Shown: positions 1 through 32,110 of the stretch, piece after piece
How positions within the stretch are numbered: position 1 is the stretch's first letter
Layout of the letters: each line of letters starts with the position of its first letter
Assembly: GCA_020859995.1 (NCBI GenBank)
Contig: JAJBVE010000154.1
Coordinates: 1 to 32,110, forward strand
DNA length: 32,110 bases
Reading direction: 5' to 3'
Source of the DNA: Clostridiales bacterium
GTDB lineage: Bacteria > Bacillota > Clostridia > Lachnospirales > Lachnospiraceae
The notes under the pieces: model-generated
What the model saw: only the letters and a program-made list of their open reading frames with translations
Database searches by the model: none
Told to the model about the DNA's origin: nothing
Made by a program: the position numbers and the translations under genes

Positions 1-43
1 TTCTCGTGCAGACTTAGAAGGCGGTGATAACAGTGAAGAGTAA
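1..43 (+). CDS. rplP: Ribosomal protein L16, C-terminal end (partial)
   Basis: Only the last 13 full codons and the TAA are in the window, reading [13 protein letters not shown]. This matches the usual tail of Lachnospiraceae L16 as I remember it, and the gene directly precedes rpmC, as in the S10/spc order. L16 is a large-subunit protein near the A site. The reading frame starts at base 2; base 1 completes the previous codon. The stop overlaps the rpmC start by 11 bases, so the two are likely translationally coupled. Confidence 0.85.
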
Positions 44-236
44 GAAGTATGTAGATAGTTTACAGACCAAAACCGCGGCAGAATTACAGGAAGAACTGGT
101 GGCCGCCAAAAAAGAGCTTTTCAATCTGAGATTCCAGAACGCGACAAACCAGCTGGATAACACAGGCCGGATCAAAGAGGTTCGCAAGAACATCGCAAGA
201 ATTCAGACTGTTATCACAGAAAAGGCGAACGCGTAA
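33..236 (+). CDS. rpmC: Ribosomal protein L29
   Basis: A 67-residue protein of normal L29 length: a two-helix hairpin next to the peptide exit tunnel of the 50S subunit. The central stretch [19 protein letters not shown] and the following [15 protein letters not shown] are the family hallmark. I chose the GTG at 33 because AAGGCGG lies about eight bases upstream and the resulting start (MKSKKYVD) fits the family; a GTG at 24 in the same frame would add three residues and has poorer spacing. It overlaps the end of rplP and is followed after 35 bases by rpsQ. Confidence 0.96.
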
Positions 237-271
237 TCATCCGGATCAGAGGAGAAGAAAGGAGAATTTCC

Positions 272-526
272 GTGGAAAGAAATCTTAGAAAAACCCGTAC
301 GGGCAAGGTTGTCAGCGACAAAATGGACAAAACAATTGTCGTAGCCGTGGAAGACCATGTAAGACACCCGCTTTACAATAAGATCGTTAAAAAGACCTAC
401 AAGCTGAAGGCACACGATGAGAACAACGAGTGCAACATCGGCGATACAGTAAAGGTAATGGAGACAAGACCGCTCTCTAAGGATAAGAGATGGAGACTTG
501 TCGAGATCGTTGAAAAGGTTAAATAA
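272..526 (+). CDS. rpsQ: Ribosomal protein S17
   Basis: An 84-residue OB-fold protein of the 30S subunit that binds 16S rRNA early in assembly. Diagnostic segments are [19 protein letters not shown] at residues 5-23, the [19 protein letters not shown] block, and [19 protein letters not shown] at the C-terminus. The start is a GTG preceded by AAGGAG. Part of the spc run, 35 bases after rpmC and 16 before rplN. Confidence 0.97.
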
Positions 527-542
527 ATAGGAGGTTATCGGC

Positions 543-911
543 ATGATTCAGCAGGAATCCAGACTCAGAGTCGCTGATAATACTGGTGCGAAAGAGATTC
601 TGTGCATCCGTGTTACAGGCGGTTCTACCAGAAGATATGCGACTGTCGGCGATGTGATTATTGCTACGGTCAAAGATGCGACGCCCGGTGGTGTTGTAAA
701 AAAAGGTGATGTGGTAAAAGCTGTCGTGGTGCGTACGGTGAAATCCATTCGACGCAAAGACGGTTCCTACATCAGATTTGACGAGAATGCGGCTGTCATC
801 ATCAAGGATGACCTCACTCCGCGTGGAACCCGTATTTTTGGGCCGGTAGCTCGTGAGCTTCGTGACAAGAAGTTCATGAAGATCGTATCTCTGGCTCCGG
901 AAGTATTGTAA
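543..911 (+). CDS. rplN: Ribosomal protein L14
   Basis: A 122-residue protein, exactly the usual bacterial length. It begins [18 protein letters not shown] and contains the signature [15 protein letters not shown] plus the C-terminal [20 protein letters not shown]14 sits at the subunit interface of the 50S particle. The ATG follows an AGGAGG site at normal spacing. Nothing unusual is visible. Confidence 0.98.
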
Positions 912-925
912 GGAGGATCCAGGAC

Positions 926-1225
926 ATGAACAAGATTAAAAGAGACGATATGGTGATTGTGATCGCCGGCAAAGAAAAAGGCAAGAGCGGCAAGGTTCTG
1001 GCTGTAAAGGACGGCAAGGTTCTTGTTGAGGGCGTCAATAAAGTAAAGAAGCACACAAAGCCGTCAGCGATGGATCAGAACGGCGGTATCATCGAGAAAG
1101 AAGCATTTCTTGATGCATCCAACGTAATGTACTATCATAAGAACCGCCCGACCAGAATCGGTTTTAAGATGGATGGCGACAAGAAAGTCCGCGTGGCGAA
1201 GACCACCGGCGAAGTGATCGACTAA
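926..1225 (+). CDS. rplX: Ribosomal protein L24
   Basis: A 99-residue KOW-domain protein that initiates 50S assembly and lines the tunnel exit. The KOW motif is near the N-terminus (DDMVIVIAGKEKGKSGKVL), and the family block VEGVNKVKKHTKPSAMDQNGGI follows. AAGGAGGAT precedes the ATG. It lies 14 bases after rplN. Confidence 0.97.
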   Translation: MNKIKRDDMVIVIAGKEKGKSGKVLAVKDGKVLVEGVNKVKKHTKPSAMDQNGGIIEKEAFLDASNVMYYHKNRPTRIGFKMDGDKKVRVAKTTGEVID

Positions 1226-1246
1226 TCAGGAGAGGAGGGTGCAACG

Positions 1247-1786
1247 TTGAGCAGACTGAAAGAACAGTATAAAAATGAGATCGTAGACGCTATGATCAAA
1301 AAATTCGGATACAAAAACATCATGGAAGTGCCGAAGCTTGAGAAGGTTGTTGTCAACATGGGCGTTGGCGAGGCAAAAGAAAACGCAAAGCTCCTTGACT
1401 CCGCCGTACAGGATATGGAGACGATCACCGGACAGAAGGCTGTAAAGACGAAGGCAAAAAATTCCGTGGCAAACTTCAAGATCAGAGAGGGCATGATGAT
1501 CGGATGCAAGACGACTCTTCGCGGAGAGAAGATGTACGACTTCGTAGACCGCCTGATCAATCTTGCTCTTCCGCGCGTGCGTGACTTCCGCGGTGTAAAC
1601 CCGAACGCATTCGATGGCAGAGGCAATTACGCGCTTGGCATCAAAGAGCAGCTGATCTTCCCGGAAATCGAGTATGACAAGGTAGACAAGGTACGCGGCA
1701 TGGACGTGATTTTCGTCACGACCGCAAAGACAGACGAAGAAGCAAGAGAACTGCTGAGACTGTTCAATATGCCGTTTATGAAGTAG
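1247..1786 (+). CDS. rplE: Ribosomal protein L5
   Basis: A 179-residue protein of standard length that binds 5S rRNA in the central protuberance. Recognisable blocks are [34 protein letters not shown] and [18 protein letters not shown]. The start is a TTG (sequence [11 protein letters not shown]) with AGGAGAGGAGGG just upstream; no better ATG is available. It is followed after 12 bases by rpsN. Confidence 0.97.
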
Positions 1787-1798
1787 GAGGGGAGTTTT

Positions 1799-1984
1799 AT
1801 GGCAAAGACTTCGATGAAAGTAAAGCAGCAGCGTAAACCGAAATTCTCAACAAGAGCGTATACGCGCTGCAGAATCTGCGGACGTCCGCATTCGGTTCTG
1901 AAAAAATACGGCATCTGCCGTGTCTGCTTCCGTGAACTGGCTTACAAGGGCCAGATCCCGGGCGTGAAGAAGGCAAGCTGGTAA
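1799..1984 (+). CDS. rpsN: Ribosomal protein S14, zinc-binding (type Z)
   Basis: A 61-residue short S14 of the 30S head. It carries the zinc ribbon CRIC...CRVC (C-x2-C, then C-x2-C) around residues 23-41 and ends in the typical [11 protein letters not shown]. This is the zinc-dependent C+ form. A zinc-free paralogue would be longer and lack these cysteines; none is in this window. AGGAGG precedes the ATG. The next gene, rpsH, is separated by an unusually long, palindrome-rich 181-base spacer. Confidence 0.97.
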
Positions 1985-2165
1985 ATCGCGGGATTGAAGA
2001 TAAGCGATTAAGAGTCACCGCATAACGGCGGCCTGCGTCGCAAATCCCTGCGGGATTGAAAAATCAAGGAATAGCCACCGCCTGAAGGCGGCGGCCTACG
2101 TCATACATTAGCTTCGCAAATGTATGACATGGCATGTAAAGTCTGAGGACGAGGAGGAAACTTAC
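1985..2165 (+). repeat. Palindrome-rich spacer between S14 and S8 genes
   Basis: Two related modules lie in tandem. Each starts with CACCGC, has a GC-rich mini-hairpin and CGGCCT, and ends in a longer palindrome: ATCCC-TGC-GGGAT near 2046-2058, and CATACATT...AATGTATG near 2104-2127 with GCTTCGC in its centre. A CCGCC-TGAA-GGCGG hairpin lies near 2079-2092. The S8 Shine-Dalgarno GAGGAGG comes after the last palindrome. No gene is seen. The pattern recurs at other spc junctions (2596-2668, 4197-4311). Confidence 0.75.
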
Positions 2166-2567
2166 ATGACGGTTACAGATCCGATCGCGGATATGCTTAC
2201 AAGAATCCGCAATGCAAATACTGCAAAGCATGATACTGTGGACGTACCCGCATCCAAGATGAAAATCGCGATTGCGAACATCCTTTTGGACGAGGGATAT
2301 ATTAAGAAATACGATCTGATTGAGGATGGTGTGATCAAGACCATCCACATCACCTTAAAGTATGGCGCAGATAAGAACGAGAAGGTTATCACCGGACTGA
2401 AGAGAATTTCGAAGCCGGGTCTGCGCGTTTATGCCGGGAAGGATGAGCTGCCGAGAGTCCTGGGCGGACTTGGTATTGCGATTCTTTCCACAAACCAGGG
2501 TGTAATCACAGATAAGCAGGCGAGAAAGCTCCAGGTGGGCGGCGAGGTACTTGCTTTTGTGTGGTAA
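2166..2567 (+). CDS. rpsH: Ribosomal protein S8
   Basis: A 133-residue protein, normal for bacterial S8, which binds helix 21 of 16S rRNA and in E. coli represses the spc operon. It starts [20 protein letters not shown] and ends [26 protein letters not shown]. The ATG at 2166 has GAGGAGGAAA upstream; an in-frame start at 2124 would add 14 residues unlike the family and is rejected. The long spacers on both sides are unusual for this operon. Confidence 0.97.
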
Positions 2568-2595
2568 TTCCCGGTACGTTTATGAATGGTAGAGT

Positions 2596-2668
2596 TGAGC
2601 CACCGTCGTAAATTCGCTTCGCGAATGAGGCGGGAATCTTCTCGAACCTTAGTAGTTCGAGAAGCAGA
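2596..2668 (+). repeat. Intergenic palindromes between S8 and L6 genes
   Basis: Contains a perfect odd palindrome ATTCGC-TTC-GCGAAT near 2611-2625 inside a GCCACCG...AGGCGGG frame, directly followed by a second hairpin TTCTCGAAC...GTTCGAGAA near 2638-2663. Neither has a following T-run, so these are not ordinary terminators. The rest of the 168-base spacer holds no gene. The element resembles those at 1985-2165 and 4197-4311. Confidence 0.7.
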
Positions 2669-2735
2669 TTTACTGAAAACAGAGGAGACCGCGGACAGGT
2701 CTCTTCCGAGAATCTAAGTAAGGAGGATAATTGGC

Positions 2736-3275
2736 ATGTCACGTATAGGAAGAATGCCAGTCGCAATCCCGGCAGGAGTAACTGTCACGATTGCAGAAGG
2801 AAATGAGGTTACAGTAAAAGGACCGAAGGGCACTCTCGTACGAGTGCTTCCGAAAGAGATGGAGATCAAACAGGAAGACGGCCACGTAATTGTTTCACGG
2901 CCGAACGACCTGAAGAAAATGAAATCTCTTCACGGACTTACCAGAACACTCATTCACAACATGGTAATTGGTGTGAGCGAGGGCTATACAAAGACACTTG
3001 AAATCAATGGTGTCGGCTACAGAGCACAGAAGTCCGGCAACAAGCTGACTCTGACTCTTGGCTATTCTCATCCGGTCGATATGGTGGACCCGGAGGGGAT
3101 CGAGACAAAGGTTGACGGCAACAAAATCATCGTGTCTGGTATCAGCAAGGAAAAGGTCGGCCAGTATGCTGCTGAAATCCGCGAGAAGAGAAAGCCGGAG
3201 CCGTATAAGGGCAAGGGTATCAAGTATGCGGATGAGGTGATCAGACGCAAGGTTGGTAAGACCGGTAAGAAATAA
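2736..3275 (+). CDS. rplF: Ribosomal protein L6
   Basis: A 179-residue two-domain 50S protein near the sarcin-ricin loop. The N-terminus is [15 protein letters not shown]; the C-terminal domain holds the family signature [15 protein letters not shown] and ends [12 protein letters not shown]. The start follows AAGGAGGATAATTGGC. It is followed after 17 bases by rplR. Confidence 0.98.
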
Positions 3276-3292
3276 GTGAGGAGAGTGCGAAG

Positions 3293-3661
3293 ATGATCAA
3301 TAAAAAATCAAGAACAGAAGTTCGTTTGAATAAACATAAGAGGATTCGCAACCGCTTCAGCGGCACTGCCGAGAGACCTCGTCTTGCCGTGTTCCGCAGC
3401 AACAAGCATATGTATGTGCAGATTATCGACGACACTGTTGGACATACACTTGTTTCCGCAAGTACTCTCCAGAAGGAGATCAGCTCCCAGCTTGAGCAGA
3501 CGGATACCGTGGACGCAGCAGCTTATCTTGGCAAGGTGGTTGCCGAGAGAGCGCTTGAGAAGGGTATCAAGGAAGTTGTATTTGACAGAGGCGGATTTAT
3601 CTATCAGGGCAAAGTAAAGGCACTGGCTGAGGCAGCCAGAGAAGCCGGACTGGAATTTTAA
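3293..3661 (+). CDS. rplR: Ribosomal protein L18
   Basis: A 122-residue protein that binds 5S rRNA together with L5. Recognised by [20 protein letters not shown], the [20 protein letters not shown] block and the C-terminal [20 protein letters not shown] motif. GAGGAGAG precedes the ATG. It is 15 bases before rpsE. Confidence 0.98.
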
Positions 3662-3676
3662 GAGGAGGGAAAACAC

Positions 3677-4192
3677 ATGAGACATGAGATCATTGACCCG
3701 AAGCAGTTCGGCGAGGAGCTGACTGACAAGGTTGTGGCGATTAAGCGTGTATCCAAGACAGTAAAGGGTGGACGTACCATGCGTTTTACCGCTCTTGTAG
3801 TTGTCGGAGACGGCAATGGTCACGTAGGTGCAGGTCTTGGCAAAGCAATTGAAATTCCGGAGGCAATCCGCAAGGGCAAAGAGGATGCCATGAAGAAAAT
3901 GATGTCAGTTCCGCTTAGCCCGGAGGCAAGCGTACCGTATGACACGATCGGAAAGTTTGGCGGCGCCAGCGTGCTGCTTAAGAGAGCTCCGGAAGGTACT
4001 GGTATCATCGCCGGCGGCCCGGTGCGTAGTGTACTGGAGATTGCAGGTATCAAAAATATCCGTACAAAGTCACTTGGTTCAAACAACAAACAGAACGTTG
4101 TCCTGGCCACATTGGAAGCACTGAAGCAGATGAAGTCTCCGGAAGAAGTGGCGAGACTCCGCGGAAAATCTGTGGAAGAGATTCTGGGATGA
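3677..4192 (+). CDS. rpsE: Ribosomal protein S5
   Basis: A 171-residue 30S protein involved in decoding accuracy and mRNA unwinding at the entry tunnel. The N-terminal double-stranded RNA-binding part includes [19 protein letters not shown] and [19 protein letters not shown]; the C-terminal part contains [21 protein letters not shown] and the [10 protein letters not shown] block. AGAGGAGG lies just before the ATG. A 135-base spacer with three palindromes follows. Confidence 0.98.
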
Positions 4193-4196
4193 CGGA

Positions 4197-4311
4197 GAGC
4201 CGCCGCATGAGAAATCATGCTTCGCATGAGGCGGCGGCGCTCGGTTCTCGATTCACTTCGTGAATCGGAACATTCTACATCGCACATTTGCTGCGCAAAT
4301 ATGCGATAATA
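4197..4311 (+). repeat. Compound palindrome cluster between S5 and L30 genes
   Basis: Three hairpins lie in a row. First, a nested one with GCCGCCGC...GCGGCGGC outside and CATGC-TTC-GCATG inside (about 4199-4240). Second, GATTCAC-TTC-GTGAATC (about 4250-4266). Third, TCGCA...TGCGA around TTTGC-TGC-GCAAA (about 4280-4306). All have three-base loops, TTC or TGC. No T-tract follows, and the L30 Shine-Dalgarno AAAGGAGAG comes right after. Confidence 0.75.
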
Positions 4312-4327
4312 AAAGGAGAGAGCAATC

Positions 4328-4510
4328 ATGGCAGACAAATTAAAGGTAACACTGGTAAAGTCGCCAATCGGCGCGATTCCGAAACACCGCGCTACGGTAA
4401 AGGCGCTTGGCCTTACGAAGATGCACAAAACAGTAGAGCTTCCGAATAACAACGCTACGCTGGGTATGGTGAAACAGGTTTCCTATCTGGTAAAAGTGGA
4501 AGAAGCGTAA
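4328..4510 (+). CDS. rpmD: Ribosomal protein L30
   Basis: A 60-residue protein, the usual size for bacterial L30, a small 50S component. Features are the start MADKLKVTLVKSPIGAIPKH and the TVKALGLTKMHKTVELPNN block. AAAGGAGAGAGCAATC precedes the ATG. It is followed by a spacer with another hairpin before rplO. Confidence 0.97.
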   Translation: MADKLKVTLVKSPIGAIPKHRATVKALGLTKMHKTVELPNNNATLGMVKQVSYLVKVEEA

Positions 4511-4560
4511 CTGGGAAGATAATGAACAGCTGCGAGGAAGCTTAATACGTGAATCGGAAC

Positions 4561-4585
4561 GTCCCTGATTCCTATGATCAGGGAC
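4561..4585 (+). repeat. Perfect hairpin just upstream of rplO
   Basis: GTCCCTGAT pairs perfectly with ATCAGGGAC over a seven-base loop. It ends five bases before the AAGGAG ribosome-binding site of rplO, with no T-run. It could occlude or present the L15 start region in the mRNA, or be an mRNA-stabilising structure. Confidence 0.7.
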
Positions 4586-4602
4586 AGGTAAAGGAGAGCA
4601 TT

Positions 4603-5043
4603 ATGGAATTATCTAATTTAAGTCCGGCTGCAGGCAGTGTACACAGCAATAATTTCAGACGCGGCCGCGGTCATGGATCCGGAAACGGTAAGACAGCCGG
4701 TAAGGGGCACAAAGGACAGAAGGCACGTTCCGGAGCTCCGAGAATCGGTTTTGAAGGTGGACAGATGCCTCTGTATCGTCGCCTTCCGAAGAGAGGTTTT
4801 AAAAACAGAAATTCGCTTGACATCGAGGCAATCAATATCAGTGAGCTGGAGAGATTTGAAAATGACACCGTAGTTACCATTGATATGCTGATGGAGAATG
4901 GCATCATTAAGAGCCCGAAGGACGGCGTAAAGGTACTGGGTAATGGCACGCTCACAAAGAAGCTGACAGTGCAGGTGAATGCGTTCAGCGAGGGCGCGAA
5001 GGCTAAGATCGAGGAGCTCGGTGGAAAAGCAGAGGTGATCTGA
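4603..5043 (+). CDS. rplO: Ribosomal protein L15
   Basis: A 146-residue late-assembly 50S protein. The glycine-rich N-terminal tail GRGHGSGNGKTAGKGHKGQK, then FEGGQMPLYRRLPKRGFKN and the C-terminal globular domain, are typical. The ATG at 4603 follows AAGGAG; an in-frame start at 4549 would extend the protein across the hairpin at 4561-4585 and does not fit the family. Its TGA overlaps the secY ATG by one base, indicating translational coupling. Confidence 0.97.
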   Translation: MELSNLSPAAGSVHSNNFRRGRGHGSGNGKTAGKGHKGQKARSGAPRIGFEGGQMPLYRRLPKRGFKNRNSLDIEAINISELERFENDTVVTIDMLMENGIIKSPKDGVKVLGNGTLTKKLTVQVNAFSEGAKAKIEELGGKAEVI

Positions 5044-6356
5044 TGTTAGAGACACTCAAAAACATGTTCCGAATCAAAGAGATCCGGAAAAAACTGTTCT
5101 ACACCTTCCTGATGATAATTGTGATCCGCTTTGGATCACAATTGCCGGTGCCGGGTGTAGACAAAGATTATTTTGCGTCGTGGTTTTCGTCTTACTCAAA
5201 TGACGCGTTCAACTTCTTCTCAGCTTTTACGGGAGGCTCCTTTGAAAATATGTCTATTTTCGCCCTGAGCATTACCCCGTATATTACTTCCTCCATTATC
5301 ATACAGCTGCTCACGATTGCCATTCCGGCACTTGAGGAGATGCACAGAGACGGAGAAGACGGCAGAAAGAAAATTACGCAGATCACGAGATACACGACCG
5401 TAGGTCTGGCTCTGATTGAGAGTATTGCAATGACGATCGGTTTCGGCAGAAGCGGACTTCTTGAGGAGTTCAACGCGATCAATGCAATCACAGTTGTAGT
5501 GGCTCTGGTAGCCGGCAGCACGATGCTGATGTGGATCGGCGAGCGGATTACAGAGAAGGGCGTCGGGAACGGCATTTCTATCGTCCTGATGGTCAACATC
5601 CTTTCCAGCGTTCCGTCTGATTTCGTTAGCCTCTACGGACTGTTTATCGAAGGCAAGACGATTGCGAGAGGTGCTCTTGCAGGCGTGATTATTCTGGCGG
5701 TAGTTCTTCTGACCGTAATTCTGGTCATTTTCCTGAATGGCGGTGAGAGAAGAATTCCGGTGCAGTACGCTAAGAAAATGCAGGGAAGAAAGATGGTGGG
5801 CGGTCAGTCAACGAATATTCCGCTGAAGGTCAATACCGCCGGCGTTATCCCGGTTATCTTCGCTTCTTCACTGATGTCTATCCCGTCGATGGTAGTCAGC
5901 TTTGCCGGGATCAGCACATCTGGAATTGGAGCGACGCTTATCAGCATGCTCAGTCAGAACAACTGGTTCAACTTAAGCCATCCGGAGTATTCGATTGGTC
6001 TGATTCTGTATATCGTACTGATCGTGTTCTTTGCGTATTTTTACACATCCATCACTTTCAACCCGATTGAGGTAGCGGATAATATCAAGAAGCAGGGCGG
6101 TTTCATCCCCGGTATTCGTCCGGGCAAGCCGACTACGGAATATCTGGACAAGGTGCTTGGCAACCTCGTGTTCATCGGAGCGGTAGGTCTGATCATTGTC
6201 GTACTGGTACCAATCTTCTTCAACGGTGTGTTTGGAGCATCGGTATCGTTTGGCGGTACTTCGATCATCATTATCGTCGGTGTCATCCTGGAGACCCTCA
6301 AGCAGATCGAGTCGCAGATGGTTGTCCGCAACTACAAGGGATTCCTGATGGAGTAA
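5043..6356 (+). CDS. secY: Protein translocase subunit SecY
   Basis: A 437-residue polytopic membrane protein, the channel subunit of the SecYEG translocon. Ten hydrophobic segments are expected; visible hallmarks are FGSQLPVPGVD after the first helix, ALSITPYITSSIIIQLLTI, the cytoplasmic GERRIPVQYAKK loop, FNPIEVADNIKKQGGFIPGI and the C-terminal QMVVRNYKGFLME. It starts in an ATGA-type overlap with rplO. The secreted pilins further along the window would pass through this channel. Confidence 0.98.
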   Translation: MLETLKNMFRIKEIRKKLFYTFLMIIVIRFGSQLPVPGVDKDYFASWFSSYSNDAFNFFSAFTGGSFENMSIFALSITPYITSSIIIQLLTIAIPALEEMHRDGEDGRKKITQITRYTTVGLALIESIAMTIGFGRSGLLEEFNAINAITVVVALVAGSTMLMWIGERITEKGVGNGISIVLMVNILSSVPSDFVSLYGLFIEGKTIARGALAGVIILAVVLLTVILVIFLNGGERRIPVQYAKKMQGRKMVGGQSTNIPLKVNTAGVIPVIFASSLMSIPSMVVSFAGISTSGIGATLISMLSQNNWFNLSHPEYSIGLILYIVLIVFFAYFYTSITFNPIEVADNIKKQGGFIPGIRPGKPTTEYLDKVLGNLVFIGAVGLIIVVLVPIFFNGVFGASVSFGGTSIIIIVGVILETLKQIESQMVVRNYKGFLME

Positions 6357-6481
6357 GCTGGACTGTTTGAGCCGATTTAATCAGGCAGTAAGTCAGGCTC
6401 AGTAGTTTCATGAAATGAATTCGGAAAACGGTTCCTGTTTCAGACAGAAATCGTTTTCCGATATGAATCAGATTTTATTTC

Positions 6482-6628
6482 AGTGTACTTTCATTTTTAC
6501 ATGGCGTACAGAAGCTTTTATGGACGGTTTCCTGCTTTTGACTATCGGCGGGAAATGCTCGTGGAGATGCTTTCACTTTCGCCAGACGCACCGTTTTAAA
6601 GGGCAGTGCATAAAAATGAAAGTGCACT
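6482..6628 (+). repeat. 147-base inverted-repeat domain between secY and adk
   Basis: The 301-base gap after secY holds no convincing gene. Its main feature is an 18-bp inverted repeat: AGTGTACTTTCATTTTTA at 6482-6499 pairs with TAAAAATGAAAGTGCACT at 6611-6628 with a single G-T wobble. About 110 bases lie between the arms. A separate hairpin, CGGAAAACG...CGTTTTCCG, lies near 6421-6460. No T-tract follows either structure. The adk ribosome-binding site GGAAGGAG comes about 12 bases after the right arm. It could be an adk leader RNA or a small mobile palindromic element. Confidence 0.65.
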
Positions 6629-6657
6629 ATAGTGGGTTATAGGAAGGAGTATCATCT

Positions 6658-7326
6658 ATGAAGATTGTTATGCTTGGCGCGCCGGGGGCCGGAAAAGGTA
6701 CTCAGGCAAAGATGATCGCTGCGAAATATCAGGTTCCCCACATTTCCTCCGGAGATATCTTCCGGACGAATATTAAAAACGGTACGGAGCTTGGGAAAAA
6801 AGCGAAAGAATACATGGATAAGGGGCTTCTCGTCCCGGATGAGCTTACGGTGGATCTGGTGATTGACCGTGTCTCCTGGGATGACTGCAAAAATGGTTAT
6901 ATTCTTGACGGATTTCCACGCACGATTCCGCAGGCAGAGGCTCTGGATGCCGCTCTTGAAAAGAGTGCTTCCGGGCTGAAGGATGGAGAAAAAGCGACTC
7001 TTGATTTTGCAATCAATGTAGATGTACCTGATGAAAATATCGTTACAAGGATGTCTGGAAGAAGAGCCTGCTTAGGATGCGGCGCCACCTACCACATCGT
7101 CTACAACCCCTCCAAGAAGGGGGATGTCTGCGAGGTCTGCGGAGAAAATCTGATCCTGCGCGACGATGATAAGCCTGAGACCGTGCAGAAAAGATTGTCG
7201 GTTTACCATGACCAGACGCAGCCGCTGATCGACTATTACACCTCCCAGGGCATTTTAAAGACCGTTGACGGCACGCAGGATATGAACGATGTGTTTGCCG
7301 CGATTGTCAAAATTTTGGAGGCGTAA
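6658..7326 (+). CDS. adk: Adenylate kinase
   Basis: A 222-residue cytosolic enzyme interconverting ATP + AMP and 2 ADP. The P-loop [10 protein letters not shown] is at residues 7-16. The AMP-binding region (SSGDIFR) and DGFPRT follow. The LID domain contains a zinc site of the Gram-positive type, C-x2-C and C-x2-C (CLGC...CEVC, about residues 138-161). The start has GGAAGGAG upstream. secY-adk-map order is standard. The stop is followed by map after one base. Confidence 0.98.
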
Positions 7327-7327
7327 A

Positions 7328-8083
7328 ATGGCCGTATCAATTAAATCTGCGCATGAAATAGAACTGATGAGAGAGGCCGGCAGGCTTCTGAATATTGTTC
7401 ATAAAGAACTGGCAGCGGCCATCCGCCCTGGCGTATCGACCTGGGAGCTGGATATAGTCGGTGCAGAGGTGATCCGCAGCTTTGGCTGTACGCCCAATTT
7501 CCTGAATTATAACGGATTTCCTGCTTCCTTCTGTATTTCCGTGAATGAAGAAGTGGTTCACGGGATTCCCAGTAAAAAGAGGATCCTGAAGGAAGGCGAC
7601 ATCGTGAGTGTCGACGCCGGTCTGATTTATAAGGGAATGCATTCAGATGCGGCCCGTACCTATGGCGTCGGATGTATTTCGCCGGAAGCACAGAAGCTGA
7701 TCGATGTGACACAGGAATCCTTTTTCCGCGGGATAAAGATGGCGAAGGATGGGCACAGGCTGCATGAGATCTCTGCGGCAATTAATGATTATGTAGATCA
7801 GTTTGGATACGGAGTGGTGCGGGACCTGGTCGGCCACGGGATCGGCCATGCGCTTCATGAGGATCCTCAGATTCCGAATTTCAGGCAGAAAAGCAGAGGT
7901 ATCCGCCTGGTAAAGGGAATGACACTGGCTGTTGAGCCGATGATCACAGCGGGCAGAGCTGATGTGGAATGGCTGGACGACAACTGGACTGTGGTAACAG
8001 AGGACGGGAGCCTTGCGGCACACTATGAAAACACCATTCTGATCACGGATGGAGAGCCTGAGATCCTGTCGCTGACAGAGTGA
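7328..8083 (+). CDS. map: Methionine aminopeptidase, type I
   Basis: A 251-residue enzyme that removes the initiator methionine from nascent proteins. The metal ligands of the pita-bread fold are visible: the aspartates of VDAGLIYKGMHSDAART, the His of GHGIGHALHEDP, Glu of AVEPM and Glu of HYENTILIT. The ATG at 7328 lies one base after the adk stop and uses the GGAGG near its end. An in-frame start at 7289 inside adk is rejected because it adds 13 residues foreign to the family. Confidence 0.97.
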   Translation: MAVSIKSAHEIELMREAGRLLNIVHKELAAAIRPGVSTWELDIVGAEVIRSFGCTPNFLNYNGFPASFCISVNEEVVHGIPSKKRILKEGDIVSVDAGLIYKGMHSDAARTYGVGCISPEAQKLIDVTQESFFRGIKMAKDGHRLHEISAAINDYVDQFGYGVVRDLVGHGIGHALHEDPQIPNFRQKSRGIRLVKGMTLAVEPMITAGRADVEWLDDNWTVVTEDGSLAAHYENTILITDGEPEILSLTE

Positions 8084-8160
8084 TCATATATGCTCAAGTT
8101 GTTTCGCAACTGTTCATTCGTATGGCGCAGTGATACAACGACATGGAAGGTACGAAGAAT

Positions 8161-8472
8161 ATGAATGTTTGGACATCAAAAATGCTTGCCATGTCTCTTG
8201 CGGGGCACGATAAGGGAAACTTGTATGTGGTGCTGGAAGAAAATTCTGGTACCGACAGTTATTTACTTTCAGACGGCAAACATCGTACACTGAGCCACCC
8301 CAAGAGAAAAAACGCAAAGCACGTGCAGCTGATCACGCATCTGCCGGACTCGACACTGGCGCGGATGCAGGAGATTACCCTGGACGCGCATGTACGTAAA
8401 ATACTGAAGGATTATTCCGCAAATGTACGGCAGCAGGACGTAATGGATAGCAGCGGATTTATGAGTTCATAG
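8161..8472 (+). CDS. KOW-domain RNA-binding protein
   Basis: A 103-residue basic protein. The segment MLAMSLAGHDKGNLYVVLEE is a KOW-like motif of the kind seen in L14e-type proteins, and SHPKRKNAKHVQLI is the conserved basic block. Genes like this stand between map and infA in many Clostridia and are annotated as KOW-domain RNA-binding proteins; their role is not established to my knowledge. I prefer the ATG at 8161, with GGAAGGT upstream, over the in-frame ATG at 8143, which has no ribosome-binding site. The C-terminal third looks poorly conserved and polar. Confidence 0.85.
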   Translation: MNVWTSKMLAMSLAGHDKGNLYVVLEENSGTDSYLLSDGKHRTLSHPKRKNAKHVQLITHLPDSTLARMQEITLDAHVRKILKDYSANVRQQDVMDSSGFMSS

Positions 8473-8553
8473 GCGCACAGAAGTTTATCGCCTGGCAGAG
8501 GCTTAAAAGCTTCGAGTTGTTTCATATAGCATGATAAAGGCATGGAGGTGTGT

Positions 8554-8772
8554 ATGTCTAAGGCAGATGTCATAGAGGTAGAAGGAAAAGTAATTGAGAA
8601 GCTTCCGAACGCGATGTTTCGGGTAGAGCTGGAAAATAAGCATGTCGTGCTTGCCCATATCAGTGGGAAGCTTCGCATGAATTTTATCCGGATTCTTCCG
8701 GGTGACAAAGTAACGATCGAGTTGTCTCCTTACGATCTTACAAAGGGGAGAATTATCTGGAGAGATAAGTAA
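8554..8772 (+). CDS. infA: Translation initiation factor IF-1
   Basis: A 72-residue OB-fold protein, exactly the usual length, which binds the 30S A site during initiation. It starts [20 protein letters not shown] and contains [16 protein letters not shown] and the C-terminal [13 protein letters not shown]. The ATG at 8554 follows GGAGGTGT; an ATG at 8542 in the same frame overlaps that site and is rejected. It is the last gene before a terminator at 8889-8924. Confidence 0.97.
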
Positions 8773-8850
8773 GCGTTTAAATAAACGCAGAACTCAGCAT
8801 ATGATTAAGTGCTTAAATAAGCGTGTAATTCAGTGTATAATAAAGCGTTA
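8771..8850 (+). repeat. Imperfect 36-bp tandem repeat after infA
   Basis: Starting at the infA stop codon, two imperfect 36-base units and part of a third follow each other (from about 8771, 8807 and 8843). Each full unit opens with an AT-centred palindrome: GCGTTTA-AA-TAAACGC at 8773-8788 and GCTTA-AA-TAAGC at 8811-8822. No gene is seen here. Confidence 0.6.
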
Positions 8851-8888
8851 GAATCAGATTAGCTTCATAATAATTATGAGAAACATTT

Positions 8889-8924
8889 CCGCTTGCCGGG
8901 ATTTGGGCAGGCGGGAATTTTTTT
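8889..8924 (+). terminator. Rho-independent terminator after infA
   Basis: CCGCTTGCC pairs with GGCAGGCGG (one wobble) across an eight-base loop and is followed by GAATTTTTTT. It closes the spc-adk-map-infA transcription unit before a new promoter at 8993. Confidence 0.9.
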
Positions 8925-8992
8925 GCGCACGGCTGAGCAGTGAATAAGGAAGCACTGGTGGAAAAACCCTGGGAAAAAATGCAAAAAACCGC

Positions 8993-9021
8993 TTGCATTT
9001 CATTTACCTGCGTGCTATACT
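8993..9021 (+). promoter_or_regulatory. Sigma-A-type promoter for rpmJ-rpsM-rplQ operon
   Basis: TTGCAT at 8993-8998 and TATACT at 9016-9021 are separated by 17 bases. Transcription would start near 9028 and produce a roughly 70-base leader before rpmJ, with a small AAGGC-GTAT-GCCTT hairpin. The preceding terminator makes this the likely start of a separate alpha-operon transcript. Confidence 0.85.
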
Positions 9022-9096
9022 GGTTAAGCTTTTGCGAAGGCGTATGCCTTTTTATGCCCAAAAAGCAGGACACAAGAAGCGAAAGGAGGATTGACC

Positions 9097-9210
9097 ATGA
9101 AGGTTCGATCATCAGTGAAGCCCATCTGTGAAAAATGCAAGGTTATCAAAAGAAAAGGCAGAATCATGATTATCTGCGAAAACCCAAAGCATAAACAGAG
9201 ACAGGGCTGA
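9097..9210 (+). CDS. rpmJ: Ribosomal protein L36
   Basis: A 37-residue zinc-ribbon 50S protein beginning [20 protein letters not shown]. The zinc ligands C11, C14, C27 and H32 are all present, so this is the zinc-binding form, like the S14 earlier in the window. AAAGGAGGATTGACC precedes the ATG. It is normally followed closely by rpsM; here 590 bases intervene. Confidence 0.97.
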
Positions 9211-9800
9211 CAGGCAATCAGGCGGAACCGACAGCAGCCGGAGCAATAATGGAGAGCTGTCGAAGAACAATATAACGATGGAATAAATGAGTTGCCGTCC
9301 TCTCTGCAGACAGGGAGCGGCGGAGTACCACTCTTACTATATATTTATAGATGCTGTATTCACAGTACCTGCTTTTCCGGGAGATTTTCTCACGGAATCG
9401 CTCCAGGTATACGGAGACAGGAGATATGGTTGGGATTTTATTTCGTTGCGATATTGCTTTTAATACCGGCACAGGATCAGGCAGTACAAATCTTCTCTAC
9501 GAACCGCCGGGGAGAGCTGCCGCGCAAGACGGGTCATGCGGAAAGGATCATGCAAAGGTCACAGCGTGTTAAAAACGCAGCGACATCTGATATGGATCTT
9601 TACTGCTCAGAAAATTCTGAAAGAAAAGACACGCGTCATAGCTTAATGAGTCGGAAAGGCTGCCGCAGGGCAGCTGGGCGGCTATGTTCGCCCCAGTTAG
9701 AAACAACATCAGGCAGTACCCGCACAGAAAACACAAAGAGACGGGTACACAGGTGGCAGAGCTAGTACGGAGCTGTCACAGAAAATGGAGGAAGAATTAC
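9211..9800 (+). other. 590-base geneless spacer, possible rpsM leader
   Basis: No convincing gene: the longest open frames here lack ribosome-binding sites and recognisable sequence. Visible structure includes the palindrome TCAGAA-AA-TTCTGA near 9607-9620, a hairpin CTGGG-CG...CG-CCCCAG near 9672-9696, and GTACCCG...CGGGTAC at 9716-9722/9742-9748. The last lies about 50 bases before the rpsM start. I see no clear promoter or T-tract terminator. In E. coli, S4 represses this operon through a leader structure at rpsM; whether this stretch plays that role is inference. Confidence 0.5.
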
Positions 9801-10169
9801 ATGGCACGTATTTCTGGTGTAGATTTACCAAGAGAAAAGCGCGTGGAAATCGGCCTGACCTATATCTACGGTATCGGCAGGACGAGCTCCAACAAGATTT
9901 TGGCCGCTGCGAATGTAAATCCTGACACACGCGTCAGGGACCTGACAGATGACGAGGTCCGCAAGATCCAGGATGTTATCAGCGAGCACTACATGGTAGA
10001 AGGTGACCTCAGAAGAGAGACTGCCCTCAACATCAAGAGACTGCAGGAGATCGGATGCTACAGAGGAATCCGTCACAGGAAGGGACTTCCGGTACGCGGG
10101 CAGAACACAAAGAACAATGCCAGAACGCGTAAGGGTCCGAAGAGAACAGTAGCAAACAAGAAGAAGTAA
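9801..10169 (+). CDS. rpsM: Ribosomal protein S13
   Basis: A 122-residue 30S head protein contacting tRNA and the 50S subunit. Hallmarks are [34 protein letters not shown] and the C-terminal [19 protein letters not shown]. The ATG at 9801 follows ATGGAGGAAG; an in-frame start at 9684 would add 39 residues not belonging to the family. rpsK follows after 33 bases. Confidence 0.98.
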
Positions 10170-10202
10170 AACATCATTAAAAGAAAGCAGGTTTATTGAG
10201 AT

Positions 10203-10601
10203 ATGGCAGCGAAAAAAGTTACGAAAAAAGTGACCAAAAGACGTGTAAAGAAGAACGTCGAGCGTGGACAGGCACATATCAAGTCATCCTTCAATAATAC
10301 GATCGTTACTCTGACGGATGCGCAGGGAAATGCTTTATCATGGGCAAGTGCCGGCGGCCTTGGCTTCAGAGGCTCCAGAAAGTCCACTCCGTATGCAGCA
10401 CAGATGGCTGCTGAGACCGCGACAAAGGCCGCGCTGGTTCACGGCTTAAAGACTGTGGATGTGTTCGTAAAGGGACCGGGTTCAGGAAGAGAGGCGGCGA
10501 TCCGCGCCCTTTCCGCAAATGGTCTTGAAGTTACCAGCATTCGCGACGTGACACCGGTACCGCACAATGGATGCCGTCCGCCGAAGCGCAGAAGAGTCTA
10601 A
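10203..10601 (+). CDS. rpsK: Ribosomal protein S11
   Basis: A 132-residue protein of the 30S platform, which holds the mRNA near the E site. It has a lysine-rich N-terminal tail, then [20 protein letters not shown], the [15 protein letters not shown] block and the C-terminal [16 protein letters not shown]. Its Shine-Dalgarno is weak (AGCAGG 15 bases upstream), so coupling to rpsM is possible. Confidence 0.98.
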
Positions 10602-10620
10602 TCAGGGAGGTCTATAGAAA

Positions 10621-11214
10621 ATGGCAGTTAACAGAGTTCCTGTTCTTAAAAGATGCAGATCCCTTGGCCTTGAGCCGACGGTTCTGGGATATGACAAGAA
10701 ATCCAGAAGAGAGCTGAAGAGAAGCAACCGTAAGGTCAGCGAGTATGGTCTGCAGCTCCGTGAAAAACAGAAAGCAAAATTCATCTACGGCGTTCTTGAG
10801 AAGCCGTTCCGCAATTACTATAAGAAAGCGGACAAGATGCAGGGTCAGACCGGTACCAACCTGATGATCATGCTGGAGACCCGTCTGGACAACGTGATTT
10901 TCCGCCTCGGCTTTGCCAGAACGAGAAAAGAAGCGCGCCAGATCGTTGACCACAAGCATGTGCTGGTAAACGGCAAGCAGGTCAACATCCCGTCCTACCT
11001 GGTAAAGGCCGGCGACAAGATCGAGATCAAAGAAAAATGCAAGAGCTCTCAGAGATACAAGGACATCCTCGAGGCGACAAACGGCCGCCTGGTGCCGGAG
11101 TGGCTGGAAGCAAACAGCGAGGCTCTGGAAGGCACCGTTAAGGAGCTTCCGACTAGAGAAGCGATCGATGTTCCGGTAAACGAGGTGCTTATCGTCGAGC
11201 TCTATTCGAAGTAA
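10621..11214 (+). CDS. rpsD: Ribosomal protein S4 (zinc-free form)
   Basis: A 197-residue primary 16S rRNA-binding protein. The S4-type RNA-binding domain lies near residues 88-150 ([33 protein letters not shown]). The N-terminal domain has only one cysteine (C12), so it lacks the zinc knuckle found in C+ S4 proteins. By homology with E. coli it may autoregulate this operon. Last small-subunit gene before rpoA. Confidence 0.97.
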
Positions 11215-11274
11215 AAGTACGCGCCGCAGTAAGGAAACCCTCAAAATATCAATCCAAACAAGGAGGGGCTATAA

Positions 11275-12228
11275 GTGTTCGATTTTAACAAACCTAAAAT
11301 TGAAATCGCGGAGATGTCAGAAGATAAACGATTTGGACGATTTGTAGTTGAGCCGCTTGAGCGAGGCTATGGAACGACACTCGGCAATTCCCTGAGAAGA
11401 ATCATGCTTTCTTCTCTGCCGGGCGCAGCCGTGAGTCAGGTCAAAATCGAAGGCGTACTGCATGAATTCAGTTCCATCCCGGGCGTCAAGGAAGATGTGA
11501 CAGAGATTATCATGAATATTAAGTCTCTGGCGATCAAAAACAGCAGCGAGACCAACGAGGCCAAGATCGCGTACATCGAGTTTGAAGGCGAGGGCGTGGT
11601 GACTGGCGCTGATATCCAGGTGGATCAGGATATCGAGATCATGAATCCGGATCAGGTCATCGCGACATTAAACGGCGGACCGGATTCCAGACTTTTCATG
11701 GAATTGACAATCACCAAAGGCCGCGGCTATGTCAGCGCGGAAAAAGGCAAGAGCGAGGATATGCCGATCGGTATGATCGCGGTGGATGCGATTTACACGC
11801 CGGTAGAGCGTGTGAATCTGACCATCGAGGATACGCGTGTCGGTCAGGTGACGGACTATGACAAGCTGACACTGGATGTCTATACCAACGCGACCCTGGC
11901 TCCTGATGAGGCGGTCAGCCTGGCGGCAAAGGTACTGAGCGAGCATCTGGGACTGTTCATCGATCTCTCTGAGAACGCGAAATCCATCGAGGTTATGAAC
12001 GAAAAGGAGAGCGACGAGAAGGTTCTGGAGATGAATATCGACGAGCTGGAACTGTCCGTCCGTTCCTTCAACTGTCTGAAACGCGCCGGTATCAACACGG
12101 TCGAGGAGCTTTGCAGCCGCACATCAGAGGATATGATGAAGGTTCGCAACCTCGGACGCAAGTCTCTGGAGGAAGTCCTTGGCAAGCTGAAAGAGCTCGG
12201 GCTCTCTCTCAATCCGAGCGATGAATAA
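11275..12228 (+). CDS. rpoA: RNA polymerase alpha subunit
   Basis: A 317-residue subunit. The N-terminal domain, used for dimerisation and for binding beta and beta', includes [21 protein letters not shown]; a linker follows near residue 235; the C-terminal domain ([17 protein letters not shown], then [15 protein letters not shown]) contacts upstream promoter DNA and activators. The start is a GTG with AAGGAGGGG upstream. The spacer to rplQ carries the five-hairpin array described at 12236-12418. Confidence 0.98.
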
Positions 12229-12235
12229 ATATTTT

Positions 12236-12418
12236 ACCGCCAGTAAGTCCGAAGCGCATGGCGGTCCGAAAATACCGTCAATAAGTCCGAAGCGCATGGC
12301 GGTCCGAAAATACCGTCAATAAGCCCGAAGCGCATGGCGGTCCGAAACTGCCGTCAGTAAGCCCGAAGCGCATGACGGATCAAGAGCGGTCATCAGTAAG
12401 CCCGAAGAGCATGATGAC
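12236..12418 (+). repeat. Five tandem hairpins with conserved loop, between rpoA and rplQ
   Basis: Units begin at 12236, 12274, 12312, 12350 and 12389; the first four are spaced exactly 38 bases. Each has a 5' arm, a 16-base loop matching RTAAGYCCGAAGMGCA, and a 3' arm complementary to its own 5' arm. Arms are ACCGCCA/TGGCGGT (unit 1), ACCGTCA/TGGCGGT (2 and 3, one G-T pair), CCGTCA/TGACGG (4) and GTCATCA/TGATGAC (5). Units 4 and 5 differ from the rest at several stem positions on both strands at once, so pairing is kept. A linker CCGAAAAT or similar joins the first four. No T-run follows, so these are not plain terminators. Function unknown. Confidence 0.9.
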
Positions 12419-12477
12419 ATATGGCATATAGCTATGGCAATATTAATATATGCCGTAAAACATGGAGGATAATCATC

Positions 12478-13014
12478 ATGGCAAAATATAGAAAACTCAG
12501 CAGAACCTCTTCTCAGAGAAAGGCCCTGCTCCGTGGTCAGGTAACAGCTCTGATTTACAATGGTAAAATCGTGACCACCGAGGCGAAGGCAAGAGAAGTA
12601 CGCAAGATTGCCGAGCATCTGATTGCGCTGGCAGTCAGAGAAAGAGATAATTACGAGACCGTAACGGTTACCGCGAAGGTTGCGCGCAAGGATAAAGACG
12701 GAAAGCGTGTGAAGGAAGTCCAGAACGGCAAGAAAGTTACCGTATACGACGAAGTTCAGAAAGAAATCAAGAAAGACAAGCCGAGCCGTCTGCATGCGCG
12801 TCAGCAGATGCTGAAGGTACTCTATCCGGTAACGGAAGTGCCGAAGGAAGCAGCTGGCAGAAAGAAAAATACCAAGAAAGCAGATCTTCCGGCAAAGCTT
12901 TTCGACGAGATCGCTCCGAAGTACGCGAACCGCAACGGCGGCTATACCCGGATCGTCAAACTCGGACAGCGCCGCGGAGACGGAGCTCCGATAGTGGTAC
13001 TGGAGCTGGTATAA
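12478..13014 (+). CDS. rplQ: Ribosomal protein L17 (long form)
   Basis: A 178-residue L17, a 50S tunnel-exit protein. The N-terminal half, [20 protein letters not shown] through [17 protein letters not shown], and the C-terminal [20 protein letters not shown] are standard. About 55 extra lysine-rich residues (roughly 75-145) sit between them compared with the 115-130 residues usual elsewhere; such longer L17 proteins are familiar in Clostridia. The ATG at 12478 follows ATGGAGGATAATC; an in-frame start at 12421 is rejected. Confidence 0.96.
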
Positions 13015-13065
13015 AACAGTTCTTTTCACACATAGGTATGAATGAATCAGGTTAAAAGTTTGAAA

Positions 13066-13095
13066 AGCCGTTTCCCGCGCCGGGAGACGGTTTTT
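13066..13095 (+). terminator. Rho-independent terminator after rplQ
   Basis: CCGTTTCCCG at 13068-13077 pairs with CGGGAGACGG at 13081-13090 (one wobble) over a three-base loop, followed by TTTTTC. It ends the ribosomal operon. Confidence 0.92.
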
Positions 13096-13098
13096 CAT

Positions 13099-13127
13099 TT
13101 GACATTTGTTTTATTCTGTGCTATCGT
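13099..13127 (+). promoter_or_regulatory. Promoter of rho
   Basis: A perfect -35 TTGACA at 13099-13104 and a weaker -10 TATCGT at 13122-13127 are separated by 17 bases, immediately after the rplQ terminator. The predicted leader to the rho start is about 98 bases. Rho commonly autoregulates through its leader; no specific site is visible. Confidence 0.75.
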
Positions 13128-13231
13128 GGAAATCAATCAAGGAGAACGTTTCTGTCTAATCAGACAATTAATTTTCCCGTGAAATCATTTGAACAATTTT
13201 TCTTATCTGTTTATGTATCAATGAGGTGTTT

Positions 13232-15532
13232 ATGAAAGAAAAATACGAATCCCTGTCTCTGGCAGTTCTGAAGGAGCTCGCGAAAGCGAGAGGTCTGAAG
13301 GGGACTTCTGCTTTGAGAAAAGCGCAGCTGATTGAAGTGATGCTGGAGCAGGATGAAAAAGACAAGGCTGCTCTTCCCAAAGAGGCGCAGCAAGACCTGG
13401 CTGCGGACAATTCAGAGATGGCTTCGAGCAAAAACAATCAGGATACAGCTGTGCCGAAATCGCAGAGCGATACGAACCCGCAGAGCGCTGCAAAATCGCA
13501 GAGTGCTGCAAAATCGCAGAGCGAGACCAGGGCTCAGGACGCGTCAAATTCGCAGAGCGCGGCATCTGCAACACCGCAGGATGTTTCTTTTGCGCCAAAT
13601 GCCCCGCAGAAACAGGCAGAGAATCCGTATCCCCGCGCCAGAGCGGGTAAAGCCCCGGAAGAAGCACAACACACACGACGTCCGGTTTCCGCGAGAAACA
13701 CAGACCGAATGCGTGTGTCTCCCCGCACGAATATGGGGAAAGCTTCTGCCGGAGGCTTCAATACACGGGAAGATTCACGGGACAGATCGCAGACCCAGAG
13801 AAGACGTGTATCAGAGGCGGGTACCAGAAGCTCTTATGACCGTAACAGCCAGGATCGCGGCTACGGAAATACAGGGAGCGCATCGGAAGAACATGCCGGC
13901 CGGTCTGTACAAAGCCATGGAGAAGACCGCGGATATCGGATTTCCCAGAGCCGTGAAGGAGATTTTTCCGGCAGACCTACGCAGGGCGGTGGAGAAGACC
14001 GAAGCTATCGTTTCCCGCAGAGCGTCGGAGAAGACCGGAATTACCGCTCCCCGCAGGGCAGTGGAGAAGACCGGAGTTACCGTCCTTCGCAGAGCAGCGG
14101 GGAAGATCGGAATTACCGCTTCCCGCAGGGCAGTGGAGAAGACCGGAGCTATCGCTCCCCGCAGGGCACTGGAGAAGATCGAAGCTATCGTACCCCGCAG
14201 AGCAATGGAGAAGACCGGAGCTATCGTTTCCAGCAGAGCAGCACAGAAGAGGGTACCTATGGGACCGTGAATCAGGACGCTGCGGCTGCATCCAGGAAAA
14301 GTGACGCACAGACAGGTCATACGGCAGAGGCGGTTTTATCAGAAGGCACCCAGGGCTCCCGTATGGCTGACGCGGACCGCCCGCCGGCGGAGCTTTCTCA
14401 GCTGGACAGTGGTCAGTCTGTGAGCGGTATTCTGGAAGTAATGCCGGATGGCTATGGGTTTATCCGCAGCGACAATTATCTGCCGGGAGAAAATGATGTG
14501 TACGTTTCCCCGTCGCAGATCCGGCGCTTTAATCTGAAGACCGGAGATATCATTTCCGGCAATACGAGGATCAAATCCCAGCAGGAAAAATTCAGCGCGC
14601 TTCTTTATCTGAAAAAGATCAATGATCTGGCACCCTCGGAGGCGGCGAAACGCTATAATTTTGAAGACATGACCCCGATTTTCCCCAATGAGCGTCTGCG
14701 CATGGAGCGCGAGCAGAGAGGGATCGCGATGCGGACCGTGGATCTGTTTTCACCGATCGGAAAAGGACAGCGCGGGATGATCGTCTCACCGCCGAAGGCC
14801 GGAAAGACTACCCTGCTGAAGGATATCGCGCGTTCCGTTTTGAAGAATAACCCGGAAATGCGTCTGTTGATTTTGCTGATTGATGAGCGTCCGGAGGAAG
14901 TCACGGATATCAAAGAAGCCATCCGCGGAGACAACGTGGAAGTCATTTATTCTACCTTTGATGAGACACCGGAGCATCATAAACGTGTTTCAGAGATGGT
15001 GATTGAGCGCGCAAAGCGTTTAGTAGAACAGAAACAGGACGTCATCATCCTGCTGGATTCCATTACGCGTCTGGCAAGAGCGTACAACCTGACCGTACCG
15101 CCCAGCGGACGTACTCTTTCCGGCGGTCTGGATCCGGCAGCGTTGCATATGCCGAAGCGCTTTTTCGGCGCGGCTCGGAATATGCGCGAGGGCGGCAGCC
15201 TGACGATACTGGCGACCGCGCTCGTCGATACGGGCAGCAAGATGGATGATGTCGTTTATGAGGAATTCAAAGGCACCGGCAACATGGAGCTGGTCCTTGA
15301 CCGCAAGCTGTCCGAACGTCGGGTATTTCCGGCTATTGATATCCCCAAATCCGGCACGCGCCGTGAGGATTTGCTGCTGGACCGCGAAGAGCAGGAGGCG
15401 ATTTATTATATGCGCCGCGCCCTCAACGGCATGAAGTCCGACGACGCGGTCGAGAGTATTCTGAATATGCTCCTTCATACACGCGACAATCACGACCTCG
15501 TCACGAGAGTGAGACGGCAGAAGGGCGTGTAA
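13232..15532 (+). CDS. rho: Transcription termination factor Rho with long disordered insertion
   Basis: A 766-residue hexameric RNA helicase, far longer than the roughly 420 residues of E. coli Rho. Residues 1-45 look like the Rho N-terminal helical domain ([20 protein letters not shown]). Residues about 50-385 are a low-complexity insertion rich in Ser, Gln, Arg and Gly, including repeats of [12 protein letters not shown]. The RNA-binding cold-shock fold starts near 405 ([20 protein letters not shown]). The ATPase core has Walker A PKAGKT at 521-526, Walker [18 protein letters not shown], and the [20 protein letters not shown] and [11 protein letters not shown] segments. All catalytic parts appear intact. 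The ATG at 13232 has GAGGTG upstream; a GTG at 13226 overlaps that site. Confidence 0.96.
13910..14255 (+). repeat. 36-bp repeats in rho encoding [12 protein letters not shown]
   Basis: About nine imperfect 36-base units encode 12-residue repeats of the form GEDR[SN]YR[SFTP]PQ[GS][SG]. The middle seven are nearly identical and in strict register. They lie in the disordered insertion upstream of the RNA-binding domain. The repeat is in frame, so copy-number changes would lengthen or shorten Rho by 12 residues without breaking it. Confidence 0.9.
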
Positions 15533-15700
15533 GTCTAAACGTCAGGCTGCAGTCATAAAGCAACAGGCACAGCCGTAAGCAACAGGCACAAAACGGCAGA
15601 CTCCAAAGCAGCTGAAGCAGATACCTTTGTATACATGCAAAGAGAAGCTGAGGCATTCCCGGAGAAGCCTGCCTGAAAGATGGGAAGGAGAAACACGGAC

Positions 15701-17185
15701 ATGATATTTTACCTGAGCCATTTCATGGGATTTCTGATACAGTATGGCACAGCGATGGCGGTCTGCCTGCTGCCTTACCATGAGGAGACCTTCCGGTTTC
15801 CCCGGAAAAAGCTGATTCCGGGCTTTTGCCTGATGGCAGTGCTTTTTTCGGTTGGCTTTCCATTGGCTATGAAGTTTGTTGAACGGTTCAGTTTGGAAGA
15901 TCTGAACATGGTTGCGAACAGTTATATGATGATAGCCATTCTGCTGTTTTGCGCAGGCTATTTCTGGCTGGTTCAGACGGAAACAATCAAAAAATGGCTG
16001 GTACTGGTGCTGGCGATTATCTATGCGGCGGCCCATTACATGGCCGCGAATATGCTGTGTGACCTGTTTGATAGAGCATGGCATTACGAGATCTACCCGC
16101 CGTTCACAACGGCAATGTATGCTGCATCGGCCATCGTTTTATTCCCGGTGATGGCGCTTATTATGAGGAAAATCATCCGCGGATATCTGGACGAAATGGA
16201 GGTGTCCTATATCCGGCGTGAATTTCTGCTTCTTCTGATAACGTCCCTCACTTTTCTGGCCCTGATGGTTGGCTGTTATTCTCTACCGGACTATCTGGCG
16301 AGGAGACACTGGTGGCTGATCATGTTTGCGATTCCGCTGGTGCTGGTCATGTTTGTGCTGATCTATTGCCTGCTTTTTCGGGAAGCTGTGTGGCGGAAAA
16401 GAGAAAGCGACCAGAAAAAATACGCGGAGATCCAGAGCCTGCAGTATTCCGCGATCACGCGGGAGATGGAAAGTTTCCGGCGTACCCGTCATGATATGCG
16501 TCATTATCTGGGCGAGCTCTCTGAGCTGCTTGCCCAGGGCAAAATAGAAGAAATGCAAACATATCTGGACGAACTGACAGGATTCACCGTTCGGCCAGGG
16601 CAAACTGATTATTGTAAAAACAAAATTATTAACAGCCTTTTGCAATATTACGTAGGATATGCTTCAGACGATGGGATTCGATTTGAGATCCGGGTGAAGT
16701 GTGATTCTGTCACAGTCCCGGCTACCGATCTGACCGTGATCTTCGGCAATATTCTGGAAAACGCGATCCGCTCCTGCAAGCAGATGGAGGATGCGTCAGA
16801 GTGTCTGATCCGGGTCTGGCTGGATACCTTTGGCACAGCCCTGGTACTGGAAGTCACAAATCCCTGTGCCGGTGTGAAACTCACAGAAAGATATAACTCA
16901 CGAAAACGAGGCCTGGCGCCGGCAGCGTCTGTCTCATCCCATCCTGATTCTGACATGCAGGATTCGGAAAAAACGATTTTCCTGAAAAACGGTTCGGCAG
17001 AAGAATTCTGGCCGGCAGAGGCTTATCTTTCCACCAAAAGCAGCGGAGGAGGCATCGGCCTGCGGAGCGTCGCGCATACCGCCGCGAAATATGGCGGCAG
17101 CGCCAGATTTCGATATGATGAAGCAGAAAAAACATTTACTTCGCGGATTCGGCTGAATGATGCCGTGCCGGCGAATGATAAATAG
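15701..17185 (+). CDS. Membrane sensor histidine kinase, GHKL (AgrC-like) family
   Basis: A 494-residue protein. The first ~235 residues hold about six to eight hydrophobic segments with short loops, suited to sensing a small ligand in the membrane. A coiled linker leads to the phospho-acceptor motif RTRHDMRHYLGELS (candidate H264). The ATPase part has the N box GNILENAIRS near 349-358 and the G box GGGIGLRSV near 449. This family pairs with LytTR regulators; none is adjacent, but one lies at 26619, on the other side of the pilus locus. The ATG at 15701 follows GGGAAGGAG; a start at 15680 has no site. No peptide-pheromone gene is evident. A 19-base direct repeat unit (AAGCAACAGGCACA twice, 15558-15590) lies upstream. 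Confidence 0.93.
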   Translation: MIFYLSHFMGFLIQYGTAMAVCLLPYHEETFRFPRKKLIPGFCLMAVLFSVGFPLAMKFVERFSLEDLNMVANSYMMIAILLFCAGYFWLVQTETIKKWLVLVLAIIYAAAHYMAANMLCDLFDRAWHYEIYPPFTTAMYAASAIVLFPVMALIMRKIIRGYLDEMEVSYIRREFLLLLITSLTFLALMVGCYSLPDYLARRHWWLIMFAIPLVLVMFVLIYCLLFREAVWRKRESDQKKYAEIQSLQYSAITREMESFRRTRHDMRHYLGELSELLAQGKIEEMQTYLDELTGFTVRPGQTDYCKNKIINSLLQYYVGYASDDGIRFEIRVKCDSVTVPATDLTVIFGNILENAIRSCKQMEDASECLIRVWLDTFGTALVLEVTNPCAGVKLTERYNSRKRGLAPAASVSSHPDSDMQDSEKTIFLKNGSAEEFWPAEAYLSTKSSGGGIGLRSVAHTAAKYGGSARFRYDEAEKTFTSRIRLNDAVPANDK

Positions 17186-17226
17186 AAGAATCATTTGTAA
17201 TTGTTTAGAACCTTCACGGTTGCGAT

Positions 17227-17265
17227 CAGACAGACAGGGGAGTGTCTTTGCTCTCCTATCTGTCT
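17227..17265 (+). terminator. Possible terminator-like hairpin after the kinase gene
   Basis: AGACAGACAGGGGAG at 17228-17242 pairs with CTCTCCTATCTGTCT at 17251-17265 with one wobble and one mismatch, over an eight-base loop. Only TTTG follows, so termination is uncertain; it may instead protect the 3' end of the kinase mRNA. Confidence 0.5.
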
Positions 17266-17332
17266 TTGTCAGAGCATGGCCCTGTTCTCTATTGTGGAGT
17301 TTTTCATTATTTGTGACACAAACAGGGAAAAT

Positions 17333-17396
17333 GGCACGAATGATGGCAGCCTCCTACATGAATGGTTGAACAAAAAAGAGGTTTTATTGATATAAT
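17333..17396 (+). promoter_or_regulatory. LytTR-type activated promoter of the first pilus locus
   Basis: Two direct repeats, GGCACGAAT at 17333 and TACATGAAT at 17355, start 22 bp apart, the two-helical-turn spacing typical of LytTR sites. A poor -35 (TTGAAC, 17366-17371) and a perfect -10 (TATAAT, 17391-17396) are separated by 19 bases, the long spacer that activator-dependent promoters such as agr P2/P3 show. The same layout occurs before the regulator gene at 26518-26581. Binding by that regulator is inference. Confidence 0.7.
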
Positions 17397-17447
17397 GCCC
17401 TTAGGAAACAAAAACAGCGATTTTGTTTCTTGAGGGCTATTTTTTTG
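17397..17447 (+). terminator. Strong terminator overlapping the pilus promoter start site
   Basis: GCCCTTAGGAAACAAAA at 17397-17413 pairs with TTTTGTTTCTTGAGGGC at 17421-17437 (two wobbles), followed by TATTTTTTTT. It begins directly at the end of the -10 box. A transcript starting near 17403 would lack the outer part of the 5' arm, so only readthrough RNA from the kinase gene makes the full hairpin. Confidence 0.85.
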
Positions 17448-17520
17448 CGCGGGGCGGGTAAGGAATGATTCCTGCCGCATCCGATTTATAAAATGCAGAC
17501 TTAAACGGGGGACTTATTTT

Positions 17521-20500
17521 ATGCAGGATAAGCTCTTGAAAAAGTATAAAGGCCGAATAAGAAGCATACTGAGCATTCTGCTTTGCATGGTTTTGCTTTC
17601 AGGTGTCGTGGTCTTGCCGGATGCAGCCGCGGAAGAACCGATATCAGAAAAGAATACGGAAACTTCGACAGAAATTATTTCAGAGACGGAAGCGGAAACC
17701 GAGTCAACAGTGTCGGAAACTGCTGCAGAAACAGAAACCGGGTCGGCATCGCCTGAGTCCGCTGTGGAAACAGGAGTTGAGCCGGTATCGCCTGAGTCCG
17801 CCGCGGAAACAGAAACCGAGCCAGCATCACCGCCGGATGCGCCCGTGGAGCTGGAAACAGAGAAGAATGAGATGGAAATGCCTGCAGAGACAGTCACGGA
17901 TCCGACAGAGCCGGAGAGTGAAGCGACGCCGGCCCCGGAACCGACAGAGCAGGGGAGAGAAACGATATCGGTTTCAAAACCGACAGAGCCGGAGAGTGAA
18001 GCGACGCCGACCCCGGAACCGACAGAGACAGAGAGCGAAGCGGTTCCAGTCTCTGCTTTATCAAAGTCGCAGGAGGCCGAAAGCGAGACGTCAGCCGAAT
18101 TCGCGCCAGAGGTCGAAAGCGAGACATCAGCCGAATCCGTACCGGAGAGCGAGAGCAAAACGTCAGCCGAATCCGAGCCGGAGGAGGAAAGCGAAACGTC
18201 AGCTGAATCCGTACCGGAGGCCGAAAGCGAGACGCCAGCCGAATCCGAGCCGGAGGAGGAAAGCGAGATGCCAGCCGAATCCGAGCCAGAGGAGGACGAG
18301 AGCGAAACGGCGACCGAATCCGCGGAACCAGAGTATCCGGCGGCAACGTTCAAAGCGGCGCTGGATGCAGGCATTACTGTAAAAGCGGCCGCGGATGAGG
18401 GAGTTTTTCCGGAGGGAGCCTCCATGAGCGTGACGCTGCTGGAGGCAGACAACGCCAGAACGGCCTCCCGGTACAGCGAGGCGGAGGCGACTCTTGAAGA
18501 AAACGCGGTTTCCTATGATGGACTGATCGCGCTGGATATCAGCTTTCGGGCTGCGGACGGGACAGAAATCGAGCCGGAACAGGGGACCGTTACAGTAAAA
18601 ATGGATGTGGCTTCGACGCTCCTGGATGAAGACGCGGACCTGGAGTCTCTGACGGTGCGGCACCTCGCGGAGACGAACAGTGGTCTGGCGGTGGAGATCG
18701 TGGCGGATACCGGGGAGGAGACCGCGGGTACGATCCGTACAGACGCGGACGGCGGTGTGAGCACCGAGTTTACGGTGGACAGTTTCTCGTATTTTACTTT
18801 GACATACAATAATCGTACGCTGACCATTTATCTCGTGGATGAAAGCGGAACTGAGATTTTGAACGAAGGTTATTTCCTGGGGAATGAAAACGTCAGCTAT
18901 ACCAGCTGGATCGCGATTGAGACTGCGGCCGCAAGCTATATCGACGACGCGGAGAGTGAGGGATATGATTATCAAGGCGCGTACCTTGGCAGCTATCGCG
19001 GGACTACGGTTGCTTCTATCAGATATTATTCAAATAGAGGGAACAGCAGCTGGCAGTACAGAAGCAGCAACACAAGCGGCGGCTATTCGATAGGAAGCAG
19101 CGCGATTTATCTGGTATTTAAAGAAAAGGAGACAGAAACCGAGACCGAAACGGAAACCGAAACCGAGACCGAAACGGAGACCGAGACGGAGACAGAAACC
19201 GAGACCGAAACCGAAACGGAAGTGGACAGCGTCGGGAAAACGATTACTTTTGTGTACACAAGCCAGACCGTACTGGATCAGACGAATCCAGACACCATAA
19301 AGGCAGCGAAGGATACAGTAAAATTTACAGTAAATCTGCTGGACGCGAATGGCAAACTGACCGAACTGCCGATTCCCTCCGACGCGGTAATTCCGGCTTC
19401 GTATACATCAAAAAATTCTGTGGTTTTAATCAGTGAATTGTTAAGTCAGATCAGTGTTCCGGGATACACACTGGATGACGGGTATGCTTTCTTTTTCTGG
19501 GGCGGAAATCAGTCAGTCAGCAGCGGACTGGATTTATCCGGCGCGGGGGCCCACAAAGTAACCGCGTTTAAAAACTTTGACGAAGTCAGTACCACTTATG
19601 GAGATGGAAGCGCGAACCTTGGCACGACCACCACTACGAATACCTTTCATACGATCGGCTATACGATGACAGAGCTGGACGGCAGTTCCATGATCGGCGC
19701 GGACTGGAGCGGCGACACAGAAGGCTATTACGCGTATGAATATGGCGGAGTGCTTCATATTGTGCTGAAGCCGGTATCCGCGGCGGACGCGTATGAAACC
19801 AGGTGGATAAACTATGCGGAACCAGTTGACACGCTGGTCGATACGACCGACGCGCATGATATGACTTATCTTTCGTCTACAAAGACATGGTATGGATATT
19901 TAACATTGACATCGGCGGCCTATTGGGATGGAAGCGGACTGACAAGTCCGGGCGCAGGATATGTTTTTGCCGGATGGTATGACAGCTGTGACGCGAATGG
20001 AAACGGTACGGGGAATAAAATAGCAGGAAATGAAATCATGTACAGCGACAATACCGTCTACGCCAGATGGGAGCTTGTGACGATGTCTGTCACAGTGGTC
20101 AAAAAAGTAGAAGGAAATATGGGAGATAAGACCCAGGACTTTCACTTTGCAGTGACCGACAGCGGCGGGACCCCTACAAGCTTCGATTTAAAAGACGGAG
20201 AAAAACAGACCATCGCGAATCTGACGATCGGATCCGCGATCACAGTAACCGAGTCCGGAAATGACAATTATGACAGCATCACGATCCAGTACGGATCTTA
20301 TGACACAAATGATCATTTTGTGGAATATAAGGCTTATACAACCAGCGTAAGCAGTTCCAGCGCGTCCATTACGCTGGAATCCGGGTACGATGTGATTCTT
20401 GTCACGAACAGCAGGAATATAGATCCGGATACAGGGGTCTATTTTGATTCCGCTCCCTACATCGCGATTCTTGCGGGAGTAATTTTGCTGGGAATGCTTC

Positions 20501-20589
20501 TGTCTGGCACGTTCCTGTATGAGGCGGGCTTCCAAATACATTCTTTCCGGAACGATCAAAGAAAAAGGCAATCTTACGACGGATCATAA
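17521..20589 (+). CDS. Large Cpa-like pilus/surface protein with repeats
   Basis: A 1022-residue exported protein. Signal peptide about 1-37, ending DAAA. Residues about 38-272 are Glu/Ser/Thr/Pro-rich with 12-residue repeats like ESETSAESEPEE. A beta-rich domain spans about 273-435 (GVFPEGASMSVTLLE, EIEPEQGTVTVKMDV). A run of alternating Glu-Thr lies near 538-568. An InlB/Flg_new-type repeat (YVFAGWYDSC...NTVYARWE) is near 808-852. An FctA-type isopeptide domain starts near 855 (VTVVKKVEGNMGDKTQDFHF). The C-terminus has DPDTGVYFDSAPYIAI, a membrane segment and basic residues. It is first in the cluster, where streptococci have Cpa. No cysteine lies outside the signal peptide except one near 821, so a Cys-Gln thioester domain is not apparent. 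Confidence 0.88.
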   Translation: MQDKLLKKYKGRIRSILSILLCMVLLSGVVVLPDAAAEEPISEKNTETSTEIISETEAETESTVSETAAETETGSASPESAVETGVEPVSPESAAETETEPASPPDAPVELETEKNEMEMPAETVTDPTEPESEATPAPEPTEQGRETISVSKPTEPESEATPTPEPTETESEAVPVSALSKSQEAESETSAEFAPEVESETSAESVPESESKTSAESEPEEESETSAESVPEAESETPAESEPEEESEMPAESEPEEDESETATESAEPEYPAATFKAALDAGITVKAAADEGVFPEGASMSVTLLEADNARTASRYSEAEATLEENAVSYDGLIALDISFRAADGTEIEPEQGTVTVKMDVASTLLDEDADLESLTVRHLAETNSGLAVEIVADTGEETAGTIRTDADGGVSTEFTVDSFSYFTLTYNNRTLTIYLVDESGTEILNEGYFLGNENVSYTSWIAIETAAASYIDDAESEGYDYQGAYLGSYRGTTVASIRYYSNRGNSSWQYRSSNTSGGYSIGSSAIYLVFKEKETETETETETETETETETETETETETETETEVDSVGKTITFVYTSQTVLDQTNPDTIKAAKDTVKFTVNLLDANGKLTELPIPSDAVIPASYTSKNSVVLISELLSQISVPGYTLDDGYAFFFWGGNQSVSSGLDLSGAGAHKVTAFKNFDEVSTTYGDGSANLGTTTTTNTFHTIGYTMTELDGSSMIGADWSGDTEGYYAYEYGGVLHIVLKPVSAADAYETRWINYAEPVDTLVDTTDAHDMTYLSSTKTWYGYLTLTSAAYWDGSGLTSPGAGYVFAGWYDSCDANGNGTGNKIAGNEIMYSDNTVYARWELVTMSVTVVKKVEGNMGDKTQDFHFAVTDSGGTPTSFDLKDGEKQTIANLTIGSAITVTESGNDNYDSITIQYGSYDTNDHFVEYKAYTTSVSSSSASITLESGYDVILVTNSRNIDPDTGVYFDSAPYIAILAGVILLGMLLSGTFLYEAGFQIHSFRNDQRKRQSYDGS

Positions 20590-20687
20590 AAGGAAAAGGC
20601 AATCTTATGATAAATCATAAAAGGAAAAGGCAGTCTTACGACAGATCATAAAAGGAAAGGGCAATCTTATGACAGATCATAAAAAGA
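20564..20687 (+). repeat. Four 31-bp tandem repeats spanning a gene junction
   Basis: Units at 20564-20594, 20595-20625, 20626-20656 and 20657-20687 each contain AAAGGCAATCTTA and GATCATAAAAGG. Unit 1 encodes the end of the large surface protein (RKRQSYDGS); unit 4 contains the start codon of the SipA-like gene (MTDHKKKK). Unit 2 carries an equivalent ATG at 20607 that opens a 14-codon reading frame ending TAA at 20649-20651. The unit length is not a multiple of three. Confidence 0.9.
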
Positions 20688-21223
20688 AAAAGGACCACGC
20701 AAATCAGGCGCAGCCTCCTCCGGGCGGGAACAGCGCGGCAGTTCGGAGAGGCTATATCAGCCTGGCGATTCGGGCAGTCTGCCTGTTACTCGCCGGATGG
20801 CTTTTTCTGACGAGGTTCCTGCTGATCACGCAGGCGCCCGATCAGGAAATGTTCCCGTCCATCAAGGCAGGTGATCTGGTGATCGCTTACCGTCTGCAGA
20901 TGACCTACAGTAAGAACGACGTAGTTGTCTACACGGCGGAAGGGAAGCAGAAAATCGGAAGGATCATTGCCGGCGCCGGCGACGTGGTCACGATGGATGA
21001 CACAGGGATCCTGCTGGTAAACGGCACTGTCCAGACCGGGGAGATTTTATTTTCCACCTGTGCGAAAGAGGGGATCACCTATCCCTTCACCGTCCCGGAG
21101 GACTGCGTATTCGTTCTGTGCGACTATCGCACGAACGGTACCGACAGCCGGGATTACGGGGCAATCTCGTTAGAGGATGTGGAAGGCAAAGTGATCACAA
21201 TCCTGAGGAGACGGAGCATCTGA
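20669..21223 (+). CDS. SipA-like signal peptidase homologue, catalytic residues replaced
   Basis: A 184-residue protein with a cytoplasmic Lys-rich N-terminus, a membrane anchor (about 30-54) and a type I signal peptidase fold outside. The box that normally reads S-M-x-P reads E60-M-F-P-S-I-K-A-G-D, so the catalytic Ser is Glu. The box that normally holds the general base Lys reads K-I-G97-R-I-I-A-G-A-G-D, so that Lys is Gly. The third conserved box, DYRTNGTDSRDYGAI, is kept. Streptococcal SipA/LepA of the FCT pilus region shows the same kind of loss and acts as a pilus assembly factor; position between the Cpa-like and FctA-like genes is the same. Likely role: pilus assembly, not peptide cleavage. 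Confidence 0.88.
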   Translation: MTDHKKKKDHANQAQPPPGGNSAAVRRGYISLAIRAVCLLLAGWLFLTRFLLITQAPDQEMFPSIKAGDLVIAYRLQMTYSKNDVVVYTAEGKQKIGRIIAGAGDVVTMDDTGILLVNGTVQTGEILFSTCAKEGITYPFTVPEDCVFVLCDYRTNGTDSRDYGAISLEDVEGKVITILRRRSI

Positions 21224-21373
21224 TAAACAGGTTTTCGGCACTTACGAACGGAACGATTTTTCACAGAATTGGGGAAAGCATAAGAATGTGAGAACGGGGG
21301 TGTGAAACTACACCGGGAAGATGTGACTGTATCAATCTCGGCCACTATACAAATCATGCAAAAAGGAGCACAA

Positions 21374-21460
21374 ATCAGAAACGCATAAATATATCAGAGA
21401 CGCATGAATATCAGAAACGCATAAATATCAGAGACGCGTAAATATCAGAAACGCATAAAT
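21374..21460 (+). repeat. Five 17-bp tandem repeats in the leader of the shaft pilin gene
   Basis: Units ATCAGAAACGCATAAAT (21374, 21410, 21444) alternate with ATCAGAGACGCATGAAT (21393) and ATCAGAGACGCGTAAAT (21427); two extra bases follow unit 1. The array ends one base before the ribosome-binding site AGGGAGG. No gene is visible in the 250-base spacer upstream of the pilin. Confidence 0.92.
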
Positions 21461-21473
21461 AAGGGAGGAATTT

Positions 21474-22547
21474 ATGATGAGGAAAAAGATTTTTACATTG
21501 GCAATGACGGTGCTGCTGCTGTTGGGACTGAGTATGACGGCGCTGGCGGATCCAGTTGCGCTAAATGAAGCAACAAGCACAATAGATGCTAAACAGCAGA
21601 ACACAGTGACCATTACAAAGAAGTATACGGCTACGAATGACGGAACAACCTCTCCGGCTGAGACGTTTAAATTTACCGTTACTCCGGTGAGCTTTAATGG
21701 CGCGACGGATTCCGCCACTCTGGCGGGCATGCCGGCAGTGACGGTTACAGATTTAGAGGTATTGCAGGGAAACGCTACGGCGGCAGGGACTTCCAATAAC
21801 CTGACGGTCAATCTTCCGGTGTATAGCAGTGTGGGTATCTACGTCTATAAAATTGTGGAAACTCCCAGCCAAAACGCGGGCGTCACTACGGATCCCACAG
21901 AATACTATCTGAGAGTGACCGTCTCAAACGGAAACAGTACCAGCGGCCTGGTGATTGAAGGCGTAGCGCTTCACGCGGGCGATCCAGACACGAAACCGAA
22001 AGTAAGTACCATATCAAATACCTATGACGCCGGTACTCTGAGCATCAGCAAGACCGTCTCCGGCAACCAGGGCGATAAGGGAAAATATTTCGCCGTTAAG
22101 GTGACTCTGACAGCCGAGACCGGGAAAACCTACGCCTCCTCCTACGCGGTTTCCGGCGGCTCTTCTACGGATAATCCGACTACCATTACAGTAGGACAGG
22201 AGACGACATTCTATCTGAAAGATGGCGAGACCATCAACATTGCGAACCTGCCCTATGGAGTAACCTATACCGTAGTGGAGAATGACTATACCACCAGTGA
22301 GGGATACGAAGCGGCAACCTACAGTGTGAGCAGCGACGGAACCGTAACAACCACGTCTTCAACGACAGCAGTGAGCGGCGAGGCGCTGAATCACGCCAAT
22401 GAGACCGTCGCCATCACAAACACCAAAGGGACAACGGCTGACACTGGAGTCATCCTCGACAGTCTCCCCTACATCCTGATCCTTGTGATTGTCTTTATCG
22501 GCGTTGTGTTCCTGGTATTCCGCAAACGCACGTCTGACCGGTATTGA
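21474..22547 (+). CDS. FctA-like major shaft pilin
   Basis: A 357-residue secreted protein: signal peptide 1-25 (cut after ALA), two beta domains, a sorting region and a membrane anchor with basic tail. Each domain shows the Lys-Glu-Asn triad expected for an intramolecular isopeptide bond. Domain 1 candidates are K49 or K50, E129 and N182; domain 2 candidates are K193, E269 and N316. This matches the plan of the S. pyogenes pilin Spy0128. The sorting region is T-A-D-T-G-V-I-L-D-S-L-P-Y-I at 321-334 rather than LPXTG. It lies between the SipA-like gene and the class B sortase. AGGGAGG precedes ATGATG. Confidence 0.92.
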   Translation: MMRKKIFTLAMTVLLLLGLSMTALADPVALNEATSTIDAKQQNTVTITKKYTATNDGTTSPAETFKFTVTPVSFNGATDSATLAGMPAVTVTDLEVLQGNATAAGTSNNLTVNLPVYSSVGIYVYKIVETPSQNAGVTTDPTEYYLRVTVSNGNSTSGLVIEGVALHAGDPDTKPKVSTISNTYDAGTLSISKTVSGNQGDKGKYFAVKVTLTAETGKTYASSYAVSGGSSTDNPTTITVGQETTFYLKDGETINIANLPYGVTYTVVENDYTTSEGYEAATYSVSSDGTVTTTSSTTAVSGEALNHANETVAITNTKGTTADTGVILDSLPYILILVIVFIGVVFLVFRKRTSDRY

Positions 22548-22581
22548 TTCCCGCGAAACAGCGAGGCAGGCAGCAACGGTC

Positions 22582-22646
22582 GGTCCTTAACGCGTGCCGC
22601 TGGCACGCAGGACCGTTAAGTGCTGACCGGAGCGAAGCGCAGCTCC
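22582..22646 (+). promoter_or_regulatory. Hairpins between shaft pilin and sortase genes
   Basis: GGTCCT (22582) pairs with AGGACC (22609-22614) around an inner stem CGTGCC-GCT-GGCACG (22593-22607). A second hairpin GGAGC...GCTCC (22629-22646) follows. No T-tract is present. These lie between a pilin needed in bulk and a sortase needed in small amounts, so partial transcription stop or mRNA processing is plausible but unproven. Confidence 0.55.
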
Positions 22647-22710
22647 ACCGGCAAACAGACGGTTGTCCCGCGCGGTGCACAGCCCTGTATTTATCGGAAG
22701 GGAGTACACA

Positions 22711-23475
22711 ATGGCAAGAAGAATACTGAAATTCTGCGATTCCCTGATGACGCTGTTTCTTTCGCTCATCCTGCTTGTGCTTGGTGTCTACGCGGTTTAT
22801 GCCCTGTGGGATAATCATCAGGTCTACGCGGAAGCGGAGAACGTGCAGGCGGCCCTGCAGAAAATCAAACCAGCCGCGGATGAAGGAGAAGATGACGGGG
22901 CCTCCTTTGAAGAACTGCTGGCGATCAATGCAGATGTCCGCGGCTGGATTACATTAGACAACACAGCGGTCGATTATCCGATTTTACAGGGAGAAAATAT
23001 TTTAAGCTACATCAATACAGATGTATACGGAAACTTTGCTTTGGCCGGAAGCATTTTCCTGGACTCGACAAATGCGGGCGATTTTCAGGACAGCTACAGC
23101 CTGATATACGGCCATCATATGGAAAACCACCAGATGTTCGGCGACCTGGACTTATACGAAGAGGAAGAATTTTTTGACGAAAACACAACAGGCACGCTGA
23201 TTCTGCCGGATCGGAGCTGCCGCCTGGAAATATTCGCGTGTCTGGTAGTGGCTTCGTCGGAAGAAGCGATCTTCCGTCCGGATCAATGGCGCGACGATAT
23301 CACCGGACTTCTGAAATTCGCCGAGGACAACGCGGTTTATCTGCGCGAGGAAACGATTGCCTCATTGAGAGAAGATGAGAATCCGCAGGTGCTGGGGCTT
23401 TCCACCTGTTCCACAGACTTTACGGACGCCAGAACCGTACTGCTGGCGAGAATGGTGCCCAGTCCGCGGGAATAA
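22711..23475 (+). CDS. Class B sortase (pilus polymerase)
   Basis: A 254-residue membrane-anchored transpeptidase. An N-terminal membrane segment (about 12-33) is followed by the SrtB fold. Catalytic residues are H135 (YGHHM), C233 (LSTCS) and R241 (DARTVLLAR). RGWITLDNTAVDYPILQ is a class B landmark. In streptococcal FCT loci the class B enzyme SrtC polymerises FctA-type pilins; placement after the FctA-like gene supports that role here. The ATG at 22711 follows GGAAGGGAG; an upstream alternative start in frame is rejected. Confidence 0.94.
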   Translation: MARRILKFCDSLMTLFLSLILLVLGVYAVYALWDNHQVYAEAENVQAALQKIKPAADEGEDDGASFEELLAINADVRGWITLDNTAVDYPILQGENILSYINTDVYGNFALAGSIFLDSTNAGDFQDSYSLIYGHHMENHQMFGDLDLYEEEEFFDENTTGTLILPDRSCRLEIFACLVVASSEEAIFRPDQWRDDITGLLKFAEDNAVYLREETIASLREDENPQVLGLSTCSTDFTDARTVLLARMVPSPRE

Positions 23476-23502
23476 AAGAAAGATCGGAGGCGCGCGCACG
23501 AT

Positions 23503-24576
23503 ATGTGTGAATATGAATATATCAAAAAGCATACTGGCAAAATAAGGTCAGCAGCGCTGCCCATATTTTTGAGCGCATTGCTGCTGATCATGTCCCCCAT
23601 GTCTTTTCGGACGCCCGTATTCGCGTCCGGCTCCGCTGCCGTCGCCGCGGCGGTCACCGCGACGATTCCGGTTTCGGTAGTGATCAACGGCGAGAATGAG
23701 ATAGCCTTTAGCGGGATACCGGCAGAAAATTACACATTCCGACTGACAGCATTAAATGACGCTCCCATGCCTGAGAACGACACACTAACCATTTGCGGGG
23801 CAGGAAGCGGGAAATTTTTCATTGCTTACGAGAAGAGCGGTGTGTATCAGTACACGGTGGAGCAGGACACAGCGGCAGTGAACAGTACCGCGCCAGATAG
23901 CGAAACCAGCAGCGGGCAGGGAGAAAAAAACAGTTATTCAGAAAGCTATGATACCACGGTGTATTATGTTACCGTGACCGTACAGAATACGGAAGAAGGG
24001 GAGACAGAAGCTACGGTAACGGCTCACCGGGGAAGCGCCATAGGCGATAAATGTAATATCCTTTTTGAAAATATAATTGAACTGGAAACAGAAGCCCTCA
24101 CAGAGACTGCTGCGGAAACACAACCGGAGATATCTACAGAGTCAGCTGCAGAAGATCCCACGGAAGTATCTACAGAAGCAATTACAGAAGACCCTGCGGG
24201 AGTGGCTACAGAAGCGATTACAGAAGACCCTGCGGGAGTATCTACAGAAGCAATTACAGAAGACCCTGCGGGAGTATCCACAGAAGCGATTACAGAAGAC
24301 CTCACGGAAGTAGTTACAGAAATATATACGGAAACAACAGAATGGTATCTGCCGAACAGCTATTATGATTCCTCAGGGGAAAACCAGGAAACAGAATCCT
24401 CAGAAAAATCGCCGGTAAAATCGCCGGAAGAATCGCCGGAACAATCCACGGCATCAGATTCCGACTCGCCTCAGACGGGTGACAATACGGCGGTCGTGTT
24501 CTGGTTTGTGCTTATGTTATCAGGCTTTTGGATGACCCTGGTAGCGTATTCACGATGGCGAAGCAGGACTGCCTGA
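23503..24576 (+). CDS. FctB-like minor pilin with 12-residue repeats
   Basis: A 357-residue exported protein. A signal peptide ends near residue 42. An FctA/Cna-like beta domain follows (NYTFRLTALNDAPMP, SGVYQYTVEQD, TTVYYVTVTV), then a Glu/Thr-rich stalk at about 195-281 with four near-identical STEAITEDPAGV repeats, and a C-terminal SPQTG (322-326) with membrane segment and basic tail. Last in the FCT-like cluster, as FctB, the cell-wall base pilin, is in streptococci. Its sorting motif (SPQTG) differs from that of the other two pilins, so a different sortase may attach it. The end of the gene overlaps the remnant at 24560. Confidence 0.88.
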   Translation: MCEYEYIKKHTGKIRSAALPIFLSALLLIMSPMSFRTPVFASGSAAVAAAVTATIPVSVVINGENEIAFSGIPAENYTFRLTALNDAPMPENDTLTICGAGSGKFFIAYEKSGVYQYTVEQDTAAVNSTAPDSETSSGQGEKNSYSESYDTTVYYVTVTVQNTEEGETEATVTAHRGSAIGDKCNILFENIIELETEALTETAAETQPEISTESAAEDPTEVSTEAITEDPAGVATEAITEDPAGVSTEAITEDPAGVSTEAITEDLTEVVTEIYTETTEWYLPNSYYDSSGENQETESSEKSPVKSPEESPEQSTASDSDSPQTGDNTAVVFWFVLMLSGFWMTLVAYSRWRSRTA

Positions 24577-24930
24577 ACCAGAGTACAAGACGGTAGAGTT
24601 TATGGTTTTTGCGACACTGAAGAACCATAAATGGGTGGAGAACCAGAGAAACATGGTGGATACCCATCAAGATACCCATCAAGATACCCACCAAGATAAT
24701 CAACAAGGAATCAATGAAGAAAGCAAGCAAAGTATACAGGATAGAAGAGATAAACTTGTCATTTTTTGTAATCAGCCGCGAAGCCAAAAGGAAATGATGC
24801 AGTTTTTGAGTTTGAAAGATAGGGTTAATTTAGAAGAAATTATCTTATGCCACTTCTGGAGGCAGGGAGAATAGAAAGAACAATGCCAGATAAGCCAACC
24901 AGCAAAAACCAGAGATATGTGAAGGCGTAA
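24560..24930 (+). pseudogene. Fragment of an AAA-4/AlbA-type ATP-binding regulator, frameshifted
   Basis: From about 24560 the frame reads EAGLPEPEYKTVEFMVF and continues through a THQDTHQDTHQD repeat and RRDKLVIFCNQPRSQKEMMQ. It hits a stop at 24872-24874. A shift near 24840-24850 restores LMPLLEAGRIERTMPDKPTS and the end NQRYVKA with TAA at 24928-24930. This resembles the C-terminus of the divergent-AAA-4 ATP-binding proteins common in Lachnospiraceae; the whole catalytic N-terminal part is missing. Most likely a recombination relic. Confidence 0.75.
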
Positions 24931-24998
24931 ACTGAAATATCGCGAACAGAGATCCCGTAAAAGTAATATGCACTAAATACAATAAGAAACTTGATGTT

Positions 24999-25037
24999 TA
25001 AAGAGCTTCCTTTCGAGATGAGAGGGAAGCTCTTTTG
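24999..25037 (+). terminator. Rho-independent terminator
   Basis: AAGAGCTTCC at 25001-25010 pairs with GGAAGCTCTT at 25024-25033, followed by TTTG. It closes the stretch after the AAA-4 remnant. Its distal end overlaps the first copy of a 17-base direct repeat (25033-25049). Confidence 0.8.
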
Positions 25038-25098
25038 TACACATCCCATACCATCCTCAATCCCCTTTGCTGTTGAAGAATGCTTATGTAAAAATACA

Positions 25099-25126
25099 TT
25101 GACAAAGTATTCTAAAAAGATATAAT
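25099..25126 (+). promoter_or_regulatory. Promoter of the 55-residue ORF
   Basis: TTGACA at 25099-25104 and TATAAT at 25121-25126 with a 16-base spacer, a near-consensus sigma-A promoter. The leader contains the hairpin AGCGCAC...GTGCGCT (about 25165-25200). Confidence 0.8.
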
Positions 25127-25233
25127 TAATACAAATAATATATATTGGAAGTAAAGCGAAAGAAGCGCACAGGTAAAATTTACAGCATCAAAAGTGCGCT
25201 GAAAAAAGGCAGCTAACAGGAAGGAGACCATAT

Positions 25234-25401
25234 ATGGGAACGTTTGTAAATTCTTTTTACGTCAAAGGAGCACATATACCAAAGGAAAAAGAACTGGAAT
25301 TTCAGGAACGATTAGAAAAACTGTTTCAGGCCGGAGGAATGATGGAAATAGATCAGTTAAATTATAGAATATACTACCAATTGAAAGTGAATGACGCGTA
25401 G
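25234..25401 (+). CDS. Small unrecognised protein, possibly truncated
   Basis: A 55-residue frame starting MGTFVNSFYVKGAHIPKEKE and ending YYQLKVNDA, with a good ribosome-binding site (AAGGAG) and a near-consensus promoter upstream. The central part (KELEFQERLEKLFQAGGMME) looks helical. I do not recognise the family. It stands before a toxin-antitoxin pair in an AT-rich, accessory-looking stretch and may be the surviving 5' end of a longer gene. Confidence 0.55.
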   Translation: MGTFVNSFYVKGAHIPKEKELEFQERLEKLFQAGGMMEIDQLNYRIYYQLKVNDA

Positions 25402-25490
25402 GGGTGATTTTTAAAGCTGAGCGTACAGTTCACGAGAAAAGTAATAGGAGAGATGGATTTATAGGGGAAGGAATTTCTCGTAATGGCTGC

Positions 25491-25520
25491 TTGACATAAC
25501 CCTATTAAATAGGGTAATAT
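25491..25520 (+). promoter_or_regulatory. Promoter with internal operator for the toxin-antitoxin pair
   Basis: TTGACA (25491-25496) and TAATAT (25515-25520) flank a perfect palindrome ACCCTATT-A-AATAGGGT at 25499-25515. An operator lying between -35 and -10 fits the usual autorepression by the antitoxin. Confidence 0.8.
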
Positions 25521-25544
25521 TTGTATGAAAAAGGAAAGATAAGT

Positions 25545-25877
25545 ATGACTCGTACATTTATACAGACAAAAGAATTTTCGAAAAAATGGGATGGATTAGG
25601 TTTGGGAGATGATGATTTGAGACGGCTTGAACTGACACTTTTACATAACCCAGATAAATTTCCTGTTATGAAAGGAACAGGGGGATTGCGTAAAATGAGA
25701 TTTGCATTTGCCCATGAGGGAAAAAGCGGAGGGGTTAGAATTTGCTATGTGGATTTTGTGATAGAAGAGGTTATATATCTCATTACTGTATATCCTAAAA
25801 ATGAAAAGGACAATTTGTCTAATGCAGAGAGAAATGAAATCAAAAAAGTAATTGAGGCTATTAAAGCAAGTTTATAG
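25545..25877 (+). CDS. HigB/RelE-family toxin
   Basis: A 110-residue protein with the RelE/HigB pattern: TFIQTKEFSKKWDGLGL, LLHNPDKFPVMKGTGGLRKMRF and RICYVDFVIEEVIYLITVYPKNEKDNL. Such toxins are ribosome-dependent mRNA endonucleases. The ATG at 25545 has AAGGAAAG upstream; a TTG at 25521 is unlikely. The gene precedes its antitoxin by 11 bases, the reversed order typical of higBA. Confidence 0.88.
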   Translation: MTRTFIQTKEFSKKWDGLGLGDDDLRRLELTLLHNPDKFPVMKGTGGLRKMRFAFAHEGKSGGVRICYVDFVIEEVIYLITVYPKNEKDNLSNAERNEIKKVIEAIKASL

Positions 25878-25888
25878 GGGGCAATAAT

Positions 25889-26215
25889 ATGAGCAGAGCA
25901 TATGAAAGCATAATGACTGGTCTGAATGAAGTATTAGAGGATACCAGAGGCAAAGAGAAAAAATTGCCGAGAAGGGTAGTCACGGTTATTCCTGTCAAAG
26001 AATATAAGGCAGAAGAAGTGAAAAAAATCCGGAATTCAACAGGTATGTCTCAAAAAACATTTGCCAGTTATCTGGGCATTTCAGAAAAGACTGTGGAGGC
26101 ATGGGAAGCTGGGACGAATCATCCTTCCGGTGCCGCAAGCAGACTTTTAAGTATGATGGAAATGGATAAAAACCTGACAGATAAATTTCCTTTTGTTACA
26201 ACGGCAGGGAATTAG
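25889..26215 (+). CDS. HigA-like antitoxin with XRE helix-turn-helix
   Basis: A 108-residue protein. The C-terminal half carries the helix-turn-helix IRNSTGMSQKTFASYLGISE followed by KTVEAWEAGTNHPSG. The N-terminal half likely contacts the toxin. It would neutralise the preceding toxin and repress the promoter at 25491-25520. GGGGGCAAT lies before the ATG. Confidence 0.9.
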   Translation: MSRAYESIMTGLNEVLEDTRGKEKKLPRRVVTVIPVKEYKAEEVKKIRNSTGMSQKTFASYLGISEKTVEAWEAGTNHPSGAASRLLSMMEMDKNLTDKFPFVTTAGN

Positions 26216-26248
26216 AATCTTAACAATAAGTTTGCGTTCCTGATCGAG

Positions 26249-26304
26249 GAGGACTGCTGTGGAAATGCCGCCTCGCTGCGCTTCGGAGGCAGGTCGCAGT
26301 CCTC
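26249..26304 (+). repeat. Cruciform-like inverted repeat after the antitoxin gene
   Basis: GAGGACTGC at 26249-26257 pairs perfectly with GCAGTCCTC at 26296-26304, with an inner GCCTC...GAGGC stem. No T-run directly follows. A further AGGTTT...AAACCT inverted pair lies near 26328-26376. The 26216-26517 stretch holds no gene I can support. Confidence 0.65.
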
Positions 26305-26401
26305 ATTTAAAATCGCGGAAGCCTGCGAGGTTTGCACAGGGGCATGGCATATGCATTTCGGGTGAGAAACCTGCACTGGACATGCTCAGCCTGTCTCTTC
26401 T

Positions 26402-26418
26402 TTTTGTACACATCCCAT
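26402..26418 (+). repeat. 17-base direct repeat flanking the toxin-antitoxin segment
   Basis: TTTTGTACACATCCCAT occurs here and identically at 25033-25049. The two copies bracket the 55-residue ORF, the toxin-antitoxin pair and the cruciform-like element (about 1.37 kb). It could be a duplication from an insertion event or a shared relic of a terminator region. Confidence 0.7.
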
Positions 26419-26517
26419 CATTTTATCCGCATTCCCAAAATTGTTTAGCTTGAGAGACGAAGGCATAAAACACAATAACCAAAATTGTAAATTATTCACA
26501 AATATTTCAAAATAGAT

Positions 26518-26581
26518 AGCACGAATTGCCCCAAATGATTGCACGAATGGTTTGCAACATATAGAAGGTTAGTGTTAAAAT
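26518..26581 (+). promoter_or_regulatory. LytTR-type promoter of the response regulator gene
   Basis: Direct repeats AGCACGAAT (26518) and TGCACGAAT (26540) start 22 bp apart. TTTGCA (26551-26556) and TAAAAT (26576-26581) are separated by 19 bases. Distances from repeat to -35 and -10 equal those in the promoter at 17333-17396. The start of transcription near 26588 rules out translation from the ATG at 26580. Confidence 0.7.
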
Positions 26582-26600
26582 GACCATAAGATTTTATGGC

Positions 26601-26609
26601 GGGGGGGGG
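26601..26609 (+). repeat. Run of nine G in the regulator leader
   Basis: Nine consecutive G lie ten bases before the ATG at 26619 and merge with the CGGAG ribosome-binding site. Homopolymers of this length slip during replication. An out-of-frame ATG at 26596 would join the regulator frame if the tract had ten (or seven) G. Confidence 0.85.
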
Positions 26610-26618
26610 CGGAGCAGC

Positions 26619-27329
26619 ATGCGCATTGCAATTTGCGACGATAATAAACAGTCACAGACCCTTTTTCTCAACGCACTTACTGAATGGGATCCGACCAAAC
26701 ACGCTGAGTGTTTTTCTGACGGATCAAGTTTACTGAAAGAAATGCGGGCGCGGCCCACATTTGACATTGTATTTCTGGATATCTATCTTCCAGGAGAGAA
26801 CGGCATCGACATCGCTGGCGAGATACGGAAAATATCTCCGCAGACAGGCATCGTGTTTATCACAAACAGCCTGGATTTCGCTGTGGATGCCTATTCTCTG
26901 AACGCTCTTCATTATCTGGTGAAGCCGGTAACGAAGGAAGGACTGGGGGAGTCTTTTTTGCGCTTAAAAAGTCTTCGCTCGAAACAGCGCTCATTTCTGT
27001 ATCTGAACATTGGCCGGGACAGTATCACGGTATTCCAGGATGAAATCATTTATATTCTCAGCGCGGGCCATGCTAAGGAGATCTGCATGGTGAACAATCA
27101 GATCTACCGGGTCTGGGTATCCCTTGAAGAGCTGGAGGAGAAGCTAGACAGTAACTTCCTGAAATTAAACAGGGGGACGATTGCCAATATGGAGCACATC
27201 AGGCAGATGAGCGCGGATTATTGTCTGATGGATAATGGGGCGCGGCTGGATTTTTCCCGAAGGAAGCGGGCGGATATCGTAGGGCTTTACGATGGCTGGA
27301 TGTTTTCACGCCTGTCTGAAAAACGATAA
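26619..27329 (+). CDS. LytTR-family response regulator
   Basis: A 236-residue regulator. The receiver domain (1-118) has the acidic pair D7/D8, phospho-acceptor D54 (FLDIYLPGENG), T82 and K102. The DNA-binding LytTR domain covers about 125-230, with FLKLNRGTIANMEHIRQM as landmark. I chose the ATG at 26619 (MRIAICDDNK), which fits the family; the in-frame ATG at 26580 lies inside the predicted -10. The likely partner is the GHKL kinase at 15701. It is predicted to bind the repeats at 17333 and 26518, activating the first pilus locus and its own gene. Whether it also controls the pilin at 27505 is not visible. Confidence 0.93.
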   Translation: MRIAICDDNKQSQTLFLNALTEWDPTKHAECFSDGSSLLKEMRARPTFDIVFLDIYLPGENGIDIAGEIRKISPQTGIVFITNSLDFAVDAYSLNALHYLVKPVTKEGLGESFLRLKSLRSKQRSFLYLNIGRDSITVFQDEIIYILSAGHAKEICMVNNQIYRVWVSLEELEEKLDSNFLKLNRGTIANMEHIRQMSADYCLMDNGARLDFSRRKRADIVGLYDGWMFSRLSEKR

Positions 27330-27504
27330 GAATTAACCAGATTCCGCGTATTGATTTGAACGGCGTCAAGAGAACTTCCGCAGGATGTTCGCCCGGCGCC
27401 GATTTGTAGACGGAGAAAACAAAAATAAGAAGAAAGGAAATCAGAAGGTGGAGGAAGCGGATCCGTCTAATAAATAACCGTGTACTACCTCTGAGACAAC
27501 GCAC

Positions 27505-29298
27505 ATGAACAGATTATTAAAAAAGGCATTCGCATTATCAATAGCGGCGATCCTGCTTCTGATGGCAGCATTCCCGGCTGCGGCAGATGATAGCACAATT
27601 GACACGAGTAAGACGGTTTCTCTGACCATTTACAAGTATGATGAGACTGCGGCGACAGCGGCAGGCGTGAATACGAGTTCCTATACGGCAAACGGAGAGG
27701 AAAATGCTACTGCAGAGAGTGAACTTTCAGGCTATGAACTGCAGGGCGTAGTATTTATGTATCTGAAGGTTTCTAATATCGTAACCGAATCTACTAATGG
27801 GACGATTTATCTGAAATATTATATTGATTCTGACCTGGCGACGATTCTTGACCTGAGCGGAGGAGCTGGTTATTACACTTCGGATGAAATCAACTCGGCC
27901 CTTTCCACTGCTCTTTCAGGTAGTTTTAGTACCACAACCAAGAACGCTTTGGAAAATTATATTAAAACTAACGGTGGCAAGGCTATGACAGAGACAGATG
28001 CCAATGGTAAAACTTCCGTTACCCTAAATAGTTCAGAACAGGGCCTTTACCTGGTGGTGGAGACTTCCGTACCGGAGAATGTAACTACCACGACCGATCC
28101 TTTTTTCGTGTCTCTGCCGATGACAAATTCGGATGGTACCGACTGGATATATAATGTCTATGTATATCCGAAGAACCAGACGAATGATCCTACGCTTGAT
28201 AAATGGGTGAAGTCGGATGATATTACAACTTATCAATCCTATGCGACAGCTTCGGAAGGTGATATTGTTACCTACCGTATCGTATCGAAGCTGCCTGAGA
28301 TTACATCGACTGCGTCCTATCTTACGACATACACTTTCGTGGATACATTGGATAGCGGACTGACTTATGATAAATATGCGACAATTGAGCTTTATAAAGC
28401 TTCAAACACTGCGACAGCAGAAGCGATAAAGAACGGTACAGCGATTGCGAATGCTGACGCTACCTGGGATAATACTACTGCTTATTTTACGCAGCAATAT
28501 AGTTCTCAGGGCGCGGGTGGTACGATGACCATTACCATTAGTTCTGATGGCCTTGCGGTGATCAATCCGGATTATTCTGGGGGCTATCTGGTGATCACTT
28601 ATACGGTCACGGTGAACACGAACAGTACGGTTACCCTTGGCGATGATGGTATGCCAAATAAGGTGACGTTGACTTACCAGCGTACGAATACTGCTTCTAG
28701 TGGTACTCTTATGGCCGGAAGTATCGTATATACCTACGGAATCGAGCTCACCAAGAAATTTGCGGATAATTCTATGAGTGGATTATCGGACGTCAAGTTT
28801 GTCCTTTATAATTCGTCAGATGAATACTATGTGATTGCGTCGGTCAGCAATGGCGTGTACTATGTGACAGGGACCACCACGATTAAAGATGATGCCACCA
28901 AATTTACTCCGGACAGCAGCACCGGAAAGCTGACCATCTATGGCCTGGAGGCGGATACATACACATTGACAGAGACAGCGACTGCGAGCGGATACTCCCT
29001 GCTGCAAGCTCCTGTCACGATTGAGATTAATTCGACCCAGGCGTCGATTACAGGGGGCACTTCTGTCAGTGTGTCAACAACAGAAGCCTCCGCGACAGTT
29101 GATAATTCCAGTGTTAGGATGACGGTTTCTGGATCGTCAAACAATGCCATCGTACCTCTGACGATTTCTAATACCAAGAGCTTTACCCTGCCGAGGACCG
29201 GCGGGCTTGGCACCATCCTCTTCACGCTTGCCGGAGCGTTGGCTGTCATTGCCGGACTGGCTGTGATTACAAAGGGTAAGAAAAAGGAAGAAAAGTAA
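27505..29298 (+). CDS. SpaA/FimA-type backbone pilin with LPRTG anchor
   Basis: A 597-residue exported pilin. Signal peptide 1-27. The pilin motif with the cross-linking lysine is VYVYPKN (K223). The middle domain (about 225-415) and C-terminal Cna-B domain (about 420-550) follow; the E-box is TLTETATASGY (E490). The sorting signal is LPRTG at 562-566, then a membrane segment and KGKKKEEK. Class C sortases directly follow, as in spa-type pilus clusters. No Shine-Dalgarno is visible close to the ATG; the nearest purine-rich site, GGTGGAGGAAG, is some 50 bases upstream. Confidence 0.93.
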   Translation: MNRLLKKAFALSIAAILLLMAAFPAAADDSTIDTSKTVSLTIYKYDETAATAAGVNTSSYTANGEENATAESELSGYELQGVVFMYLKVSNIVTESTNGTIYLKYYIDSDLATILDLSGGAGYYTSDEINSALSTALSGSFSTTTKNALENYIKTNGGKAMTETDANGKTSVTLNSSEQGLYLVVETSVPENVTTTTDPFFVSLPMTNSDGTDWIYNVYVYPKNQTNDPTLDKWVKSDDITTYQSYATASEGDIVTYRIVSKLPEITSTASYLTTYTFVDTLDSGLTYDKYATIELYKASNTATAEAIKNGTAIANADATWDNTTAYFTQQYSSQGAGGTMTITISSDGLAVINPDYSGGYLVITYTVTVNTNSTVTLGDDGMPNKVTLTYQRTNTASSGTLMAGSIVYTYGIELTKKFADNSMSGLSDVKFVLYNSSDEYYVIASVSNGVYYVTGTTTIKDDATKFTPDSSTGKLTIYGLEADTYTLTETATASGYSLLQAPVTIEINSTQASITGGTSVSVSTTEASATVDNSSVRMTVSGSSNNAIVPLTISNTKSFTLPRTGGLGTILFTLAGALAVIAGLAVITKGKKKEEK

Positions 29299-29353
29299 GG
29301 CAGAATTTCAAATCAGAAAGAACTTAAAGACGGAAAGAATTTAAACCGGATCT

Positions 29354-30223
29354 ATGCGAAATAAAATATTAAAAGTCATTGCGTCCGCGGCATTTATTCT
29401 TTTTGGAGTGAGCCTGATGGCCTATCCGTTTTTGGCGGATTACCTGTTTGAGAACAGGCAGGACAGCATCATCACTGCTTATGAGTCAGCGGTGGATGAT
29501 GCGCAGGACGAGGAGCTTGAAGAGATGCTTGACGCGGCGAGGCAGTACAATGAGTCCCTTTTGAACGGAAACGTTGAGCTCCACGATCCGTTTACGGAAA
29601 GCGTGATCGGCTATGATGAGGAGGACTATTATGCCCTCCTCAATCTGGATGGAACGGGCATCATGGGATACATCAGCATTCCCTGCATCAATGTTTATCT
29701 TCCGATTTATCATGGGACAGAGGAGGAGGTTCTCGAGTCCGGAGTCGGACATCTGGAGGGCTCTTCGCTTCCGATAGGCGGGGAGGGGACGCATACGGTG
29801 CTGACCGGCCATACTGGTCTGAGCAGCGCGAAGCTGTTTACGGATCTGACCCTTCTCGAGGAGGGCGACGTATTTTTTCTGACGGTTTTGGGCGAAAAAA
29901 TCGCTTATGAGGTCGATCAGATTCTGGTGGTAGAGCCGAGCGACACTTCGGCCCTGCAAATCGAAAGCGGCATGGACTACTGCACTTTACTGACCTGCAC
30001 GCCGTACGGCATAAATACGCATCGTCTCCTTGTCCGCGGGAAACGCACGGAATACACCGAAGAGATCGAAAAGGAGGCGGCCGCGTCCGCGACAGAGAAA
30101 ACGACGCAGAGCGAGTGGATGCTGCAGTATCGCAAATCCTTATACGCGGCGTTGGCTCTGATTGCTGTGGGGATACTGGTGCTGTTCCTTTTGCGCCGCA
30201 GAAGATCAGGCGGAGGACGCTGA
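29354..30223 (+). CDS. Class C sortase (pilin polymerase)
   Basis: A 289-residue enzyme with membrane segments at both ends (about 7-30 and 262-280). The flexible lid motif DPF of class C sortases is at 78-80 (LHDPF). Catalytic residues are H153 (TGHTG), C215 (LLTCTPYG) and R224 (NTHRLLVRG). It would join SpaA-type pilin subunits through the pilin-motif lysine. It lies 55 bases after the pilin gene, and the next sortase begins two bases after its stop. Confidence 0.95.
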   Translation: MRNKILKVIASAAFILFGVSLMAYPFLADYLFENRQDSIITAYESAVDDAQDEELEEMLDAARQYNESLLNGNVELHDPFTESVIGYDEEDYYALLNLDGTGIMGYISIPCINVYLPIYHGTEEEVLESGVGHLEGSSLPIGGEGTHTVLTGHTGLSSAKLFTDLTLLEEGDVFFLTVLGEKIAYEVDQILVVEPSDTSALQIESGMDYCTLLTCTPYGINTHRLLVRGKRTEYTEEIEKEAAASATEKTTQSEWMLQYRKSLYAALALIAVGILVLFLLRRRRSGGGR

Positions 30224-30224
30224 C

Positions 30225-31376
30225 ATGGCGGGAAGAAGAATACGAACTGTGCTGGGCGCCGCGATTGTGGCAGCCGGGATTGGCATTTATCTGTATCCGA
30301 ATCTGCGCGAATGGCAGATGAATGCCCGCACCAGAGAGTTGATCGCGCAGTTTGAGCAAACCTATAATACGGACGGAGAGCCGACGGAAGAGGACTCGGA
30401 GCAGGAAGCTGGGAGCACAGGGACAGAGGTTCAGGAGCAGGAAACGGAGAGCACACAGACGGCGCGTGCTTTTGAGGAGCTTTATCAGCAAATGCTCTCC
30501 TACAATCAGGGACTGATAGATAACGGACAGTCGCTGGTCGATGCCTGGAGCTATGAACAGGAGCCCATTGATCTGAGCGCGCTTTCGGATGAAGACTGCG
30601 CGGTGGGATACATTGAGATTCCGGCCATGGATGTGACGCTGCCCCTGTATATTGGAGCGACTACGGAGCATATGGCAAAGGGCGCGGCTGTGTTGTCTGA
30701 GACCAGTATGCCGATCGGCGGGGAGAGCACAAACTGTGTAATCGCCGGGCACCGCGGCTACAGCGGAATGCCTTATTTCAGAGAGATCGAAAAACTGGAA
30801 ATCGGAGATCTGGTCTATATCACAAATCCATGGGAAACTCTTACTTATAAAGTGACGGAGATTGCAGTCATTGATCCGGATGACGTGGAATCCATTCTGA
30901 TCGTCCCCGGGAAAGACATGGTGACGCTTCTGACCTGTCATCCGTATATGTCTCACGGGAAATACCGCTATGTCGTATACTGTGAGCGGACCGGAGAAAC
31001 CACGGGAACCGAGGCGGACGACACAGATTCGACAGAAACGGAATTGGTGGACACAGATTCGACGGACATAAATTCGATGAACATAGATTCGACGGGCACA
31101 GATTTGACAGACGCAGATTTGGCTGATACGAATTCGACAGATACGGATTCGGCTGACATGGATGCGGCTGACACCGATCTGACAGATACAGATTCGGCTG
31201 GCACGGACATGAGCACCAACGCGGCCAGCGCAAGCACCGCGGATACGGGCGATATCGATCGCTCAGACGCGACGTGGATTGTGATTGAAAAAGGAATCCG
31301 GATTCTGCTGCCGGTTATTTTCGCCGTGTATCTAGTGGTGATTCTGATGAAAAGGAAAAAAAGGAAAAAGAAATAG
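30225..31376 (+). CDS. Second class C-type sortase with Asp/Thr-repeat tail
   Basis: A 383-residue sortase. N-terminal membrane segment (about 7-25), acidic linker, then catalytic domain with H176 (AGHRGYS), C238 (LLTCHPYMSHG) and R248. No clear DPF/W lid precedes the domain; the corresponding region reads AWSYEQEPIDLS. Between the domain and the C-terminal membrane segment (about 356-375) stands a ~65-residue stretch of about ten 5-residue units such as TDSTD, TDLTD, TDSAD. The 15-bp unit is visible in the DNA. The ATG follows GGAGGACGCTGAC; the longer frame from 30162 is rejected because it overlaps the previous sortase. Confidence 0.9.
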   Translation: MAGRRIRTVLGAAIVAAGIGIYLYPNLREWQMNARTRELIAQFEQTYNTDGEPTEEDSEQEAGSTGTEVQEQETESTQTARAFEELYQQMLSYNQGLIDNGQSLVDAWSYEQEPIDLSALSDEDCAVGYIEIPAMDVTLPLYIGATTEHMAKGAAVLSETSMPIGGESTNCVIAGHRGYSGMPYFREIEKLEIGDLVYITNPWETLTYKVTEIAVIDPDDVESILIVPGKDMVTLLTCHPYMSHGKYRYVVYCERTGETTGTEADDTDSTETELVDTDSTDINSMNIDSTGTDLTDADLADTNSTDTDSADMDAADTDLTDTDSAGTDMSTNAASASTADTGDIDRSDATWIVIEKGIRILLPVIFAVYLVVILMKRKKRKKK

Positions 31377-31498
31377 ATTGATAGAAAGCATTTCACGTAA
31401 TTGAAAGGTGTCGACCGTAATCCCATTGGCTTTAGTAGATGGGGTGTTCATTACGCAGATCGCGTGCGCATTCCAAAGAAAGGAGGCGGGAGGGAATC

Positions 31499-32110
31499 AT
31501 GAAGAAAAAAATTTTGTCGGTTGTATTGGCAATCGCTCTGTGTTTTTCACTGCTTCCCTCTTCAGCGGTTCAAACCGGAAGAGAATGGACCGCGAGCGCT
31601 GCTGAATCTGAAACCGCAGCAGTATCGGAAGATCCGGAAACAGAAAAAACGGCAGAGCAGACAACAGAGCAGACAGCAAAAGCGTCCGGCTCTGAATCAG
31701 ATGGCAGCGAAGGCACAGAAAATACCGGAACAGAGACTGTTTCGGAAAATACAGGAGAAACAGAGACTGTGACCAGCACAGAGTCCGCAGGCGAGACAGT
31801 GGTTAATGAAGATCCGGCGGAGACAGCAGCAACCTCGGGTGGTACAGGAGCCGCAGAGGAAACCGGGAAAACTGGTACGGAGACCAACACAGCAACCGCA
31901 GCAGAAACTGGTACAGAGGCCAATACAGCAAGCGTTGCAGAAACCGATACAGGGACCAACACAGCAACCAGTACAGAAACCGATACAGAGGCCAATACAG
32001 CAGCCGCAGCAGAAACCAATACAGAGGCCAACACAGCAACCGCAGTAGAAACCGATACAGAGGCCAATACAGCAAGCGCTGCAGAAACCGGTACAGAGGC
32101 CAACACAGCA
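31499..32110 (+). CDS. Repeat-rich secreted surface protein, 5' part (runs off window)
   Basis: At least 204 codons with no stop before the window end. Signal peptide about 1-22 (KKKILSVVLAIALCFSLLPS). The rest is low-complexity Thr/Glu/Ala/Asn, with 36-base units encoding AETGTEANTATA-type 12-residue repeats from about residue 127 onward, six full copies and part of a seventh. AAAGGAGGCGGGAGGG precedes the ATG. By position, following two sortases, it is probably an ancillary pilin or sortase-anchored adhesin; the anchor would lie outside the window. Confidence 0.8.
   Translation, partial: MKKKILSVVLAIALCFSLLPSSAVQTGREWTASAAESETAAVSEDPETEKTAEQTTEQTAKASGSESDGSEGTENTGTETVSENTGETETVTSTESAGETVVNEDPAETAATSGGTGAAEETGKTGTETNTATAAETGTEANTASVAETDTGTNTATSTETDTEANTAAAAETNTEANTATAVETDTEANTASAAETGTEANTA

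Follow-up and report, generated by a model that had tools for sequence, protein, structure and literature searches.

What is a repeated hairpin doing in a gut bacterium between rpoA and rplQ, two essential genes? How L17 is made in step with ribosomal proteins and yet apart from RNA polymerase alpha is a long-standing question, and the window (the whole stretch of DNA analysed here, 32,110 nucleotides) carries five hairpins in the spacer that separates the stop of rpoA (12228) from the start of rplQ (12478). The earlier note had described five repeats sharing one loop, and this description was borne out: every unit consists of a 6–7-bp stem and the 16-base loop RTAAGYCCGAAGMGCA, which shows 0 mismatches in 5/5 units, and the units start 38, 38, 38 and 39 nucleotides apart (Table 1). 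Tandem Repeats Finder independently reports the array (period 38, 3.8 copies, 93% matches). Covariance model R3, run on the window with its filters off, recovers exactly these five units at 28.0–37.1 bits, the next best hit reaching 10 bits (E 0.62). The paired stem changes read from the letters are likewise present, with C-G, T-G and T-A all occurring at one position and, in unit 5, changes from A-T to G-C, from C-G to T-A and from G-C to A-T. Because units 1–3 are near-identical, the bulk of the covariation evidence comes from relatives.

Table 1. Features of the window around the hairpin array and the evidence for each.
Feature	Position	Strand	Evidence or remark
S4-Clostridia ribosomal protein leader RF03140, upstream of rpsM	9654..9701	+	Rfam match; known leader, same gene cluster
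rpoA (RNA polymerase alpha), upstream gene	11275..12228	+	ORF; tblastn query against relatives
Hairpin unit 1, 7-bp stem, loop 12243-12258	12236..12265	+	Pattern, stem check, R3
Hairpin unit 2, loop 12281-12296, near-identical to unit 1	12274..12303	+	
Hairpin unit 3, loop 12319-12334, near-identical to unit 1	12312..12341	+	
Hairpin unit 4, 6-bp stem, loop 12357-12372	12351..12378	+	Similar unit in G027 (L039)
Hairpin unit 5, loop 12396-12411, closest to rplQ	12389..12418	+	Top R3 score in the window, 37.1 bits
Extra imperfect hairpin, in the interval from unit 5 to the Shine-Dalgarno sequence	12420..12457	+	Folds; seen by eye in G027 and G042 too
Shine-Dalgarno sequence GGAGG of rplQ	12464..12468	+	Sequence
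rplQ (ribosomal protein L17, 178 aa), ATG at 12478, follows the element	12478..13014	+	Pfam PF01196

The element is not scattered in its own genome. The loop has no other exact site in the 4.4-Mb assembly, and the covariance models (strict filters, E ≤ 0.01) find the array alone; 16 other genomic places match the loop pattern with one mismatch (one place) or two, compared with 8 for the reversed pattern. The sole one-mismatch match elsewhere (L006, G000:C205:6151-6166) has no flanking stem by eye. Two more tandem arrays lie at or between ORFs of the window, at 20558-20690 and 21374-21461 (31-bp and 17/34-bp units), and neither has an R3 match.

Plain DNA similarity extends to the genus alone (17/98 genomes). 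Of the 47 genomes sampled in the genus, 42 gave an rplQ match and five gave none; one of the 42, G032, was cut before the spacer, leaving 41 readable rpoA–rplQ spacers. All 41 carry the loop, in one to five copies; in one of them (L067) a loop insertion makes the fixed pattern fail, and the model confirms the hairpin at 32.4 bits. G042 (L040) has two copies, G027 (L039) has three and the window has five; every other spacer has one. By eye, window units 1, 4 and 5 correspond to the three of G027, and unit 1 seems to have been duplicated later to give units 2 and 3; the five copies are a species-level expansion. Over a wider, mixed set, a copy-number detector applied to 204 distinct leaders reported one copy in 122, two in 59, three in 3, five in 1 and none in 19. 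The resulting 185/204 leaders with the element is not a frequency, because the sampling was mixed (40 genus, 42 model-selected, 62 named, 20 rplQ-selected and 40 R1-negative leaders), and 6.5% of shuffled leaders also trigger the detector. It missed two leaders in which the loop is visible by eye (L063 and L143), and both were left out of the 17 leaders counted below as lacking the element. Thus, of the proposal that this is an array of sites, the hairpin stands as conserved, whereas the array itself is not the conserved feature, relatives having mostly one or two copies.

Homologous spacers retain not only the loop but also the pairing. The genus alignment comprises 47 ungapped units, 45 of them distinct, and its 10-bp stem is 87.1% paired; sliding the partner strand by 1–3 bases drops pairing to 20–45%. 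The covariation score was 0.546, against 0.246 in shuffled alignments, and both this score and the paired percentage lay beyond 500/500 shuffles. Eight of the ten pairs change on both sides, one is invariant and one departs by a single unpaired cell; the count of eight is not in itself exceptional, since the shuffled mean was 6.9 and 155/500 shuffles reached it. RNAalifold, unaided, predicts nine of the same pairs. An alignment of named genomes (75 distinct rows) gave 89.3% pairing, a covariation score of 0.648 versus 0.197 in shuffles and both-side changes in 10/10 pairs, a count that 50/500 shuffles match; this alignment was fitted to a covariance model and so leans towards the structure. 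Together, the alignments argue that stem pairing is under selection. Above the drifting stem, the loop core reads GUAAGNCCRA across the leaders examined, its UAA being fixed by the way windows were selected.

Could the repeats instead be a mobile or selfish palindrome, or tandem-repeat slippage without function? The near-identity of units 1–3 speaks for such an origin, and slippage may account for the copy number, but not for the element: the models place it at one genomic location, single copies are conserved in other species, and the stems covary. Nor does it show the many scattered copies of a REP-like sequence, the models and the exact loop alike finding the array alone. We therefore regard this explanation as very improbable.

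We then followed the element through the covariance-model search of Lachnospiraceae that the earlier note had suggested, extended to genomes of the order and class. The element turned up in many genomes, nearly always directly before rplQ. R1 matches 128/397 genomes of the family (Lachnospiraceae). R2 matches 31/295 genomes of the order, 29 from the family itself and one each from families f17 (G623) and f11 (G652), and 8/291 genomes of the class, seven from the family and one outside it (G975). The third model, R3, matches 80/344 genomes of the order: 61 from the family, 18 from its sister family f17 and 1 from f11. Named species with the element include Agathobacter rectalis, Roseburia inulinivorans and Hungatella hathewayi. 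Of 85 loci fetched for model matches and checked for context, the window's own (L083) among them, 83 directly precede rplQ (30/30, 21/22 and 32/33, the last two sets being L110–L131 and L309–L341). The two exceptions, in G975 (L131) and G652 (L333), are weak matches outside both families with no rplQ nearby, and we counted them as false positives. All confirmed matches from the runs over family, order and class genomes fall in Lachnospirales. In f17, 17 of the 18 R3 matches were fetched and all are rplQ leaders; for the remaining one (G075), coordinates and sequence place the match some 50 nt ahead of rplQ.

The tie to rplQ also holds when the search starts from the gene. In 81 rplQ loci (the best 80 listed plus A. 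rectalis), R2 matches 74, and 84/84 of its matches fall in the 250 nt preceding rplQ, with none elsewhere in the 278,720 bases of these loci. Twenty of the same 81 (the best 80 listed plus A. rectalis) share a leader with the loci used to train R2; among the other 61, 54 match. By eye, three of the seven R2-negative loci of the 81 (L266, L287 and L298) hold diverged copies and four (L271, L285, L294 and L299) are without a convincing one. Forty R1-negative leaders of the family, hand-picked from the top of the score-ordered rplQ matches listed, divide into 25 that match R3 and 15 that do not, the latter mostly short plain spacers by eye; the element thus seems dispensable in those 15 and is not universal in the family. 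Among 20 leaders from other families of the order, the f17 leaders L216, L221 and L223, and perhaps L214, carry the motif by eye, and it was not seen by eye in the other 16. R2 finds nothing significant in these 20 leaders and is therefore too narrow for f17, which R3 reaches.

Two observations concern leaders from other families of the order. In f17 (L322–L339 except L333), the hairpin appears by eye to be enclosed by another, outer helix, the arms of which also seem to covary. Four rplQ leaders of family f8 (L208, L220, L222 and L224) share, by eye, other stretches around AAGACCGGG and CGTCAAAT-like words, which perhaps represent a separate leader.

The spacing between the element and the rplQ start is also narrow in most leaders. 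Among the 185 element-bearing leaders, 145 have 17–23 nt between the end of the last loop and the Shine-Dalgarno sequence, with 9 having a shorter distance and 31 a longer one; the window, at 52 nt, belongs to the latter. In many relatives the stem runs straight into UUCCA-CAAA-UGGAG, whose helix would cover the Shine-Dalgarno sequence. Such a helix (score of at least 9) is possible in 56.2% of the 185 leaders with the element versus 15.7% of shuffles, and in 0/17 leaders without the element versus 7.3% of their shuffles. Its commonest 5' sides, UUCCA, UUCCG, CUCCA and CUCCG, all pair with UGGAG, and the length of its loop varies. We did not find the helix in 66/185 leaders with the element, the window species included (L038, score 0); that species has another hairpin (12420-12457) between unit 5 and the Shine-Dalgarno sequence.

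A covarying stem, a constant loop, a single downstream gene and, in most leaders, a tight spacing to the initiation site together form the pattern of a ribosomal-protein leader. Structure supported by covariation, and a same-strand position directly upstream of a ribosomal-protein gene, are features by which such leaders are recognized, and both were found here. The comparative evidence thus supports the view that this is a selected RNA hairpin with a conserved loop, tied to rplQ, and that the loop is probably recognized. The element is, on this evidence, a real and conserved RNA and a candidate ribosomal-protein leader, undescribed as far as we searched and unusual in this species for its repetition. 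The suggestion that a ribosomal protein is the likeliest partner fits these data; the alternative partner named with it, a Rho cofactor, fared less well, because rho sits downstream of rplQ in the window but has no tie to the element.

We infer, with a probability of roughly 0.5, that the element is an internal leader of the alpha operon: a ribosomal protein, L17 being the likeliest, would use it to repress rplQ independently of rpoA. Each hairpin would present the conserved loop, with its GUAAGNCCRA core, atop a variable stem. Excess ribosomal protein, most likely L17 itself, would bind the hairpin closest to rplQ and, by its bulk, block the start of ribosomes on rplQ, leaving rpoA unaffected. 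In many relatives, the bound protein would also hold the adjoining short helix over the Shine-Dalgarno sequence, and further upstream copies may allow more or tighter binding. L17 is the first candidate because the ligand of a leader is, as a rule, encoded by a gene under its control (as stated in the portion of PMC7247131 available to us) and because no other ribosomal-protein gene was seen downstream: by eye, the ORFs of the window include none after rplQ, and none adjoins rplQ in A. rectalis. S4, for its part, already has its own leader upstream of rpsM in this gene cluster (RF03140).

S4 nevertheless deserves consideration as the ligand. The hairpin would then give the alpha operon another S4 site, placed before rplQ, that shuts off L17 and spares alpha. 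In E. coli, rplQ but not rpoA is repressed by S4 (according to the available part of PMC10931766), and a conserved GUAA in a Firmicutes S4 leader mimics rRNA (as described in the available part of PMC7247131), the loop here containing GUAAG; in A. rectalis, moreover, rpsD lies just upstream of rpoA. These two parallels, the repression of E. coli rplQ and the GUAA features of some S4 leaders, are why we rank S4 second. Yet GUAA is four bases only, the loop has no match above chance in E. coli 16S rRNA, and the S4-Clostridia leader at 9654-9701 has no R3 match even with filters off, its sequence being without the loop. We consider S4 a possible ligand, though a distinctly less probable one than L17.

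Leaders that mimic the rRNA site of their ligand might have betrayed its identity, and our scans, which judge mimicry at the level of primary sequence alone, gave no such lead. The best loop-profile match in the 23S rRNA of the window's own genome scored 7.6, a value reached by 57% of shuffles; the best match in E. coli 23S was reached by 83% of shuffles and that in E. coli 16S by 27%. The 16S comparison used E. coli, as no 16S gene turned up in either the window's assembly or that of G026. R2 found nothing significant on rRNA (best E 1.7). Two candidates were rejected. The loop as a copy of 23S helix H101, near which bL19 and 'bL14' (as printed) are placed in the part of PMC6389949 available to us, was dropped, as the rRNA scans yielded no match better than chance. 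A 10-base identity, CAGUAAGACC, between the loops of relatives and the window genome's own 23S near its 3' end (L079, 3145-3158) scored 7.6 versus a shuffled mean of 8.2. We found no usable list of L17 contacts on 23S rRNA in the open literature.

The lack of mimicry in 23S and in E. coli 16S rRNA speaks for another kind of partner for the loop: a small molecule, a small RNA or an RNA-binding protein from outside the ribosome. In the available text of PMC7247131, the authors allow that some RNAs controlling ribosomal-protein genes may bind no ribosomal protein. Against this, the tie to rplQ holds in two families, and one would expect further sites if the partner were a general RNA-binding protein; a partner of this kind seems to us improbable.

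A further alternative is that the hairpins act in RNA processing or stability, being cut or shielding RNA ends, so that the rpoA and rplQ messages are separated and decay differently. The intercistronic position, between genes that possibly need different amounts of product, would suit such a role, as would the freely drifting stem sequence and the variable copy number. The conserved loop and, in most leaders, the narrow distance to the initiation site point instead to recognition linked to initiation rather than to a generic stem, and no terminator-like site is present (0 intrinsic terminators at 12100-12520). We judge a processing or stability signal unlikely.

How the five units behave together bears on the role of the copies. 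Single units are not unusually stable (z of -0.6 to -2.0), and the whole spacer is moderately so (z of -2.1, equalled by 3/200 shuffles). In an unrestricted fold, unit 5 forms its own hairpin with a probability of at least 0.93, and units 1–4 form theirs with probabilities of 0.03–0.19, competing with cross-pairing between neighbours. With all five stems formed together and the rest free, the predicted energy is -67.1 kcal/mol; the optimum, in which arms from different units pair with one another, reaches -70.5 (a gap of about 3.4 kcal/mol). Restricting pairs to 45 nt gives the five-hairpin form. These folds raise the somewhat speculative idea of a modular, copy-number-tuned regulator, in which slippage would add or lose hairpins and cross-pairing between neighbours would make the L17 response cooperative and switch-like. 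If so, one bound protein would favour the loop-displaying register in neighbouring units. The copy numbers observed across leaders are 1, 2, 3 and 5. We hold this model to be unlikely as a whole; the repeat array offers a natural series of one to five sites for a single regulator.

To place the element among known systems, we searched Rfam 15, in which no family matches the array or 10 relatives, and the open-access literature, where our searches brought up no paper describing an rplQ leader for Lachnospiraceae; rplQ, L17 and rpoA gave no hit in PMC6429828 or PMC2965389. The nearest precedents come from Eckert and Weinberg (2020), who, in the part of PMC7247131 available to us, predict an L17 leader in Actinobacteria and Proteobacteria and an S4 leader in Clostridia. 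That L17 leader is likewise upstream of rplQ, with L17 as the sole regulated ribosomal-protein gene (PMC7247131, same part), but it belongs to other phyla and is set apart from the element here by lineage, not by alignment. For the rplQ spacer of one alphaproteobacterium (Shinella, L206), neither R2 (at significance) nor Rfam returned a match, and it was unusable as a reference. The S4-Clostridia leader RF03140 shares the gene cluster and the presumed logic of the element but differs in place and sequence and has no R3 match; conversely, 12236-12418 falls below its Rfam gathering score. L17DE (L17 downstream element), described in the available portion of PMC7247131 as an RNA adjoining L17 genes and restricted to Firmicutes, sits downstream of the L17 gene, whereas the element here lies upstream of rplQ and has no Rfam match.

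A functional parallel is the S4 repression of rplQ in E. coli, in which, in the excerpts of PMC10931766 that we have, L17 is likewise controlled apart from alpha at the rpoA–rplQ junction. The second S4 site before E. coli rplQ was proposed there without strong evidence; it belongs to another phylum, and those excerpts give no structure for it. For Bacilli, the same excerpts term the control of alpha-operon ribosomal-protein genes unknown. With an element this compact and conserved, in a family common in the gut, the question of whether L17 or S4 binds becomes directly testable.

The 178 aa of the window's L17 protein include a long insertion relative to the 97-position Pfam domain, which residues 17-178 match; L17 of C. 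difficile has 113 aa. Relatives matching positions 1-178 occur in many other families of the order, so the insertion in L17 is more widely distributed than the RNA element.
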